A stretch of 64,000 nt of DNA from Desulfovibrionales bacterium (GTDB lineage: Bacteria > Desulfobacterota > Desulfovibrionia > Desulfovibrionales > Desulfovibrionaceae). Below the pieces are notes generated by a model that made no database searches, was not told where the DNA came from, and worked only from the letters and a program-made list of their open reading frames with translations. The stretch covers positions 1 to 64,000 of the forward strand of contig JASGMV010000010.1 in NCBI GenBank assembly GCA_030156255.1, read 5' to 3'. The position numbers were made by a program, and so were the translations under genes. This document shows, in pieces, positions 1-64,000 of the stretch (position 1 is its first letter; each line of letters opens with the position of its first letter).

Positions 1-240
1 TTCGCGTTCCGTGAACCCAATGAACGCTTCGCAAAAACGCTGGAACGCTGCGCGCTGGACTTTCCCGCCGACGGCTTTACCTTCATCCCAGGACCCGCCA
101 GCAAGACGGGCTCGGCAGACTTACAGCTTAAACCCCGCCAACTGCAACAGGCGACGCTTGGCGGTCTGCTTGGCGATACGGACGGCGCTTGCCGAAACAT
201 CGGGGTCCGGCGGAGCGGGCGGTCGATTTCGGCGGCTGCT
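1..240 (+). CDS. Possible 3' part of an upstream gene, unidentified
   Basis: The first frame is open from base 1 and the first 60 or so residues read like real protein (it contains FAKTLERCALDFPADGF and a GPASKTGSADLQ segment). No stop codon separates it from the OsmC gene, so its true end is unclear; the stretch after about base 190 is arginine-rich and looks non-coding. I do not recognise the family. It could be a frameshifted gene tail or a fusion artefact. Confidence 0.22.
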
Positions 241-372
241 TTTTTGCGTGGGGCGCATGCGGCGGAACACCGAGCCCCAGGCGTTTCCGCGCCGGCCAGA
301 ATGGACGCACGTCGATTCCGGCCGGCGGACGCATCGATTTCGTTCAACTGCAATGAAGAAAGAGGTATTGGT

Positions 373-753
373 ATGATTCGAGCGACAAGCAAGGAAGAAA
401 ATTTTCTCACCGAATACACCGACGGAGACCACACGGCGTTCTCCGACGCCCCCGAAAACCATGGCGGGGCGGGCGCGAACTTCAGCCCCTCCGCTTTGCT
501 GGAGGCGGCCCTGGCCAACTGCATGAATATCACGGCCAGGGTCTATGCGCAGTCCCATGGACTCTCCCTGGGCGAGGTCGAGACCACGGTCAACCTCGAT
601 CGCGGCCAAGCGGGCTCAACCATGGAATATCAAATCAAGTGGTCGGAGCCCCTGACGGCCGATCAGGAGAAGCGTTTGCACGCCGCCCTCGGAGGATGCC
701 CCATCCACGGCATTCTCTCCCATCCCGTTGCATTCAAGCTGAAGCAAGACTGA
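373..753 (+). CDS. OsmC/Ohr-family protein
   Basis: This 126-residue protein has the OsmC-family layout: a short beta N-terminus, the FSPSALLEAALANCMN helix with Cys50, and a second cysteine in GGCPIHGIL (Cys109). In OsmC/Ohr proteins the two cysteines reduce organic hydroperoxides in the cytoplasm; many short members have no proven substrate. The start at 373 is chosen because a purine-rich GAAGAAAGAGG lies just upstream; a longer in-frame start at 244 would add a low-complexity N-terminus. It appears to be monocistronic and is followed by a hairpin terminator. Confidence 0.85.
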   Translation: MIRATSKEENFLTEYTDGDHTAFSDAPENHGGAGANFSPSALLEAALANCMNITARVYAQSHGLSLGEVETTVNLDRGQAGSTMEYQIKWSEPLTADQEKRLHAALGGCPIHGILSHPVAFKLKQD

Positions 754-783
754 TCTCTCGAAGCCGGCGTTTGCGCTGTATAG

Positions 784-820
784 CCAGGGCGGGGGGCCGT
801 AGCCTCCCGCCCTGGTCGTT
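784..820 (+). terminator. Hairpin terminator after the OsmC gene
   Basis: CCAGGGCGGG (784-793) pairs perfectly with CCCGCCCTGG (806-815), and the stem is followed by a T-rich TCGTTTCTT. It sits 30 bp after the stop of the OsmC gene and between convergent genes, so it could serve both. Confidence 0.7.
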
Positions 821-894
821 TCTTCGGTTGCGCCGTGTCGTTTTTTCGTCCAACGCCTTCGGCCGATGCGCTTCGACCGGCGTTTGGGGAAGCG

Positions 895-3249
895 TCATTT
901 GCGGCCCCGGCATTGCTCCGGAAACAAGACCGAATGGAGCGCCTCCTTGACGGCGTCGATCAGCACCGGCTTCGACAAGTACCCGTCCATGCCCGCCTCC
1001 AGGAACTTCTCCTTGTCCGAGCGCATGACATAGGCCGTCAAAGCAATGATGGGAACGCTTTTCGCCGCCTCACCGGCTTCGCCGCAGCGGATGGCTTTCG
1101 TCGTACGCACGCCGTCCATTTCCGGCATCTGGACATCCATCAGCACGGCGTCGTACGTCTCTTTTTTCAAAGCATCCAGGGCGCGCTTGCCGTTCGGCGC
1201 AACATGCACGGCGATCCCCTCGTGCTCGAGCATGCGCCGCAGGAATACTCCGCTGACCTCATCGTCATCCGCCACGAGCACTTTTTTGGAGCCGGCTGCG
1301 AACAATGAAGGGCGGCAGGCTTCGGCGTCGTCGCTTCGGGGAAACTGGGCCGCCTTGGCCTGAACGCTGAAGTACACCTGTGTTCCCGCCCCCGGTTCGC
1401 TTGAAATGCACATGGCGCCATGCATGAGCTGAATCAGGCGGCTGCAGATCGACAGCCCCAGGCCTGCGCCTTGTTTTTTGTGGGTGTAGCCGTGCTGCAA
1501 TTGCGTGAAGGGTTCAAAGAGCGAGGCGATTTCTTCCCTGGGGATGCCGACGCCCGTATCCTCTACGTTGAAAATCAGATTGCCCTGGCCCGGCTCCCGG
1601 GCGCTGGCGTAGGACGCCTCTACCGTGACGCCGCCCGAGGGCGTGAACTTCAAGGCGTTGCCCAGAAGGTTGGTCAGGATTTGGGCGATGCGCGAGGGGT
1701 CGCTGTAGACGATTTTCGGCGTTTCCGGGTCAAGAATGAAGCGCAGGCTCAATTCCGCCTGATTGGCCGCAGGCGTCAGCAGTTCCGAAACCTGTTGCAG
1801 GACGGCCGCCAGTTCGAAGGGTTCCGATACGACATTCAGCTTTCTCGCTTCCACCATGGACAAATCGAGAATATCCGACAGCAGGTTGTTCAGCCTTTGG
1901 GACGACTGCAACGCCATGGCGACGTACTCTTTTTGCGCATCGTCGGTCGTGGTTCCCTTGATGACCTGGAGCATGCCCATGATTCCGTTGAGCGGCGTGC
2001 GTATCTCGTGGCTCATGTTCGCCAGGAATTCGCTTTTGGCCTTGTTCGCGGCTTCGGCTTTGGCCAGCGCCTGCTCCAGCCTGGTTTGGGAGAGGTGTTC
2101 CTCCGTAACGTCCATGAGCACGCCGAATATTTTTTCCGGTTTTCCGGAGGCGTCGAAGCGCGTCTCGCTTTGCCCCCGGACCCAGCGCTCCTCGCCTTTG
2201 GGGCGGTCGAGGCGAAATTTGAATTCCTGCTTGTCGCGGGCCGTGAGCCATTGCGCCAGGCTGCCGACGCCTGCCCGGTCCTCCGGATGCATGCTGCGGA
2301 CCAGTAGATCGGCTGAGGGCTCTACGCCGCCGGCTTCGAACCCGAAGATTCTGTACAGCTCATCCGACCAGACCATGCGGCCCGTCGCGATATGCAGCTC
2401 CCAGTTGCCAAGATGGGCGATGGCCTGGGCGCGGCTTAAGGAGGCTTCCTTCTCCCGGAGCATGCTTTCCGTGCGTTTGCGCAGGGTGACGTTGCGGGCG
2501 ATGACCCAACGGACGGAGGAGTCGTCCAGATCCACTAAACGACTCCTGACCTCCACGTCCACGCGGACGCCGTCCTTTCTGACGAAGGAGGTTTCCGTGA
2601 TGGGCGCTTCCGGAGTTTCGAAGGCGTACAGGCGAATGTTCGGGCTGTTTTGCGGTATCAACGAATCGACGGTCCGGCCCTTCATTTCCGAAAAGCTGTA
2701 GCCGATCAGTTGCAGGCACTCGCGGTTGGCGTCAATGACGTGCAGCGACTCGTCCGTGATGAAAATGGCGTCGGTCGCGTTTTCGAAAAGTTTTTTATAC
2801 TGGGTTTCCGCCAGGACCAAGTGTTTTTGAAGGCGGTCCTTTTCCTCCTGGAGCCTGTTGCGGGCGCTATGGACGTCAAGCGCGATTTGAATCTTGGCCA
2901 CCAGCTCTTCCGTGTTGATGGGGCGGGAAATGAAATCGAGCGCGCCGGCCTCCAGGCCTTTGATGCGCAGGCTCGGCGTGGACTGGTGGGAGGTGATCAG
3001 CAGGAAAGGGATATGGGCGAACGAGGGCATGCTTTTCAACTGGGCGCAGAGTTCGACCCCGCTGATTCCCGGCATTTGAACGTCGCTTAAGACAACGCTC
3101 GTGGACGGAGTAACGAGGCGCATGGCGTCGGAGGCGCCCATAGCGGCGACAACGTCCAGCTCCGGCAGGTATTCCGCCAGAATTTCTTTAAGGACGAAAA
3201 GGTTTTCTCGCTGATCGTCGACAATCAGTACGGAATGTCTTTGCTGCAT
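895..3249 (-). CDS. Soluble hybrid sensor histidine kinase, REC-PAS-PAS-HisKA-HATPase-REC
   Basis: This 784-residue cytoplasmic hybrid kinase has no membrane segment. In order it has a receiver (1-120, phospho-acceptor Asp56 in LSDVQMPG), two PAS domains (about 150-255 and 275-390), a HisKA domain with His414 in [15 protein letters not shown], an HATPase domain ([25 protein letters not shown] boxes) and a C-terminal receiver with [12 protein letters not shown] start at 3249 rather than 3291 because AAGGTGG precedes this ATG and the upstream residues would overlap the neighbouring gene. It lies 16 bp after the larger kinase gene and is probably co-transcribed. The N-terminal receiver suggests phosphoryl input from that kinase; this is inference. 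Confidence 0.9.
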
Positions 3250-3265
3250 GGCGCCACCTTGAGTC

Positions 3266-6200
3266 TCAAGCCAACCAGCGGTTGACGACATCGATCAATT
3301 GCTGCGGACTGAAAGGTTTTGTGAGAACGCCATCGCAACCTGCGGCGATAAGCTCCTGGTGGTCGGAGGACGACGCTCGGGCCGTCAGGGCGATGATGGG
3401 GATGTCCTTGGTCCTGGAGTCCGCTTTCAGCGTTTTCGTCGCCTCGATGCCGCTGACGCCGGGGAGCTGGATATCCATCAAAATCAGGTCCGGCCTGGTC
3501 GAGATCGCCAACTCGACGCCCGTTTCTCCATCCTGCGCGATGGCGAGCGTGCCGGGAAAGTCCTCCAAAACGGCCTGCACCGTGAACACGTTGTCTTCGT
3601 TGTCCTCGACCAGAAGAATGGCTCCCCCCGCCTTCAGGGACGCGTTCTCCCCGCCGCCAACCGGCGCTGGTTCGGTCGGGGAGTCTTCCTGATTGGCGGG
3701 GCGGGCGCCCTTCGCGGAAATTGTATCGAGGATGAGCCGTCTGAGTTGTTCAAGGTCGGCGGGTCCGTCGAAGGCCAACTGGCGCACATCGCCGCTCGCC
3801 ATGCGGTGCTTCGGATTGTCGAGCATGTCCTTGGGGGCGAGAACGACGAACGTGGAGTGTTTTGTTTGCGGCAGGGAGCGTAGGGCGTCCAAGGCTTTCC
3901 AGGCCGTTTCGGCGGGAGGCGCGGCGTCCACGACCACGAACCCCGGAGTGTTTTCCCTGGCCTGTTCGACGGCCTGACGTTCGTCTTCAACGATCGAGAC
4001 CGGGAGGCGCAGCGTCTCCAGTCTGGCGGCGATATGGTTCGCCTTGGTTTTGTCCCGCCCCACCACCAAGATGAGAGGCTTCTCCGCACAGCAAGCCTGG
4101 TGCGGGCGATGCGGCGTTATGGCCAGCAGCTCCCTTTTGATGTCCTCCAGGATTTTTTCGAGGCCGCGGCTTTTGGAGATGACGGTCTTGGACGTTTGCA
4201 GCAACGTCTCTTGCTCCTCGGCGGTCAGATCCTTGGCGGTTAAAACGATCACTGGGGTTTGGGCCAGCACCGGGTCCTCTCGCAGGCGCTTCAGCACTTG
4301 AAATCCGTCCATTTTGGGCATGCACAGGTCCAGAAGGATCGTTTGCGGTCGGACTTTCCTCGCCATTTCGAGCCCCGCTTCTCCGTCTCCTGCGGCGGCG
4401 ACCTGGTATCCGGCTTCCCTCAGCATGGCGGCCAGATGTTCTTGGACGGGCTCGTCATCCTCCATGATCAGGACATTGCATACCGTTTGAGCTTTTTCTA
4501 TGCGTTGGATTTCGGCCAGCAGCCGGTCCCGGTCCACCGGTTTGACCATATATCCGTTCGCCCCCAGGGCCATCCCTGTGGAATGGTCCTCGCTTATCGA
4601 GACGATGATGACCGGAATGTCCTCTGTTTTCGGGGAGGCCCGCAGTTGACGCAGCAGTTCCCAACCGTCCATTTCCGGCATGAAGATGTCGAGGGTGATG
4701 GCGTGCAGGTTGCGGTTTTGCGCGATTTTCAGAGCTTTTTCCCCATTCGAGCAAGTGATCGCATAGTAGCCGGCCTCCACCAGATAGCTCCGAATCAACT
4801 CTCTCGTACGCTCCTTGTCTTCCACGACGAGGACCGTTTTGGAAAGATTCGAAGCGGCTTCAGCATGGTCGTTGTCCTTCGGCGGGAGGCCGCCGTCCCT
4901 CGGGAGCGTTGCTACGACCGGGAGGCGGAGGGTGAACGTGCTGCCCTGGCCCGGCGTTGAGGCCACAAAGAGGTCGCCGCCGAGCAACCTCGACAACTTC
5001 CTGCAAATGGTCAAACCCAGGCCGGTTCCTTCATGGCGGCGCGACGTGGAGCCGTCGATTTGCCTGAACTCGTCGAAGATTGTTTCGAAGTCCTCGGATT
5101 CGATGCCGACGCCGGTGTCCGCCACCGAGAAGACGACCTCGTCGCCCTCTTGGGTCAATTCGATGTCGATCTTCCCCGATTGGGTGAATTTTACGGCGTT
5201 GGATATCAGATTGAGCAATATTTGCAGGAGCTTGTCGCGGTCGGAGACCATGGCGCCCGCATAGGAGGCGGTGCGGGTAAGTTGGAGGCCTTTGGCTTGA
5301 GCCAGCGGCGTCATGGTCTCCGTCGCTTCGGCCAGGACCGCATCGGCGGAGAATTCATTGAACGAGATATCGAGACGGCCGGCCTCTATTTTGGAGAGGT
5401 CGAGGATGTCGTTGATCAGGGAAAGAAGGTGGCGGCCGTTGCGGTCCACCACCCGGAGATATTCGGCCTCCTTTTCCGGGTTGGCGCCGGGCCCTTTGGT
5501 CAGCATCAGTTGGGAGAGGGCGAGGATGCTGTTGAGCGGGGTGCGTAGCTCGTGGCTCATGTTGGACAAAAATTCGGATTTCAGCCGATCCGCCTCCTCC
5601 ACTTGCAATTGCTTGATTTCAAGCGCTTTCTTCTGTTCCGTCAGTTCGTCGGCCAGCCAGCTCAAGTCATAGGTCTTGGCTTGCAGCTCCTGAGATTGCG
5701 CGGCGAGTTCCTCGTTGCGGCCGGAGAGCTGCTGGTTGAGCAGGGCGAGCTCTTCGCTTTTCCTTTCAAGCTCCAGATTGGCGGTGCGCGTCTCTTCATA
5801 TAAGGCGTCGATTTGCCCGCGGCGTTTCACTTCGGCCAAGGCGCCGGCCACCGCGGAGCTGGCGAATTTGATGAACTCCTGCTCCATCGCGTCGAACCCA
5901 TCCATCGAGGCGAATTCGACGACGCCCATGAGTTCGTCCTTGTAGATGAGCGGGGCGGCGTAAATGGAGCGGGGAATGGCGCAACTCGTTCCGGAGACCA
6001 TCAAGGCCTGCCGCCTGGACACCTGGGTCAGAAGAATGGGCTGCAAGTCTCTTGCCGCCTGCCCGACGATTCCTTCGCCCAGCTTGAAGCTGGCGGGGTG
6101 GTCCGGCTGGTCGGGGAGGGCGTATCCGGCGACCAGGACGTTCCGGTCGCTGGCTGCGTCAAAGGCGAAGAGCGCTCCGGAGCTTGCCATGAGATGGCGT

Positions 6201-7084
6201 GAAAAGGCGCTGAGCGTGTCGTCCAATCCGTTCAGTTGGGTCACTTTGAGGAGCTGCTCGTTCAACGTATTGAGGCCCTCGCGCAGCCATATCTGGCGTC
6301 GAAGCGAGACGATGAGCGCATTGAAGCTGGTGGTCAGGCGGGCGATCTCATTGTCTCCGACAACTTCGACCGTGGCAAGATCGCCGGATTGGGAGATTGT
6401 TTTTAGTTTGCCCTCCAAAAGTTCGAGGCGCCCGACAACATGGTGCAGAATCAGACGGGTGAATAAAAAAAGCGTAAACACCAGAAAGGAGAGGGCGGCG
6501 ATTGTTTGGTAGAGGATGCTCTTTTGGACGGCTCGCGCATTCTCCATAAACCCGTCCGCCTTATTCCGGGCGTAGGAGGTCAGGGCGCTCATCCTGCGCT
6601 CCAGCAACCGGACATGGTCCGCCCCCTCGCCCTGGGTTATGCTGACGGCCTCCGACCTTTTTCCCTGCTCCAGCAAGGCGACGACCTTATTTCTGATGGT
6701 TTTCCAGTCGGCGAACGTTTCTCTTGCGATTGCGGCAAGTCCTTGTCCTTCCTGGCCGAGGATATATTTTTGTACGACATCCAACTGCTTGTATACTTGC
6801 GCTTCTTCGTTTTGGATAAGATTGATGGAGTGCTCCACGTCGAATGCGTCTTTTGCCAGGACGACGTCCTTCATGTCACGATGCATGCGAACGACTCCAA
6901 CCTGTGCAAGGAGCGCCGCATTGGAAACTTGTAAAGGATGTTTATAGAGCGTCGCCGTGAGATTTCCGAGCCTCTTCATGTCGAACAGACCCAACAATCC
7001 AACGCACACGAACAACAGCGTAATGAAGCTGAACGTCAGAACAATGCTCCAACGCAAGCTTATCCGGTCGAAAAAGTTGATCAT
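3266..7084 (-). CDS. Membrane hybrid histidine kinase with HAMP, GAF and four receiver domains
   Basis: This 1272-residue kinase begins with a transmembrane helix (13-34), a periplasmic helical sensor region, a second transmembrane helix (about 193-214) and a HAMP linker. A GAF domain (about 285-415), a coiled coil (420-500), HisKA with His511 in FLSNMSHELRTPLN and an HATPase domain follow. The tail carries four receiver-like domains. The first, second and fourth have acceptor aspartates (ITLDIFMPEMDG, LLDLCMPKMDG, LMDIQLPGVSG). The third, starting ILVVGRDKTKANH, lacks the usual DD pair and its VVVDAAPPAE is a poor acceptor site, so it is probably a non-phosphorylatable docking domain. The signal sensed is unknown. 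It is first in a two-gene leftward operon. Confidence 0.9.
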   Translation of the reverse strand: MINFFDRISLRWSIVLTFSFITLLFVCVGLLGLFDMKRLGNLTATLYKHPLQVSNAALLAQVGVVRMHRDMKDVVLAKDAFDVEHSINLIQNEEAQVYKQLDVVQKYILGQEGQGLAAIARETFADWKTIRNKVVALLEQGKRSEAVSITQGEGADHVRLLERRMSALTSYARNKADGFMENARAVQKSILYQTIAALSFLVFTLFLFTRLILHHVVGRLELLEGKLKTISQSGDLATVEVVGDNEIARLTTSFNALIVSLRRQIWLREGLNTLNEQLLKVTQLNGLDDTLSAFSRHLMASSGALFAFDAASDRNVLVAGYALPDQPDHPASFKLGEGIVGQAARDLQPILLTQVSRRQALMVSGTSCAIPRSIYAAPLIYKDELMGVVEFASMDGFDAMEQEFIKFASSAVAGALAEVKRRGQIDALYEETRTANLELERKSEELALLNQQLSGRNEELAAQSQELQAKTYDLSWLADELTEQKKALEIKQLQVEEADRLKSEFLSNMSHELRTPLNSILALSQLMLTKGPGANPEKEAEYLRVVDRNGRHLLSLINDILDLSKIEAGRLDISFNEFSADAVLAEATETMTPLAQAKGLQLTRTASYAGAMVSDRDKLLQILLNLISNAVKFTQSGKIDIELTQEGDEVVFSVADTGVGIESEDFETIFDEFRQIDGSTSRRHEGTGLGLTICRKLSRLLGGDLFVASTPGQGSTFTLRLPVVATLPRDGGLPPKDNDHAEAASNLSKTVLVVEDKERTRELIRSYLVEAGYYAITCSNGEKALKIAQNRNLHAITLDIFMPEMDGWELLRQLRASPKTEDIPVIIVSISEDHSTGMALGANGYMVKPVDRDRLLAEIQRIEKAQTVCNVLIMEDDEPVQEHLAAMLREAGYQVAAAGDGEAGLEMARKVRPQTILLDLCMPKMDGFQVLKRLREDPVLAQTPVIVLTAKDLTAEEQETLLQTSKTVISKSRGLEKILEDIKRELLAITPHRPHQACCAEKPLILVVGRDKTKANHIAARLETLRLPVSIVEDERQAVEQARENTPGFVVVDAAPPAETAWKALDALRSLPQTKHSTFVVLAPKDMLDNPKHRMASGDVRQLAFDGPADLEQLRRLILDTISAKGARPANQEDSPTEPAPVGGGENASLKAGGAILLVEDNEDNVFTVQAVLEDFPGTLAIAQDGETGVELAISTRPDLILMDIQLPGVSGIEATKTLKADSRTKDIPIIALTARASSSDHQELIAAGCDGVLTKPFSPQQLIDVVNRWLA

Positions 7085-7408
7085 GGTCAGCTTTTCTCCG
7101 TCAGGCTTGAGGCCCGGCTTGCGGGTGGACTTGAAAGCCGTGGAGGCCGTCGGCGCATGATAACGCCATATGTGATTATTAACAGGTCTTGCGGACTGAA
7201 GACATTAGAATGTGCTTGCGGCTGTTTCCCATTGTATGCGGCAAACGCCTTAACTCGAACAGGTAAGCCGCCGCCTCTGGCGGGTGAGACTCGCCAAGGC
7301 TCCGCCGTTTCGGCGATTGCGCGCAGGGTGCGCCTGTGGGCTTCATTCCAGACCGGCTGGGGCCTGGAACGGAGGCCACGATGCGAGAGGAGAAAAAATT
7401 AGTCATAT
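7085..7408. other. Intergenic region upstream of the kinase operon
   Basis: This 324 bp stretch between the leftward kinase operon and the IS200 remnant holds no convincing gene. It must contain the kinase promoter on the minus strand, but I see no clear -35/-10 pair. Confidence 0.5.
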
Positions 7409-7665
7409 ATGAGAAGATATTACCGGCGCCGTGTCGCGATTCCCCCGAAGTACAGCCTGGCGCATGGTGTAGGAAAATTGAAAGGGAAGGTCGCCATCAA
7501 AATCCACTGGGAATTCCTGGCCGGAAGCGGAGCCTCGCCGGTTTTCATTTTTGGGCTCGTGGATGCCGCATAAGCATTGTTGGCTTGGATGAGCAGACCA
7601 TTCGCAAGTACATCCGAAACCAAGTGGAGAGGGAAGAGCGAGAGGAACAACTTGCTTTGATCTAA
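7409..7665 (+). pseudogene. IS200-type TnpA transposase remnant, frameshifted
   Basis: Two frames together give the C-terminal half of an IS200/IS605-family Y1 transposase. The first frame reads IPPKYSLAHGVGKLKGKVAI; the second reads FHFWARGCRISIVGLDEQTI and ends with a charged tail, both typical of TnpA. The frames join near 7518-7521, where one missing base would restore an EFLGRKR reading. The N-terminus with the HUH motif is absent. This is a dead fragment, with an IS-end-like hairpin just downstream. Confidence 0.75.
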
Positions 7666-7685
7666 AACAAAGGCTCAAATGGGTA

Positions 7686-7731
7686 AAAACCCCTCCGGGG
7701 GCTTCCTCAAACCACCGGTTACGCCGGCGGT
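7686..7731. mobile_element. IS200-type right-end hairpin
   Basis: Directly after the transposase remnant are a small hairpin (ACCCCTCCGGGGGCT) and an imperfect stem-loop ACCACCGG-TTAC-GCCGGCGGT at 7711-7731. IS200/IS605 elements carry subterminal imperfect hairpins at this position, so this is probably the right end of the decayed element. The exact boundary cannot be set by eye. Confidence 0.5.
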
Positions 7732-7764
7732 AGCTGATGTGCATCTCGAGTAACTGTATGGAGA

Positions 7765-8814
7765 ATGGGGGACAGCGTGGACAAGGGGTATTTAGAGAAA
7801 AGATTGGCGCCTGAGTTTGCCAAGGTTTTGTCCAACCCTCCCGCTTACTTAGGCGCTTGGACCAATGAGAAGATCTACCGAAAAATCGGCCGCGACATCA
7901 TCTTTCCGCTCATCCCGACTCCTCTGGACCCGCTCGTGACCGTTACGGACCGTCTGATTCCCGGTCCTGAAGGGGCTCCCGCCGTCCCGGTCCGCATTTA
8001 TGAGCCCCGCGTCAGAAACGGTGTTCTTCCGGGGCTGCTCTATTTCCATTACGGCGGTTATTCCATTGGAAGTCCGGCGCATGAAGACGCCATGTGTTAC
8101 CGGTATGTGACGGAAGTCAACTGCGTTATCGTTTCCCCGGATTATCGACTGGCCCCCGAAAACCCCGCTCCGGCCGCCTATGAAGATTGCTATGCGGCCC
8201 TTTTGTGGCTGGCGGCCAACGCCAAAAACCTGCACGTCGACCCGGCGCGGATCGGCGTCACCGGATTCAGTTCGGGAGGCGGGCTCGCCATTGCCGTCTG
8301 CCTGATGGCCAGGGACCGCCACGGAGTGAAGCCCGTTTTCCAAATGCCGGTCGCCCCCACGATCGACGACCGCCTGCAGACGCCGTCCTCCCGGGAGTTT
8401 ACCGACCCCAGGGCCTTGAACTACGGTTCCTGCAAAAGCCTGTGGAATTTGTATTTGGGGAAAGGCCATGAAAACAGAGAGGATATCTCCCCCTATGCGG
8501 CGCCCAGCAGGGCAACCGACTTTTCCGGCCTGCCGCCGTGCTACGCCTATGTCGGCGGATTGGACCCTCACCGCGACGAGACCATGGATTATGTCGCGAG
8601 GCTGGCGCAGGCCGGAGTTCCCACAGGATTTACCCTCTATCCGAGCGTCATCCACGGCTTTGAACTTGAGGTCCCGGACGCCGCGGCCAGTCGTCAGGCT
8701 ACCGGTACAGCCATCCGGGCATTGCGACGCGCTCTCCATCCCGAGTCCGGTACGGAAAGCTTGGCGGCGCGTTCCGCAGCGGGGCGGGGGAGACCCGACG
8801 GCCGGGGACGATAG
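7765..8814 (+). CDS. Alpha/beta hydrolase, HSL-type esterase (copy 1)
   Basis: This 349-residue protein belongs to the hormone-sensitive-lipase-like group of carboxylesterases. It shows the oxyanion-hole segment as HYGGYSIG (from His95), SPDYRLAPENPAPAAYEDC typical of the family, the nucleophile elbow GFSSGG (Ser169), and later GLDPHRDE and VIHGFEL supplying the acid and His. No signal peptide is visible, so it should act in the cytoplasm on short-chain esters or similar; the substrate is unknown. The C-terminal 35 residues are arginine- and glycine-rich, are absent from the neighbouring paralogue, and may be read-through past an eroded stop. Confidence 0.85.
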   Translation: MGDSVDKGYLEKRLAPEFAKVLSNPPAYLGAWTNEKIYRKIGRDIIFPLIPTPLDPLVTVTDRLIPGPEGAPAVPVRIYEPRVRNGVLPGLLYFHYGGYSIGSPAHEDAMCYRYVTEVNCVIVSPDYRLAPENPAPAAYEDCYAALLWLAANAKNLHVDPARIGVTGFSSGGGLAIAVCLMARDRHGVKPVFQMPVAPTIDDRLQTPSSREFTDPRALNYGSCKSLWNLYLGKGHENREDISPYAAPSRATDFSGLPPCYAYVGGLDPHRDETMDYVARLAQAGVPTGFTLYPSVIHGFELEVPDAAASRQATGTAIRALRRALHPESGTESLAARSAAGRGRPDGRGR

Positions 8815-8944
8815 CATGAAGCATATCATAAGAGGGGCAATCGAATTGTTCGCTCATGCGGCAGCCTGGGCGAAACACTCAAGGCGCTGGTCTGTGCGAT
8901 GACACGATTTGCAGGCAAATATATTTGCAAAATTCAAAATCATA

Positions 8945-8973
8945 TTGACAGGAATTGAGCTGCTTGCTAAATC
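8945..8973 (+). promoter_or_regulatory. Putative sigma70 promoter before esterase copy 2
   Basis: A perfect TTGACA (8945-8950) is followed after 17 bp by TAAATC (8968-8973). The -10 match is weak. The distance to the esterase start is about 360 bp, leaving a long leader. Confidence 0.35.
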
Positions 8974-9105
8974 TTAATTGTGCAAAATTAATCACCATTG
9001 AGATGGCTTGTCGATCCGGAAGGCAGTCCGGATCATTCCGACCTTCATCTCAATCAGATTGATTTTGGTTTCGTAGGTTATTTTTTTGAATTAATTGTGC
9101 AAAAT
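8974..9105 (+). repeat. 15 bp direct repeat, possible operator
   Basis: TTAATTGTGCAAAAT occurs at 8974-8988, immediately after the candidate -10 box, and again at 9091-9105. Both copies continue with A/T then ACTC or ATCAC. The spacing and promoter overlap suggest a regulator-binding pair; no matching regulator gene is visible nearby. Confidence 0.45.
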
Positions 9106-9334
9106 AACTCACTGTTAAGAGGTCCGCCCACGCGTGTGTTTTTTGGCCGAGTCATGACGGGAAAGAAGAAAGGCGAATGGTCGATCCCTGCGTGACCCTG
9201 AATACGGATAAAATTGGGGGCGCCTGTGCAAAAAAAATCTTTTTTGAAGGACCGATTGAATTTTCCTCCCCGCAGAAAGAAAGCTGCCCAAGAGAACCAT
9301 GAAACCATGGATAACGATAAGGAGGAACGAAACC

Positions 9335-10306
9335 ATGAGTAAAAACTATTTTGAAGACCAGCTTGATCCTGAACTTACAAAAGTGCTGACCGAGCCGCCT
9401 GCCTATCTTGCGGCTTGGACCGATGAAAATGTGGCCAAGAAGACGCCGCGTGACATCACATTCCCTCCTGCTCCTCCAACGCCGGAAGATCCCGACGTCA
9501 ATTTCTACGACCGCTTTATTCCGGGACCGGAAGGGGCGCCCGAGGTCAAGGTCAGGATTTACGAGCCGAAAGTGAAAAAAGGCGTTCTCCCTGGAGTCCT
9601 CTACCTGCATTACGGCGGTTATTCCATCGGGACTCCCAATCACGAAGACGCCAACTGCATCCGTTACGTCAAGGAAATCGGCTGCGTCATCGTCTCCGTG
9701 GATTATCGTTTGGCGCCGGAGAACCCTGCGCCCGCGGCTTACGAAGACTGTTACGCCGCCCTGGTCTGGTTTGCGGCGAACGCAAGTGAGCTGGGAGTCG
9801 ATCCCTCCCGGATCGCCGTGACAGGGTTCAGCGCCGGCGGCGGGCTCACCATCGCAGTGGCTCTCTTGACCAGGGACCGGAAAGGACCCGCGATCTGCTT
9901 CCAAATGCCGCTGGCGCCCACGATAGACGACCGGTTGAAAACAAAGTCAACGCTCGAATTCACCGACAAAAGAGGGTTGAACTACGAATCGTGCAAGAAT
10001 ATCTGGAACCAGTATCTAGGCGAGGGCCATGAAAACAGGGACGATATCTCTTACTACGCGGCTCCCAGCAGATGCGCCGATTTTTCAGGACTGCCGCCTT
10101 GTTACGCCTTTGTCGGAGGCCTGGACCCCCATCGCGATGAGACGATCGATTACCTCAGCAGATTGGCCCAGGCAGGCGTACCCACCGGTTTTTCACTCTA
10201 TGCCGGAGGCATCCATGGTTTTGACCTGGAGAATCCGGACGCCTACATCAGCAAGCACGCGGTGAGCACATCCACCGACGCCTTAAAACGGGCTCTTTAT
10301 AAATAG
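9335..10306 (+). CDS. Alpha/beta hydrolase, HSL-type esterase (copy 2)
   Basis: This 323-residue paralogue of the preceding esterase is similar along its whole length (HYGGYSIGTPNHEDA; nucleophile elbow GFSAGGG with Ser166; GLDPHRDE; GIHGFDLENPD). The start at 9335 is well supported by AAGGAGG eight bases upstream; an in-frame ATG at 9299 lacks this. It ends with a normal short C-terminus and a strong downstream hairpin. Tandem duplication with divergence suggests related substrates. No export signal is visible. Confidence 0.88.
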   Translation: MSKNYFEDQLDPELTKVLTEPPAYLAAWTDENVAKKTPRDITFPPAPPTPEDPDVNFYDRFIPGPEGAPEVKVRIYEPKVKKGVLPGVLYLHYGGYSIGTPNHEDANCIRYVKEIGCVIVSVDYRLAPENPAPAAYEDCYAALVWFAANASELGVDPSRIAVTGFSAGGGLTIAVALLTRDRKGPAICFQMPLAPTIDDRLKTKSTLEFTDKRGLNYESCKNIWNQYLGEGHENRDDISYYAAPSRCADFSGLPPCYAFVGGLDPHRDETIDYLSRLAQAGVPTGFSLYAGGIHGFDLENPDAYISKHAVSTSTDALKRALYK

Positions 10307-10353
10307 AGGGCTACTCCGGAAGCTCTGCAGGGCGCCCATAGGGCAGCAAAAGA

Positions 10354-10396
10354 AACAGCCGGTTACATTCATGATGGATGTAACCGGCTGTTATTG
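10354..10396. terminator. Strong hairpin, probable bidirectional terminator
   Basis: AACAGCCGGTTACAT (10354-10368) and ATGTAACCGGCTGTT (10378-10392) form a perfect 15 bp stem with a 9-base loop, followed by ATTGTT and preceded by AAAGA. It lies 48 bp after the second esterase. Confidence 0.8.
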
Positions 10397-10397
10397 T

Positions 10398-10438
10398 TGG
10401 TGGGCAATGGGCGATTCGAACGCCCGGCCTTTGGCTCC
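10398..10438 (-). other. 3' fragment of a tRNA gene, possible attachment-site remnant
   Basis: On the minus strand this stretch reads as GGAGCCAAAGGCCGGGCG, then TTCGAAT, CGCCC, and ends ATTGCCCACCA. That is a T-arm (GGGCG/TTCGAAT/CGCCC) and a CCA-ended acceptor strand. The 5' half of a tRNA cannot be found next to it. Integrative elements that use tRNA genes leave such 3' fragments at one junction. The GGAGCC edge resembles the anticodon stem of an Arg tRNA, but the identity is uncertain. Confidence 0.55.
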
Positions 10439-10623
10439 TGAGTTTAAACGAAAGGCGTCGCCATCGTCGCAATTACCTGGTTTTATGTAAAATGAGTTGT
10501 GCTGAGTTTGCCTGAGTTGCGTTCAGTCGTATGGAAAAAGGTGCGTCAGCGGTGAGTCCTTTTGGCGTCTGGCGAGGAAGTGAAAACGGTATGTCGCCCT
10601 CCGTTGGTCCATGAAGCCGAGGT

Positions 10624-10812
10624 CTATTCCGACTGCTGATTGCCCGCGGAAACCTGATCACCCGGATAGTCTTTCACGACTTTTCCGTCTTCCCACGGGA
10701 TGAGCGCTGCGCCGGTTTGACGGGCACTCTCCTCGGCCCGTTGTGAGGCTCGTTTCAAAGCCGCCTCGATGTCCCGAAGTTCTTTATCTCTATCCCTCTT
10801 TTCAGCGGGCAT
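10624..10812 (-). CDS. Small conserved-type protein downstream of a zeta-toxin-like kinase
   Basis: This 62-residue hydrophilic protein has a helical, charged N-terminal half (RDKELRDIEAALKRASQRAE) and a short ALIPWEDGKVV segment. A perfect AAGGAGG precedes the ATG at 10812. The gene overlaps the stop codon of the zeta-toxin-like remnant, an arrangement I associate with zeta-like ATPase genes followed by a small partner. Its role is unknown. With the upstream gene truncated, it may be a leftover. Confidence 0.55.
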   Translation of the reverse strand: MPAEKRDRDKELRDIEAALKRASQRAEESARQTGAALIPWEDGKVVKDYPGDQVSAGNQQSE

Positions 10813-11035
10813 GGCTTCCTCCTTTCTCCAGCAACCGGGGTGGGCTCTGCGCCTTATCATACAGCGACCAGGAATCCGCAAGCTTGGAGTAAACCTCCCG
10901 AAAATTGTGCAGCCCTTTGTGGGAGCGCCTCATGATCGTTTTTTCAGGGATGTCATGCCCGTCCTGCGGAACTCGTGCGGCAATGCGGTCCATAATCATG
11001 GAGGCGTCCGGCAGGCTGAGGAAGATGGTTTGGAC
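10802..11035 (-). pseudogene. C-terminal remnant of a zeta-toxin-like ATPase
   Basis: A 77-codon open stretch, closed upstream by an in-frame TAG at 11036-11038, encodes VQTIFLSLPDASMIMDRIAA, then VPQDGHDIPEKTIMRR, HKGLHNFREVYSKLADSW and SLYDK. This is the characteristic C-terminal half of zeta-toxin-like P-loop kinases. The Walker A part is missing, so it should be inactive. Confidence 0.65.
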
Positions 11036-11038
11036 CTA

Positions 11039-11560
11039 GGGAAGGGACTGGTGGATAGCCCACCTTCGACGGCTTCCGGGGTGTCCGATCGAAATGGAGG
11101 CTACTCCAGCAGCAATGTCTTCGGCGCCGCCGCGGCCAGCTTGCTCGGCGATTTCTCAGCGATCCTGCTGATCAGCGACAGGGATGCCTAGATGACCTTG
11201 GGCAAGTATCTTATCTCTGCGGCGCCAGCCTGTACTGTGATGATACCCCTGGGCATCGCGGCTTACCGTCTCGTTTTCGCCCGCCGCCATAGAATCGCGG
11301 CAATTGGCAGTCATCTTTTATCATTTTAGAGCATGCCAAATATATACGATGCTTGAATAGAGATAAAAAGAATGCTACTGAAGTTGTAATTGAATGTTGG
11401 CGAGGTAAGATGGCCATGGCGTCAACTTGCATTTTAATATTCCGATAAATTGCATAATGCTGGTTAGAATGCGGATAAATTTGCGTCACAAAAAGCCTTC
11501 TAACACACTTAATGATAGCAATACCATATCATGGGTGTTGCATAATGGAGGTCGCCGCTC
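11039..11560. other. Intergenic region before the arylsulfatase
   Basis: About 520 bp with no convincing gene. The left third is GC-rich and may be further decayed coding DNA; the right part (11300-11550) is AT-rich and should hold the promoter for the arylsulfatase. I see no clear -35/-10 pair. Confidence 0.4.
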
Positions 11561-13198
11561 ATGAAAGGATTACAACGAGTTATCTCGGCGCTTGCCTTCA
11601 CGGCAATCGTGTGTCTTCCGGCATTCGCCCTTGCGGCGGGCAAACCCAACATTCTCCTCATTGTGTCCGACGACCATGGCTATGGCGACATTGGAGTCTA
11701 TGGAGGCGGCGAAGGTCGGGGCATGCCCACCCCCAACTTGGATCGCATGGCCGACGAAGGCGTGACCATGTTTTCCTTTTACGCTCAGCCCAGCTGCACG
11801 CCCGGCCGCGCTGCGATGCAGACCGGCCGCATCCCCAACCGCAGCGGTATGACCACCGTGGCCTTCCAGGGGCAGGGCGGCGGCCTGCCCGAGGCCGAAT
11901 GGACTCTGGCCTCTGTGTTGAAACAGGCCGGCTACCAGACGTACTTCACCGGCAAGTGGCACCTGGGCGAAGCGGACTACGCGCTGCCGAACGCCCAGGG
12001 GTACGACGAAATGAAGTACTGCTTTCTCTACCACTTGAACGCCTACACATACGGCGACCCCAAGTGGTTCCCCGACATGGACCCCAAGCTGCGCAAGATG
12101 TTCCAGAAGGTGACCAAGGGCGCGCTCTCGGGCAAGGCCGGCGAGAAAGCCAAAGAAGACTTCAAGGTTACCGGCGAATACGTGGACACTCCGGACAAAG
12201 GAGTCGTCGGGATTCCCTTCCTGGACAAGTACGTGGAGCAGGCCGCCCTGGAGTATCTCGAGGCGGCGGCCAAGTCCGACAAGCCCTTCTTCATCAACGT
12301 GAACTTCATGAAGGTGCACCAGCCGAACATGCCCGCCCCGGAATTCGAGCACAAGTCCCTGTCCAAAACCAAGTACGCCGACTCCGTCGTCGAACTCGAC
12401 ACCAGGGTCGGCCATGTCATGGACAAGCTTCGCGAGTTGGGTCTGGATAAGAACACCCTCGTTTTCTACACCACGGACAACGGCGCGTGGCAGGACGTGT
12501 ACCCCGACTCCGGATACACCCCATTCCGCGGCACCAAGGGCACGGATCGCGAGGGCGGCAACCGAGTTCCCGCCATCGCCGTGTGGCCTGGCAAGATCAA
12601 GCCCGGCTCCCGGAACCATGACATCCTTGGCGGCCTGGACCTCATGGCCACCTTCGCTTCCGTGGCCAAAATCAAGCTGCCCAAGAAGGACCGCAAGGGC
12701 GAGCCGATCATCTTCGACAGCTACGACATGACTCCGTCGTTGACGGGCAAAGGCAAGTGCGCCCGTAACGAGTGGTTCTACTTCACCGAGAACGAGCTTT
12801 CTCCCGGCGCGGCGCGCGTCGGCAACTACAAGGCCGTGTTCAACCTGCGCGGCGACGACGGGCAGGCCACCGGCGCCCTGGCTGTGGACACCAACCTCGG
12901 CTGGAAAGGCGCAGACAAATACGTCGCCACCGTGCCCCAGGTCTTCGACCTGTGGCAGGACCCGCAGGAGCGCTACGATATCTTCATGACCAATTATTCT
13001 GAGCACACCTGGACGCTCGTAACGTTCAACGAGGCCATTCAAAAGTTGATGAAGACCTACGTGGAGTATCCTCCTCGCAAGATGCAGAGCGAGGTCTACA
13101 CAGGGCCCCTCACCCTCATGCGCTACCAACGCTTCGAGTCCGCTCGCAAGGATTTGAAGGAGCAGGGCGTCAGCCTGTCGATGCCCACCGGCAACTAG
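11561..13198 (+). CDS. Exported arylsulfatase, Cys-type
   Basis: This 545-residue protein has a signal peptide (positively charged start, hydrophobic core, cleavage near Ala26) and should act in the periplasm. The sulfatase domain starts at KPNILLIVSDDHGYGDIG, which supplies the metal-binding aspartates. The active-site motif is CTPGRAAMQTGR (Cys79, Pro81, Arg83); the Cys must be oxidised to formylglycine by a separate enzyme, not seen here. TGKWHLGE and FYTTDNGAW are further sulfatase motifs. It would release sulfate from an organic sulfate ester; the substrate is unknown. GGAGG lies upstream of the ATG. It is the first of a rightward gene series. Confidence 0.92.
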   Translation: MKGLQRVISALAFTAIVCLPAFALAAGKPNILLIVSDDHGYGDIGVYGGGEGRGMPTPNLDRMADEGVTMFSFYAQPSCTPGRAAMQTGRIPNRSGMTTVAFQGQGGGLPEAEWTLASVLKQAGYQTYFTGKWHLGEADYALPNAQGYDEMKYCFLYHLNAYTYGDPKWFPDMDPKLRKMFQKVTKGALSGKAGEKAKEDFKVTGEYVDTPDKGVVGIPFLDKYVEQAALEYLEAAAKSDKPFFINVNFMKVHQPNMPAPEFEHKSLSKTKYADSVVELDTRVGHVMDKLRELGLDKNTLVFYTTDNGAWQDVYPDSGYTPFRGTKGTDREGGNRVPAIAVWPGKIKPGSRNHDILGGLDLMATFASVAKIKLPKKDRKGEPIIFDSYDMTPSLTGKGKCARNEWFYFTENELSPGAARVGNYKAVFNLRGDDGQATGALAVDTNLGWKGADKYVATVPQVFDLWQDPQERYDIFMTNYSEHTWTLVTFNEAIQKLMKTYVEYPPRKMQSEVYTGPLTLMRYQRFESARKDLKEQGVSLSMPTGN

Positions 13199-13221
13199 CG
13201 CCATGACCGCATGACAAAGCT

Positions 13222-13251
13222 GGCCCCTGGGAGGCGAGTCCCCCAGGGGCC
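13222..13251 (+). terminator. Hairpin between the sulfatase and HAD genes
   Basis: GGCCCCTGGG (13222-13231) pairs with CCCAGGGGCC (13242-13251) around a 10-base loop. There is no T run, so it may be an attenuating or mRNA-stabilising hairpin rather than a full terminator. Confidence 0.5.
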
Positions 13252-13283
13252 CTCCACACTCATCAAGCGCTGAGGAGGCGATC

Positions 13284-14267
13284 GTGCCCAAACGGATGCT
13301 GTGGACTACCCTCGCCGTCGCCTTTGTGCTGGTTATGGGCCAGTTGTCCATGGCCCAGTCCCCGGACCCGCTCCCGTCCTGGAGCGACGGCGCGGCCAAG
13401 GCCTCGATCATCGATTTCGTGACCAAGGTGACGCAGGAAGGGACGCCGGATTTCGTCCCCGCGCCGGAGCGCATCGCGACCTTTGACAACGACGGGACAC
13501 TCTGGTCGGAAAAGCCGTTGTACTTCCAGCTGTTCTTCGCGCTGGACCGCGTCAAGGCGCTTGCGCCGAAGCATCCGGAGTGGAAGGGCAAGGAGCCGTT
13601 CGCCTCGCTGCTCAAGGGCGACGTCAAAACCGCTCTGGAAGGCGGAGACAAGGCGGTCATGGATATCGTCATGGCCACGCACGCCGGCATGACGACCGAA
13701 GATTTCGAGAAGATCGTGAAGGAGTGGATCGCCACGGCGAAGCATCCCAAGACGCATCGCCTTTTCACGGAGATGACCTATCAGCCGATGCTCGAACTGC
13801 TCGCCTACCTTCGCGCAAACGGCTTCAAGACGTTCATCGTCTCCGGCGGCGGCATCGAGTTCATGCGGCCCTGGACCGACCCGGTCTACGGCGTCCCGCC
13901 CGAGCAGGTCGTGGGCAGCAGCGTGAAGACGAAATTCGAGATGCGCAAGGGCGGCCCGGTGCTCATGCGTCTTCCGGAAGTAGATTTCGTGGACGACAAG
14001 GCGGGCAAACCCGTGGGCATCAATTCGCATATAGGCCGGCGGCCCATCGCCGCCTTCGGCAACTCCGACGGAGACCTGCAGATGCTTCAATGGGCGACCG
14101 CCGGCAAGGGCGCGCGTTTCGCGCTCCTGGTTCACCATACGGACGCCAACCGGGAATGGGCCTACGACAAGGGCGCTGAAAATGCCCTGAGGGAAGCGGC
14201 TTCGAAGGGGTGGACCGTTGTGGATATGAAGAAGGATTGGAAGGTCGTCTATCCCCCCGTGAACTAG
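13284..14267 (+). CDS. Exported HAD-superfamily hydrolase
   Basis: This 327-residue protein starts at GTG with GAGGAGG upstream. It has a signal peptide (cleavage near SMA-Q, residue 24), then HAD motif I as ATFDNDGTLW (nucleophile Asp68, general acid Asp70), motif II in FIVSGGG and motif III/IV near AFGNSDGDLQML. HAD enzymes of this type are phosphatases; export suggests a periplasmic phosphatase. It directly follows the sulfatase, so the two may act together on sulfated or phosphorylated substrates; this is inference. Confidence 0.85.
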   Translation: MPKRMLWTTLAVAFVLVMGQLSMAQSPDPLPSWSDGAAKASIIDFVTKVTQEGTPDFVPAPERIATFDNDGTLWSEKPLYFQLFFALDRVKALAPKHPEWKGKEPFASLLKGDVKTALEGGDKAVMDIVMATHAGMTTEDFEKIVKEWIATAKHPKTHRLFTEMTYQPMLELLAYLRANGFKTFIVSGGGIEFMRPWTDPVYGVPPEQVVGSSVKTKFEMRKGGPVLMRLPEVDFVDDKAGKPVGINSHIGRRPIAAFGNSDGDLQMLQWATAGKGARFALLVHHTDANREWAYDKGAENALREAASKGWTVVDMKKDWKVVYPPVN

Positions 14268-14386
14268 GAATCGAGGCGCGTTGTCCACTATGCATGGGAC
14301 GATTGCTACATGACCCGCCAGGGACGATGGGGACATGCGGCCAAATTATGTTGCATGGCGATGGGACTGGGCGTTACGCGACTTGT

Positions 14387-15676
14387 ATGTCTTCCTCTCG
14401 AAAATCCATAACCGACCTGGTTCTCCACCTGCACCCGAAGCGCGTGTCGGCGGAGACGCTTCGGTTGACCCTGAGTTGGGGACTCGGGGGCATGGCGACG
14501 GTTTTGGCGGGCATGCTGTTCATCACCGGAGTCATGCTCCTTCTGGCTTACCAGCCAACCATCGATCAAGCCTATGAATCCGTGCTGGTCCTGACCCGCG
14601 AGATCCCATTCGGCCGATGGGTGCGCAACATCCACCACTGGAGCGCGAACCTGCTGGCGGCCGTGGCCGTGTTGCATATGGTCCGCGTGGTGCTGACAGG
14701 AGGCTTCGGCCCCGGACGACGACTCAATTGGGTGATCGGCCTCGTCCTGCTCGTTCTTCTCCTGGCGGCCAATTTTACGGGGTATCTGCTGCCTTGGGAT
14801 CAACTGGCCTACTGGGCCGTGACCATCTGCACGAGCATGCTCGGCTACATTCCGCTCTGCGGCCATTGGCTGGAAACGCTTTTTCGCGGGGGCGATGAAA
14901 TCGGCCCCGCGACCCTGGCCAATTTCTTTGTGTTGCACGCGGCCCTTCTCCCGGGCCTCATGCTGATTCTGTCATTGTGGCATTTTTGGCTTGTGCGCCG
15001 CGCGGGCGGACTTGTCCGGAGGAAGGAAGACGGTCCGTCGGACGCTGTCCCGACCTCTCCGAATCTGCTCATGAGGGAGGCTGCGGTGGGTTTGTCGCTG
15101 ATCGCATTCGTTCTTGTGCTGGCAATGGTGGCGGACGCTCCCCTCCTGGAGCAGGCGAATCCCGGGATGAGCCCGAATCCAGCCAAGGCCCCCTGGTATT
15201 TCCAGGGATTCCAAGAGCTGCTGCTCCACCTGCATCCGTCGTTTGCGATATTCGTCTGGCCGTTGCTCGCCTTCCTCGCCTTGATTTGCCTGCCCTTTGC
15301 TCGGGGGACTGCGTTGACTCCCGGCGTCTGGTTCGGATCACATCAAGGCCGCCTTCTGGCGATCCTGGCGATCCTGGCCGGGGCCGGCCTGGCCTTGTCC
15401 GCGATTCTGCTCGACGGACTGCTCCTGTTCTCTACTCCCGTTAACGCGGCGAACACGTGGATCGCCAGAGGGTTGTTTCCGACGGTCGCTCTGATCGTGT
15501 TGATGGCGGGTGCCTATGTTGTGCTGGTTCGCAAGCTCGGGTATTCGCGAGCAGAGGCCGTGATGGCCGGAGTACTCGCCGTGCTGGCGGTGCTGATCGT
15601 TTGCACCGTGGTCGGCGTCTGGTTCCGGGGACCGGAAATGCTTCTGTCCTGGCCATGGGCGCAGACTGGCGCATAG
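14387..15676 (+). CDS. Cytochrome b subunit of a bc-type quinol oxidoreductase
   Basis: This integral membrane protein of about 429 residues combines the cytochrome b6-like four-helix half and the subunit IV-like half in one chain. Heme ligands are visible as two His pairs: His83 or His84 with His97 in the second helix, and His184 with His199 (spacing of 14, as in b6). LLPWDQLAYWA and the KAPWYFQGFQELL quinone-site segment are family signatures. The start is uncertain: 14387 has a natural N-terminus, but 14348 is also in frame and neither has a strong ribosome site. It is followed 10 bp later by a Rieske gene and should form a complex with it in the inner membrane. Confidence 0.88.
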   Translation: MSSSRKSITDLVLHLHPKRVSAETLRLTLSWGLGGMATVLAGMLFITGVMLLLAYQPTIDQAYESVLVLTREIPFGRWVRNIHHWSANLLAAVAVLHMVRVVLTGGFGPGRRLNWVIGLVLLVLLLAANFTGYLLPWDQLAYWAVTICTSMLGYIPLCGHWLETLFRGGDEIGPATLANFFVLHAALLPGLMLILSLWHFWLVRRAGGLVRRKEDGPSDAVPTSPNLLMREAAVGLSLIAFVLVLAMVADAPLLEQANPGMSPNPAKAPWYFQGFQELLLHLHPSFAIFVWPLLAFLALICLPFARGTALTPGVWFGSHQGRLLAILAILAGAGLALSAILLDGLLLFSTPVNAANTWIARGLFPTVALIVLMAGAYVVLVRKLGYSRAEAVMAGVLAVLAVLIVCTVVGVWFRGPEMLLSWPWAQTGA

Positions 15677-15686
15677 CTCATGTATC

Positions 15687-16217
15687 ATGAAGGCGGCTGC
15701 AATGACTGAAACGACGTCCGAAACGACAAAAGCGCCTTCGCCCCGAAGAAAGTTTCTGGGTTGGTTGTGGGCGTGTCTGGGCCTGGCGGCCGTGGCGGAA
15801 ATTTGCTGGATCGGGATGTCGTTTCTCCTTTTCCGCAGAGAGCGGAGCGCGGCCGCCAAGACTGCGCGTCTTGTGGTCGCCGGGCCGGTGGATCGTTTCC
15901 AACCGGAGACGGTGACGGCTATACCGGAAGGGGGCGTCTATCTTGCTCGACTGGCCAGCGGTGGTTTTCTCGCCCTGTCCAGGACATGCACGCATCTGGG
16001 CTGCTCCATCAACTGGGACGAGAAGACCGGGCGGTTTGCGTGTCCATGCCATGGATCAACCTTTGATCTGACCGGAGCGGTGCTGACGCCCCCCGCTCCC
16101 AGGCCTCTGGACATATACCCGGTCCGCATCGAGGACGGCGTCGTCAAAATCGATGTCGCCTCCCGGCGCCGCAGGAACCGTTACGACCCGGGCCAGGCAA
16201 CGCGTATCGAATCGTAG
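15687..16217 (+). CDS. Rieske [2Fe-2S] protein
   Basis: This 176-residue protein has a Tat-like membrane anchor (SPRRKFLGWLW, helix about 23-48) and a periplasmic Rieske fold. The cluster ligands are Cys101 and His103 in CTHLGC, and Cys119 and His122 in CPCHGSTFDLTG; Cys106 and Cys121 should form the stabilising disulfide. It would take electrons from quinol at the cytochrome b subunit encoded just upstream and pass them to a c-type cytochrome, most likely the next gene product. An internal ATG at 15702 is an alternative start. Confidence 0.9.
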   Translation: MKAAAMTETTSETTKAPSPRRKFLGWLWACLGLAAVAEICWIGMSFLLFRRERSAAAKTARLVVAGPVDRFQPETVTAIPEGGVYLARLASGGFLALSRTCTHLGCSINWDEKTGRFACPCHGSTFDLTGAVLTPPAPRPLDIYPVRIEDGVVKIDVASRRRRNRYDPGQATRIES

Positions 16218-16236
16218 ACGGTCCATTCTTCGCGTC

Positions 16237-18510
16237 ATGACGAACCACACAACCGATATCGAACGCTGGGAGCTGGTCGCCTTGATCGCCGCGGTCGTTA
16301 TCGTGCTGTCGCCTATTGCGTATCTGCTCGTGTCGTCCGGAGTGAAACCGCCTCCTATTGAGTCCCGGGCGGACTTCGTGGGAAGCGACGCCTGCAAACG
16401 CTGCCATGAGGCCGAGTACGCCAAATGGAAGGGGTCCCATCACGATCTGGCGATGGACGTGGCCAACGCCACAACGGTGCTGGGCGATTTCAACGACGCC
16501 CGGTACACGGATCCATACAACAACTCCACGTCGCGGTTTTTCCGCCAGGGGGAGCGGTTTTTCGTCGAGACCCAAGGGCCTGACGGCGCTCCCGGCCGGT
16601 TCGAGATTACACACACCTTCGGGGCCTATCCCCTGCAGCAATACCTCTCCCCCTTTCCCGGCGGCCGTTTGCAATGCCTGAACATCGCCTGGGATGTCGA
16701 GGGGCGGCGTTGGCGCCGCCTGCCGCCCTATGACGTCAACGATCCTGACGATTGGCTCCATTGGACCAAGGGCGGCCAGACATGGAACGTCATGTGCGCC
16801 GAATGCCACTCGACCCGACTGACCAAGGGCTATGACCCGGAAACCGGAGAGTATCGGACCACCTGGTTTGAGATCGACGTGGGGTGCGAGGCCTGCCATG
16901 GCCCCGGATCCGAACACGTCGAGTGGGCCGACAAGCCGCCCCTGGCGCGTGATGCGTCCGCGGATTTCGGTCTGGTGGTGAAAACCGTCAACCTCGCCTC
17001 CGACAGACAGATCGAAATCTGCGCGCCGTGCCATTCCAGGCGTTTTCTGCTCGGCGACAACCGCCATGAGGGCGGGGCTCTGCTTGATCTGATGGCGCCG
17101 GAGCTTCTCCGGGAAGGGCTCTATTATCCGGACGGACAGATTTTTGAGGAAGTCTACGTGTACGGGTCCTTTGTTCAGAGCAAGATGTTCGGCCGAGGGG
17201 TCCGCTGCAGCGATTGCCATGACGTGCACAGCCTCAAGCGCCACAAGGACGGCAACGCGCTCTGCACCCAATGCCATCGCGCGGAAGCCTACGACACGCC
17301 CAAGCACCACTTTCACAAGAAGACGCATGAAGGGAAACCCAGCGACGGACACCTCTGCGTCAAGTGCCACATGCCCGGACGGATATACATGGGAATCGAC
17401 TATCGCCCCGATCACAGCCTGCGCATCCCCCGCCCGGACTTGAGCGCGGAGATCGGAACCCCGGACGCGTGCTCGGCAAAGGGCTGCCACGCGGACAAGC
17501 CCCTTGCCTGGAGTATAGGAAACTACACAACGTGGTACGGGGAGACCAGAAAGCCGCACTACGGCTCCGTCATCTCGGCTGGCCGGTCCCATGCGCCGGG
17601 CGCGGACGCGGATTTGATCCGGCTGGCCGAGGACTCCCTGCTGCCGGGGATCGTCCGGGCCACGGCCCTGGATCTGCTCCGAGCCTATCCAAGCCCCGCC
17701 GTGGATGCATGTCTGGCCCGAGCCTTGGAGGACCAGGATGCGTTGATTCGTTACACGGCGATCCGCAGTCTGGAGCATTTTGACGCCAAGACACGATTAC
17801 AGCGCATTGCTCCAAAGCTCTATGATCCGGTCAAGGCCGTCCGCATGCAGGCGGCGGTGATGCTTTCGATGCTGCCGGAGAACCGGTTGCGCAAGGATGA
17901 TCGGGAAGCGTTCCGAAAGGGGCTTGAGGAGTACCGGGAGGCCATGCTCTACAACGCCGATCTGGCGCCGCAACGATACAATCTCGGCAACCTCGCCGCA
18001 AATCTGGGAGATTTGGATGGGGCTGTCGCGGCGTACAGGAAGGCCATTGAGATCGACGGTCGGTTCTACCCGTCCAAGGTCAACCTGGCCATGCTTTACA
18101 ATGCCCAGGGGAAGAACCTGGAGGCGGAAGTATTGCTGAGGGGGGTCGCGGCGCAGGAGCCGGAGCTGTATGAAGTTCAGTACTCCCTTGGGTTGCTTCT
18201 CGCCGAGATGGGGCGCTACGCCGACGCGGAGCCCTTTCTGAGCGTCGCCTCGAACGGGATGAACTACGCTCGTGCGTCATACAACCATGGCCAGGCGTTG
18301 TTGGCCCTGAACCAGCTAGGCCGGGCCGAGCGGGAGTTCATGAAAGCGCTGTCACTGAATCCGCTGGATCATGACGCGTTTATTGCCCTAGCCGGCCTGT
18401 ATCTTCAATCCGGACAGACAGACAAGGCCCGGGCGCTGGCCGACCGCCTCCTGGAAGAGAATCCGAATCATGGTCCGGCGCGGGAGTTGTTGCGGCGGAT
18501 TGGGCGATAG
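16237..18510 (+). CDS. Membrane-anchored octaheme c-type cytochrome with HEAT-like and TPR repeats
   Basis: This 757-residue protein starts with one transmembrane helix (12-34) that anchors it facing the periplasm. Seven CXXCH heme sites follow (CKRCH, CAECH, CEACH, CAPCH, CSDCH, CTQCH, CVKCH) plus an eighth with wider spacing, CSAKGCH. After about residue 440 come HEAT-like helical repeats and then about four TPR units (for example YNLGNLAANLGDLDGAVAAY). It follows the cytochrome b and Rieske genes by 19 bp and is the likely electron acceptor of that complex. The TPR part probably docks another protein. The terminal acceptor is unknown. Confidence 0.88.
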   Translation: MTNHTTDIERWELVALIAAVVIVLSPIAYLLVSSGVKPPPIESRADFVGSDACKRCHEAEYAKWKGSHHDLAMDVANATTVLGDFNDARYTDPYNNSTSRFFRQGERFFVETQGPDGAPGRFEITHTFGAYPLQQYLSPFPGGRLQCLNIAWDVEGRRWRRLPPYDVNDPDDWLHWTKGGQTWNVMCAECHSTRLTKGYDPETGEYRTTWFEIDVGCEACHGPGSEHVEWADKPPLARDASADFGLVVKTVNLASDRQIEICAPCHSRRFLLGDNRHEGGALLDLMAPELLREGLYYPDGQIFEEVYVYGSFVQSKMFGRGVRCSDCHDVHSLKRHKDGNALCTQCHRAEAYDTPKHHFHKKTHEGKPSDGHLCVKCHMPGRIYMGIDYRPDHSLRIPRPDLSAEIGTPDACSAKGCHADKPLAWSIGNYTTWYGETRKPHYGSVISAGRSHAPGADADLIRLAEDSLLPGIVRATALDLLRAYPSPAVDACLARALEDQDALIRYTAIRSLEHFDAKTRLQRIAPKLYDPVKAVRMQAAVMLSMLPENRLRKDDREAFRKGLEEYREAMLYNADLAPQRYNLGNLAANLGDLDGAVAAYRKAIEIDGRFYPSKVNLAMLYNAQGKNLEAEVLLRGVAAQEPELYEVQYSLGLLLAEMGRYADAEPFLSVASNGMNYARASYNHGQALLALNQLGRAEREFMKALSLNPLDHDAFIALAGLYLQSGQTDKARALADRLLEENPNHGPARELLRRIGR

Positions 18511-18716
18511 GGTTCGTCAATTTGCGTTTACAAGGCTTATTCACGAGCCGCCGTCAGGCAGGTGATCTCTGGTGCGATGAAAGAGGACATTTTTGCTGTC
18601 TTCAGAACTGGCTGCGCCATTGTAGCGATGCGCGGGACCCGTCCGGTTGAATCGATAAATAGGGCGGGCAAAGCCTTTGCTGGCGGCGGCTAGGTTGCGT
18701 CGAGGAAATGCGGTCA

Positions 18717-19085
18717 CTACGAGTTGCTTCCTCTGGGCGAAGCGGTGAGCAGCCTCTCCTTCAATAGCTCGGTGAAGTTGCGCCGTCCATCGGCCACGAC
18801 ATGAATATAGACCTCGTGGGTGGTCTTGTTGACCTGGTAGGCGACTCTGTGCCGTGAGACCTGGACTTCCCGATACGACAGGACGTTGATCCGCTTCAGT
18901 TCAGGAGGGATGCGCCCCCGGTCGGGGCGTTCGCGCAAGCTGTCCCGCGCCTCGATAAACGCACCCAGCATCGTTTCGGCGATGTCCGGCCCGTCTCTCT
19001 CGGCAATGAAAGAGAAAATGCCCAAACTGTCTCCTTCCGCACGGCGAGTGAACGCGACTCGCCAAGTCGTTTTATCCCCGCTCAT
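18717..19085 (-). CDS. ParE/RelE-family toxin
   Basis: This 122-residue protein has the ParE layout: FTRRAEGDSLGIFSFIAER at the N-terminus, RPDRGRIPPELKRINVLSYR in the middle, and RVAYQVNKTTHEVYIHVVAD followed by GRRNFTELLKERLL at the end. ParE-type toxins poison gyrase; other members cut mRNA, and I cannot tell which applies. It overlaps the end of the antitoxin gene, as usual for such pairs. The toxin reads intact while its antitoxin does not. Confidence 0.82.
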   Translation of the reverse strand: MSGDKTTWRVAFTRRAEGDSLGIFSFIAERDGPDIAETMLGAFIEARDSLRERPDRGRIPPELKRINVLSYREVQVSRHRVAYQVNKTTHEVYIHVVADGRRNFTELLKERLLTASPRGSNS

Positions 19086-19363
19086 CGCGTTTCTCCGCGA
19101 TCATCTTGCGGATGTCGGCAAAAATTTCGTCCGAATCGCGGAGATTACCGGCTTCCACATCGGCGGCGCTGTCCGCAAGCATACGCAGTAGCGCCAGACT
19201 TTCCTGCATCTGGTCATCTGCCCGGACGTTCATCACCACGGCCTTCGCCTCGCCGTTTTGGGTAATGGCCATGGGGTTTGCCCGTTTCAGCAACGGACGC
19301 AATGAGTTGCTTGGCGTTGTTTTTGAGCCAGGAGATGGGCTTGATATCCGAATGTAGTTGCAT
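19072..19363 (-). pseudogene. Phd/YefM-type antitoxin, frameshifted
   Basis: From an ATG at 19363, with GGAGG five bases upstream, the frame reads MQLHSDIKPISWLKNNAKQL and IASVAETGKP, a standard prevent-host-death antitoxin start. At a run of four C (complement of 19273-19276) the next frame takes over with MAITQNGEAKAVVMNV and continues to the toxin-binding C-terminus. One extra C explains the break; without it the protein would be 96 residues. This may be a real mutation, a phase-variable site or a sequencing error. Confidence 0.8.
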
Positions 19364-19514
19364 ATGGCCTCCATAGGGGAAAACTTGTGACTGAATTTAG
19401 GGCAACCACTACCGCTGAATAAAGCAATCCCTTTTGGCCATTGCCTAATAACGGGGGAGTCTTCAAGGGATTCTTACACCCCGTGAAGGAGGCCATCCCG
19501 TCACTGTTAGGCCA

Positions 19515-20714
19515 TCAGTTGTCTCCTTGTTCACCGTTACGGGCGGGTTGTCTGCGGGTTCCGTCATACAGATCGTACAAGAGGAGACGGCAGTCGATTT
19601 TGGCGTTCCAGAACTCGATGCGCCGCCTCGCCTTGAGGCCGACTTTTTTTGCAAGACTCGGGTTGCCCGTGAAAACTGCGCCCGTATAGCCGGAGCACTG
19701 CTTCTTGAAAAAGTCGCCCATGCCTGAGTAGACCGGCTCCAGTTCTTTTTCCTCTCCCAGCCTGCGCCCGTATTCAGGATTAAGGATGACCAGCCCGTCG
19801 CCCGGCGGGACGTGGGTTTCGCTATAGTCGCACACGGAAAAATCAATCAGCTTCTCCACTCCTGCGGCCTGGGCGTTCTTGCGCGCTCCGGCAAGTACGC
19901 GCGGGTCATGATCCGTGGCCACGATTTTTCCGGCGAAGGCTCTCTCGCATTTGCGGGCCTCGTCCCGCAGCATGCCCCAGCCGTTCTCGTCAAAACCGGC
20001 AAGCGCCATAAAGGAAAAATACGGTCGGAAAAGTCCCGGAGCACGGCCAATGGCCCGGAGCGCGGCCTCGATCGCCAGCGTACCGCTGCCGCACATGGGA
20101 TTGACCACATTGCCCTTGCCGTCCCACCCGGAAGCCTCCAGGCAGGCTGCGGCCAGGGTCTCCTGCATGGGAGCCTTGCCGGGGATCTTTCTGTAGCCGC
20201 GCCTGGAAAGCGGCTCGCCGGTCGTGTCGATGTAGATCACCGCCTGTGTCCCGCGCCAGAAAAGAAACACGGACGCGCCCGTGGTTTCCCCGCCGCTGTC
20301 CGGGCGACGGCCCGTCTTCTCCCGAAAACGGTCCACCACCGCATCCTTGACGAGAAGCCCGGCATAGCGGGAGTCATTGACAACGTCCGTTTGGATGCTC
20401 GCAGACACGGTAAAATAGCCGTCCGGTGAAAAATACCGCTCCCATGGAATGGCGCGCGCACGCTTGTACAGGACGTCCGGTTCCTCCGCCGCAAACGCGG
20501 CCAATCGAAAAAGCACCCGGTGGGCCATGGAAAGCCGCAGGTTGAGGAGCATGCAGTCGAAAAGCGTGCCTTCGGTCTCCACCCCCGCCTTGAGTTCGTT
20601 GGCGCCGTAGCCGAGCCGTTCCATCTCCTGCGCCAGCCAGGGGGAGACGCCCTTGGGACAGGTCGCCAGGATGAGGCTTTCGCTTGAAAGCGTGTTGGGT
20701 GCTTGTATTTTCAT
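19515..20714 (-). CDS. THUMP-domain 23S rRNA guanine-N2 methyltransferase, RlmL-like
   Basis: This 399-residue protein has an N-terminal ferredoxin-like/THUMP RNA-binding part and a Rossmann-type methyltransferase. Visible motifs are LSRRGYRKIPGKAPMQETLA, the SAM site NPMCGSGTLAIEAALRA, and the catalytic region LVILNPEYGRRLGEE, where the common NPPYG reads NPEYG. RlmL methylates a guanine of 23S rRNA in the cytoplasm; the exact target here is inferred. I start at 20714 (MKIQAPNTL) rather than the far upstream ATG, because the added stretch is unlike the family. It converges on nothing and stands alone. Confidence 0.82.
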   Translation of the reverse strand: MKIQAPNTLSSESLILATCPKGVSPWLAQEMERLGYGANELKAGVETEGTLFDCMLLNLRLSMAHRVLFRLAAFAAEEPDVLYKRARAIPWERYFSPDGYFTVSASIQTDVVNDSRYAGLLVKDAVVDRFREKTGRRPDSGGETTGASVFLFWRGTQAVIYIDTTGEPLSRRGYRKIPGKAPMQETLAAACLEASGWDGKGNVVNPMCGSGTLAIEAALRAIGRAPGLFRPYFSFMALAGFDENGWGMLRDEARKCERAFAGKIVATDHDPRVLAGARKNAQAAGVEKLIDFSVCDYSETHVPPGDGLVILNPEYGRRLGEEKELEPVYSGMGDFFKKQCSGYTGAVFTGNPSLAKKVGLKARRRIEFWNAKIDCRLLLYDLYDGTRRQPARNGEQGDN

Positions 20715-20874
20715 GATGCAGAGTACTCCGGGGCGGAGTATCTCTTGTGTTTTGAGGGTTGGCAAGAGGGGGCTTGCCTCCAGCGGTTGAGCCGCCTGTT
20801 GAAAAACTTCCACAAACCCAAGACAAACCCTGGAAGCACAGGAGGACTCGATGGCGCTCGGCAAGCAGGGGAAT

Positions 20875-22488
20875 CGTCCTCCCCCGCGTGTGCGGGGGAG
20901 ACTCCGTGCATTGCGTGGTCACGTCTCCGCCCTATGGACTATCCCCGCGTGTGCGGGGGAGACAGCCGTATGTCCGCCACGCCGATCCTCTACATGGGAC
21001 CATCCCCGCGTGTGCGGGGGAGACGGGGCGGGATAATATGTCAAAAGTCCTCGACGGGGACTATCCCCGCGTGTGCGGGGGAGACCTCGGCATTGGTATC
21101 GACATCATCTGGATCTCGGGACCATCCCCGCGTGTGCGGGGGAGACGCTCTGACGATGACATCCTTACATATTACGACAGGACCATCCCCGCGTGTGCGG
21201 GGGAGACGCCTACGGAGGATGAAATGGACGAGCGCCAATGGGACCATCCCCGCGTGTGCGGGGGAGACGGGGTGATTTCGGTCGCATCCCGCAGGATGAG
21301 GGGACCATCCCCGCGTGTGCGGGGGAGACGCCTCGGAGACGGGAGTGCAGCCGCTCGTCACGGGACCATCCCCGCGTGTGCGGGGGAGACCGCCGTCGTC
21401 CCGTCTCGCGCGTTTTGGACTGGGGACTATCCCCGCGTGTGCGGGGGAGACATATACCAGTCCCTGAGGATTTTTGGGTCTGCGGGACCATCCCCGCGTG
21501 TGCGGGGGAGACCGCCGTCGTCCCGTCTCGCGCGTTTTGGACTGGGGACTATCCCCGCGTGTGCGGGGGAGACTGTCGAACCCCATATCCGCCAACTCGT
21601 GGTAGGGGACCATCCCCGCGTGTGCGGGGGAGACCCGGGCCGGTGCAGCCGGCCGAGGGAGACCTGGGGACCATCCCCGCGTGTGCGGGGGAGACCCGAT
21701 TCGTGGCCGCTGCGGCTTTCGCGTAAAGGGACCATCCCCGCGTGTGCGGGGGAGACTGATTATGCACAAATATATCTTTTTCTTGTTAAGGACCATCCCC
21801 GCGTGTGCGGGGGAGACTTGATCCGTATGCCTCGCGTACGGTGCGGGACGGGACCATCCCCGCGTGTGCGGGGGAGACGGACATGGACAAAACTCTGGCG
21901 CGGGATTGCCGGGACCATCCCCGCGTGTGCGGGGGAGACGCCGCTGTCCGATGAGCGCAGCAATGGTATGAAGGACCATCCCCGCGTGTGCGGGGGAGAC
22001 TATATCTACTTCTTCCGGCTGGGGGTCGATAAGGGACCATCCCCGCGTGTGCGGGGGAGACGTGTCGGGATGCTGGATCAAATGCGCCATCCAGGGACCA
22101 TCCCCGCGTGTGCGGGGGAGACGGCCGCCGGCTCCCGTCCCGGAGAACCACGAAAGGACCATCCCCGCGTGTGCGGGGGAGACACTGTTGCAAGCACTTC
22201 GCTCCTGACGGGACGGGGACCATCCCCGCGTGTGCGGGGGAGACGCGGTAGGCGATTGATGTAGAATGCGGGCCGGGGGACCATCCCCGCGTGTGCGGGG
22301 GAGACGCGACGCATTCATGGGGCGCAACACTCTGCACGGGACCATCCCCGCGTGTGCGGGGGAGACGATCTCGCCCAGCTCCGCCCCGGACCACGACGGG
22401 GACCATCCCCGCGTGTGCGGGGGAGACTCATATTTATTCTCCTCTCAAGAGCCCGTCTTCGGACCATCCCCGCGTGTGCGGGGGAGAC
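20875..22488 (-). CRISPR. Type I-E CRISPR array, 27 repeats and 26 spacers
   Basis: A 28 bp repeat recurs with an exact 61 bp period. On the plus strand it begins GGACCATCCCCGCG and ends TGTGCGGGGGAGAC; on the transcribed minus strand it begins GTCTCCCCCGCACAC. Spacers are 33 bp. The repeat at 20875 is altered in its first seven bases, which marks the old, leader-distal end; the leader side is therefore at 22489, facing cas2. Four repeats (20936, 21058, 21424, 21546) carry ACTAT instead of ACCAT. Spacers at 21391-21423 and 21513-21545 are identical. Confidence 0.98.
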
Positions 22489-22531
22489 TCTTGCAAACGC
22501 TCTCTTTCCATGGCAAAGATCAAAATTTGCG
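22489..22531 (-). promoter_or_regulatory. Short CRISPR leader between cas2 and the array
   Basis: Only 43 bp separate the cas2 stop codon from the first repeat, and this stretch is only moderately AT-rich. A usual I-E leader is longer, so part of it may lie inside cas2, or the array may be read from the cas operon. Confidence 0.5.
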
Positions 22532-22855
22532 TCAACTCGTCTCTTCATCCGAAGATGGGGCGGTGCGCAAGCGACTCAAGACCAGCCCCTCCGCCTCCAC
22601 CAATTCGCGAACCGGCTCCCCCAATGAGGAGACGCCGTAGCCCGCCGGAAGCGAGCCGTCCTGCCAAACCATCACCGCGGATGCGCCGTCCTCCACGGGC
22701 AGCCATTGCTCGGCCACTCCCCAAACGCGTTCCCGCACCGCTTGGGACAAACGTGGAGACATGTAGACGCATGGCGATACTTCCAACATGCACGAGGCCA
22801 AAAAGCCCCGCAAGCGCATGGGCGCGTTACGAACCACCACCAACGCCATCGGCAT
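22532..22855 (-). CDS. cas2: Cas2, type I-E
   Basis: This 107-residue protein starts MPMALVVVRNAPMRLRGFL and contains VYMSPRLSQAVRERVW, the pattern of the E-type Cas2 family. Cas2 bridges two Cas1 dimers in the spacer-integration complex. AAGGAG precedes the ATG, and the gene overlaps the end of cas1 by 29 bp. It is the last gene of the leftward cas operon, directly before the array. Confidence 0.92.
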   Translation of the reverse strand: MPMALVVVRNAPMRLRGFLASCMLEVSPCVYMSPRLSQAVRERVWGVAEQWLPVEDGASAVMVWQDGSLPAGYGVSSLGEPVRELVEAEGLVLSRLRTAPSSDEETS

Positions 22856-23708
22856 GGAGCAACTCCTTGATGCGGTCGATCATGTCCGGAATAAGCTTGC
22901 GGCGGCGCATGCGCTCGCCGACCATACGGCGCACCTTGCGCTCCAACGCCTCGTCCGGTTTTTTCATCCACTGCCGGGCCGCCTCGAACGCCCATGGGAT
23001 CGTCGCCTCCGTACGGTAGAGATCGGCTACGTCCAGACAAAAGGCGCGTGACGACTCCTCATGGATGAAGCCCAACTGGGGAATGGCGGCCGCGCAGGCC
23101 ACGGCGATCTCGGCTGCGGCGGATACGGCCGAGGCCGCGTGGTTCAAAGCCTGGTTGGGCGGATCGGCCGCGTCGGGATTGTTGCGGTCGTAGCGGCGTC
23201 CTTGCCAGGAGATTCCATGGTTGCGGGCGATGAGTTTGTAGGACTCGCGCATGCGCCCGCCTTCTATCCCGCGCAGCGCGGCGATCTCGGCGCGTGGGAC
23301 GTCCTCGCCAAGGCGCAAGGCGTACATGCGTCGGGCGGTCTCCAGCCGGGAGTTGGGGGCGGCCCATAGCTCCGCCTGCTTGCGGGCAAGGCGGCTGTGG
23401 TCCGGACCAAAAGGCGGCGCGCTGTAAAGGCGCACGCCGTCTTCGCCCACGGCCATGAGGCCTACGGAATGGCGACCGCAGAGGCGCAGCACGTCGTGGG
23501 TCAGGCTGGTCCCGGGCCCAAGGAGGACGGCCGAAACGACCTGATAGGGAATATCATACTCGCCTGCGTCGAACCATGGGCTCTGGGCCGCAGTGAAGCG
23601 CAGGGTCCCGGCCTCCACGGCCAGAACCCCGCGGCCGAGCCACAACAGGCCGTTGCGGTCCGCATGCGGAACACGGGAGGCTTCAAGCCCCAGCCTGGCG
23701 AAGCCCAT
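22827..23708 (-). CDS. cas1: Cas1 integrase, type I-E
   Basis: This 293-residue protein is the integrase that inserts new spacers at the leader-proximal repeat. The metal-binding residues are visible: Glu149 in LRGIEGGRMRESY, His216 in LGFIHEESSRAF, and Asp229 in CLDVADLYR. Length and motifs match the I-E subfamily. It begins 3 bp after the cas6e stop codon, so the two are translationally close. Confidence 0.96.
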   Translation of the reverse strand: MGFARLGLEASRVPHADRNGLLWLGRGVLAVEAGTLRFTAAQSPWFDAGEYDIPYQVVSAVLLGPGTSLTHDVLRLCGRHSVGLMAVGEDGVRLYSAPPFGPDHSRLARKQAELWAAPNSRLETARRMYALRLGEDVPRAEIAALRGIEGGRMRESYKLIARNHGISWQGRRYDRNNPDAADPPNQALNHAASAVSAAAEIAVACAAAIPQLGFIHEESSRAFCLDVADLYRTEATIPWAFEAARQWMKKPDEALERKVRRMVGERMRRRKLIPDMIDRIKELLHADGVGGGS

Positions 23709-23711
23709 ACA

Positions 23712-24422
23712 TCACCTCCCGACCGCCCGCAGCAGGAGCATGCCGAAGCCGAAAGCGCGGTGACGGCCCAGGCCGCGGGCCAGAAGCGCTTCGAATCCCG
23801 CCGGGTCGCGGATGCGCAGGGTTCCGGAGAAGGCGACGGCCTTACGGTCGGATCTTAGCCTGCGGGGGCCGCGGGGGCCGCGCCGCACCGGCCGGAAGGA
23901 ACGCACGACGGGCGCTTCGCATCCCAGCAGGTCGGCTGCCTCGTAGCGGGCCAGCTCTTCCGCCAGCCAATCGCGGTAGACTTGGTCCGGGCTTGTTTCG
24001 GCCTCGTGAAGCCGTTCGCGCAGGTAAACATCGTGTTCGGCGGGGCCTTGGCCGGCCTTGCCTCGTTTGATCGGGCAACAGCAGACCTCGAACCCGAAAC
24101 GGCGGCCGGCCGGCCAGTCCTCGGGCATGGCCTTGGACGCGACGCCCCGGGGCTGGAAGGCTTCCGTCAACAGCGGGGAGGCGATCATGGACTGTTCCCG
24201 CCGCAGGTCGTCGGCGCCGTCGGGCCCGTAGCCAAGCACGGTCCAGTCTCCCGCGCGGTTTTTTTTCAGGGCGAAGGGCTGGGGCGAGGCGCCGCCGAAA
24301 GCCTTGCGCAGGGCCACGTGAAGGAGGTAGCCCTCGTCATCCAAAGAGAGTCCCGCCTCGCGGCGCGCCCATTCGTAAAGGCGGCCCGGATTCGTGGGAA
24401 TGCTGAGCATATGCAGGGTCAT
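23712..24422 (-). CDS. cas6e: Cas6e, crRNA-processing endoribonuclease
   Basis: This 236-residue protein cuts the repeat RNA and stays bound to the crRNA 3' hairpin in Cascade. It has two ferredoxin-like halves, the likely catalytic His35 in GYLLHVALRKAFG, and the C-terminal glycine-rich loop GLGRHRAFGFGMLLL. The start at 24422 overlaps the stop codon of cas5e (ATGA), which supports it over the longer upstream ORF. Several Arg/Gly-rich stretches (PVRRGPRGPRRLR) probably contact RNA. Confidence 0.93.
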   Translation of the reverse strand: MTLHMLSIPTNPGRLYEWARREAGLSLDDEGYLLHVALRKAFGGASPQPFALKKNRAGDWTVLGYGPDGADDLRREQSMIASPLLTEAFQPRGVASKAMPEDWPAGRRFGFEVCCCPIKRGKAGQGPAEHDVYLRERLHEAETSPDQVYRDWLAEELARYEAADLLGCEAPVVRSFRPVRRGPRGPRRLRSDRKAVAFSGTLRIRDPAGFEALLARGLGRHRAFGFGMLLLRAVGR

Positions 24423-25150
24423 GCGTTGTCCCTCCCTGGCGGCGGGCACGGGATGCGCCCCTGGCGCACATACCTCCCGCCGGCGTGGACGTCGTTGAGC
24501 CAGTCGCGGACGTCGGTTTTCCAGAGAACCCGCCCCTGCTCCTCGCCGGGTTCGTCCGGCCACTGGGCGAAGAGCGGGGCGTCGTAGGACGTCGGCCGGC
24601 TGAGGCGAGGGACCTTTTCCAGCGCCTCGCGCAAGGAGGCGGCCTCGATCCGTTCACCCCGATACAGGAATTCGCCGGGAGGGCAGCACAGCCGGCCCAA
24701 AAACAGCGGTCTGGCCGGGAGCTTCAAGGCGTTCTCCAGATCGTCCAACGTGGGGCCGGGGCCGTCGGCCAAGGCCAGGGCCAGCGTCACGCCGGCGTCC
24801 ATGCGGTAATGTCGGTAGCGTTGGACGGTGACGGTGTCGCCCGTGGCTGCGCCCTTGCGCCCGACGTAGTGAAACGGCCTGGTGTGCAGGGCCATGTCCT
24901 TGTTCCCGAGCAGCGCGGTCTGATAGTCCACGAGGGAGGCTCCCTCGCGGTCCAGGCGGGCGGCGTAGCGAATGCGGTCCTGGAGTTGCTGCAGCTCGCC
25001 GGTCCGGCCGAAGTCGAGGCCCAGAGCGTTGGCCGCGAGGCCGGCGACCATGGACAGGCCGGGCAGCGTGTCCGTGGGTCGGATTTCGTCCACGGCCACG
25101 GTCCCGAAGCTCATCAGCGGCGCCTCCAAACGGAGAATGAGGGCGCGCAT
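24419..25150 (-). CDS. cas5e: Cas5e, Cascade subunit
   Basis: This 243-residue RAMP protein starts MRALILRLEAPLMSFG, the typical Cas5 opening, and caps the 5' handle of the crRNA in Cascade. It contains the family segment PTDTLPGLSMVAGLAANALG and VDYQTALLGNKD. The ATG at 25150 overlaps the cas7e stop codon (TAATG), so the 25180 start is not used. It should bridge Cas8e and the Cas7 filament. Confidence 0.94.
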   Translation of the reverse strand: MRALILRLEAPLMSFGTVAVDEIRPTDTLPGLSMVAGLAANALGLDFGRTGELQQLQDRIRYAARLDREGASLVDYQTALLGNKDMALHTRPFHYVGRKGAATGDTVTVQRYRHYRMDAGVTLALALADGPGPTLDDLENALKLPARPLFLGRLCCPPGEFLYRGERIEAASLREALEKVPRLSRPTSYDAPLFAQWPDEPGEEQGRVLWKTDVRDWLNDVHAGGRYVRQGRIPCPPPGRDNA

Positions 25151-26418
25151 TACTGGTCGCCCCCGGCCTGAAGGATGCATTGCTCCACGGCGTCGGCCAG
25201 TTCGGGGACGCTGGTCCTGGCGGCGTCCGGCGCGGAGGCGTCGATGCGGCAGGCGAGCCAGCGTTGCTCATGTCCGCCGTACATGGCGTCCATGGATGCG
25301 AGATAGTCGGTCAGGCTCGCGACGGTGCGGCCGAAGAGGTCCGGCGCCTCCAGGGGCGCGGGATCGAGGAAGGCGTTGGCCAGGGTGCGGGGCTGCCTGG
25401 CGCCTGCTTCGGCCAGAACCAGTCCGGCGTGGTCGTAGGGCGCCGTGGCGCCGAGCTTGGCGCCCGGAGAAACGCGGGACATCAGATGGATGAGATGCTT
25501 GACCAGCCGGGCGGCCAGGGTGCGGTCGGCCGCGAGCCAGCGCTCCGGCTCCACGCCTTCGAGGTTGGCCGTGAGCTGCCGAACGTCGATCACCACGTAG
25601 TTGTAATAGAGCCCGCTGGTGAGTTCGGCCGCGCCGAGGTGGCCGGAGCCTCCCTCGGTGGCGGTGAGCAGGTCGTCCACGGCCGTGAAGTAGTCGGCCT
25701 CCGAGGATTCCTCGTGCACGGTGAGGGCGTGGGCCACATGCACGGCGGAAGTGATGCGCGCATCGGGGTCGCTGCTGACGAAGCGGCCGAACATGGCCGC
25801 GTCCACGCCGGCGCCGGCCTGCTTTTTCAGTTCATTGAACGCCGACTTGAACGCCTTGTCCTTCAGGCGGTCCTGAACCAACTTGGCGGCCGTTTTGGGG
25901 TCGCCGTTCGCCTCTCGGCAAATTTCCGCGGTTTTGTTGCGAATGAATTCGATTTCCTTCAGTCCCAGAACCACGACTTCCTTACGGCGCAGGGCCTCGC
26001 CCAGGCTCTTGGCCTCTTCGTTTTGATCGTCGGTTTTTTTCTTTTTTGATTTCGACTGATTGCCGCCGTCTTCATCCTCCTTGCCCTTTTTGCCGTAGAG
26101 CGCCGAGCCCCAGACCTCAAGAACGGCCAGGACCGCCTTGTCCGGCAGGCCTTCCTCCACCAGGGGATCGAAGATGCGCTTTTCGAACACGGCGCGGGAG
26201 CGCAGGGCGTTGTGAACGTCCGGGCCGATGTTGGCCAGGGCGTATTCGTCGTCCGCGGTGCGCCAGTGGCGTTTGAGGCACTGGGAGCTGACGCGGGTGC
26301 GCATGGCCCCGCCGAAAAGAATGCGTTTGGCCAGGCCGGAGTCGTCGCGGTTGAGCAGGGCCGCGGGATAGCTGGTCAGTGTGGAGAGCTGAATGAAGCG
26401 GGGTTCGGGGGCGGTCAT
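25150..26418 (-). CDS. cas7e: Cas7e (Cse4), Cascade backbone
   Basis: This 422-residue protein forms the six-copy backbone that holds the crRNA guide. It starts with FIQLSTLTSYPAALLNRDDSG and GGAMRTRVSSQCLKRHWR, both strong Cas7e signatures. It is longer than usual because of a highly charged low-complexity insert at about residues 110-145 (GKKGKEDEDGGNQSKSKKKK), likely a surface loop. The start overlaps the cse2 stop codon. Confidence 0.96.
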   Translation of the reverse strand: MTAPEPRFIQLSTLTSYPAALLNRDDSGLAKRILFGGAMRTRVSSQCLKRHWRTADDEYALANIGPDVHNALRSRAVFEKRIFDPLVEEGLPDKAVLAVLEVWGSALYGKKGKEDEDGGNQSKSKKKKTDDQNEEAKSLGEALRRKEVVVLGLKEIEFIRNKTAEICREANGDPKTAAKLVQDRLKDKAFKSAFNELKKQAGAGVDAAMFGRFVSSDPDARITSAVHVAHALTVHEESSEADYFTAVDDLLTATEGGSGHLGAAELTSGLYYNYVVIDVRQLTANLEGVEPERWLAADRTLAARLVKHLIHLMSRVSPGAKLGATAPYDHAGLVLAEAGARQPRTLANAFLDPAPLEAPDLFGRTVASLTDYLASMDAMYGGHEQRWLACRIDASAPDAARTSVPELADAVEQCILQAGGDQ

Positions 26419-27047
26419 GATGCTTCTCCTTGGTTTTCAAAATGGTCGATGTCGACGGTCTTGGACGAATTTTTGCGGTCTTCGATGTAGAAATCCCGGG
26501 CCATGTTGCGTCGGATGCGTTCGCTGCGCCTGGCGGCGTCGGCGAGGATGAGTTGGGCGAGCTGCACCCAGTCCACCGAGAGATTCCTGCTCGCCAAAAG
26601 CCGCGCCATGTGCCGCACCTGCTCCCGGAGCATCCGGCCGCGGCAGGAAAGCAGTTTGAGAAAACGCGATTCCAGGCTGGGTTGCTGGTTGGCGCGCATG
26701 AGGCCGGCGAGCACCCGTCCGAGGCGGCGTTCGGGATTGTGAATGTTCGGCGCCATGATGGCCATGCATTGAAGGATGATCCGCCAACTGTCTTCGTCTC
26801 TGGCCCCGAGGAAGGGAGCGTCGGCCACGAGGTCCAGGTAGAGCCGCCAGAACGCCGACGGCGGCGGAGCGCCGCGGTCCCCGCGCCGGAGCCGGGCGAG
26901 GTCGCCTTTGGGGAAATAGTCGGCGCCGAGCTTGCCGGCGAGAGAGGCGACGGCCTTGTTCAAGGAATCGGCCGCGGGCGCCTCCGGCGGCGGGCCTTCG
27001 ACGGTGGGTTCGCTCGTTTCCAGGGCGTGTTCGGACGCTTCTTGCAT
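26415..27047 (-). CDS. cse2: Cse2 (Cas11e), Cascade small subunit
   Basis: This 210-residue protein has the Cse2 pattern: GDLARLRRGDRGAPPPSAFWRL and later ESRFLKLLSCRGRMLREQVRH, with VDWVQLAQLILAD. Two copies stabilise the R-loop in Cascade. The first 30 residues are acidic and proline-rich and may be disordered. It overlaps the cas7e start by 4 bp and follows cas8e by 21 bp. Confidence 0.93.
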   Translation of the reverse strand: MQEASEHALETSEPTVEGPPPEAPAADSLNKAVASLAGKLGADYFPKGDLARLRRGDRGAPPPSAFWRLYLDLVADAPFLGARDEDSWRIILQCMAIMAPNIHNPERRLGRVLAGLMRANQQPSLESRFLKLLSCRGRMLREQVRHMARLLASRNLSVDWVQLAQLILADAARRSERIRRNMARDFYIEDRKNSSKTVDIDHFENQGEAS

Positions 27048-27068
27048 AAAGAACCTCCCGGGCGTGCT

Positions 27069-28634
27069 TTAGGGTTGCTCCGTCGTGGAGAAATGTTTGC
27101 GAATCGTTGCCTCGAGGACCGCTTCGGCCAGGGCCCGGGCCTTGTAAGCCAGCGAACTCGGCAACGGGATGGAGTTCAGGGCGGTTTGCAGGTTGTTCCG
27201 AAGCAGGCGCTTCAGGAAATCACGCCACGGCTCCAGGGCCAGGCTGTAATCGCCGGATTCGTCGAAGACCGCCAGGCATTCCCAGAGACGCGGGAAAAAA
27301 GCGTGGTCGATGTCCTCGTCGAGCCGGCGGGTGAGGCGGTTGGCCCATTCATTGGTTTCGGGCTGCTTGTATTCGATCTGCTCGCGCGCCGCCTGCATGG
27401 CGGCCATGAGGGCGGGCTTGAATATTTTGAATTGAGCGGTCGAGGCCGCCTCGGTCATGGCCTTGGCGGTTTCCGCGGCGGCGTCCCGGCGCGCGCCGAG
27501 GGCGAACGAGATCATGGGAGCGGGAATGGGGATGAGGCGTTCGTGGTAGCCGTCGGACTTCCCTTGCCCCCTGGCGAAGAAACGGAACAGGGCGGCAAGG
27601 GGGCGCCCTCGATCCGGAGGATGGAGGTGCAGCAAAAGCGGCCGCTCATATTTTTCGTCTTCGAACAGAACCCGCCACGCGACGGCGTATGCGGGCCGCA
27701 GGTTGTAAGCCTTGCCGTCCGCGCGTTGAATGGGCGTCCATGGATCCATGAGATTGCCCTTGTATTGATCGGCTTCGACGCGGGATGTCTTGGTGTTCTG
27801 CCGCCGTACGATCAAGCCTTCTGCGGAGTTTTTTAGCCGCACCCTACGAGAGATTTCAATGAACAAGGGATGGAGCCGGTCCAAGCGAAGGCTTTCCTCG
27901 CCGTTCCAGGAAGGAAGCCAGAGCAGCGCCAGGCCGTGCTCATCGTATTCCAGGAGACTGTCGGCGAAGTCATCCCGGTGGTCGAGTATGACTCGGCAGT
28001 CTCTGGCCCACCTCCAGCCGGGAGAGTCTCCGGAAACAAACTCCACGCCCGGACGGGAGGCGAAGCCCCCATTCTGGCGGGCGACGCCGTAGTTGCCTTG
28101 GCCCAGGAATCCGGAAAATGTCTGAAGCGCCAATAACCCCATGACCCAGCCGTCCACGAAGGGAGCGGCCATGCAGTCGGTTTTCACGCCGTGGTTGCGG
28201 GAGGTGACCAGCACGTCCAGGTCGCCCGCGTGGGTCAGCACCTTAGGTAGCGCCTTCCACGTCCCTTCCGGAATCGGCGGCTGCATGAACGCGGGTTTGG
28301 ACAAGTCCTCCACCACCAGCGTCCAGGGCTCGTCGTCGGGGAAATTGGGGGCTAGGCCGCGCAGGGCGCCGCGCCAGGCCTCCTCTTCTGGTTCGATGGA
28401 CAGCGCGGCCTGACCGGGCGGGGAGTCCGGCAGGTCCTTGTCCCATAGGGCCAGGCAGGCGAGCTGGCACAGAAACGCATGCCAGGGGTGGGAATGGTGC
28501 GGCGTGACCGCCGGGAAGGCGGCTACTTCATCTCGCTGGAGCGCGGCCAGCACGCCGGGCAGACTCAGCTTCGCCTGGCCTCCGTTGCGCAGCACGGCCC
28601 GGATGCAAGGGTCCGTCATCAGGTTCGCGTTCAT
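27069..28634 (-). CDS. cas8e: Cas8e (Cse1), Cascade large subunit
   Basis: This 521-residue protein recognises the PAM and recruits Cas3. Length and motifs agree with Cse1: an opening NLMTDPCIRAVLRNGGQAKL, a middle QTFSGFLGQGNYGVARQNGG and FVDGWVMGLLALQ, and a four-helix C-terminal bundle. It overlaps the cas3 stop codon by 4 bp, indicating translational coupling. Confidence 0.95.
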   Translation of the reverse strand: MNANLMTDPCIRAVLRNGGQAKLSLPGVLAALQRDEVAAFPAVTPHHSHPWHAFLCQLACLALWDKDLPDSPPGQAALSIEPEEEAWRGALRGLAPNFPDDEPWTLVVEDLSKPAFMQPPIPEGTWKALPKVLTHAGDLDVLVTSRNHGVKTDCMAAPFVDGWVMGLLALQTFSGFLGQGNYGVARQNGGFASRPGVEFVSGDSPGWRWARDCRVILDHRDDFADSLLEYDEHGLALLWLPSWNGEESLRLDRLHPLFIEISRRVRLKNSAEGLIVRRQNTKTSRVEADQYKGNLMDPWTPIQRADGKAYNLRPAYAVAWRVLFEDEKYERPLLLHLHPPDRGRPLAALFRFFARGQGKSDGYHERLIPIPAPMISFALGARRDAAAETAKAMTEAASTAQFKIFKPALMAAMQAAREQIEYKQPETNEWANRLTRRLDEDIDHAFFPRLWECLAVFDESGDYSLALEPWRDFLKRLLRNNLQTALNSIPLPSSLAYKARALAEAVLEATIRKHFSTTEQP

Positions 28635-31318
28635 GGTTCATCCTCCCATTTTCGCAGTCCAAAACGATCGTAGCGCAGCCTGACTCCGGCGAACTCCAGA
28701 ACGAGTCTCTGTTCGTCGGCGTCGATGAGCAATAGCGGTTCGTCCGGGCCGGCCTCGTGGAGCCAGGACGAAGGAATCACGAAATCCCTGACGGCTTGGC
28801 CGAAAGGACCCGCGATCGGCTCGTCGAGCCAGGCCTTGCGGTCATCCAGGCCAAGGCGGGTTTTGGGGCGGCGCTCGTCGCGCTCGTCTCGCATCGGCGC
28901 CGCCTCCGGGCCGAACGGCTCACTCCAGTCGATGCGGTGTCCGTCGGCCAGCATGGCCCGGGCGATGGCTGCGCCGCGGACGGTTGCATGGGCCTTGGAG
29001 AACGCTTCGCCCAATTCGTCGGCGAGACGGTCGATCGCCTCGGGATGGGTGGAGCGTTCGACCAGCTTCCGATTCATGGACGGGATCTTCAATCCGTCGT
29101 TCGCGGCGCGCTCCGCCAACAGCCGGCGCGTCGCCTCCAGCATGGTGGGGTCCTCATAGGCGCGGTCGGGTCCGTAATTGAAGGCCGCGGCGGCTCGCGA
29201 GGCCGGAAAGTCGGGGTTCTCGTGCGTGAGAACCACGCACAACGCCCTGGCGAAGCCGTGGGGCCTGGCGCTGGGATGCCGGAAAACGCGGCCGATGCGT
29301 TGCAGCAGCACGTCCATGGGCGCGAGGTCCGTCACGATGGCGTCGAAGTCCACGTCCAGGGATTGCTCCAGCGTCTGCGTGGACGCGACCACTCCGGGCG
29401 GGCGGACGTTGGCGAGATCCCGTGCGCTGCGTTTGCCGTAAAGCTCCACCACCCGGGCGTCGAGAAGTTCTCGGTCCTCGGCCGCGAATCGGGAATGGTG
29501 CAGCGAGGGGACGCCGCCCGCCCGGAACAACGCCGGATGGTCCTGTCCGAGGTTGTTCTCCAAGGCGCGGGCCGTGTCCACGGCCAGACGTACGGTGTTG
29601 CGCAGAACGAGTACGCAAGCGCCTTGCCGTACGAGATCGGCGGCGATTCGGGCTACGGCGCCAGCGTCGGCCTGGACGGGTTCGATGCGGACATCGACGC
29701 ATTTGTCCGGACGAGAGGCCTCTGCGCCGATCGGTTCGTCGTGGTTCAGAGTCGTGATGCGCGGATATTCCGCAGCCAGGCACGCCTGCAGGGAGGGCGG
29801 CCGTGGTTTGGTCCAGCGCTCGGAAGACATGGACTGCACATATCTGGCGCGGGCCGCGCCGCCCAGGGTGGCGGACATGATCAACGCATGGCCGCCGCAG
29901 CGGCGAAACATGTCCAGGACGCCGAGGGTGAGTTCGGTCATGTAGACGTCGCTTGCGTGCGCTTCGTCGATGACCAACAGGGACCGGGAGAGGGCGGCCA
30001 TGCGCAAATGGGCGTGGGGAACGCGCAATCCGGAGAGCAACGCCTGGTCGATGGTCCCCACCGCGGCCGGAGCGGCGAGAAAGCGTTTGGGATGTTCGCT
30101 GGCCCATCCTTGCCGGCGCAGAAGGGGATCGCCCTGATCCGTCCAGAGAACGCGAAAACCGGGCAGCCGATAACCAGCCGCATGGTCGACCCGGATGTAG
30201 CCGGGCACGGCCAGCGTGACGGGCAATTTCCCGGGGCCAAAGGCGCGGGCCAGAGCGTCACGGACGCGGCCGTGGAGCTGGGTGGCTGCGAAACGGAGGG
30301 GGTTGGCGAAGTAAAGAGCGTCCACGAGGCCTGCGTTGAAAAGTCGAATAAAATACCAAAGGGCCGCTTCGGTTTTGCCGCCGCCAGTCTCCGCTTCGAT
30401 GATCGCCAGGGAGCCGGTTTCGGGCAAGGGCAGGTTGCCTATGGCGCTCTGAAGCTGGTTGGGAGGGAAAGGAAAGGCGTCTTCAAATTGCAGCGTAGCC
30501 CGCGGGAGGTTGGCCCTGGCGTTGAGGCCGGTGTCGACCAACGCTCCGGCCGCCGCCTGGCGGGCGTAGTCCATGGGGTCGACTTCGGGGCCGGGCCGGC
30601 CGCGTTCTCCGCAAAAAGGAAAGAGGTCTTCGTCCGAGGCGATCCAGTCCGCGAGCATGACGAGCCCGGCGAAAAGATGCTGCAACGGCGAAGAGTGGGG
30701 AAGCGCGGCGGCCTGACTGTCGAAGGCGAGCGGAAACCACTTTTGCAACCGTGGGAGCAAATTCGCGAGCTCGGCGAGCGCACGGCCGTCTTCGGCGGTC
30801 CAATACTTTTGATAAATCCGCTGGCGTTCGGCCATGCTCCACGCTTCACTGCAGAAAACGCCGGGCCTGCCGTGATGGGAGAATACGGCGTCGAGAAAGC
30901 AGAGCAGGACACGCCCGTCGGAGCCGTCCCAATCGGTTATCCACGGAAAGGCCGCGAGAAAAGGTTGATAACCGTTATAGGTCAGCCCGCGCAGCACCTC
31001 CACGTGGCCGCAGACGTCCCGCCGCGACGGATCGCTTTTGTTTTGGAAACCGGGCGTGAACTTGCCGATATCATGGAGCGCCGCGAGGACGCAAAACCGG
31101 TGGACAAGACTTGCGTCGAACGGTCCGCCCGCGGCGGCCTCAAGGCGCGACCGGATGCCGCGTAAGGCCAGGAGCCCTTCCGTAACGGCGGCGACATCCG
31201 CCAGATGCGCGAGAAGCGGATGGGCGCAGAGGAGCCGGCCTGACTCGTCGAATCGCAATTTCCCCCAAAGGATATCTTTAACAGAAAAGCTTTTTTCCAT
31301 ACAGAATGACTGCAACAT
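28631..31318 (-). CDS. cas3: Cas3 helicase-nuclease
   Basis: This 895-residue protein has an N-terminal HD nuclease (AALHDIGKF, His82-Asp83) and a superfamily 2 helicase with Walker A ETGGGKTEAAL, the DEAH box VIDEAHASD, MSATLGGAARARY and the late QRIGRVFRH motif. It degrades DNA unwound after Cascade binding. It is the first gene of the eight-gene leftward cas operon. The start is uncertain: MLQSF at 31318 or MEKSF at 31300, neither with a strong ribosome site. Confidence 0.96.
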   Translation of the reverse strand: MLQSFCMEKSFSVKDILWGKLRFDESGRLLCAHPLLAHLADVAAVTEGLLALRGIRSRLEAAAGGPFDASLVHRFCVLAALHDIGKFTPGFQNKSDPSRRDVCGHVEVLRGLTYNGYQPFLAAFPWITDWDGSDGRVLLCFLDAVFSHHGRPGVFCSEAWSMAERQRIYQKYWTAEDGRALAELANLLPRLQKWFPLAFDSQAAALPHSSPLQHLFAGLVMLADWIASDEDLFPFCGERGRPGPEVDPMDYARQAAAGALVDTGLNARANLPRATLQFEDAFPFPPNQLQSAIGNLPLPETGSLAIIEAETGGGKTEAALWYFIRLFNAGLVDALYFANPLRFAATQLHGRVRDALARAFGPGKLPVTLAVPGYIRVDHAAGYRLPGFRVLWTDQGDPLLRRQGWASEHPKRFLAAPAAVGTIDQALLSGLRVPHAHLRMAALSRSLLVIDEAHASDVYMTELTLGVLDMFRRCGGHALIMSATLGGAARARYVQSMSSERWTKPRPPSLQACLAAEYPRITTLNHDEPIGAEASRPDKCVDVRIEPVQADAGAVARIAADLVRQGACVLVLRNTVRLAVDTARALENNLGQDHPALFRAGGVPSLHHSRFAAEDRELLDARVVELYGKRSARDLANVRPPGVVASTQTLEQSLDVDFDAIVTDLAPMDVLLQRIGRVFRHPSARPHGFARALCVVLTHENPDFPASRAAAAFNYGPDRAYEDPTMLEATRRLLAERAANDGLKIPSMNRKLVERSTHPEAIDRLADELGEAFSKAHATVRGAAIARAMLADGHRIDWSEPFGPEAAPMRDERDERRPKTRLGLDDRKAWLDEPIAGPFGQAVRDFVIPSSWLHEAGPDEPLLLIDADEQRLVLEFAGVRLRYDRFGLRKWEDEP

Positions 31319-31888
31319 TCATGCATGGCGGTCAACCTCAACGTTCAATATCCGGGTCGGGGAGTTTGTCTGGTTCGACACGGGAGTGGGCTTTGGGAAG
31401 CACTGGGGACGATTATGAGGGCTGACGGGATCAAGCGATCGGCCCCAACGAGTCGATACAATCCAATCTCATTGAAGAGAGTTGTGCCCCGCCACTTAGT
31501 CTTGTGCAGGGATGTGCCCGGGATTAGGCGGAATAAGGCGGGAGCTGGTGGAACGGGAAGCGTTGAGTGGTGCGGGTTTTGGGTTGGTCGTGAGGACCTG
31601 GTGGCCGCGAGAGGCGCTTCCGAGTTTGCGCCACTTAAATCGGGGCCTGCGCCATTTAGTTTTGTGTAGATTTCCTTTCTCACCTCCTGGCGTTCTTCAT
31701 CATCACCGGCCCCGAGCGCAAAGGTTCCACCCTCAAACCTTTGCACAAAGCTTTGCGTTGAAACTCAATTCAACGCATTGATATACTTATCTGTTTAAAG
31801 AAAGCCAAAAAGTTAACTTTTTCACTCCCCAAGCTGCCAGCGTTGATCCCGCCCGCCTATGTTGGCGGCTTGCGGGGCCTGCTGGCGG
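31319..31888. other. Spacer between cas3 and the prophage, with transposon-like scar
   Basis: No gene is convincing here. The stretch must contain the cas operon promoter on the minus strand. It holds three copies of a GCCACTTA-type motif (31484-31671) that look like an insertion-element end, and a perfect palindrome AAAAAGTTAACTTTTT at 31807-31822. The DNA turns AT-rich after about 31740. Confidence 0.5.
31484..31671. repeat. Short repeated motif, possible insertion-element end
   Basis: CCGCCACTTAGTCTTGTGCAG (31489 region), GCGCCACTTAAATCGGGG (about 31631) and GCGCCATTTAGTTTTGTGTAG (about 31651) are variants of one motif. Multiple short repeats of this kind occur at the ends of IS21-type elements. 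No transposase gene remains, so this is at most a solo end; the family is a guess. Confidence 0.35.
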
Positions 31889-31998
31889 TTCCGAGTTCGA
31901 ATTCGAAACTCGGAAGTTAAGTCGGAAGTCGAATTTTGAGTATATATTTAATTATTACAAAATGTTATAGAAAATTGTTACAATTTAAACTCGGAAGT
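31889..31998 (+). promoter_or_regulatory. Repeated sites at the prophage left end, possible transposase-binding sites
   Basis: AACTCGGAAGT occurs at 31907-31917 and 31988-31998, with AAGTCGGAAGT at 31920-31930, and the inverse TTCCGAGTT at 31889-31897. The first two arms form a 27 bp near-palindrome. Mu-like phages carry several such transposase sites within about 150 bp of the left end, so the end is probably just left of 31889. The terminal TG cannot be fixed by eye. Confidence 0.5.
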
Positions 31999-32069
31999 CT
32001 GGCCACGCTCTTCTGGCACCCGTTTTATTGTTCGTTTCTCAGTTTGGACCTGAAACTCCGAGTCGTGTG

Positions 32070-32360
32070 TTAAAGTACAAGGTCGCCACTTTCTTCCAGG
32101 ACTTCCTTGTTGAATACGGGCTGAATGTCCACCTCGAATTTACCGTATCGATTTGATATCGCCGTCGCTATCTTGCTGTATTCTTTTTTAATGCTGTCTT
32201 TTTGAGAAGGAGGGAGTGATTCAAAGAAGGCCTCCAATATCCGTCGTATTTCAGGACCCGCAATGTCTACTCGTATTATTGCAAACCGTTCATCTTGCCG
32301 CATATCGCAGGACATAACAGTACCGCAATTAGTCAATACTTTCTTCTCGCTTTTCGCCAT
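32070..32360 (-). CDS. Hypothetical prophage protein
   Basis: This 96-residue protein starts at MAKSEKK after a good AGGAGGTGG site. It has no recognisable domain; the middle is helical and charged (LEAFFESLPPSQKDSIKKEY). It is the leftmost gene of the prophage and is read leftward, as is the repressor. Genes at this place in transposable phages often modify lysogen behaviour, but no function can be assigned. Confidence 0.6.
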   Translation of the reverse strand: MAKSEKKVLTNCGTVMSCDMRQDERFAIIRVDIAGPEIRRILEAFFESLPPSQKDSIKKEYSKIATAISNRYGKFEVDIQPVFNKEVLEESGDLVL

Positions 32361-32490
32361 AACCACCTCCTAACTGGTTAAACTTGAGGCATCAAGGCAA
32401 CTATAAATTCATTTGACACCATATGCCGCCTGGGTAACTATAATTATGAGCCTTCTTATGTTGGGAAAACAATAATTACAGCCTTTCGCA

Positions 32491-33045
32491 TCAGGCGATT
32501 CTTCGGGCGTCTTCAGGGGGCTCGTTGTCGTCCGGCGCGGCGCGGGCTTTGATTTCGGCCAGCTCCACGCGCAGATCCGCGTTGGCCTTGAGCAACTCCC
32601 GGTTCTCATCCACCAGCCCGCGGTTCTGCCGCTGTAGCTCCCGGCGCTCCTCGCGCTCCAGGGCCAGCTCCTGCTCCAATCTGGCGCAGCTTGGGCAGCC
32701 GCGCGGCTCCTGCGGCCGCGCCTCTCCGTAAGGGGGGGGCTCCTCATCCGCGCCCACCTGCCGCCTCCTCGCGTCCTCTCGCTTCATCGGGCCTTCGCCG
32801 TACAAAATCCAATCGGCTGAGACCCCATAATCACAAGAAATTTTTGTAATCCATCCCGGTGGAATTTGTTTTTTTGATCTGGCTGCCGAAACAGTTTGTT
32901 GCTTTACCCCTAGGGCACCACCAAGCTCCCCGTCAGTTTTTGCCCCCACCGCCTGCCGCAATCTTCCAAGGATTGCCGACCAATTTCCCAGTTCTGGCTG
33001 GGAAGTGGGAAAAGAAGTGGGAAATTGTTTTTTTGACATATCCAT
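32491..33045 (-). CDS. Prophage repressor, CI-like helix-turn-helix protein
   Basis: This 184-residue protein has an N-terminal helix-turn-helix of the phage CI type: GELGGALGVKQQTVSAARSK, IPPGWITKISCDYGVSADWI and LYGEG. A coiled coil follows (about 110-165, rich in Glu/Arg/Leu). There is no LexA-like self-cleavage domain. It is divergent from the early genes and should hold the lysogenic state by blocking the early promoter. The start is either 33045 or 33039. Confidence 0.82.
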   Translation of the reverse strand: MDMSKKQFPTSFPTSQPELGNWSAILGRLRQAVGAKTDGELGGALGVKQQTVSAARSKKQIPPGWITKISCDYGVSADWILYGEGPMKREDARRRQVGADEEPPPYGEARPQEPRGCPSCARLEQELALEREERRELQRQNRGLVDENRELLKANADLRVELAEIKARAAPDDNEPPEDARRIA

Positions 33046-33251
33046 AATTAAAGCAGTGAGTTGATGAAAAATTGTAAAAAAATAAGTGGGAAACAATTTT
33101 TCGCCTGGACAAATACAAATTTAAGCAATACAACAAAACTTAAGACGGTAATGTAATGCCAGGCAAACAAGGAATAGCACCCCCGGGAGAGGGGGGTCAA
33201 CGTCCGGAGTTTCAAAAAAGTCGGACTAAAAATGAGAGGTAGGCGGACAGA
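33003..33251. promoter_or_regulatory. Repressor/early divergent control region
   Basis: AAGTGGGAAA is repeated at 33003, 33015 and 33084; the first two copies lie inside the repressor's 5' coding end and the third is upstream of it. A possible early promoter is TGGACA (33106-33111), 17 bp, TACAAC (33129-33134). A GC-rich inverted stretch CCCCCGGGAGAGGGGGG follows near 33180. I infer operator sites, without proof. Confidence 0.4.
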
Positions 33252-33677
33252 ATGAGCGGGAGGCAGCAGCAATACTCACTTTTCGGCGGGGATTACCTGG
33301 CCGACGTGACTCCGCTCCTCAAGGCGGCCATGAGCGCCTCCATCAAGGACACCGACCTCTCTATAGATCAGACGGCTGACAGAATGCAGGCTTTGGCCGA
33401 GCGGTCCGGCTTGCGCATCAATCGAAACGCTAAGCGCCTTTCCAAGGAGACATTGGAGAAATGGATCAATCCCAACGACACCACGCACATTCCGAGCCTA
33501 AACGCCATACAGGCGTTCGTCCTGGCGCTGGGAGATCCGAGGCCGCTGGCCGTGCTGGCGGAGGCCTGCGGGATGCACGTCATCACCGAGGAGCAGGCCC
33601 GGCTGCTGAAAGCAGCGGAAATCGACGCGGAGATTGCGCGCCTGAAGGCGCAAAAGAAGCGTCTGGGGGCTCCATGA
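33252..33677 (+). CDS. Early prophage protein, putative DNA-binding
   Basis: This 141-residue protein is the first gene of the rightward early operon. The part around residues 35-95 (QTADRMQALAERSG, SKETLEKWINPNDTTHIPS) looks like a regulator that recognises DNA, and the C-terminus is a charged helix (AEIDAEIARLKAQKK). Early genes at this place in Mu relatives control the switch to lytic growth. I do not recognise a named family. Confidence 0.65.
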   Translation: MSGRQQQYSLFGGDYLADVTPLLKAAMSASIKDTDLSIDQTADRMQALAERSGLRINRNAKRLSKETLEKWINPNDTTHIPSLNAIQAFVLALGDPRPLAVLAEACGMHVITEEQARLLKAAEIDAEIARLKAQKKRLGAP

Positions 33678-33880
33678 CCCGGCAGGCGCACCTCATCCGG
33701 TCGTGGATGGCCCGGCATCGGATTACCAATAGGGCTGTGGCCCGGTCTTTGGGCCTTCATGAGACCAAAGTCTCGCAGACGATCCATGGCAAGATCAACA
33801 ATCGGCGAGTGCTCCGGGAGTTGCTGAGGCTGGGATGTCCGGCCGGGGTCCTGGGGCTGCCGGAAGACATGAAGGAGTGA
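33674..33880 (+). CDS. Small helix-turn-helix protein
   Basis: This 68-residue protein overlaps the previous stop codon (ATGA) and consists almost entirely of a helix-turn-helix: RHRITNRAVARSLGLHETK followed by VSQTIHGKINNRRVLRELL. Size and position match the Ner/Cro-like regulators of transposable phages, which shut down early transcription. The assignment is by position and fold only. Confidence 0.65.
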   Translation: MTRQAHLIRSWMARHRITNRAVARSLGLHETKVSQTIHGKINNRRVLRELLRLGCPAGVLGLPEDMKE

Positions 33881-33887
33881 GGTCGTC

Positions 33888-34232
33888 ATGCTTACTCAAG
33901 CGGAACTCGTGCAGGATTACCAAGCCAGCGGCCTCTCACCTTTCGAGTGGGCGGCCAGCGCACTCGGCAAGATCAAATGCTCCAACCACCTCACCCCTTC
34001 GGTGAGGCTTGAACAGGTCTGCGCGGAAATGATGACCACGTTTCAGTGGGACTCCGTGCACACTATGGGGTTGTGCCTTCTTATTCTTGAGGCGGTGGCA
34101 ACTCAGTCAACCAGCGCTCCAGTTGATCAAGAAATGCTGTCAGAGGTTGGAGGGATAAATCTACCGTCCCTTCGGGACCTCGCAGCTCTGTCCGTTTCTC
34201 TTCAATCCATTGATGGAGGGTCTCGGGCGTGA
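33888..34232 (+). CDS. Hypothetical early prophage protein
   Basis: This 114-residue ORF has a GAGG site eight bases before its ATG and begins 8 bp after the helix-turn-helix gene, so it fits the early operon. The first two-thirds read like protein (LSPFEWAASALGKIKCSNHL). Its last 150 bp overlap a leftward ORF, and only one of the two may be real there. No domain is recognised. Confidence 0.45.
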   Translation: MLTQAELVQDYQASGLSPFEWAASALGKIKCSNHLTPSVRLEQVCAEMMTTFQWDSVHTMGLCLLILEAVATQSTSAPVDQEMLSEVGGINLPSLRDLAALSVSLQSIDGGSRA

Positions 34233-34359
34233 CGGGTTTTCCCTTGGGTAAAATCTCTTCGGCCGCATGGCCCAGGGTGGTGGCGACCATTGATGTCCCC
34301 TCTCCTATTTTTTTAACCCATTTTCGCTGGTCTTCCAGATACTCTTCAGTACTCTTCAT
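34081..34359 (-). CDS. Hypothetical leftward protein within the early region
   Basis: This 92-residue ORF reads MKSTEEYLEDQRKWVKKIGE and ends with an amphipathic helix (LSLQPLTAFLDQLERWL). AGAGGGAA precedes the start. Its amino-acid use looks natural, which argues that it is coded, although it opposes the early operon and overlaps the previous ORF by 152 bp. No family is recognised. Confidence 0.45.
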   Translation of the reverse strand: MKSTEEYLEDQRKWVKKIGEGTSMVATTLGHAAEEILPKGKPVTPETLHQWIEEKRTELRGPEGTVDLSLQPLTAFLDQLERWLTELPPPQE

Positions 34360-34399
34360 TTCCGGTTCCCTCTGTGTGGTTGAGGTTAAGGGGTAGCGG

Positions 34400-36556
34400 A
34401 TGATGGATACCAGAGGCGCCAGAACCCTACAACAGGCGGCCGCTCCAGCGGCCGCCTACACCGCCGCCGAACTGGGCCAATTGCTCGGTATGACCAAACG
34501 AGGCATGAATCATCGTGCTACCCGCGAAGACTGGCTCCATAGGCCGCGCCAAAGCAACGGTGGCGGACGCGAGTACCCCTTCGGGACACTACCCGAAGAT
34601 ATCAAGCTGGCGATCATTTCCAAGCTCGCGGAATCCAAGCCACGCCCTCAGCCCCTGCCCCAGGATCTGGACGAGCGCAGCCGGGACCGGGCGCTGTGCC
34701 GGATTATGATCCTGCGGTTGTTCGACGCTTGGCGCGCGTCCCGCCCGGACCTCAAAAACACCGAATCGCGCACGCTGTTTTGCGCGGCCTACCGCGCAAA
34801 TGAGATCGAAAACACGCCGGACTGGCTGCGGGCCGGGCTGCCCCGCGTATCCCCTAACTCGCTCCTGAACTGGCGCGCGGCCCTGGATAACGGCGGGGCC
34901 GCGCGCCTGAGCGGGAGCTACGGCAAGCGCCGCGGGCAGCGGCGCATCAGCAGCGACCCCGAAGTGGTCGACCTCATCCGCGGGCTGCTCTACAAACACC
35001 CGCAAATTTCTTGCAATTCCATCCTGGAGGCGCTCACGGCCCGGCTACCAGAGGACCGGGTGCCGGCCGAGCGCACGCTCAACCGCTGGGTGGCCGAGTA
35101 TCGGCGCGAGCATGAGTCCCTGCTGTTGAGCGTCGCCAACCCGGACGGCTGGCGCTCCAAGTGTTTGGCGGCCACGGGCGACGCCTCGGCCCATGTTATC
35201 CGCCTCAATCAGGTGTGGGAGTACGACTCCACGGTCGCGGACGTGATGCTGGCGGATAACCGCCGCCATGTGATTGTGGCGATCATAGACGTGTACTCCC
35301 GCCGGGTCCGCTTCTTGGTGAGCCGGTCCTCCAAAGCCAGCGCCGTTGCAGCGTTGACGCGCCGGTGCATGCTGGAGTGGGGCGTGCCGGAGATCGCCAA
35401 GACGGACAACGGCTCGGACTACGTCAGCCATCACATGCAGCGCATTTTCGGCGAGCTTGGCATTGACCAAAAGCTTTGCACACCGTTTCAGCCCCAACAG
35501 AAGCCGCATATCGAACGAGTTTTCAAAACATTCTTGCACGGTACGTTTGAACTGCTTGACGGGTTTGTGGGTCATAACGTCATTGACCGCAAGGCTATTG
35601 AGAGCCGTCGGTCATTCGCTGCGCGGCTTCGTAAGAAAAAATACAAGGACACGCCCGTTGAATTACGGTTGACGGCCGAAGAGTTGCAGTCGTTTTGCGA
35701 CGAATGGGCTGTCAATATGTACGAACGCCGGGAGCACGGCAGCCTCGGCATGTCGCCCATGCAGCGGGCGGCCGGGTGGACCGGGCCTGTGCGGCGCATC
35801 GAAAACGAACGCGCCCTGGACGTGTTGCTGCGCCCCGCGCCCAGCCAGGACGGCTGGCGCACGGTGGGCAAAAAAGGCGTCCAGGCGGGCTATTATTACG
35901 ATCATCCCTCCTTGCGGGTCGAAGCGCTGGTTCCCGGCGGCCGGGTGCGCGTACTCCTCGACGAGACCGACGCCGCGCGGGTGACCTGCTTTAACGAGCG
36001 CGGCGAGTGGGTGTGCGACGCCATTTGCCCCGAGCTGGCCGGCGTCTCCCGCGAGGAGCTGGCCGCGGCGGTCAAGCGGGCGCAGAAAAAAGCCCTGGCG
36101 GAGGACCGCAAAGACCTGCGCGGCGCGGCCAAGCGGGCGCAGGTGGACACGATTTTGACCGACATCCGGCGCAAGGCGGCGACGGACGCGGCCAAGGTGA
36201 CGCCGCTCCCTCACCGGTCCGAATCCTACTCCACTCCGGCTCTCGAAGAGGCGGCCCGCGCGGCGGACGCGGGCGCAACGCCTAAGGCCGCCCCACTGAC
36301 CGAAGCCCAGCAAAAGTCACACGAGGAATTGGTGCGGGAACTGGCCGGCGGTGGGGAGCGGGTTGTCCAGTTGCCGCCCATGAAGGACGAACGCAAAGCC
36401 CGGTTTCTGAGGGCTTGGCGCATCGAACAGCGCATTGAGGCCGGCCAGGCCGTGGATACCGAGGAGGCCCTGTGGCTCGGGAGGTATCAAGCTACTCCGG
36501 AATATAAGTCGATGCGCGGAATTTTTGAAGATTTTGGTGTGGAAGCCTTTAACTGA
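34400..36556 (+). CDS. MuA-type DDE transposase
   Basis: This 718-residue protein inserts and replicates the phage genome by transposition. The N-terminus has Mu-type DNA-binding helices (YTAAELGQLLGMTKRGMNHR, a winged-helix MerR/Mu domain). The catalytic rve core shows Asp276 in VWEYDSTVAD, Asp336 in KTDNGSDYV and Glu372 in KPHIERVFK, the DDE triad with 35-residue spacing. The C-terminal region is basic and alanine-rich and should contact MuB. It is read from the early operon, 14 bp before the ATPase gene. Confidence 0.95.
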   Translation: MMDTRGARTLQQAAAPAAAYTAAELGQLLGMTKRGMNHRATREDWLHRPRQSNGGGREYPFGTLPEDIKLAIISKLAESKPRPQPLPQDLDERSRDRALCRIMILRLFDAWRASRPDLKNTESRTLFCAAYRANEIENTPDWLRAGLPRVSPNSLLNWRAALDNGGAARLSGSYGKRRGQRRISSDPEVVDLIRGLLYKHPQISCNSILEALTARLPEDRVPAERTLNRWVAEYRREHESLLLSVANPDGWRSKCLAATGDASAHVIRLNQVWEYDSTVADVMLADNRRHVIVAIIDVYSRRVRFLVSRSSKASAVAALTRRCMLEWGVPEIAKTDNGSDYVSHHMQRIFGELGIDQKLCTPFQPQQKPHIERVFKTFLHGTFELLDGFVGHNVIDRKAIESRRSFAARLRKKKYKDTPVELRLTAEELQSFCDEWAVNMYERREHGSLGMSPMQRAAGWTGPVRRIENERALDVLLRPAPSQDGWRTVGKKGVQAGYYYDHPSLRVEALVPGGRVRVLLDETDAARVTCFNERGEWVCDAICPELAGVSREELAAAVKRAQKKALAEDRKDLRGAAKRAQVDTILTDIRRKAATDAAKVTPLPHRSESYSTPALEEAARAADAGATPKAAPLTEAQQKSHEELVRELAGGGERVVQLPPMKDERKARFLRAWRIEQRIEAGQAVDTEEALWLGRYQATPEYKSMRGIFEDFGVEAFN

Positions 36557-36570
36557 AGGAGCAAGCAACT

Positions 36571-37287
36571 ATGGGGACAACGATTGCACCGCTACAGAAC
36601 GTCACGATTTTTAGCGAGCTGGTGGAGCGCGTCGTGAGCCGGCCCGCCCACCTGCCCGGCATGGCGACGTTCCACGGGCCAAGCGGCTACGGGAAAACTT
36701 TTGCGGCTACGTATGCAGCCAACAAACATAGCGCAGCATATATCGAATTGGGCTCGTCCTGGACGAAAAAGAAATTTTGCCAAGCGTTGTCGGTGGAGCT
36801 GGGGGCGCATGCGGCCCGGACCATCGCGGACATGATGGATGAGATCGTCAAGGTGTTGGCGCTGGATCAGCGGCCGCTGATCATCGACGAGTTCGACCAC
36901 GCGTTGACTCGCGGCCTGCTCGAAATGGTCCGGGAGCTCCACGATAAATCAGGGGCTCCCATCATCCTGATCGGCGAGGAGCTGCTGCCGGACAAATTGG
37001 CCGCGCACGAGCGGTTTCATAACCGAATTTTGAGCTGGGCTGCGGCGCAGCCGGCCATGTTGGACGATGTGCGCCATCTGGCGCGGGTCTACGCGCCAGG
37101 GCTCACGATCCGGGACGATCTGCTGGAGCGCATCACCTCCGCGTCGGACGGTCGCGCCCGGCGGGCTTGCGTCAACATCGAGCAGGTGCGGGAGGCGGCG
37201 CTGCTCCAGGGCCTCGACTCCATCGGCCTGGCCGAATGGGGCGATGCCCCGCTGTACAACGGCCGGCCGCCGCATCGGAGGGCGTAG
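36571..37287 (+). CDS. MuB-type target-selection ATPase
   Basis: This 238-residue AAA+ ATPase has Walker A in HGPSGYGKTFAAT (Lys42) and Walker B in PLIIDEFDHAL. MuB-type proteins bind DNA with ATP, deliver target DNA to the transposase and protect the phage genome from self-insertion. It is shorter than Mu B (312 residues) and lacks an obvious N-terminal helix-turn-helix. It directly follows the transposase gene. Confidence 0.9.
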   Translation: MGTTIAPLQNVTIFSELVERVVSRPAHLPGMATFHGPSGYGKTFAATYAANKHSAAYIELGSSWTKKKFCQALSVELGAHAARTIADMMDEIVKVLALDQRPLIIDEFDHALTRGLLEMVRELHDKSGAPIILIGEELLPDKLAAHERFHNRILSWAAAQPAMLDDVRHLARVYAPGLTIRDDLLERITSASDGRARRACVNIEQVREAALLQGLDSIGLAEWGDAPLYNGRPPHRRA

Positions 37288-37289
37288 CC

Positions 37290-37880
37290 ATGTCCCGTCA
37301 GCCCATTGACCAGCAGGCCCAGCAGCCGCGCGGACAGGAGCGCTATTGGGCGGCTGTCCGCGAGCTACGCGACGAGGGCGCGCCCATCACCACGGTGGCC
37401 GTGCATGGCCGGTCCAACGGCGCGTTTGGCTCGGTGAGCGACTACGTGCGCCGGCTGGAGCTGGCTGGCTACCTGGAGCGCGTGGGCGCCACCGAGGCCG
37501 GCGTGATTTTGTACCGGCTCGCCAAAGACAGCGTATACGCCCCGCGGGTGCGCAAGGATGGCTCCATCGTCCCGCCCACCAAACGCGAGCATATGTGGCG
37601 CGCGCTCAAAATGCTCGGGACCGTCTCCATCCTCGACCTGGTGGCCTGCGCGTCCACGGAGCAGATCGAGGTCAAGCTAGTCGACGCCCAGGATTACGTG
37701 CGGCATCTCGCCCGCGCCGGGTATCTGGCGCGGGTTAAAGGCTCGTCCCCGGCGCGGTGGCGGTTGATCCGGTACACCGGGCCGCGGCCGCCGGCGGTCC
37801 AGCGCGTCAAACAGATCTGGGACCCCAACCTCAAAGAGGTGGTCTGGAGGGCCAACCAGGAGGCCGACTATGCGGGTTAG
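37290..37880 (+). CDS. Early prophage protein with winged-helix-like repeats
   Basis: This 196-residue protein has two similar blocks: VSDYVRRLELAGYLERVG and then AQDYVRHLARAGYLARVK, each after an allowed helix-turn-helix (LRDEGAPITTVAVHGRSN; LGTVSILDLVACASTEQ). The repetition suggests two winged-helix units that bind DNA. No named family is recognised. The start at 37290 follows the MuB stop by 3 bp. Confidence 0.7.
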   Translation: MSRQPIDQQAQQPRGQERYWAAVRELRDEGAPITTVAVHGRSNGAFGSVSDYVRRLELAGYLERVGATEAGVILYRLAKDSVYAPRVRKDGSIVPPTKREHMWRALKMLGTVSILDLVACASTEQIEVKLVDAQDYVRHLARAGYLARVKGSSPARWRLIRYTGPRPPAVQRVKQIWDPNLKEVVWRANQEADYAG

Positions 37881-38247
37881 CGCCGTGACCACGGCTCAAT
37901 CCGCCTGGGGCGTGGACGCCCCGGCCTGGGTGTTGGCCCTGGCCGGTCGTGTGGACGCGCTGGGCTCCCAGCGGGCGGCTGCGGCCGAGATCGGCTACAG
38001 CGCGGCGGCCGTCAATCTGGTGCTCGCCGGCAAGTATCGCGGGGCGCTGGACAACATTGCCGCCCAGGTGCGCGGCAGCATCATGAGTGCGGCCGTGATT
38101 TGCCCGGTGTTGGGGGAGATCACGAAGGAGCGATGCGAGCAGGAGCGGACGCGGCCCTTCGCCGCGGCCAGCGCCATGCGCGTGCAACTGTGGAGGGAGT
38201 GTAAACGCTGTCAGTACAACAATAACGGAGGGTTAAACGATGCCTGA
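37870..38247 (+). CDS. Small prophage DNA-binding protein, Cro-like
   Basis: This 125-residue protein contains VDALGSQRAAAAEIGYSAAAVNLVLAGKY in two parts, a helix-turn-helix pattern also seen in Mu-like early regulators. The C-terminus has two CXXC-like cysteine sets (CPVLGEITKERC; CKRCQ) that could bind metal. It overlaps its neighbours on both sides by 8-11 bp, as expected in a compact operon. Confidence 0.65.
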   Translation: MRVSAVTTAQSAWGVDAPAWVLALAGRVDALGSQRAAAAEIGYSAAAVNLVLAGKYRGALDNIAAQVRGSIMSAAVICPVLGEITKERCEQERTRPFAAASAMRVQLWRECKRCQYNNNGGLNDA

Positions 38248-38506
38248 AGAAAGAAGCGAAACCGCGCGGCAGACCGGCAATCAAGCGTTGATTTTGTCGA
38301 CCGGCGACATGCTGCCGCTCCTCTCCAAGGCGGGGCCGAGCACAATTGAGTTGGTCCGTGTCCTGGCCGGGTTGCGCGAGATGGCCGGGCAGATTTCGCC
38401 CGCCGGATACGAGCACCTGCGGGGGCTCATCCGCATTCAAGAGGGGGCGATCATGGCCGTGCACAACATGGAGACCCTGGCCCAGATCGGACCGGAGGCT
38501 GCGTAA
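38240..38506 (+). CDS. Hypothetical early prophage protein
   Basis: This 88-residue acidic, mostly helical protein overlaps the previous gene by 8 bp and has GGAGGG upstream of its ATG. No motif is recognised. Its place among the early genes is the only hint to a role. Confidence 0.6.
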   Translation: MPEERSETARQTGNQALILSTGDMLPLLSKAGPSTIELVRVLAGLREMAGQISPAGYEHLRGLIRIQEGAIMAVHNMETLAQIGPEAA

Positions 38507-38507
38507 C

Positions 38508-38903
38508 ATGTATAAAATCAAAGAGCTATCAACCAGCAATATTGTCCGGTCCATTGGCCGCGCCGCCCGCATGCAGCCCGTCGGCGTGGTGTTCATCATG
38601 TTTGCGGTGGAGATGACGCCGGCCGCCGCCACTGTCATCGGTCTGGATTGCCTCGATTGTCACGACGGGACGGTGTTCGTGCCGGGCGCAATGACCCGCG
38701 GCGATGTGGTCGCGGGGCGGTTGGTCTGTATGCTGCCGGTGTCCGCGCCGCAGGGGTGGCGCTTGGGGCGGGTTCGGTTGGATGCAATCAGCGACCTGTG
38801 GGCGGAGTGCGGCCTGCCGAATCGCTCGATGCCGGATGGTAGTGAGCGGATCGCGGGGCAATGCCGGCGCATCTTGCGCCGCGAAGTGGAGGCGGCAGCA
38901 TGA
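38508..38903 (+). CDS. Hypothetical early prophage protein with a CLDCH motif
   Basis: This 131-residue protein starts 1 bp after the previous stop, with GGAGG upstream. It contains GLDCLDCHDGTVFVPG; the CLDCH looks like a heme-binding site but the protein has no export signal, so heme attachment is unlikely and zinc binding is more plausible. The C-terminal half is basic (CRRILRREVEAAA). No family is recognised. Confidence 0.6.
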   Translation: MYKIKELSTSNIVRSIGRAARMQPVGVVFIMFAVEMTPAAATVIGLDCLDCHDGTVFVPGAMTRGDVVAGRLVCMLPVSAPQGWRLGRVRLDAISDLWAECGLPNRSMPDGSERIAGQCRRILRREVEAAA

Positions 38904-39523
38904 GCGATCAAACCACCATCCATGAGGGGTACATGGAGGACTCGCAGGGGCGGCTGGTGCCGGTCAACCTGGTGCCCGAGCTGGATCAACTCAAGGACAC
39001 GCTGGTCAAGGAGCTGGTCTCGCAGGCCAAAACGGCCCAAAGCGCGTTGAAGGAACATAAGCTCAATCTGTTGGGGGAACTGCACGCCTTTCAGGCTTTG
39101 GCCCACGAAAAGTACGGCGCCAAGCTGGGAGGCGCGAAGGGCAATCTGTCTCTTACTTCATATGACGGCCGCGTGCGCGTCCAGGTGGCCATCGGCGAAA
39201 GCGTGGCTATTGACGACGAAAAGCTCCAGGCGGCCAAGGCGCTCATCGACGAATGCCTCAAGGAGTGGACATCTGAATCCGGCCCCGAATTGCGCGCTCT
39301 GGTGCATGACGCCTTCCGCGTGGACAGCGAAGGCCGTGTGTCCACTCGCTCCATCCTCGGACTGTTGCGTCTAGAAATTACCGATGAACGCTGGCAGCGG
39401 GCCATGCAGGCCATCCGCGACGGCCTGCGCGTGGACTCCAGCAAGAGCTATGTACGGTTTCACCAGAGGACCGGCCCCGAGTCGAAGTGGGAACAAATAT
39501 CGTTAGAATTTGCGGCTCTATAA
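38900..39523 (+). CDS. DUF3164-type prophage protein
   Basis: This 207-residue protein matches the DUF3164 pattern common in Mu-like phages: a short start with GYMEDSQGRLVPVNLVPE, a long helix (LKDTLVKELVSQAKTAQSAL) and then LSLTSYDGRVRVQVAIGE with FRVDSEGRVSTRSILGLLRL. Its role is unknown; it may act in DNA metabolism or host takeover. The start overlaps the previous stop (ATGA). Confidence 0.8.
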   Translation: MSDQTTIHEGYMEDSQGRLVPVNLVPELDQLKDTLVKELVSQAKTAQSALKEHKLNLLGELHAFQALAHEKYGAKLGGAKGNLSLTSYDGRVRVQVAIGESVAIDDEKLQAAKALIDECLKEWTSESGPELRALVHDAFRVDSEGRVSTRSILGLLRLEITDERWQRAMQAIRDGLRVDSSKSYVRFHQRTGPESKWEQISLEFAAL

Positions 39524-39551
39524 GGCAAATAAGATCAATGGGAGCAACGTC

Positions 39552-39821
39552 ATGACTACTGAAAGCGCCCAATACGCCATGATTGTCTGGCGCAACGGCG
39601 GCGTGGAGATCGTCCCGCCCGCCGATGAAGGCGGGGCGATCACTGTCGCCACTGGCAGTCTGCAAGCCCTTGAAAAAGCGCGCGTCGTGAAGGCGCGCCA
39701 CGGCTACGAAAAGGGCGTCTACCTGTGCCCCGGCGTCCCGGAGGCGGACTCCGATGAGCAGGCGTTGGAGGCGCTCAAAGAATTTGCGGACCAAGTACAG
39801 GAATATCTTACCAGAGAATAA
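39552..39821 (+). CDS. Hypothetical prophage protein
   Basis: This 89-residue protein (YAMIVWRNGGVEIVPPADEG, then an acidic helix at the end) has GGGAGC upstream of its ATG. No family is recognised. A CG-rich hairpin (CGCCCCGC-CAT-GCGGGGCG, 39832-39850) follows it. Confidence 0.6.
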   Translation: MTTESAQYAMIVWRNGGVEIVPPADEGGAITVATGSLQALEKARVVKARHGYEKGVYLCPGVPEADSDEQALEALKEFADQVQEYLTRE

Positions 39822-39831
39822 CGGCGAAACC

Positions 39832-39850
39832 CGCCCCGCCATGCGGGGCG
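39832..39850 (+). other. Compact GC hairpin in the early operon
   Basis: CGCCCCGC and GCGGGGCG form an 8 bp stem around a 3-base loop in an 87 bp gap between two genes. There is no T run, so it may stabilise mRNA or attenuate rather than terminate. Confidence 0.4.
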
Positions 39851-39908
39851 CGGTCGCGGGGGCGATGGCCGGCCTCCGCCTGATGAGCTAGGCCGATGGA
39901 GCGCTCTA

Positions 39909-40109
39909 ATGGATCAAAACAGGATTCTCGAAAAATTGCGCGGCGTCAGTCGAGCCACGCTGGCTACGTATACAGCAAGGGCTATCGCTGACTTGCCTGT
40001 GCATCTGCAGCCGCAGGTCATTGATATGCTGCGCGAGCAGCACGACAAGACGCGACGTGGGCGCGCCGTCGCGCGGGCGCACCGAGTTATGGGAGGCTCT
40101 CATGGGTAG
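39909..40109 (+). CDS. Small hypothetical protein before the helicase gene
   Basis: This 66-residue basic helical protein (ILEKLRGVSRATLATYTARA, ending KTRRGRAVARAHRVMGGSHG) overlaps the start of the DnaB gene by 8 bp. That coupling, and its size, suggest a possible helicase loader or partner, but no motif proves it. Confidence 0.55.
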   Translation: MDQNRILEKLRGVSRATLATYTARAIADLPVHLQPQVIDMLREQHDKTRRGRAVARAHRVMGGSHG

Positions 40110-41487
40110 CCCCGCCGCCCGCCGCCCCTCCGGCCCGCCTCCGGGCCATCCGGCCGACCTGTTGCGCAAGCTCCCGCCCCAGAACCTCGAAGCCGAGCAG
40201 GCCGTGCTGGGGGGCGTGTTCCAGCATCCAAAGTCGTTTCACTCCATCGTCGACATCATCACCGCAGAGGACTTCTACTCCCCGGCCCACCGGAAAATTT
40301 TCCAGGCCTTCCTCGACCTCTACAACAGCTCCACGCCCATCGATCCGGTGACGGTCCATGACCGTCTCGCCTCCGCGGGCGATCTGGCGGCCGCGGGCGG
40401 GCCGGCCTATCTCGTGGAGCTGGGCGGGTCCGTGGTCACCTCGGCCAACGCCGTTTTTCACGCGGGCATCGTCCGCGACAAGTCCACCCTGCGCCGGCTC
40501 ATCGACACGGCCGGCGGCATCATCTCCCGCTGCTACGAGGCGCGGGACGTGGACGAGTTGCTGGATACGGCCGAAAAGGACATCTTCGAGATTTCCGACG
40601 CCAAGAGCCGGACACCCATGGTTTCGGCGGGCCAAGCCATTGAGACCGTCTTTGAGCGGCTTGCAGAGAGGGCCAAGCAACACTCTGCCTGTACGGGCGT
40701 GCCCACGACGTACAGTCGCATGGACGAACTGACCGCCGGCCTCCAGCCGTCCGACCTCATCATCATCGCGGCCAGGCCCAGCATGGGCAAGACCTCCTTA
40801 GCGCTGAACATCGCCCTGCGCTCGGCCGTGCACCACGGGACGCGCACAGCCGTCTTCTCCCTGGAAATGTCCACCGAGCAGCTCATCCAGCGCATGCTGT
40901 GCACCTTCGGCAAGGTCGATCTCGCCAACATGCGCCGGGGCTTCCTGGACGACGAGGACTGGACCAAGCTCTACGACGCGGCGCAATACCTGTCCGGCGC
41001 GTCGATCTTCATCGACGACACGCCGTCGCTCACCACGCTGGAGCTGCGGGCCAGGTGCCGGCGGCTCAAGGCCGAGCACGACATTCAGCTCGTCATCGTG
41101 GACTATCTCCAGCTCATGCGCGCAAGCCGCAACATCGACTCCCGCGAGCAGGAAATTTCCGACATTTCGCGCACGCTCAAGGCCATCGCCAAAGAGCTGA
41201 ACATCCCCGTCGTCGCCCTTTCCCAGCTCAACCGCAAGGTGGAGGAACGCTCCGACAAACGCCCCATGCTCTCGGATTTGCGCGAATCAGGGGCCATCGA
41301 GCAGGACGCAGACGTCATTTGCTTCATCTACCGCGACGAGGTCTACAACAAGAAGGACGACAACCCGAAGCGGGGCGTGGCCGAGATCATCATCGGCAAG
41401 CAGAGGAATGGTCCCGTGGGTGTGTGCAGTTTGGCGTATCTGGCGCCGTACACGGCGTTTGAAGAACTCAACCAAGGAGGCGAGTAG
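40102..41487 (+). CDS. dnaB: Phage-encoded replicative DnaB-type helicase
   Basis: This 461-residue protein has the complete DnaB layout: an N-terminal helical domain (LPPQNLEAEQAVLGGVFQHP), a linker helix, and a RecA-like motor with Walker A ARPSMGKTSLALN (Lys230), FSLEMSTEQLIQRML, Walker B VIVDYLQLM and VVALSQLNRKVEERSDKRP. The ATG at 40102 has GGGAGG upstream. It unwinds DNA ahead of the replisome. Mu itself has no such gene and uses host DnaB, so this is an unusual addition. It sits in the early operon and is probably expressed with the transposition proteins. Confidence 0.93.
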   Translation: MGSPAARRPSGPPPGHPADLLRKLPPQNLEAEQAVLGGVFQHPKSFHSIVDIITAEDFYSPAHRKIFQAFLDLYNSSTPIDPVTVHDRLASAGDLAAAGGPAYLVELGGSVVTSANAVFHAGIVRDKSTLRRLIDTAGGIISRCYEARDVDELLDTAEKDIFEISDAKSRTPMVSAGQAIETVFERLAERAKQHSACTGVPTTYSRMDELTAGLQPSDLIIIAARPSMGKTSLALNIALRSAVHHGTRTAVFSLEMSTEQLIQRMLCTFGKVDLANMRRGFLDDEDWTKLYDAAQYLSGASIFIDDTPSLTTLELRARCRRLKAEHDIQLVIVDYLQLMRASRNIDSREQEISDISRTLKAIAKELNIPVVALSQLNRKVEERSDKRPMLSDLRESGAIEQDADVICFIYRDEVYNKKDDNPKRGVAEIIIGKQRNGPVGVCSLAYLAPYTAFEELNQGGE

Positions 41488-41488
41488 C

Positions 41489-41791
41489 ATGGCGAAAATG
41501 CCCCCGATGTCCCTGGAGTTGCTGCCGTATCGCTGCGACCCGCGCGAGGGCGCGCCGGTCTACACCATCAACCCCATGCACCGGCAGTGCCGCCGAGTCG
41601 GCGGCGCCAACCAACCGGTTATGCTCAAGGTGCGGGCGTGCAGCCACGTCGGCCGGCCGGTCTGTCCCGGTTGTGATTGGTGTTGCAAACTGCCGGACTC
41701 CGTGGCGCCGGGCGCGTTAATCTGGATCACGACCGCCGGCGTCGAAAACCCGGACCCGCGGACCATGCGAGCCGCGAGGATGGCCTGGTGA
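41489..41791 (+). CDS. Hypothetical cysteine-containing prophage protein
   Basis: This 100-residue protein contains several cysteines (ACSHVGRPVCPGCDWCCKLP) that could form a zinc knuckle. It starts 1 bp after the helicase stop and overlaps the next start (GTGATG). AAGGAGG lies upstream. No family is recognised. Confidence 0.6.
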   Translation: MAKMPPMSLELLPYRCDPREGAPVYTINPMHRQCRRVGGANQPVMLKVRACSHVGRPVCPGCDWCCKLPDSVAPGALIWITTAGVENPDPRTMRAARMAW

Positions 41792-41889
41792 TGCTCATAC
41801 AGATACACGTTTGCCCACACTGTGGGCATCAATGGGCGACGCATCCGGGCGAGTCCGGGCCGTGTCCGCATTGCGGGAGGGAGGCGTGA
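41791..41889 (+). CDS. 32-residue zinc-ribbon microprotein
   Basis: A short reading frame, too small for most gene callers, begins at an ATG overlapping the preceding stop and ends overlapping the next ATG. It encodes VCPHCGHQWATHPGES and GPCPHCGREA: two CPHC knuckles spaced as in zinc ribbons. The perfect overlap at both ends argues that it is translated. Its role is unknown. Confidence 0.6.
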   Translation: MLIQIHVCPHCGHQWATHPGESGPCPHCGREA

Positions 41890-42011
41890 TGGACGCCGTC
41901 AAGCTCGCGCTCATCGTCGCCGCCGTGTTGCTCGCGTTGATCGGCCATCCCGGCTACGGCCTGGCGCTCGCCTTGTTGCTGTGGCCGGCCAAGAGGAGAG
42001 ACGACGCATGA
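41889..42011 (+). CDS. 40-residue single-pass membrane protein
   Basis: The ATG overlaps the previous stop (TGATG). The protein is one hydrophobic helix (VKLALIVAAVLLALIGHPGY and beyond) with a basic KRRDDA end, so a single inner-membrane pass. Its role is unknown; it could modify lysis or exclusion. It overlaps the gemA start by 4 bp. Confidence 0.55.
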   Translation: MDAVKLALIVAAVLLALIGHPGYGLALALLLWPAKRRDDA

Positions 42012-42508
42012 CCACCAAAGCCCATACGCACCGCAAGACTTTGCTTGCCCAGGCGCACATGGCGCCTATGCAACTCGGCATGAGCGACGAGGACCGCCGC
42101 GCCGTGCTGCAAAACCTGTTCGGCGTGGACTCCTGTAAACATTTGACCGTCCGCCAATTGGACCAACTGATCCGACATTTTGAAAAATGCGGCTGGGCGC
42201 CGTCGCCCCGCCGGAAGGCCGAGAAGCAGCCGAAACGCTCCCGCGAGCCTGAGATGCTCGCAAAGGTGCAGGCTTTGCTGTCCGAGCTGCACGCCGTGCA
42301 GGGAGATTGGCATCCCTGGCATTACGCAACGGCGATCCTCCGGCGCATGTACGGCGTGGAGCGGCTGGAGTGGGCGAACGCCAAGCAACTGCGCGGCGTG
42401 ATCGCGGCGTTGCATCGTCATTTACAGCGTCGGGCCGACGCCAACGAGTTGGATGCGTTTCAACGCCTGTTTCCGACGTTTAAACCCGCCTTCGGGGGGC
42501 GTGCGTGA
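42008..42508 (+). CDS. gemA: GemA-like protein (DUF1018)
   Basis: This 166-residue protein matches the Mu GemA/gp16 family: HRKTLLAQAHMAPMQLGMSD, then LFGVDSCKHLTVRQLDQLI and a C-terminal half with YGVERLEWANAKQLRGVI. GemA modulates host gene expression and DNA topology in Mu. It precedes the mor-like gene, as in Mu. Confidence 0.85.
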   Translation: MTTKAHTHRKTLLAQAHMAPMQLGMSDEDRRAVLQNLFGVDSCKHLTVRQLDQLIRHFEKCGWAPSPRRKAEKQPKRSREPEMLAKVQALLSELHAVQGDWHPWHYATAILRRMYGVERLEWANAKQLRGVIAALHRHLQRRADANELDAFQRLFPTFKPAFGGRA

Positions 42509-42876
42509 GCATGGACCGCTGGCCTCAGAGCCTCCGCGATCTCGCCGGGATCATCGGCGCGGACGCCGCGTTGATCCTGGCGCGCGAGGCCGGAGGCCTG
42601 CGCCATTACGTGCCCTCGCGCGCCCGTCCGGGGCACCCGTGGGCGCGGCTCATCGGCATGGCGGCGTTTACGCGGCTGTGCGAGCATTACGGCAACGGCG
42701 AGTTGGAGCTGCCGCGCGCCGCGGCGCTGGATGATCTGCGCCCGCAGATCGAGGACCTGGCCCGACAGGGCGTGCCCCGCCGGGAGATCGCCCGTCGGCT
42801 GGGTTGCACCGAGCGCTACGCCCGCATGGTCGCCAACGCGGAGCCGAACGCGCAATGCCGGCTGCCGGGGATGTAG
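42505..42876 (+). CDS. mor: Mor-type transcription activator
   Basis: This 123-residue protein has the Mor/C family layout: an N-terminal dimerisation part (LRDLAGIIGADAALILAREA) and a C-terminal helix-turn-helix (GVPRREIARRLGCTERYARM). Mor activates middle transcription in Mu, and so should switch on later genes here. It starts at GTG, overlapping the gemA stop. Confidence 0.85.
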   Translation: MSMDRWPQSLRDLAGIIGADAALILAREAGGLRHYVPSRARPGHPWARLIGMAAFTRLCEHYGNGELELPRAAALDDLRPQIEDLARQGVPRREIARRLGCTERYARMVANAEPNAQCRLPGM

Positions 42877-42877
42877 C

Positions 42878-43360
42878 ATGGATCATCGCAAGCCTTGCGC
42901 CGCCTCCACCATCACCCTCCCCGGGCGCCCCCCGGTGCGGATCGAGCTGTTTGACGCCATGCTCTGGCCCCAGGCGCCGGGCGCGCGGGCGGGGCTCTAC
43001 CGCGTCCGGAGGGACCGCGTCTGGATCATGGCGCCGGACAAATTTACGTTTTTCACGCCGACCGCTCTGGGCCGGCTGCTGGCCGCGGAATTGGCCGCCG
43101 GGCTGTCCAACGGGCTGCCCGGGGCTCCGGAGCCCGCCCCGCCCGAGCTGGCCGTGGGCGACAGCGTGCGGCTGCGCGCGCCCGGCAGGATGGAGCCCGG
43201 CGCTCCGATCGGCTGGCGTTACGGCCGCGTCATCGAGGCGCCTCTCCAGACTGTGGACGGCCGGTGGTCCGCGCTGGTCTATTTTTGGGACGGCCGCCGC
43301 ACTGAGCGCATCGACGTGGCGCTCTTGGAGCGCGTGCGGCGCGCGGCTTGCCAGGGGTAA
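42878..43360 (+). CDS. Hypothetical prophage protein
   Basis: This 160-residue protein starts 1 bp after the mor stop. The second half (LAVGDSVRLRAPGRMEPGA, GWRYGRVIEAPL) resembles a small beta-barrel such as an SH3-like fold. No named family is recognised. Confidence 0.6.
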   Translation: MDHRKPCAASTITLPGRPPVRIELFDAMLWPQAPGARAGLYRVRRDRVWIMAPDKFTFFTPTALGRLLAAELAAGLSNGLPGAPEPAPPELAVGDSVRLRAPGRMEPGAPIGWRYGRVIEAPLQTVDGRWSALVYFWDGRRTERIDVALLERVRRAACQG

Positions 43361-43385
43361 TGCATTGCTGGTAGTGGATGCACCC

Positions 43386-43598
43386 ATGACCCCGACCGCC
43401 GCTCCCCGCACGCGCCGCATTCTCTGGGGCTCCTCCGCCACCGCCCTGGCCGACATCGCCGAGATGTCGTTTTCCGACCGGCGCGGCGATTGCGTGGGTG
43501 ATACGCTTATTTATACGCAATCAGGCGTATGCCTTGCGCGTTATCGCGTCGTTGATGTCTCGGATGGCCGGGTGATCGCCCGGCGCGTCGCCCCCTGA
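43386..43598 (+). CDS. Small hypothetical prophage protein
   Basis: This 70-residue ORF (ILWGSSATALADIAEMSFSD, then VCLARYRVVDVSDGRVIARR) has no clear ribosome site, but it ends just before a terminator and its composition looks like protein. It may be the last gene of the middle operon. Confidence 0.4.
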   Translation: MTPTAAPRTRRILWGSSATALADIAEMSFSDRRGDCVGDTLIYTQSGVCLARYRVVDVSDGRVIARRVAP

Positions 43599-43630
43599 CC
43601 CTTCCCCAATAATCCCTCAAGAAGCCCCCT

Positions 43631-43661
43631 CCCGGAACGACTTCCGGGTGGGTCTTTTTTT
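43631..43661 (+). terminator. Rho-independent terminator before the lysis genes
   Basis: CCCGGAA (43631-43637) pairs with TTCCGGG (43642-43648), then GTGGG-TC and seven T. It separates middle genes from the lysis cassette, so a promoter should follow before 43755. Confidence 0.75.
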
Positions 43662-43754
43662 GCGTGTCGCCCATACAGGAACCGTTGCTCCTGTAATCGC
43701 CGGGGCGGCGCAGGCGTCCCCGTGCCGACGCCGCCCCGGCAAACTTTGGGGGAT

Positions 43755-44069
43755 ATGATGGAGACTGCAACCAAACGCCGCCGCTCCCGCACGCGCATGA
43801 CCACCTGGCTGGCCGTGGCCTTGGCGATGACGCCGTTGGCTGTCGTGCTCGGGCCGGAAGGGCAATGGCTCTCCAATCTGCTGTTGCTGTCTTGGAAGCT
43901 GTTGCTTTTGTCCGCCGCCGCATTCCTTGGCTACTGGCTGGACCGCACACTTTTCCCGTATGGGCGCCCGGATGATTGGCTTGACGAGCCCCGCGTTTTT
44001 TCGGCCTGCCAGGTGCGCCGGGCCATTGTGGTAGGGTGTTGCCTGCTGGGCATGGGGGCGGCGCTGTGA
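43755..44069 (+). CDS. Putative holin
   Basis: This 104-residue protein has two or three hydrophobic helices and the segment LGYWLDRTLFPYGRPDDWL, which matches the putative 2/3-transmembrane holin family of Mu-like phages. Holins permeabilise the inner membrane and set lysis time. It lies directly upstream of the endolysin gene (GTGA overlap). Starts at 43755 and 43758 are both possible. Confidence 0.75.
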   Translation: MMETATKRRRSRTRMTTWLAVALAMTPLAVVLGPEGQWLSNLLLLSWKLLLLSAAAFLGYWLDRTLFPYGRPDDWLDEPRVFSACQVRRAIVVGCCLLGMGAAL

Positions 44070-44734
44070 TCGCTGTTCGCGTCGTTTGGAGCCTCTGGTT
44101 GGCGGTCATGGTCGCCTTGGGCGCGCTGCTGGCGACCGTCGTTTTTGGCGCGCTTGCGCCGTCGGCCCACGCCGCGGAGGCCATCCCTCGGGTGGCGCAG
44201 TCCTACCGCTCCGAGGTCATCCGTTACAACCGTTACGTCTGGGGGCCGGCCGCTCCTGTCGCTACCCTGGCCGGGCAAATCGAACAAGAGTCGGCGTGGG
44301 ACCCCCGCGCCCGCAGCCCCTACGCCTCGGGCCTGACGCAATTCACACCGGCCACCGCCCGGTGGATATCTCGTCTTTATCCCGACCTCGCCGAGGCCGC
44401 GCCGCTTGATCCCCGCTGGGCCATCCGCGCGCAATCGCGCTACATGCGCCGGCTGTATCTCGCCTACGTCACCGCTGCCACCGAGTGTGAGCAGATGGCT
44501 ATGGCTCTCTCCGCCTACAACGGCGGCGCCGGGCACACCAACCGGCAACGACGCTGGGCGCGCGAGGCTGGAGACGATCCGGCCTACTGGTTCGGGCACT
44601 CGGAAAACTTTTGCCGTCGCCCCGCGTGGGCGTGCCGGGAAAACATCCGCTATCCGCGGGTGATCCTGCTGAAGCGCCAAGTGAAGTATCGTCCTTGGGG
44701 CCGCGGGGTCGACTGCTCGGAGGCGGCGCAATGA
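44066..44734 (+). CDS. Lytic transglycosylase endolysin
   Basis: This 222-residue protein has an N-terminal hydrophobic segment (signal or signal-anchor) and an SLT domain: LAGQIEQESAWDPRARSPYA with the catalytic Glu in IEQESAW, then SGLTQFTPATARWISRLYP and MALSAYNGGAGHT. It cleaves peptidoglycan glycan strands at the end of the phage cycle. It starts at GTG overlapping the holin stop. Confidence 0.88.
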   Translation: MIAVRVVWSLWLAVMVALGALLATVVFGALAPSAHAAEAIPRVAQSYRSEVIRYNRYVWGPAAPVATLAGQIEQESAWDPRARSPYASGLTQFTPATARWISRLYPDLAEAAPLDPRWAIRAQSRYMRRLYLAYVTAATECEQMAMALSAYNGGAGHTNRQRRWAREAGDDPAYWFGHSENFCRRPAWACRENIRYPRVILLKRQVKYRPWGRGVDCSEAAQ

Positions 44735-45312
44735 TCCCCGTCGCCGCGCTGGTCTCGCTGGTGTCGGCCGTTCCCAAAAAGGCCTGGCTGTATGTCGTCT
44801 TGGCCGCCATGGTGGCTGCCGTCGCCCTGTACGTCGCGGGTTTGCGCGGCTCGCTGGCCTCGGCCCGGGCGGACGTGGCCGTGCGCGAGGCGCGCATTGC
44901 CGAGCTATCGGCCGCTGTAGGCCAGCGGGACACCGCGCTCCATCTGATACGCGCCAGCCAGAATCGCACGCTGGCGGCGGTGCGGGGTCTGCGGGGGCAG
45001 GCCAGCGCTCTGCAAGCGGCCCTGGCGCAATGCACGTCGGCCAGCGCCCGCGCGGCCCATATCTATAAAAAGGCACGGGAGGTGCCCCATGAGAGCATCC
45101 GGACGCCGGGAGGCGTGGTGGACGCTGACAGCAGCGCTCATGCTGTCGATCTACTCAATGATCTGTTTGCCGGCCTGCGCGGCCAGACAACCGCCGACCC
45201 CGGCGCCGGTGGCGCCGCTGGTGGTCGTGCAACGGGTGGAGCGCTGTCCCGTCCCGGAGGCGCCGGAGATGCCGGTGCTCAACCGGACGCAACACGTGGG
45301 CAGCCCGGATAA
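44731..45312 (+). CDS. Rz-like i-spanin
   Basis: This 193-residue protein has one N-terminal transmembrane helix (KKAWLYVVLAAMVAAVALYV) and a periplasmic coiled coil (ASARADVAVREARIAELSAA), the layout of Rz spanins, which fuse inner and outer membranes in lysis of Gram-negative hosts. It follows the endolysin with a 4 bp overlap and contains the start of the Rz1-like gene in another frame. The alanine- and glycine-rich end lies over that gene. Confidence 0.72.
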   Translation: MIPVAALVSLVSAVPKKAWLYVVLAAMVAAVALYVAGLRGSLASARADVAVREARIAELSAAVGQRDTALHLIRASQNRTLAAVRGLRGQASALQAALAQCTSASARAAHIYKKAREVPHESIRTPGGVVDADSSAHAVDLLNDLFAGLRGQTTADPGAGGAAGGRATGGALSRPGGAGDAGAQPDATRGQPG

Positions 45313-45421
45313 TTTGCACGCGCTCCTCGAGGGAGTGACGCGGCTGACCGTACACGTCCGGGCGCTCCGCGCCGCGATCCGCTGTTACGAGGCCCAGACC
45401 CAGGAGGGGGCGGATGACTGA
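45089..45421 (+). CDS. Rz1-like o-spanin lipoprotein, overlapping Rz
   Basis: This 110-residue protein begins in a different frame inside the Rz-like gene and runs past its end. It has a signal peptide ending in MICLPACAA, where LPAC is a lipobox, and a proline-rich start of the mature chain (RQPPTPAPVAP), both typical of Rz1. The lipid anchor places it in the outer membrane, where it pairs with Rz. Confidence 0.75.
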   Translation: MRASGRREAWWTLTAALMLSIYSMICLPACAARQPPTPAPVAPLVVVQRVERCPVPEAPEMPVLNRTQHVGSPDNLHALLEGVTRLTVHVRALRAAIRCYEAQTQEGADD

Positions 45422-45758
45422 GGTTTGGGAAATTGCGCGCGTCGGCCTCTCCGCCATGAGCGGACTGGTCGTGCCGTTGGCCGGGTGGATGCTCAAGCAG
45501 CATCTCGCCATGCGCAAGGAGATTACGGACTTGCGGCGCGCCAAGGAGCGCCTGGAGGACCGCGTATCGCGCAATGAGGCGCGGTTGGAGGACAAGCCCG
45601 GCCCGGCGGCGTTGCACGAACTCAGTCTGGCGGTGCAGGCGCTCCGCGGCGACCTGCGGGCCATCGACGAAAAACTCAACGGTACGTGCCAGTTGGTCAC
45701 CCGGTTGGACCGCGTAATGGAGCGGCAGGAGGCGTACCTGCTCAACAAGGGAGGATGA
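45414..45758 (+). CDS. DUF2730 protein (Mu gp25-like)
   Basis: This 114-residue protein has an N-terminal hydrophobic helix (GLSAMSGLVVPLAGWML) and a long coiled coil (RRAKERLEDRVSRNEARLED), as in the DUF2730/gp25 family of Mu-like phages. It lies between the lysis and packaging genes. Its role is unknown. It overlaps its neighbours at both ends. Confidence 0.8.
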   Translation: MTEVWEIARVGLSAMSGLVVPLAGWMLKQHLAMRKEITDLRRAKERLEDRVSRNEARLEDKPGPAALHELSLAVQALRGDLRAIDEKLNGTCQLVTRLDRVMERQEAYLLNKGG

Positions 45759-46081
45759 TGGGTATGGCAAAAGATTCCTACGGCGCCGTGGTCTCCGAGC
45801 ACCTGCGCATCACCGTGCTGCGCCTCCTGACCGAATGGCCCGGCTATACGCTCAATGAGTCCGTGCTGGTCGACCTGTCCAGGGACTACGGGTTCAGCCC
45901 CTCGCGGGACCGGATGCGCACGGAATGCGCTTGGCTGGCGGAGCAGGGCCTAGTGGTCGTGGATGGCCCGGCGCATTGCCGCATAGTGCAGCTCACCGAG
46001 CGCGGCGGCGACGTCGCCGCCGGCCGAACCACGGTCCCCGGCGTCAAGCGCCCCGGCCCGGGGGACCTGCCCCGTGAGTAA
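45758..46081 (+). CDS. Mu gp26-like winged-helix protein
   Basis: This 107-residue protein resembles the gp26-type family of transposable phages: ITVLRLLTEWPGYTLNESVL, SRDYGFSPSRDRMRTECAWL and EQGLVVV form a winged helix. It may act in packaging or regulation. The start overlaps the preceding stop (TGATG); 45764 with GGGAGG at a better distance is an alternative. Confidence 0.75.
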   Translation: MGMAKDSYGAVVSEHLRITVLRLLTEWPGYTLNESVLVDLSRDYGFSPSRDRMRTECAWLAEQGLVVVDGPAHCRIVQLTERGGDVAAGRTTVPGVKRPGPGDLPRE

Positions 46082-46679
46082 ACGACGCGGCAAGCCCGGC
46101 CGAGGCCGGCTCTCCTCCGTGGATCTATTGCCCGAGGATTTGCGCGTGGCGCTCAACGCGGCGCTCCGGGAGCATCGACTGACGCAACGTGAGATCGTGG
46201 CGCATTTCAACACGCTCCTGGCCGGGCGCGGCGAGGCGCAACGCCTGACGACAAGTTCGGTCAACCGCTACGCCCAGCGCATCGAAGATGAGACGGGATT
46301 TTTGCGAGACGCCCGGGAGGCGGCCGATGCGCTGGTTGGCCCGCTGAAGGAGGAGTCCTCAAACCTGCCGCGAGCGGTCGCCAGCCTATTGCAATCCATG
46401 GCGTTTGAGGCCGTGTTGCAAGTGCGGGAGGATGGCGAGCAATCGATTGACGATCGTGTCGAGGCTATTAAACAGCTCGCCCTGGCCGCTCAGCGCATCG
46501 AGCTGGCATCCAGCCGCTCGGCTGACCGGGAGATCAAAATCCGCAAGGAAGCCCGCCGGCAGGCGCTGGAGGATGCGGCCACGGCCGCCGAGTCCGAAGC
46601 TGTGCAGCAGGGGTTATCTGCCGACCAGGTGGCTTTTATTCGGGCAAAAATCCTTGGCGTGGAGGTGCATCATGCCTGA
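46074..46679 (+). CDS. DUF3486 protein (Mu gp27-like), probable small terminase
   Basis: This 201-residue protein starts at GTG with KRRGKPGRGRLSSVDLLPED, the DUF3486 opening, then a helix-turn-helix (LTQREIVAHFNTLLAGRG) and a long helix. It lies directly before the large terminase and probably recognises phage ends for headful packaging. It overlaps that gene by 8 bp. Confidence 0.85.
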   Translation: MSKRRGKPGRGRLSSVDLLPEDLRVALNAALREHRLTQREIVAHFNTLLAGRGEAQRLTTSSVNRYAQRIEDETGFLRDAREAADALVGPLKEESSNLPRAVASLLQSMAFEAVLQVREDGEQSIDDRVEAIKQLALAAQRIELASSRSADREIKIRKEARRQALEDAATAAESEAVQQGLSADQVAFIRAKILGVEVHHA

Positions 46680-48264
46680 AGCGCGGATTACGCGCCTGAA
46701 GGGACAAGATGCGCAGGCGGCCCTTGATCTCGTTGATCAGATACAAGAGGAGCGCGCCACCCGTGAGCTTACGCCTGATGAAGTCCCCTCTGTCTTGTTG
46801 TCGTACCAAGCTGCTTGGCACGAAGATAACTCCCCCGTCCGTGTATGCCGGAAAAGTCGTCGCGTTGGTTTTTCGTGGGGCGCTTTAGCCGCGGAGTCGT
46901 CGCTTGAGGCGGCCGCTATCGCCGGCCAGGACCAATTTTATATGGGCTACAACCAGTCCATGGCGGCGGAGTTCATTGGCGATGTCGTCTTTTTTTCTCG
47001 GGCGTATGGCCTTGTCGTCTCTGCGATATCTGTTTGGGCGGAGACGGATGTCATCGAAAACGAGCGTAGGGACATCACTATCTATAAGGTCCGGTTCGCC
47101 TCCGGGCATAAGGTGGAAGCGTTAAGCTCCGCCCCTCATAACTGGAGGTCTCGCCAGGGACACGCCATCATTGATGAGGCGGCGTTCCACGAAAACCTGA
47201 AAGAGGTCGTCAAGGGAGCTCTTGCTTTCCTTATGTGGGGCGGCCGTGTTTCCCTGGTCTCCACATATAACGGCGAGCAAAACGACTTCGCCGAATTTGT
47301 CCGCGACATCTTGGCCGGTAAGCTCCCGTGGTCGCTGCATACCGTTACTTTTGACGATGCTCTGCGCGCCGGATTTTATCGCAGGGTGTGCTTGGTCCGC
47401 GGAAAACCCTGGTCGCCAGAGGCGGAAGAAGCGTACCGGCGATCCGTCTACGCCGTTTATCCGACTCCTGATGACGCGGCCGAGGAGTTGGATTGCATCC
47501 CCAAGCGGGGCAGCGGCGTTTATTTTTCGCGGTTACTCATCGAGCATTGTCAGGATTCGACTATCCCCGTTTTGCATTTTGAGAGACCTGCCGAGTGGGT
47601 TTTGGACCCGAATCGTCTCGTGGAGGCCGAAAAGTGGTGTTGCGATGTGCTCAAGCCTGTGTTGGACGCCTTACCTTCCGATCGTCGCACCGCCGTCGGA
47701 CAGGACTTCGGCCGAGACGGCGACCTCTCGATCATCAAGACGCTCCAGGAGGAGACCCGCGAACGTTGGCGGACGGCCTTTGACCTGGAGATGCGCAAAA
47801 TCCCGTTCGACGTACAGCAGTTGATTTTGTTTTTTATTTTGGATCGGTTGCCACTCTTCCACCATATCAAACTGGACGCCCGCGGCAACGGCCAAAGCCA
47901 CGCCGAGGCCTGTTTACAGAAGTACGGCCCGGCGCACGTCGAATGCGTCATGCTGACGGCGGCGTGGTACGCCTTGTGGTTTCCGCGTTATCGCCGCGCC
48001 TACGAGGATAGCTCCATCATAGTGCAGGCGAGCGAAGACTTCATCGCGGACCATCGGCTTGTAGTGCTTTCTAAGGGGCAGCCCAAGATGTCGGACGTGC
48101 GCGTCAAGGGCTCCGATGGACAATACCGGCATGGCGACTCCGCCGTGGCCGGCGTGTTGTCCTGGGCGGCCGCCTGCGAAGAGGCCCGTGGCCCGGCCTG
48201 GGATAAGCCCGTCACGGCCGGGCGGAGCGTCACGTCCACCATGTTCCGGGGGTATCGCCTATGA
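46672..48264 (+). CDS. Terminase large subunit (Mu gp28-like)
   Basis: This 530-residue protein is the packaging ATPase and nuclease. The N-terminal part has CRKSRRVGFSWGALAAE in the Walker A position and HAIIDEAAFHE as Walker B; the C-terminal part has the nuclease start VGQDFGRDGDLSII and later LDARGNGQSHAE. The Walker A is of the deviant type found in large terminases. It precedes the portal gene with a 4 bp overlap. Confidence 0.92.
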   Translation: MPEARITRLKGQDAQAALDLVDQIQEERATRELTPDEVPSVLLSYQAAWHEDNSPVRVCRKSRRVGFSWGALAAESSLEAAAIAGQDQFYMGYNQSMAAEFIGDVVFFSRAYGLVVSAISVWAETDVIENERRDITIYKVRFASGHKVEALSSAPHNWRSRQGHAIIDEAAFHENLKEVVKGALAFLMWGGRVSLVSTYNGEQNDFAEFVRDILAGKLPWSLHTVTFDDALRAGFYRRVCLVRGKPWSPEAEEAYRRSVYAVYPTPDDAAEELDCIPKRGSGVYFSRLLIEHCQDSTIPVLHFERPAEWVLDPNRLVEAEKWCCDVLKPVLDALPSDRRTAVGQDFGRDGDLSIIKTLQEETRERWRTAFDLEMRKIPFDVQQLILFFILDRLPLFHHIKLDARGNGQSHAEACLQKYGPAHVECVMLTAAWYALWFPRYRRAYEDSSIIVQASEDFIADHRLVVLSKGQPKMSDVRVKGSDGQYRHGDSAVAGVLSWAAACEEARGPAWDKPVTAGRSVTSTMFRGYRL

Positions 48265-49799
48265 GCCGCGGTCTCTATCTGCCTAACGGGGAGTTTCGCG
48301 AGTTTGCCGCTGAGGCGGCGCCGCGCCGCCAGGAGATGCTGGCCGAAATCGCCACGCGGGAGGCGGCCGGCGTCGATCTGGCGGGCTGGCTGGGCGTGCT
48401 GCCTGACCCGGACCCGGTGTTGCGCAAACGCGGCGATAGCGCCGAGATCCTCACCGAGCTAACGGGCGATGACCAAGTCTTTATGGCCCTGCAGGACCGT
48501 AAGTCCAAGACCTTGGACCGCGAATGGCGTCTCACGCCCGGCGCGCCCGCCGGCGAGCAGCCCACCCCGGCCGCCGAGCAGCTCTGCAAGAATTTTGCCC
48601 GCGACCTGGAGGACCTCGACCTGCACGCGCTGATGAGCGAGCTGCTGGACGCTCCGTATTTCGGCCTGACCGTGGCCGAGTTGATGTGGGCGCCGGATGG
48701 CGGGCGCATGCGGCTCACGGCCGTGACGCCCAAGCCGAGGCCTTGGTTTGGGTTTTCCGGTGATGACAACCACCTTGTTTTTCTGCGCTTGGGGACCTGG
48801 CCGGGCGAGCCGTGCTCGCCGTTTAAATTCCTGGCCGCCCGGCATTTCCCTTCGTTCGATAATCCCTACGGCTCCCGGGCGCTCAGCCGCTGCCTGTGGC
48901 CCGTGGCGTTCAAACGCGGCGGGTGGCAGTTTTGGATGAATTTTTTGGAAAAATTCGGGCAGCCGTGGACCGTCGCCACGGCGCCGGACAATACGGACCG
49001 CGCCAAGCGCCGGGACATAGCCGCGGATTTGGCGGCCATGGTCCAGGATGCGGTGGCCGTGCTGCCCTACGGCGCCGAGGTGGATCTCAAGGAGTCGTCC
49101 GGCAAGGCCGGGGACGCTCATCGACAGCTGATCAACCAATGTGACGCCTCCATCGCCAAGGTGCTCCTTGGGCAGACATTGACCTCGGATAGCGGGGACA
49201 AGGGCAGCCGGGCGCTGGGGACGGTGCATTATCAAGTCCTTGCGGGCCTCCAAAATAGCGACGCCCGGCTGGTCAGGACGTTTTTTGAGGATTTGGGCTG
49301 GATCTACGGCCGGGTCAACGCCGGGCCGGACGTGTTGACGCCCTGCTGGGAGTGGGTGGAGCCAGAAGATTATGCGGCTCGCGCCGATCTGGACGGCAAG
49401 CTCAAGGGGCTGGGCGTGAGGTTCCGCAAGCCCTATTACGTCCGGGCCTATGGTCTGGCCGAGGAGGACTTCGACTTGGAGGGAGGAGGTGAAGCCGAGG
49501 CTTTGCCAGCCGGCGACCATGCGGCCTTTGTCGCCTCCTCCGGGGACCCGGCGCAGGCGGCCGTCGATAGTCTGGCCGACGGCTTGGCCGATGAGGCGGC
49601 CGCGGCTATCCAGTCCAACGCCCGCGAGATCCAAGACGCCATCAACAAGGCCGAGTCGTATGAGGACTTGATGATCTTGTTGGCCGAACTGCTTGGCCGG
49701 GACATGGATACGGACGATCTGGCGGATGTGGCCCATCGGGCCATGCTCAATGCCGCACTCCACGGCACGGCCAGCGCGAGGGGGGACGGCAATGGCTGA
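48261..49799 (+). CDS. Portal protein, DUF935 (Mu gp29-like)
   Basis: This 512-residue protein matches the DUF935 portal family: LPDPDPVLRKRGDSAEIL, QDRKSKTLDREWRLTPG, and AVAVLPYGAEVDLKESSGKA. Twelve copies would form the ring through which DNA enters the head. The C-terminal 100 residues are acidic and alanine-rich. It overlaps the zinc-finger gene that follows. Confidence 0.92.
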   Translation: MSRGLYLPNGEFREFAAEAAPRRQEMLAEIATREAAGVDLAGWLGVLPDPDPVLRKRGDSAEILTELTGDDQVFMALQDRKSKTLDREWRLTPGAPAGEQPTPAAEQLCKNFARDLEDLDLHALMSELLDAPYFGLTVAELMWAPDGGRMRLTAVTPKPRPWFGFSGDDNHLVFLRLGTWPGEPCSPFKFLAARHFPSFDNPYGSRALSRCLWPVAFKRGGWQFWMNFLEKFGQPWTVATAPDNTDRAKRRDIAADLAAMVQDAVAVLPYGAEVDLKESSGKAGDAHRQLINQCDASIAKVLLGQTLTSDSGDKGSRALGTVHYQVLAGLQNSDARLVRTFFEDLGWIYGRVNAGPDVLTPCWEWVEPEDYAARADLDGKLKGLGVRFRKPYYVRAYGLAEEDFDLEGGGEAEALPAGDHAAFVASSGDPAQAAVDSLADGLADEAAAAIQSNAREIQDAINKAESYEDLMILLAELLGRDMDTDDLADVAHRAMLNAALHGTASARGDGNG

Positions 49800-49998
49800 T
49801 GACGCCGATCGCGCCCAGGCGGCCATGGAATGGCAACTCCGGCTCGCGCTTGCGGCCCGGCGCGGCGCCGGCCCTGTTGGCGAGTCCCTCGCCTGTTGCG
49901 AGGCGTGCGGCGCGGCCATCCCCGAGGCCCGGCGGCGGGCCGTGCCCGGCGTCCGGCTATGCGTCAGCTGTCAGCAGGAGGCTGAGGATGCCGGTTAG
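49792..49998 (+). CDS. Small DksA/TraR-type zinc-finger protein
   Basis: This 68-residue protein has a C4 zinc finger CCEACGAAIPEARRRAVPGV followed by CVSCQ, the DksA/TraR pattern, after a short helix (AAMEWQLRLALAARRG). TraR-like proteins bind RNA polymerase and mimic DksA with ppGpp. It lies between the portal and gpF genes and overlaps both (8 and 11 bp). Confidence 0.75.
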   Translation: MADDADRAQAAMEWQLRLALAARRGAGPVGESLACCEACGAAIPEARRRAVPGVRLCVSCQQEAEDAG

Positions 49999-51274
49999 CA
50001 TCGAGGCGCTCCAGCCCAAGGAAGCCCTGGCCTACTGGCGGGACAAGGCCGCCGTCTCGGACTCCGCGTTCCGGCGGATGGACAACGTCACCCGCTCCCG
50101 AGCTTTTGCGGTCTCGGGCATGTCCCAGCTGGATCAGGTTGGGCGGGTCATGGCCGCCGTGCATGAGACATTGGCGGAAGGCAAAAGCCTCGGGAAATTC
50201 AAACAAGAGGTCGCTCCGCTTTTGATGGACGAACTCGGCCTCTCGCCCACGGTCGCCCGGCGCAAGGCCGAGTTGATCCTACGCACCAATTTGCAAAGCG
50301 CCTACATGGCCGGCCGGTACACGCAAATGATGGAGGCGGCCGAGGCCCGGCCGTATTGGCGTTATGCGGCCGTAGGCGACGCCCGCACTCGGCCCAGCCA
50401 TGCGGCCCTGCACGGGACCGTTCGCCGGTATGACGACCCGTTTTGGGGTCAATTTTATCCGCCCAATGGGTTCGCATGCCGCTGCACGGTCCAGACGCTC
50501 TCTGAGCGCCAGGCCGCGGCGCGCGGCATTGAGGTCGGCCAGGGCGTCCCGGATCGGCTGCTGTACAAGGACCCCAAAACCGGCATGGAGCACTGGGTTA
50601 CGCCCATGCCGGACGCGGGGTGGAGCGGCAACGTCGGGCAAGACTGGTTGGCCGGGCTGGCCCCGACGTTGGACGACGCCAAGCTGCAATCCATGCCCGG
50701 CGCGCACGTGTGCCCGCAGGGCAACGGCCAACACGCCGCGCCGGCCTGCTGGCTGCCGCTCGACCAGGTGGAGGAGCGGCATATCCGCAAGATTGCGGAC
50801 GGCGACATCCTTCCCGCCGGCAAAACGCAGGTGTCCTACATCGGCGCCTTTCTGGACGAGTTCGGGCTCAAATTCGGGCAGAGCAAAACGATCAACCTGC
50901 CAGGCGTGGGCAGTCCGCTAGTGATCAGCGACCGCCTGTTTTTGGACAAACGCACCAATACCTACAAGATCACCAAGGGCGGCCGGGAGCGGTACGCCAC
51001 GCTGTTGGCCCGCACCATCCTGGACCCGTGGGAGATATGGATGAGCCCGGCCAGGACCGGCGGCAAGCCCGTCGCCGTGCTCAATCTTTTTCGGCTGTTT
51101 GCGGACAAGAACGGCAAGGTGGGCGGGTTCGCGGCGTTCCGCCTCTATGGCCGCCAGTGGCAGGGGTCGACGGTGTTTGTTCCGCAGGGAAACGAACAGC
51201 GCATCCTGAAATACCTGGAGGAACAACGGCTGGAGATGAACAAGGCAGGCGTGCTGCTCTACCGGGAGCCATAA
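49988..51274 (+). CDS. Head morphogenesis protein gpF-like with C-terminal nuclease-like domain
   Basis: This 428-residue protein starts with the Mu gpF/SPP1 gp7 head morphogenesis domain (ILRTNLQSAYMAGRYTQMME, YWRYAAVGDARTRPSHAALH, FWGQFYPPNGFACRC). From about residue 320 it carries a separate domain (TNTYKITKGGRERYATLLAR, ILDPWEIWMSPARTG, GSTVFVPQGN, GVLLYREP) that resembles the PBECR-type nuclease-like tails known on phage head proteins. The tail may be injected to act in the new host; this is inference. Confidence 0.85.
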   Translation: MPVSIEALQPKEALAYWRDKAAVSDSAFRRMDNVTRSRAFAVSGMSQLDQVGRVMAAVHETLAEGKSLGKFKQEVAPLLMDELGLSPTVARRKAELILRTNLQSAYMAGRYTQMMEAAEARPYWRYAAVGDARTRPSHAALHGTVRRYDDPFWGQFYPPNGFACRCTVQTLSERQAAARGIEVGQGVPDRLLYKDPKTGMEHWVTPMPDAGWSGNVGQDWLAGLAPTLDDAKLQSMPGAHVCPQGNGQHAAPACWLPLDQVEERHIRKIADGDILPAGKTQVSYIGAFLDEFGLKFGQSKTINLPGVGSPLVISDRLFLDKRTNTYKITKGGRERYATLLARTILDPWEIWMSPARTGGKPVAVLNLFRLFADKNGKVGGFAAFRLYGRQWQGSTVFVPQGNEQRILKYLEEQRLEMNKAGVLLYREP

Positions 51275-51619
51275 AAAAAGCCCGGGCACCGGGACCCGAG
51301 CCAGCGACACCCTTGCTTACGGCCCCCCCCCGGCGGAGGTTCAGGGTACGCCGCTAGTGAGGACAAAATAACCGCTAACCCGCCGCGAGTCAAGACGGCG
51401 TTTAAAAATCGTTCTGCCGGCGCCGGGCGCCAGGGATGGGCGAATGCTCGGGGAAACCCAGTAAACAAAAAATTAAACGCCATTGCGGGCCAATGGCGGG
51501 GGTGAGGGCGGCTCCATGCGAGCGGTGAGAGAGCGGCGAAGGAATGTTGTCGAGGAGACGGCGCCCCGGAAGTCCTTCCGGGTGGGGTCGATTGTCCAAG
51601 GTGGATAGAGAGGGATCAT
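51275..51619. other. Gap between gpF and protease genes
   Basis: This 345 bp non-coding stretch is unusual within a packed late operon. It holds a hairpin reading as a minus-strand terminator (GCTCGGG...CCCGGGC followed by seven T, near 51276-51298), a run of nine C at 51323-51331, and a hairpin at 51565-51582. A promoter for the capsid genes may lie here, but none is clear. Confidence 0.5.
51565..51582 (+). repeat. Hairpin matching the terminator at 43631
   Basis: CCCGGAAG pairs with CTTCCGGG around two bases, then GTGGGGTC. The stem and the bases after it almost repeat the element at 43631-43655, but there is no T run here. It lies 38 bp before the protease gene start. Confidence 0.5.
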
Positions 51620-52567
51620 ATGGCAAAAATCACCAACATGGAAGTGTTCCGCGTCGGCCGTTGGACCGACTCCAGCGGCCACACGCGGGACTGGTCGATC
51701 GAGGATCTGCGCAAGATGGCTGGGAGCTATGATCCGGCCGCGCGCGAGGCGCCGCTGGTCGTCGGCCACCCCAAGACCAACGGCCCAGCCTATGGCTGGA
51801 TCGTCAACCCGCGCGTGGCCGGCGACCGGCTGGTGGTGGACGTCAAGGACGCGCCCGAGGCGATTATTCAGGCCATCCGCGAGGGGCGTTACCGCAAGCG
51901 GTCCATCTCGGTCGCTCCGGACGGCGCGTTGCGGCATGTCGGTTTGTTGGGCGCCGCCCCTCCGGCCGTGCCGGGCCTCAAGGAGATCGATTTGGCCGCC
52001 GCCGAGGGTGATGAGGTCTACGAGTTTGCACTGTACCCGGGCGAGAGCCCGCAATCTTTGGAGGATCACATGAGTGTCGAGGCGCAGCTGCTGCAAGCCC
52101 AGCAGCAAGTCAAGGACTTGGAGCGGCGGATCGCGGAGTTTGAGAGCGGCGCGCGCGAGGCGGAGCACTCGGCCTCGCTCAAGGCGGCTGAGGCCAAGGC
52201 CGTGGCCGCCGAAGAAAAGGCCAAGAAGGCCGAGCAGGATTTCGCGGCCTACAAGACGGCCGAGATCGCCAAAAGCCGAACGGCCCGTGTGGACGCTCTG
52301 GTGAAAAGCGGCCGCATCCTGCCGGCGGACAAGCCGCGCGTTTTGGCGTTTGCGGCGAGCCTGGCCCAAGCGGGCGCCGAGATGGATTTCGCCTCGGCCG
52401 ACGGCAAGACCGAGAAGGTCGGCCAGGATGAGGTCTACCTGCGGGAGTTCGAGGCGCGGCCGGCCAATTACACCGGCCTCCTCGACGAGGTGGCGACGTC
52501 CGAGCACGCCGCGCCTCAGGGCGGCCAAGTTGACGACAAACCCATCAACTACGCCAACAAGATTTAG
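51620..52567 (+). CDS. Prohead protease/scaffold (Mu gpI-like)
   Basis: This 315-residue protein has an N-terminal protease part (WSIEDLRKMAGSYDPAARE, PLVVGHPKTNGPAYGWIV, YRKRSISVAPDGALRHVGLL) and a C-terminal scaffold made of a long coiled coil (EAQLLQAQQQVKDLERRIAE). As in Mu gpI, the serine protease should process head proteins and the coiled coil should act as scaffold. AGAGAGGG precedes the start. Confidence 0.87.
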   Translation: MAKITNMEVFRVGRWTDSSGHTRDWSIEDLRKMAGSYDPAAREAPLVVGHPKTNGPAYGWIVNPRVAGDRLVVDVKDAPEAIIQAIREGRYRKRSISVAPDGALRHVGLLGAAPPAVPGLKEIDLAAAEGDEVYEFALYPGESPQSLEDHMSVEAQLLQAQQQVKDLERRIAEFESGAREAEHSASLKAAEAKAVAAEEKAKKAEQDFAAYKTAEIAKSRTARVDALVKSGRILPADKPRVLAFAASLAQAGAEMDFASADGKTEKVGQDEVYLREFEARPANYTGLLDEVATSEHAAPQGGQVDDKPINYANKI

Positions 52568-52575
52568 GAGGCGAC

Positions 52576-53169
52576 ATGGCTATCAACGGCAAAATCGGCG
52601 GATTTGACATTGGCGTCGAGCGCGCCTCCACCGGCGCGCATGGCCCGGTGATCCGCACCGACGCCATCGACGCCGGGACGGATACGTACCCCGTGGGCCT
52701 GATCATGGCCGACGGGGGCGCCGGCAAGGCGGTCCCCTACGCCGCAGCCACGGCCGAGGCAGTAGGGACGGGCGACGCCACGGCCGCCACGTTTACGGCG
52801 ACGCTTGCGCTTGCGCCTGCACAGCCGGGCGCCCTCGCCGTGACGGACGGCGTGGAGACGTTTGCGGACGACGGACACGGCCGCTTGACCGGCGACGCCG
52901 GCGGCTCCGGATGGATCGACTACAAGTCCGGCTCGCTGTCCGTGACCTTTGCGGCCGCGCCGGCGGAGGACGCTGCGATCACCGCCGCCTATGGCCGCAA
53001 GATCGCGGGCGTGCTGGATGAGGCTGTGGACGCATCGCACGCCACGTCGGTCAACTTGATCGTGCACGGCACGGTCAAGTCCGCCCTGCTCAAAGCCAAC
53101 ATTGCGGGCGACGCGCCCTCGGGCAGCCTTCTCCGGACGCTGCGCGAGTTGGGCGTCTACCCGGTCTAA
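52576..53169 (+). CDS. Head decoration-like protein with Ig-like module
   Basis: This 197-residue protein has an N-terminal and a C-terminal decoration part (GPVIRTDAIDAGTDTYPVGL; GVLDEAVDASHATSVNLIVH) interrupted by a beta module (FTATLALAPAQPGALAVTDG, GRLTGDAGGSGWIDYKSG) typical of phage surface proteins. It probably stabilises the capsid and faces outward. It lies between the protease and capsid genes. Confidence 0.78.
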   Translation: MAINGKIGGFDIGVERASTGAHGPVIRTDAIDAGTDTYPVGLIMADGGAGKAVPYAAATAEAVGTGDATAATFTATLALAPAQPGALAVTDGVETFADDGHGRLTGDAGGSGWIDYKSGSLSVTFAAAPAEDAAITAAYGRKIAGVLDEAVDASHATSVNLIVHGTVKSALLKANIAGDAPSGSLLRTLRELGVYPV

Positions 53170-53180
53170 GGAGGTTCAAG

Positions 53181-54200
53181 ATGTCTTTGTACTCGCAGAT
53201 CAAAGCGGCCTTCGATCCGGACGCGATCCGCCGGTATCTCACCAGCGCCTCGCCCGTGGAGTCCACGGTTGTGGACACGGTCTATCGCAAGGCCATCAAC
53301 TCGCCTCTGCCCGCCATCGGCGTGGCGGATATCCATCGTGCGGCCAAGACGGTGCCGTTGGTGACACGCGGCGGCCAGCCCATCAACGTTGGCGGCCCCA
53401 AGGGCGCGGCGGCGCTCATTGAGCCTTTGCCCATCAAGATTTTTGACGACATCACCGGGCAGGATCTCAGCAACCTGCGCATGATCGCCCCGAAGCTCGC
53501 CTCGCTCACCGCTTGGCGCACGGCCAAGCTGGATAATTTCCGGCAGGTCATCCGCGACACCACGGAGGCGATAGCCGCGCAATCCTTGACCGGCAAGATT
53601 TCATGGCCCGTGGCCCGTGACGACGGCGCCGGCTACGACACCTGGGAGTATGACTATGGCGACACCAAGAGCTATGCGCCCGAGACGTTGTGGGACGCCG
53701 CCGACATCAAGGCCGCGGCCATCCGCCGGACGCTCAAGGGCATGCGCACGTTGGTGCGCAAGGCTGGCCTGGGGGGCAAGGTGCATTATTGGGCGGGGGA
53801 GGACGCCTTCCAGGCGGCCTACTCCGTTGTGGAGTCGATGACCGCGGCGCAGGCGCTTAAAATCGCATTTAAAGTCGAAAGTAAGGATGGTGCGATCGAT
53901 TTCGGGGGGTTGCTCTTGGAGGAGATGGCCGAGACCTATCCCGATCCGCTCACCGGAGAGGATGTGCTCAAGATTCCTGCTAATGCGGTGGTGGCCTGGG
54001 CCGACGGCAGTGGCGGGTGGACGCGGTTTTACGCCGCCCTCGACGATTTGGACTCAGGCCTCCAGGCTCTGCCGCTCTTTGTCAAGACCGTAAAAGCCGA
54101 ACGTACCGGCAACATCGAACTGGTCGCCCAAAGCAAGTGTTTACCGGCGCCCGTGCCCCGCGCCACATGCTGGGCCACGGTGCTGGGCGGCGAGGAGTAA
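53181..54200 (+). CDS. Major capsid protein (gpE-type)
   Basis: This 339-residue protein reads as a phage major capsid protein E: DIHRAAKTVPLVTRGGQPIN, IKIFDDITGQDLSNLRMIAP, and WYAGE-like HYWAGEDAFQAAYS, ending in RTGNIELVAQSKCLPAPVPR. Hundreds of copies form the head shell. Its position after a decoration protein supports this. It differs from the Mu gpT pattern. Confidence 0.85.
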   Translation: MSLYSQIKAAFDPDAIRRYLTSASPVESTVVDTVYRKAINSPLPAIGVADIHRAAKTVPLVTRGGQPINVGGPKGAAALIEPLPIKIFDDITGQDLSNLRMIAPKLASLTAWRTAKLDNFRQVIRDTTEAIAAQSLTGKISWPVARDDGAGYDTWEYDYGDTKSYAPETLWDAADIKAAAIRRTLKGMRTLVRKAGLGGKVHYWAGEDAFQAAYSVVESMTAAQALKIAFKVESKDGAIDFGGLLLEEMAETYPDPLTGEDVLKIPANAVVAWADGSGGWTRFYAALDDLDSGLQALPLFVKTVKAERTGNIELVAQSKCLPAPVPRATCWATVLGGEE

Positions 54201-54206
54201 TCGGCC

Positions 54207-54635
54207 ATGCCCGCCGCCTACTGCACCGCTGACGATCTGACTGAGGTCGTGCTGCAAGCCTATCTGACCAAGGCCGAGGAATTGGCCGAGGGTATCCAGG
54301 CCAAGGCCGTGGCCGCGGCCAATAGCATGGTCGAGGATGCGCTCCGGCCGGTGTACGTGCTGCCTCTGCCCAGCGTGCCGGACACGCTCCGGCAGATCGC
54401 GGCCACGCTCGCGGCCCACAAGATCGTGGGGGCGGTCACCTCCCTGCTCAATGAGACCGAGTTTAAATTTTTGCTGGATCAGGTGCAGCAAGCGCGCAAG
54501 GCGTTGGCCCGCATCCGGGACGGCGAGGACGATCTTGGTTTCGAGCGGCTTGGCGCGGTCGAGGTCAACGACGCCAAGGTGTCGGTCATCGCGCCGGCGC
54601 GGATATTTGATCGCAAGACATGGGAGCGGTTTTGA
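54207..54635 (+). CDS. DUF1320 protein (Mu gp36-like)
   Basis: This 142-residue protein starts with AYCTADDLTEVVLQAYLTKA, the DUF1320 opening. The family is found at the head-tail junction genes of Mu-like phages and probably forms a connector. It overlaps the next gene (TGATG). Confidence 0.85.
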   Translation: MPAAYCTADDLTEVVLQAYLTKAEELAEGIQAKAVAAANSMVEDALRPVYVLPLPSVPDTLRQIAATLAAHKIVGAVTSLLNETEFKFLLDQVQQARKALARIRDGEDDLGFERLGAVEVNDAKVSVIAPARIFDRKTWERF

Positions 54636-55084
54636 TGGCCGGGTGCTCGTTCAAGATGGACATGACCGTGGCGCAACGCGCCGTCGGATCGGCCATCAGC
54701 CGGGCGCAGCGTACGCGGCGACTGGCCGCCAACATCGGCGAGGCTATGGTGTCCAGCACGCAGGAACGATTCGAGCATGGAGTCGGCCCGGACGGGACGC
54801 CGTGGAAGCCGTCCCAACGCGCCCAGCGTGAGGGCGGCAAAACGCTCGTGGACACCGCTAGGTTGCAGGGCTCCATCGCGTATGAGGCGTCCGACAGCCA
54901 TGTGGCGTGGGGGACCAACAACGTGTCTGGCCGCGCCCACCAACTGGGCGCCAAGACCGGCCGCAATCACGCGGTGGAGTTGTCGCCGCGTCCCTATTTA
55001 GGGCTCTCCGACGAAGACCTCAAAGAGATCCAAGAGATGATGCGCCAGCATATGGTCTCGTCTCTCACTGGGAGGCGATCGTGA
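54635..55084 (+). CDS. Virion morphogenesis protein (Mu gpG-like)
   Basis: This 149-residue protein contains ERFEHGVGPDGTPWKPSQRA and RPYLGLSDEDLKEIQEMMR, the signature of the gpG/phage virion morphogenesis (tail completion) family. It should join head and tail. In Mu it lies next to gpF; here it is downstream of the capsid gene. Confidence 0.87.
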   Translation: MAGCSFKMDMTVAQRAVGSAISRAQRTRRLAANIGEAMVSSTQERFEHGVGPDGTPWKPSQRAQREGGKTLVDTARLQGSIAYEASDSHVAWGTNNVSGRAHQLGAKTGRNHAVELSPRPYLGLSDEDLKEIQEMMRQHMVSSLTGRRS

Positions 55085-55617
55085 GAGCGCTCGCCGAGCA
55101 GCTCATCACCAAGGCGGCCGTGGCCGCCGGGATCGACGAGTCCGCTGTCGTGCGGTTGTCCCCGGCCGGGGAGGTGACCAAAGCCTGTCCTCGCTGTCAG
55201 GTGCAAATCCTCACCGAGCCGCTGACCCGTAAATTCCGGCGGCTCAAAAAATCGCCGACGCCGAAAACAGACGGCAAGTACCGCACTATCCTTGAACAGA
55301 TATTTGTGCGGTCGCTGTCCATCCGGGCCGAGCTGGTCTGGGACGGCGACGAGGCGGCGCTGGAGGCGGCGGTCAAGGCGTTTTTGCTGGCGTTGCCCGG
55401 CAAAGTCGCGGACGACGCCGGCAACCTGGTCACAGTGCGGCCGTCCCGAGCGGAGCGATCCGGATACGAGCCGCCTATGGTTGAGGTCGTCGCGCGCCGC
55501 CGCGCCGCGATCCATATCGTGTTTACGGGCCGGATCACCCGGGAGACGGTCACGGTCATGATTACCGACGTCAACATCAAGGACGGCGTCGACTACAAGG
55601 AGGCCGACAATGGCTAA
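55081..55617 (+). CDS. Hypothetical structural protein (Mu gp37 position)
   Basis: This 178-residue protein starts at GTG overlapping the previous stop. It has a CPRCQVQI cysteine pair near residue 37 and a beta-rich second half (RRRAAIHIVFTGRITRETV). Position between gpG and the sheath suggests a head-tail joining part (gp37-like). No motif proves it. Confidence 0.65.
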   Translation: MRALAEQLITKAAVAAGIDESAVVRLSPAGEVTKACPRCQVQILTEPLTRKFRRLKKSPTPKTDGKYRTILEQIFVRSLSIRAELVWDGDEAALEAAVKAFLLALPGKVADDAGNLVTVRPSRAERSGYEPPMVEVVARRRAAIHIVFTGRITRETVTVMITDVNIKDGVDYKEADNG

Positions 55618-55798
55618 GAAGAGCGTCACGCTGGCGCTGGTTGAGGAGTGGGCCAAAGAGGCCGGGGTCAAGGCCTGGGAGCTGGCGGCCCTGCGCCGAG
55701 CGGCCGGCTGGCTCGCCGGCAAGCACGTGACCCAGGATGATTTCGATGACGCATTGACCCGGCTCCGAGCCCGGACGGTCGGCGGCGGGCGCATCTAG
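55610..55798 (+). CDS. Small hypothetical protein (Mu gp38 position)
   Basis: This 62-residue helical protein (VTLALVEEWAKEAGVKAWEL, AAGWLAGKHVTQDDFDDAL) overlaps the previous gene by 8 bp and is followed 9 bp later by the sheath gene. A small gene stands at this place in Mu too. Its role is unknown. Confidence 0.65.
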   Translation: MAKKSVTLALVEEWAKEAGVKAWELAALRRAAGWLAGKHVTQDDFDDALTRLRARTVGGGRI

Positions 55799-55807
55799 GA
55801 GGCGCAT

Positions 55808-57499
55808 ATGGGCGATGTATATGAGTATCTGGTGGACGGATCCTCGGGTCTGACGCCCGGGAGTGTCGAGGGGACCGCCCTGGTGGCCGGGGTGTGCTCC
55901 GTCGGAACGGTGGGCAAGGGCTACCTCATGGGGCCGGACTCGGACGTGGAGGACACGCTGGGCGTCGGCCCGCTGGCGGACGCCATGCGCGATGTATTGG
56001 CGACCGCGGGCCAAGACGCGGTGGTCATCGCCGTGCCCGTGACCGGGCAGTCCGGCGGGTACATCTCCAATCTGGCGCATACCGGGACCGGCCCGGATGC
56101 AGCGATCTCTGGCGTGGCCGCGGCCAACGCCGACGTGGTCGTGCGCATCGCCGCAAGCGGCGCGCTCGGGACGGCGACCTACGAGTTGTCCCTGGACGGC
56201 GGCGACACATATACGGACCCCGCAGCCACCGAGTCCGACGGACAGGTAACCATCAGCGCCACCGGGACCACCCTGGTGCTCGGGGCCGGCGACCAGGTCG
56301 CCGGCGACACGTACAGCTACGTGGTGCGCACGCCCATCGGCCCTATCTCCAAGGTGGGTGACGGGCCGTCCGTCTCGGCCTCGGGCGATCCCCTGGCCGC
56401 GGCGCAGGTGGAACTGGTCATCGTGTCCGGGGGCGGGCTCAACGAGGGCACTTACAAATTGTCCGTGGACGGCGGCGACAACTACGGATCGACCAAAACC
56501 ATTCCGTTGGACGGGGCGCTGGCCGTGGGCTCCACCGGTGTGACCATCACGTTTGCCGACGACACGTATGTGACCGGCGACACCTATACCTTTGACGTCT
56601 TGGCTCCGGTCCCCACGATCACGGACGTGATCGACGCCATCGAGACGCCGCTGGAGTTGTACGACGTGGAGTTCGTCTACGTGGTCGGCCCGAGCGACTC
56701 GGTGGATTGGGCGGCCGTGGGCGTGGTGGCGGACGAGCTGTGGGACAAGCACCGGCCGACGTTTTTCAAATTGGAGACCCGTATGCCCTACGACGATGAG
56801 GACATCGACGACTGGGTGGCGGCGCTGGTCGAGGAGCAGGCAGACTTTTCTCACCGTTTTGTCCAGGTGATCGCCGCCTATGGCGAGGTGGTGGACTCCT
56901 CGGGTTACTCCAAAGTGCGCAACTGGGCCGGGCTCCAGGCCGGGCGGGTCATTGGATTGTCTGTGCAGCGGGCGGCCGGCCGGGTGCGCGATGGCGGGAT
57001 CAGCCAAGGCACGCTGCCCGATGACTACAAGTCCGCGCATCAATCCACCTTGGAGGACGCTAGGTACGTGACGGCCCGGACCTATGCGGGGTTGTCCTCG
57101 GCGTATTGGGGCGACTCCAAGACCATGGCCGAGGATACGAGCGACTATCAGTATGAGCCGGTGTTGCGCACGGTGTTCAAGGCCGTCCGTCTCGGCCGCA
57201 AGCAGGCGCTCAAGAGTATGTACGACGAGGTGGGCGACGCGCTGCTCGGCGAGGACGCCTCGGGCCTCGCCTACCTCAAGGCCAACCTGGAGCATGGCCT
57301 CGACTCCATGGTGGCGGCCATACCGCAGGAGCTGGCCGCGTATGTGGTCACGATCCCGGCCGGCCAGGACATCGTCAACAACGGCGTGGCGGTCACCTAC
57401 ACACTTATCGGCATCCCCATCATCCGCAAGATCAGCTTGTATGCCCGTTACGTGTACGCGGGCAGTTCGTTTGATCCCCGGATGGAGTCGGAGGCGTAA
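55808..57499 (+). CDS. Contractile tail sheath protein with two Ig-like inserts
   Basis: This 563-residue protein is the likely tail sheath (DUF2586-type, Mu gpL equivalent). The C-terminal half has the sheath pattern (SKVRNWAGLQAGRVIGLSVQ, DYKSAHQSTLEDARYVTART, PIIRKISLYARYVY). Residues about 110-290 carry two similar beta modules: ATYELSLDGGDTYTDP...GDTYSYVVRTP and GTYKLSVDGGDNYGST...GDTYTFDVLAP. These would project from the tail surface. The sheath contracts to drive DNA delivery. Confidence 0.85.
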   Translation: MGDVYEYLVDGSSGLTPGSVEGTALVAGVCSVGTVGKGYLMGPDSDVEDTLGVGPLADAMRDVLATAGQDAVVIAVPVTGQSGGYISNLAHTGTGPDAAISGVAAANADVVVRIAASGALGTATYELSLDGGDTYTDPAATESDGQVTISATGTTLVLGAGDQVAGDTYSYVVRTPIGPISKVGDGPSVSASGDPLAAAQVELVIVSGGGLNEGTYKLSVDGGDNYGSTKTIPLDGALAVGSTGVTITFADDTYVTGDTYTFDVLAPVPTITDVIDAIETPLELYDVEFVYVVGPSDSVDWAAVGVVADELWDKHRPTFFKLETRMPYDDEDIDDWVAALVEEQADFSHRFVQVIAAYGEVVDSSGYSKVRNWAGLQAGRVIGLSVQRAAGRVRDGGISQGTLPDDYKSAHQSTLEDARYVTARTYAGLSSAYWGDSKTMAEDTSDYQYEPVLRTVFKAVRLGRKQALKSMYDEVGDALLGEDASGLAYLKANLEHGLDSMVAAIPQELAAYVVTIPAGQDIVNNGVAVTYTLIGIPIIRKISLYARYVYAGSSFDPRMESEA

Positions 57500-57508
57500 G
57501 GAGGCGAT

Positions 57509-57937
57509 ATGGCGATCAACGGCAACCTCTATGACTGGGAGTCGGTGACGATCCAGCTCCCCTCGGGGACGGCCATCGGCGTCACCGAGATATCCTATAG
57601 CGACGAGCGCCCCTTGGAGTCCCGGTACGGCAAGGGCGCCAAGCCTCGTGGATATGGACGTAAAAACTACAAGGCCAGCGGTTCCCTGAAATTGGACCGC
57701 GACGAGTATGAGTGGCTGCGCACGGCATTGGGCGGCAGCGTGTACGCGGGCGATCCTTTCGCGATTGTCGTGAGCTACGCCAATGACGATCAGGACACCG
57801 TGACCGATGTCCTGCCCGACTGCAAAATCAGCAAAAACGACACCTCGGCCAAGTCGGACGACGACAACGCCGGGGCCGTCTCGTTGGATTTCACGATCTT
57901 TTCGCCGATTCGCTGGAACGGCGAGCCGGCGTATTAA
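57509..57937 (+). CDS. Tail tube protein
   Basis: This 142-residue protein directly follows the sheath gene, as expected for the inner tube of a contractile tail. It is beta-rich (YDWESVTIQLPSGTAIGVTE, GRKNYKASGSLKLDRDEYEW, LPDCKISKNDTSAK). GGAGG precedes the ATG. Confidence 0.83.
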   Translation: MAINGNLYDWESVTIQLPSGTAIGVTEISYSDERPLESRYGKGAKPRGYGRKNYKASGSLKLDRDEYEWLRTALGGSVYAGDPFAIVVSYANDDQDTVTDVLPDCKISKNDTSAKSDDDNAGAVSLDFTIFSPIRWNGEPAY

Positions 57938-57967
57938 CCTGTAATTCTTGGCTATGAGGACCAGAAA

Positions 57968-58282
57968 ATGGCGGAAGAAACGAAAAACACGGAAGCACAG
58001 GCGTACACGGCCTTTGATCACTCTTTTGAGGACCGCTTTTCCGGGGGCGACACCGTGGCGGTGTCCTACCGTTTCCGGCGGCCGACGCCTCAGGAAGTGG
58101 GACGGGCGCAGAAGCAGGTGCTGAAGGACAGCTCCCAGGCCATGCGCAACCTCTGCATCGGATGCGTCCATGCGGAGGACAAGGCCAAAATGGTGGCGGA
58201 CTTCGAAGCCTATCCCGGCCTGCCCGTGACCATGGGGACGGCTATTTTCGGGTCCATCGGGGTGGGCAGCTTGGGAAACTGA
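57968..58282 (+). CDS. Tail assembly chaperone, short form (gpG-type)
   Basis: This 104-residue protein lies between tube and tape-measure genes, the fixed place of tail chaperones. It has YRFRRPTPQEVGRAQKQVLK and ends SIGVGSLGN just before a UGA. The last sense codons form a GGGAAAC slippery site, so a fraction of ribosomes should shift into the next frame and make a longer form. Confidence 0.8.
   Translation: MAEETKNTEAQAYTAFDHSFEDRFSGGDTVAVSYRFRRPTPQEVGRAQKQVLKDSSQAMRNLCIGCVHAEDKAKMVADFEAYPGLPVTMGTAIFGSIGVGSLGN
58273..58279 (+). other. Predicted -1 ribosomal frameshift site
   Basis: GGGAAAC stands in the reading phase G-GGA-AAC immediately before the stop codon at 58280-58282. It fits the X-XXY-YYZ rule. 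Slipping back one base gives CTG-ATG-ATC and joins the following reading frame. Lambda uses GGGAAAG in the equivalent gene pair. Confidence 0.8.
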
Positions 58283-58473
58283 TGATCCAGGCCCGGCAGG
58301 GCCTGGATCAGAGCCACGTCGAGCAGTACATGGCGATGATCCAACACTGGCTGCACGAGCGGCCGTCCAATGATCCCGAGCGATTCTCCAATCAGGCGGC
58401 CCAGGCGGTCTGGTTGGAGAAACGGTATTGGGAGACGATGAGCAAGATCATGGGAGCATCCGGCCGTGGATGA
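58282..58473 (+). CDS. Tail assembly chaperone extension (gpT-type)
   Basis: This 63-codon frame continues from the short chaperone after a -1 shift and reads MIQARQGLDQSHVEQYMAMI and PSNDPERFSNQAAQAVWLEK. It is probably translated as the C-terminal part of a fusion of about 169 residues, which links the chaperone to tail subunits during assembly. It also has its own ATG overlapping the stop. It overlaps the tape measure start by 8 bp. Confidence 0.75.
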   Translation: MIQARQGLDQSHVEQYMAMIQHWLHERPSNDPERFSNQAAQAVWLEKRYWETMSKIMGASGRG

Positions 58474-60796
58474 GGTTTTTGCGGTCTTCGCAAGCTTCCA
58501 GCTGATCGACATGATCAGCGGGCCGTTGCGGGGCATCAAGGCCGCCATGGGCGCCACCCAGGCGGCGGCCGGCAGGCTGTCCGCCGGCGCCGCCGCGCTG
58601 ACCAAAAAACTCTTGCCGTTGGCGGCGGCCGCTGGCCTGCTGCTCATGGGGCTGGCCGGGCCGGTCAGGACGGCGGCCGATTTTGAGCAATCCATGTCCG
58701 CGGTGGGCGCGGTGTCGCGCGCATCCACAGAGGAGATGGCCACGCTGGAGCAGGCCGCTCTGTCGTTGGGGGCCTCCACGGCCTGGTCCGCCTCCCAGGT
58801 GGCCGAGGCGGAGAAATACCTCGCCATGGCGGGGTTTAACGTCCAGCAAAACGTGGCGGCGCTGCCGGGGGTGCTCAACCTTGCTAGCGCCGGCAATACC
58901 GATCTGGCGCGGACTGCGGATATAGCCAGCGACATCTTGAGCGGCTTCGGGTTGGAGGCTTCGCGCATGAGCGAGGTCGCCGATACCCTGACCGTCGGCA
59001 TTACCACGGCCAATACAAATTTAGAGCTGCTCGGCGACACCATGAAATATGTGGCGCCGGTGGCCTCGGCCGCCGGGATGTCCCTGGCCGAGGCCACGGC
59101 CATGGCCGGGCTCTTGGGTAATGTGGGCATCAAGGGTAGCCAGGCCGGCACCACGCTCCGGGCCATGCTGGTGCGGTTGGCTGCGCCGGCGGCCGAAGGC
59201 GCGGCCACGCTCAAACGGTTGGGCGTGTCGGCCGCGGACGCCACCGGCGCGCTCCGGAGCCCCATCGCCGTGCTCGGCGACATGGCTCAGGCCATGGAGG
59301 GCATGGGTTCGGCCGATCAACTGGCCGCCATCAGCGACGTTTTCGGACAGATTCCCATGGCCGGCATGTCTGAGCTGATCAAACAACAAGGCATGGGCGG
59401 CATCACCAAATACCTCGCGGTGATCAAGGATTCCGCGGGCGCGGCGGCGGACGTGGCCGGCCGGCAGCTCGACAATCTCAAGGGCGTTATCACCATTCTG
59501 GGCAGCGCCTGGGAGGGTCTGCAGATCACCATCGGCAAGGTGTTTTTGCCGGTTCTCAAACCGCTGGTGTCGGCTGTCGCCACGGCCGTGAGCTGGTTTA
59601 ACGCTCTGGCCGGGACGGCTGTGGGCAAATTCATTATCGGCCTAGTGGGGGTGCTCGCCACAGGCGTGTTGGCGATCACAGCAATGACGGCCGCCGCTTG
59701 GGGACTCTCCGCGGCGCTGCCGTTTGTCTCGACGGCCCTGGCCCCGGTTGCCGGGCTGGTGGCGGCCATCAGTTGGCCCGTGTGGCTGGTCATCGCGGCC
59801 GTCGGGGCGCTGTTGGTGGCCTTTAAGACCAATTTCGGCGGCATCCGGGATTTTGTTTTGGGCTGGTGGAATAGGGTCAACTTGGTCTTCCAGGGGGTGC
59901 GGGCCGTGTTTGCGTCGCTCAAGGGCGGCGCCGGCGAGCTGTCGGGCGAGCTGCGCAAGAGCCTGGAGGCCGCCGGGCTGGTGGGCGTGGTGACCGCCAT
60001 CTCGCGCGTCATCTACCGTCTGCAACAGGTTTGGTCTGGAGTCGTCGCCGGGTTCGGCGCGGCGATGGACGGGATCGGCGATGCGTTTACTCCGCTGCTG
60101 GCGCTGGGCGATGCGTTTACACCGCTCCTGGACGCCTTGAGCGAGGTGGTCGCCATGCTCTTCGGCACCGCCGGCGCCACGGATGTTTCGGGCTGGCGGC
60201 TCTTCGGCCAGGTCATCGGCGCTGTTGTGGGCGGGGCGTTTCGCATTTTGGCCGTGGCTGTTCGCGTGGCGCTGACGCCCATTGAGATCCTGCTCAAGGT
60301 TATCCGGACCATCGGGCAGGTGCTTAATGGCGAGATCGACCTCTTTGAGGCCGGCCGGGCGCTGGTGATGACGTTTGTGGACGGCATCAAAAGCGTCATT
60401 ATGGCCCCGGTGGAGCTGCTCAAAAGCGGCCTCGGCAAGTTGCGGGAGCTGCTGCCTTTTTCCGACGCCAAAACAGGACCGTTGAGCACGCTGACCTTGT
60501 CCGGACAGCGGCTCACCGAGACATTCGGCGCGGGCATTCAGCGCGGCGCCGGCGGCCTGGCCGGCGTCATGGAGTCTGCCTTGAGCGGAGCCATGCCGGG
60601 TCCGGAGCTGGCGCTCGCCGTGTCCGGACCTGCCCCCGGCGCCGCGGCCGGTTCGGGCAAATCTCGGGCGTCCGTTCAACAGACCGGCCGGCAAGTGGTC
60701 ATCCAAAATCTCACCGTCAATTTGCCCGGCGTCGGTAGCGCCAGTGATTTTGTGACGCAACTCCAGCAACTCGTGGAGGGCTACGATGGCGACTGA
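58466..60796 (+). CDS. Tail tape measure protein
   Basis: This 776-residue protein starts at GTG and has the TP901-type tape-measure core: MSAVGAVSRASTEEMATLEQ, STAWSASQVAEAEKYLAMAG and MSLAEATAMAGLLGNVGIKG. Several hydrophobic helices lie in the middle (KFIIGLVGVLATGVLAITAM). Its length sets tail length, which should be relatively short. A short internal repeat (GDAFTPLLALGDAFTPLL) is visible near 60090. Confidence 0.92.
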   Translation: MDEVFAVFASFQLIDMISGPLRGIKAAMGATQAAAGRLSAGAAALTKKLLPLAAAAGLLLMGLAGPVRTAADFEQSMSAVGAVSRASTEEMATLEQAALSLGASTAWSASQVAEAEKYLAMAGFNVQQNVAALPGVLNLASAGNTDLARTADIASDILSGFGLEASRMSEVADTLTVGITTANTNLELLGDTMKYVAPVASAAGMSLAEATAMAGLLGNVGIKGSQAGTTLRAMLVRLAAPAAEGAATLKRLGVSAADATGALRSPIAVLGDMAQAMEGMGSADQLAAISDVFGQIPMAGMSELIKQQGMGGITKYLAVIKDSAGAAADVAGRQLDNLKGVITILGSAWEGLQITIGKVFLPVLKPLVSAVATAVSWFNALAGTAVGKFIIGLVGVLATGVLAITAMTAAAWGLSAALPFVSTALAPVAGLVAAISWPVWLVIAAVGALLVAFKTNFGGIRDFVLGWWNRVNLVFQGVRAVFASLKGGAGELSGELRKSLEAAGLVGVVTAISRVIYRLQQVWSGVVAGFGAAMDGIGDAFTPLLALGDAFTPLLDALSEVVAMLFGTAGATDVSGWRLFGQVIGAVVGGAFRILAVAVRVALTPIEILLKVIRTIGQVLNGEIDLFEAGRALVMTFVDGIKSVIMAPVELLKSGLGKLRELLPFSDAKTGPLSTLTLSGQRLTETFGAGIQRGAGGLAGVMESALSGAMPGPELALAVSGPAPGAAAGSGKSRASVQQTGRQVVIQNLTVNLPGVGSASDFVTQLQQLVEGYDGD

Positions 60797-61316
60797 CGGC
60801 ATCCTCTCCTTTGAGGACGGGCAGATCACCCTGGGCGGGGAATTGTTGCCGGGCGTGTTTCGGCGCCTCAACATCCGCGGCCAGGTCCGCTTTGACGAGG
60901 CCAAGCAGGACGGTCTGTCGGGCAAGGTCAAGGTCCCGCTTGGGTGGGAGGATATGGACGTGACCGCTGAGGTCGATTTGCTGACCGACGACGACACGGA
61001 TTGCTACGACAAGCTCGCCTCTCTGGACGCTATTTTTCGCGGATACGACTCCGCCGGCAACCCTAAGGTCTATGATCTGGTCAACCGCCACGCCTCGGCG
61101 CGCGGATTGGATCAGGTGGTGTTTGCGGGCCTGGATTCGTCCGAGACAGATCAAGATGACGTGATTGCGGCGAACCTTGCTTTTCAGGAGCACCAGCCGG
61201 CCGTTGTGGCCGTCGAGTCCCGCGTAGCCGCCTCGGATGCGGCCAAGGGCGCCGGCGCTCCCGGTGTGGACCCGGGAGAGGATGACGAGCCGCCGCTCGT
61301 TATCGACTTGGGGTAG
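60786..61316 (+). CDS. Putative tail/baseplate protein
   Basis: This 176-residue protein (LGGELLPGVFRRLNIRGQVR, KVPLGWEDMDVTAEVDLLTD, HASARGLDQVVFAGLDSSET) is the first gene after the tape measure and overlaps it by 11 bp. In similar phages a DNA-circularisation or hub-linked protein stands here. The beta-rich middle fits a tail-hub protein. The acidic tail (PGEDDEPPLV) is probably disordered. Confidence 0.65.
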   Translation: MATDGILSFEDGQITLGGELLPGVFRRLNIRGQVRFDEAKQDGLSGKVKVPLGWEDMDVTAEVDLLTDDDTDCYDKLASLDAIFRGYDSAGNPKVYDLVNRHASARGLDQVVFAGLDSSETDQDDVIAANLAFQEHQPAVVAVESRVAASDAAKGAGAPGVDPGEDDEPPLVIDLG

Positions 61317-61318
61317 GC

Positions 61319-62125
61319 ATGCAGATATCCGGCGTGCGCACGCATATTTTTTTGTCCGGCCGCGAGGTTTTGCGGTGCCCCCGGCTCTGGATCGAGAGCC
61401 GGAGGCATGCGCCGCTGCCCCGCGCCGGCGTCACCCTGCCTGACCCCAAGGGCGAGCTGGCGCAATCCGTGTCGGCCGGCGATGCAATGGAGATCCGGTT
61501 GGGCTACCGCGACAAGGCCCCGACGTCCTGGGTCGGGACCGTCATGTGGACCCGGCCCGGCGAGACGCCGGATCAGATCGAGGTCGGCGCGGCGCACACC
61601 CAGGCGCTCTTGCTCGACTCTACTCTGGTCACTCAGGCGTGGATGGACGAAACGGCCGAGGCCATCGTGCGCTGGGCCGTGGGCCAGACCGGGTTGGCGA
61701 TCGCACAGATCGACAGCCCGGGCTGCACGCTCCCCCGATGCAACGTCTCGACCATTCCCGCGTGGCAGGTCGCCCGGCAAGTCGCTCACAGCGCGGAACG
61801 GGCGTGCGGCGTGGACATGTCCGCCTGGGCGCTCTGGCTCGGGGCGGACGGCGTGCATTGGGGCGACCACGACGAGGACGGCGACGTCCCTGTCATCGCC
61901 ACGGGCGCCGGACTCATCCGCCACGCGCCGGCCTCGGACGCGGCCGGCCTTAATGAGGTGGAGACATTCCTTTTGCCTGATTTTTCGCACTCTCGCCTGT
62001 TCAAGTTGACCGACAACCGCCGCGGCGTGTCCGGATCGTTCCGGGCGCTGGCCGTGCGACACGAGGTGACGGGCTCCAAGGCCCGCACCTATATCCAATA
62101 TGGGGTGGAGCATGGGCAATACTGA
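61319..62125 (+). CDS. Baseplate hub protein (Mu gpP/gp44-like)
   Basis: This 268-residue protein has the gpD/gp44-type hub layout: GDAMEIRLGYRDKAPTSWVG followed by TVMWTRPGE and later DNRRGVSGSFRALAVRHEV. Three copies should form the hub holding the spike. It overlaps the spike gene by 14 bp. Confidence 0.8.
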   Translation: MQISGVRTHIFLSGREVLRCPRLWIESRRHAPLPRAGVTLPDPKGELAQSVSAGDAMEIRLGYRDKAPTSWVGTVMWTRPGETPDQIEVGAAHTQALLLDSTLVTQAWMDETAEAIVRWAVGQTGLAIAQIDSPGCTLPRCNVSTIPAWQVARQVAHSAERACGVDMSAWALWLGADGVHWGDHDEDGDVPVIATGAGLIRHAPASDAAGLNEVETFLLPDFSHSRLFKLTDNRRGVSGSFRALAVRHEVTGSKARTYIQYGVEHGQY

Positions 62126-63020
62126 TCTACGGACGCTGCTCAAGCGCGTGGTCGAGCTGGTCATGCCCAACCTGCGCGCGTATTACCGGATGCCCGTCAA
62201 GGGCCGCGTGACAGCCACCTACGCCAGCGCCGGCAAGTATTGGGCGGATGTGCAGCCCCTGCGCGCCGACGAGTCGGTCGACGAGGACGCGCCGGTCATC
62301 CCCAAGGTAGAGATACCCATCTTTTGGGGCGGCGCGCAGCGCGGCCTGGTCTGTCCTCCGGCCAAGGGGACGTACGTCGTGGTCTCCTACTTCGACGGCG
62401 ATCCGGATTACCCCTGGATCTCGCACGTGCGCTGGCATGTCAACGCGGCGCCCGAGTGCGAGGTGGGCGGACTGATCATCCAGCAGACGCCGGGGGTCCA
62501 TATCAAGATCGACGCCGATTCCAATATCATTCACGTCACCCCGGCCAACTGCGTCTCGGAAATCGGGACGGACACGTCCGAGGAGATCGGCCGCAACAAG
62601 TCCAAGAGCGTGGGCGGCGACGAGACCATTGCGGTCGCCGGCAACCGTTCCGCCACGGTGGGCGGCGACGAGTCGTTGACCGTTTCCGGTGTCCGCTCCA
62701 CGGCGATCACGGGCGATGACGGCGCAACGGTCGGCGGGAGCTGGACAGTGGTGGTCTCCGGGGCGGCCACGATCCAGGCGCCGACGATCAACCTCGTGGG
62801 CGACATCGGCTGCACCGGCGCCGGCGGCGACATCGGCCAGACGCATGAGCGCGCCTACCGCGAGCATGAGGGCTCCTACACGCTCACCGGCCCGGCGAGC
62901 ATTACCGGCGCCACAACGATCGCGGGGGACGTCGTCATTACCGGCAATGTCACCATCAACGGCGACCTGGTCACCACGGGCAACAGCGACGCCGCGACCC
63001 GATCCGGAGGCGCCATATGA
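62112..63020 (+). CDS. Baseplate spike protein (gpV/Mu gp45-like)
   Basis: This 302-residue protein has an N-terminal OB fold (RVTATYASAGKYWADVQPLR, GTYVVVSYFDGDPDYPWISH) and a long beta-helix with repeats (SVGGDETIAVAGNRSATVGG, GDVVITGNVTINGDLVTTGN) as in membrane-piercing spikes. The last part forms the tip that punctures the outer membrane. The start at 62112 has GGGGTGGAG upstream; 62100 is also possible. Confidence 0.87.
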   Translation: MGNTDLRTLLKRVVELVMPNLRAYYRMPVKGRVTATYASAGKYWADVQPLRADESVDEDAPVIPKVEIPIFWGGAQRGLVCPPAKGTYVVVSYFDGDPDYPWISHVRWHVNAAPECEVGGLIIQQTPGVHIKIDADSNIIHVTPANCVSEIGTDTSEEIGRNKSKSVGGDETIAVAGNRSATVGGDESLTVSGVRSTAITGDDGATVGGSWTVVVSGAATIQAPTINLVGDIGCTGAGGDIGQTHERAYREHEGSYTLTGPASITGATTIAGDVVITGNVTINGDLVTTGNSDAATRSGGAI

Positions 63021-63457
63021 GTGAGGTCATCTACGGCCAGGACATCGCTCTGGACGATGACTGGCAGCCCAAAGTGGCCGCCGATGGATCGCTCATCCTG
63101 ACGGACGGCGTGGACACCGGGCTCCAGGATATCCGTTTACGGTTATTTACGCCGCTCGGCGAGCTTTTTTATGATGTGGGTTTCGGCTCCTTGGTCCATT
63201 ATTGGATCAAGGAGGAGTCGACCTCCGCCACCCGCGCGGCGTTTTGCCAGGAGGTGCGGCGACGGGTGCAGGCGGACCCGCGCGTGGTGATCGGCTCCGC
63301 GAGCTGCAAGATTCTAAGCTGGGACGAGACCGGGATTACCGCCCGCGTTACGTTTACATTTATCGACGAGACCCACCCCTACAATTTGATCGTGACCGTG
63401 GGCGGCGACTCCAGAGTCGACGTTATTGTGGATGATATCGACGCGAGGGACGTGTAA
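63017..63457 (+). CDS. Baseplate wedge protein (gpW/gp25, Mu gp46-like)
   Basis: This 146-residue protein matches the GPW/gp25 family: YGQDIALDDDWQPKVAADGS, LQDIRLRLFTPLGELFYDVG and a beta end (RVTFTFIDETHPYNLIVTVG). It forms wedges of the baseplate with the next gene product. It overlaps the spike gene by 4 bp. Confidence 0.9.
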   Translation: MSEVIYGQDIALDDDWQPKVAADGSLILTDGVDTGLQDIRLRLFTPLGELFYDVGFGSLVHYWIKEESTSATRAAFCQEVRRRVQADPRVVIGSASCKILSWDETGITARVTFTFIDETHPYNLIVTVGGDSRVDVIVDDIDARDV

Positions 63458-64000
63458 TGGCGATACCTGTCTCCAAGACGCTGGCCGAGATCCGCGAGAG
63501 CATCTACAGCCGCATCGAGGCCAAGCAGGACGAATATGCGGCCGCCGGCTACCTGCCTACGCGCCTCAACCTCAACAAGGGCGTGGCGCGCGGCATATTG
63601 GAGATCGTCGCCTGGGTCATCTACCAGCTCTATCTGGCGTTGGCCGCTATCCTGGAGCAGGCGTTTCCGTCGTCCGCCACGGGCGACTGGCTGGATCTTC
63701 ATTGTGAGGGCGTGGACATCACGCGCAAGTCCGCCACTAAAGCCACGGGGGCCGTGGTTTTTACGGGTGAGGAGTCCGGTAATATCCGGATCCCGGCCGG
63801 GACGATCGTCCGCACGCCCACGGACGGCGCAGGCAATGTTTACCGCTACGCCACCACGGCCGACGTGGTGCTCCCGGACGGGGCGACCACGATTTCGGCC
63901 GAGGTGGAGGCCGAGGAGTATGGCGCGGCCAGTAACGCCGTGGCCGATCAAATTACGGTGCTGGTTACGTCCGTAACCGGCGTCACCGCTGTGACCAACG
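63457..64000 (+). CDS. Baseplate J-like protein, partial (Mu gp47-like)
   Basis: The first 181 residues of a baseplate assembly J protein are visible: KTLAEIRESIYSRIEAKQDE, FPSSATGDWLDLHCEGVDIT and GAVVFTGEESGNIRIPAGTI. The gene runs off the window end. Its ATG overlaps the gpW-like stop (TAATG). In Mu the next genes are gp48 and the tail fibres. Confidence 0.9.
   Translation, partial: MAIPVSKTLAEIRESIYSRIEAKQDEYAAAGYLPTRLNLNKGVARGILEIVAWVIYQLYLALAAILEQAFPSSATGDWLDLHCEGVDITRKSATKATGAVVFTGEESGNIRIPAGTIVRTPTDGAGNVYRYATTADVVLPDGATTISAEVEAEEYGAASNAVADQITVLVTSVTGVTAVTN

Follow-up and report, generated by a model that had tools for sequence, protein, structure and literature searches.

Mu-like prophages of Desulfovibrionaceae very probably carry in their tail module a programmed -1 ribosomal frameshift of the lambda G/GT type, as judged from sequence comparisons, by which a short tail-assembly chaperone would be produced in two lengths. 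Mechanisms of this kind are known from lambda and from many other phages, and what is new is the example in the Mu-like prophages of this bacterial family. In the literature searched, no report of this Desulfovibrionaceae frameshift family was found, nor any mention of DUF6848, the domain of the short protein.

Tail module and predicted frameshift site

The window, i.e., the whole stretch of 64,000 nucleotides that was analyzed, contains a Mu-like prophage, recognized by profile matches to phage families (Table 1). A DnaB-like replicative helicase ORF (40021-41487) has the MuA-like transposase on one side and the head genes on the other, and the gpF-like head protein (49799-51274) has a PBECR2 nuclease domain at its C-terminus. 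The short chaperone ORF and its extension are located between the tail tube and tape measure genes, as the first-pass annotation of this DNA had stated and as is the case for a G/GT pair; the match of the tube protein to Pfam Phage_tube_2 is below the cut-off. The GTG start of the tape measure gene overlaps the end of the extension.

Table 1. Positions in the window of the prophage features discussed here.
Feature	Position	Strand	Match or remark
MuA-like transposase	34400-36556		
Prophage head and tail genes: Mu-type portal, gpF, gp36, gpS homologues, major capsid protein E, DUF2586 tail sheath, tail tube, tape measure			
Tail tube protein, 142 aa	57509-57937	+	phrog_4579 tail protein, E 2.4e-43; precedes the chaperone gene
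Short tail-assembly chaperone (G-like, DUF6848), 104 aa, zero frame	57968-58282	+	PF20941, E 9.9e-13; phrog_20303, E 3.7e-23
Slippery heptamer G GGA AAC, putative -1 shift site	58273-58279	+	Sequence; relatives
Zero-frame UGA abutting the heptamer (58280-58282) and second in-frame UGA (58283-58285)	58280-58285	+	
ATG overlapping the stop	58282-58284	+	Sequence; judged incidental
Perfect 12-bp RNA hairpin with GGCA loop, candidate stimulator	58283-58310	+	3 nt after the heptamer
-1 frame extension (T-like, DUF6890-related), 64 aa	58279-58473	+	PF21830, E 3e-5
Tail tape measure protein	58466-60796	+	PF10145, E 2.1e-50; phrog_1533, E 1.5e-103

The short ORF terminates with TTG GGA AAC TGA. Its zero-frame codons GGA (58274-76) and AAC (58277-79) make G GGA AAC a canonical X XXY YYZ heptamer in the correct phase, and the earlier placement of this motif directly before the UGA is accurate to the base. 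Following a -1 slip, translation would resume at CTG (58279-58281) and could run for 64 codons, to 58470, before the stop at 58471-58473. The -1 fusion predicted in the first-pass annotation is upheld, and its length is corrected from about 169 residues to 168 (104 + 64). The -2/+1 frame shuts after 31 codons in the window and the conserved domain sits in the -1 frame, which is not the arrangement of a Mu-type -2 shift. The window contains 10 copies of GGGAAAC, and 10.6 are expected by chance. The heptamer alone therefore proves nothing, and the case depends on its conservation in relatives; what is unusual about this copy is its position, phase and conservation, not its occurrence.

All 31 short proteins of an alignment of relatives (A5) match DUF6848, while DUF6890 was recognized in 9 of 30 extensions; W, L, E and R residues of the extension are conserved in a further alignment (A2). 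In a comparison of 720 aligned chains, the structural model of the short protein (pLDDT 84.5) has its best fold match in another DUF6848 protein, RBSTP2171 (3FGX, Z 13.2), followed by weak matches to YqbN (3KLU, Z 4.8) and to the HK97 tail assembly chaperone (2OB9, Z 4.7). The predicted fold may be tail-chaperone-like, the similarity being clear for 3FGX and weak for YqbN and the HK97 chaperone. The extension is modeled as two helices forming a predicted helical hairpin (pLDDT 85), and it has no match to solved structures by sequence. The first-pass annotation spoke of two tail chaperones joined by the shift; the joining is retained, but the pair is better described as one chaperone in two lengths. 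DUF6848 and the DUF6890-like extension would thereby gain a coherent function, as the proposed halves of a single frameshifted tail chaperone that gene callers would show as separate or missing genes.

Conservation of the site and of its reading frames

Relatives were sought in 348 genomes of the same order, 395 genomes of the same phylum, GTDB contigs and viral contigs. Single-protein scans of viral contigs and phages with the window protein as the query gave no matches, and a broad alignment (A1) proved too heterogeneous for pattern scanning; relatives in viral contigs were obtained with a narrower alignment. At less than 90% DNA identity, the non-redundant set comprises 45 relatives, the window included. 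They come from Desulfovibrionaceae, from other families within the phylum and from viral contigs, and their proteins diverge down to about 30% identity. A homologue with an identical site is present in D. piger ATCC 29098, and other strains of D. piger that carry Mu-like prophages have yielded particles on induction (PMC12724379).

The alignment of the heptamer across relatives, which had been put forward both as a check and as a possible refutation of the frameshift, came out in its favor. The motif G GGA AA[C/G]-stop is found at the end of the short ORF in 41 of the 45 relatives, and 42 of the 45 encode the extension domain in the -1 frame, counts that do not represent independent trials because the relatives share descent. 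The last codon of the heptamer is AAC in 36 of the 41 and AAG in the other five. The tail-chaperone shift site of lambda is GGGAAAG.

The four relatives without this motif are L039, L040, L041 and L084. Two distant ones, L039 and L040, have a different canonical -1 heptamer, A AAA AAG, one codon further upstream. In L041 (G489:C104), also distant, the -1 frame is open downstream and the sequence reads CTG GGG AAG CAG TAG, with no canonical heptamer. In the metagenomic L084, a small deletion near 2375 explains the absence of both heptamer and stop without joining the frames; this deletion may be genuine natural variation or have arisen during assembly. Elsewhere, L062 keeps the heptamer and is rearranged just downstream, and the frame of L027 is disrupted further along the extension.

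The codon usage at the site indicates that the heptamer is conserved beyond what the protein sequence requires. Its glycine is encoded by GGA in all 31 members tabulated by codon, in which the other conserved glycines use GGC, GGG, GGT and GGA alike, and GGA accounts for only 8% of the glycine codons in the structural genes of the phage and 11.5% in the rest of the short ORFs of the relatives. The base that precedes GGA is G in 41 of 41 relatives having the heptamer. It belongs to a CTG or TTG codon in most, and to CCG or GCG in the L024/L028 lineage, in which the amino acid has changed from Leu to Pro or Ala and the third-base G has not. Between close pairs, substitutions at codon positions 1, 2 and 3 number 45, 37 and 247 in frame 0 before the site, and 44, 38 and 128 in frame -1 after it. 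As read from these substitution patterns, coding constraint changes from frame 0 to frame -1 at the heptamer.

Downstream RNA, stop codon and alternative routes to the extension

RNA folding downstream of 58282 had been suggested as a check in the first-pass annotation, and it revealed a feature missing from that annotation. Directly 3' of the stop, nucleotides 58283-58294 pair perfectly with 58299-58310. The 61-nt fold has an energy of -32.2 kcal/mol (z -5.2) and was equaled in stability by none of 200 shuffled sequences; a second estimate for the same region gave z -4.4. Compared with codon-synonymous versions that keep the protein, the stability of the hairpin is also unusual (p = 0.018). 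In the same synonymous-codon test, the downstream RNA reaches p < 0.05 in 11 of 32 relatives, about a third, and a universal downstream hairpin was rejected on that count. Strong stems unrelated in sequence are found in L006, L024, L019 and others, and the changes between the stems of L024 and L028 preserve pairing as G-U; the well-populated clade of L008, L010, L014 and L017 has no downstream stem by minimum free energy. A stimulatory structure is therefore likely in the window but does not belong to the signal in all relatives. Upstream of the heptamer, the best match to AGGAGG in the relatives is mostly 3/6, which gives no support to a Shine-Dalgarno-like stimulator.

A stop directly follows the heptamer in all 41 relatives with GGGAAA[C/G], and its identity varies (UGA in 22, UAG in 13, UAA in 6). 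Were this stop lost, the next zero-frame stop would lie within 20 codons in 28 of the 41, so that its loss would often be mild, which suggests, without proving it, that the position of the abutting stop is under selection.

The ATG that overlaps the UGA in the window had been taken in the first-pass annotation as a second possible way to make the extension, as a product of 63 residues. The window phage might use both routes, with the -1 fusion accompanied by a little free extension from a fortuitous ATG. This reading draws on the exact overlap seen in the window, and it appears rather unlikely: the ATG is found only in the window among the 45 non-redundant relatives, its U and G take part in the basal pairs of the hairpin, which would mask it, and to our knowledge a free T domain has no known use. 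Far less probable still is that the extension is exclusively a separate protein, made by termination-reinitiation at UGAUG with no fusion. Although this arrangement is common for coupled genes, the -1 frame of 28 of 41 relatives lacks any start codon within 30 nt of the site, the sequence preceding the ATG is a poor Shine-Dalgarno match, and separate initiation would not conserve GGA and the G before it. Separate initiation is, on these comparisons, not a conserved route to the extension, and the ATG is best regarded as incidental.

Two further alternatives fare worse. Transcriptional slippage, which could be envisaged at the runs of identical bases GGG and AAA, is very improbable as the source of the long form: the known cases require long A or T runs, whereas the longest run at the site is 3, and the strict codon phase and the abutting stop suit slippage of tandem tRNAs. 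That the two frames are a single gene broken by an indel, through decay or sequencing error, with a heptamer present by chance as its frequency across the window would allow, can practically be dismissed, since 41 of 45 relatives are interrupted at an identical base, both flanks are under coding constraint, and no intact single-frame homologue lacking the heptamer was found, the deletion in L084 leaving the frames unfused.

Proposed mechanism and comparison with other phages

In the proposed -1 frameshift, the majority of ribosomes would decode GGA AAC and terminate at the abutting UGA, yielding the 104-residue chaperone, whereas a minority would slip by -1 on G GGA AAC, re-pair on GGG AAA and translate 64 further codons, yielding the 168-residue form with its predicted helical C-terminal domain. 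In the window phage, the immediate stop and the 12-bp hairpin 3 nt downstream probably increase slippage. By analogy with lambda, the domain common to both forms would form a coat on the tape measure protein and tube subunits would be recruited by the extension, with a fixed ratio of short to long forms expected to matter for tail assembly.

In the A_AAA series, the AAG form is reported to be much shiftier than the AAC form in E. coli (PMC5009743). The host of the window phage encodes both tRNA-Lys(UUU) and tRNA-Lys(CUU), and the latter could explain the preference for AAC, since after the slip AAA would be a poor partner for a dedicated CUU tRNA. Among 20 hosts, tRNA-Lys(CUU) is present in 15 of 16 with AAC and in 2 of 4 with AAG, although divergent tRNAs may have been missed; this association is a trend that does not reach significance (hypergeometric p of about 0.09). 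A more tentative “slip-or-stop” proposal, which we consider possible but on balance doubtful, is that the abutting stop is a fixed part of the signal and that slow termination, while Asn-tRNA occupies AAC in the P site, drives the slip. If true, it would explain both why the position of the stop is fixed while its identity varies among UGA, UAG and UAA, and why AAC is used where the host itself encodes tRNA-Lys(CUU).

Tailed phages differ in the direction of their shift, which may be -1, -2 or +1 (PMC5009743). The system described here resembles lambda gpG/gpGT, the mechanism of which is covered in PMC5009743. The pair sits between tube and tape measure genes, the -1 shift, predicted in the prophage, is placed close to where the first ORF ends, and the site is of the G GGA AAN form. 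It differs in that no sequence similarity was found, AAC is usual and the stop abuts the heptamer; in addition, lambda is a siphophage, whereas the prophage has a contractile, sheathed tail. The g-t shift site reported for the haloarchaeal virus HCTV-1 is the same G_GGA_AAC, also for a tail chaperone, but in an archaeal siphovirus (PMC5009743).

Among transposable phages, Mu resembles the prophage in its head and transposition genes and in the gene position, but its tail-assembly genes use a -2 shift (PMC5009743, PMC4378225), in contrast with the predicted -1 shift and the DUF2586 sheath of the lineage described here. A -1 shift in tail-assembly ORFs has been predicted in the D3112 group, in P. 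aeruginosa PaMx73, at a T TTT TTC that lies 43 codons before the stop, in a phage with a siphophage tail (PMC4378225). No shift site is evident in KS10 (PMC2628397).

In Faecalibacterium phage FP_Mushu (L042:3899-4467), which represents another lineage in the same family, gp38 and gp39 are annotated as two genes. The heptamer at the equivalent place is A AAT TTG, and no stop interrupts the -1 frame of the second ORF across it, which makes an unannotated -1 frameshift likely. Similar tail modules are found in Thermus phage Riverbug (L158:5326-5791) and Meiothermus phage MMP7 (L157:5366-5834), in which the open frame of the second-ORF homologue is +1/-2 and not -1. Their overlaps hold UUU_C (GAT TTT CGG and CGA TTT CTG, respectively), where a +1 shift may occur. 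Shift direction thus varies among transposable phages and their relatives, from -2 in Mu to the predicted -1 in the lineage described here and apparently +1 or -2 in the Thermus and Meiothermus pair.
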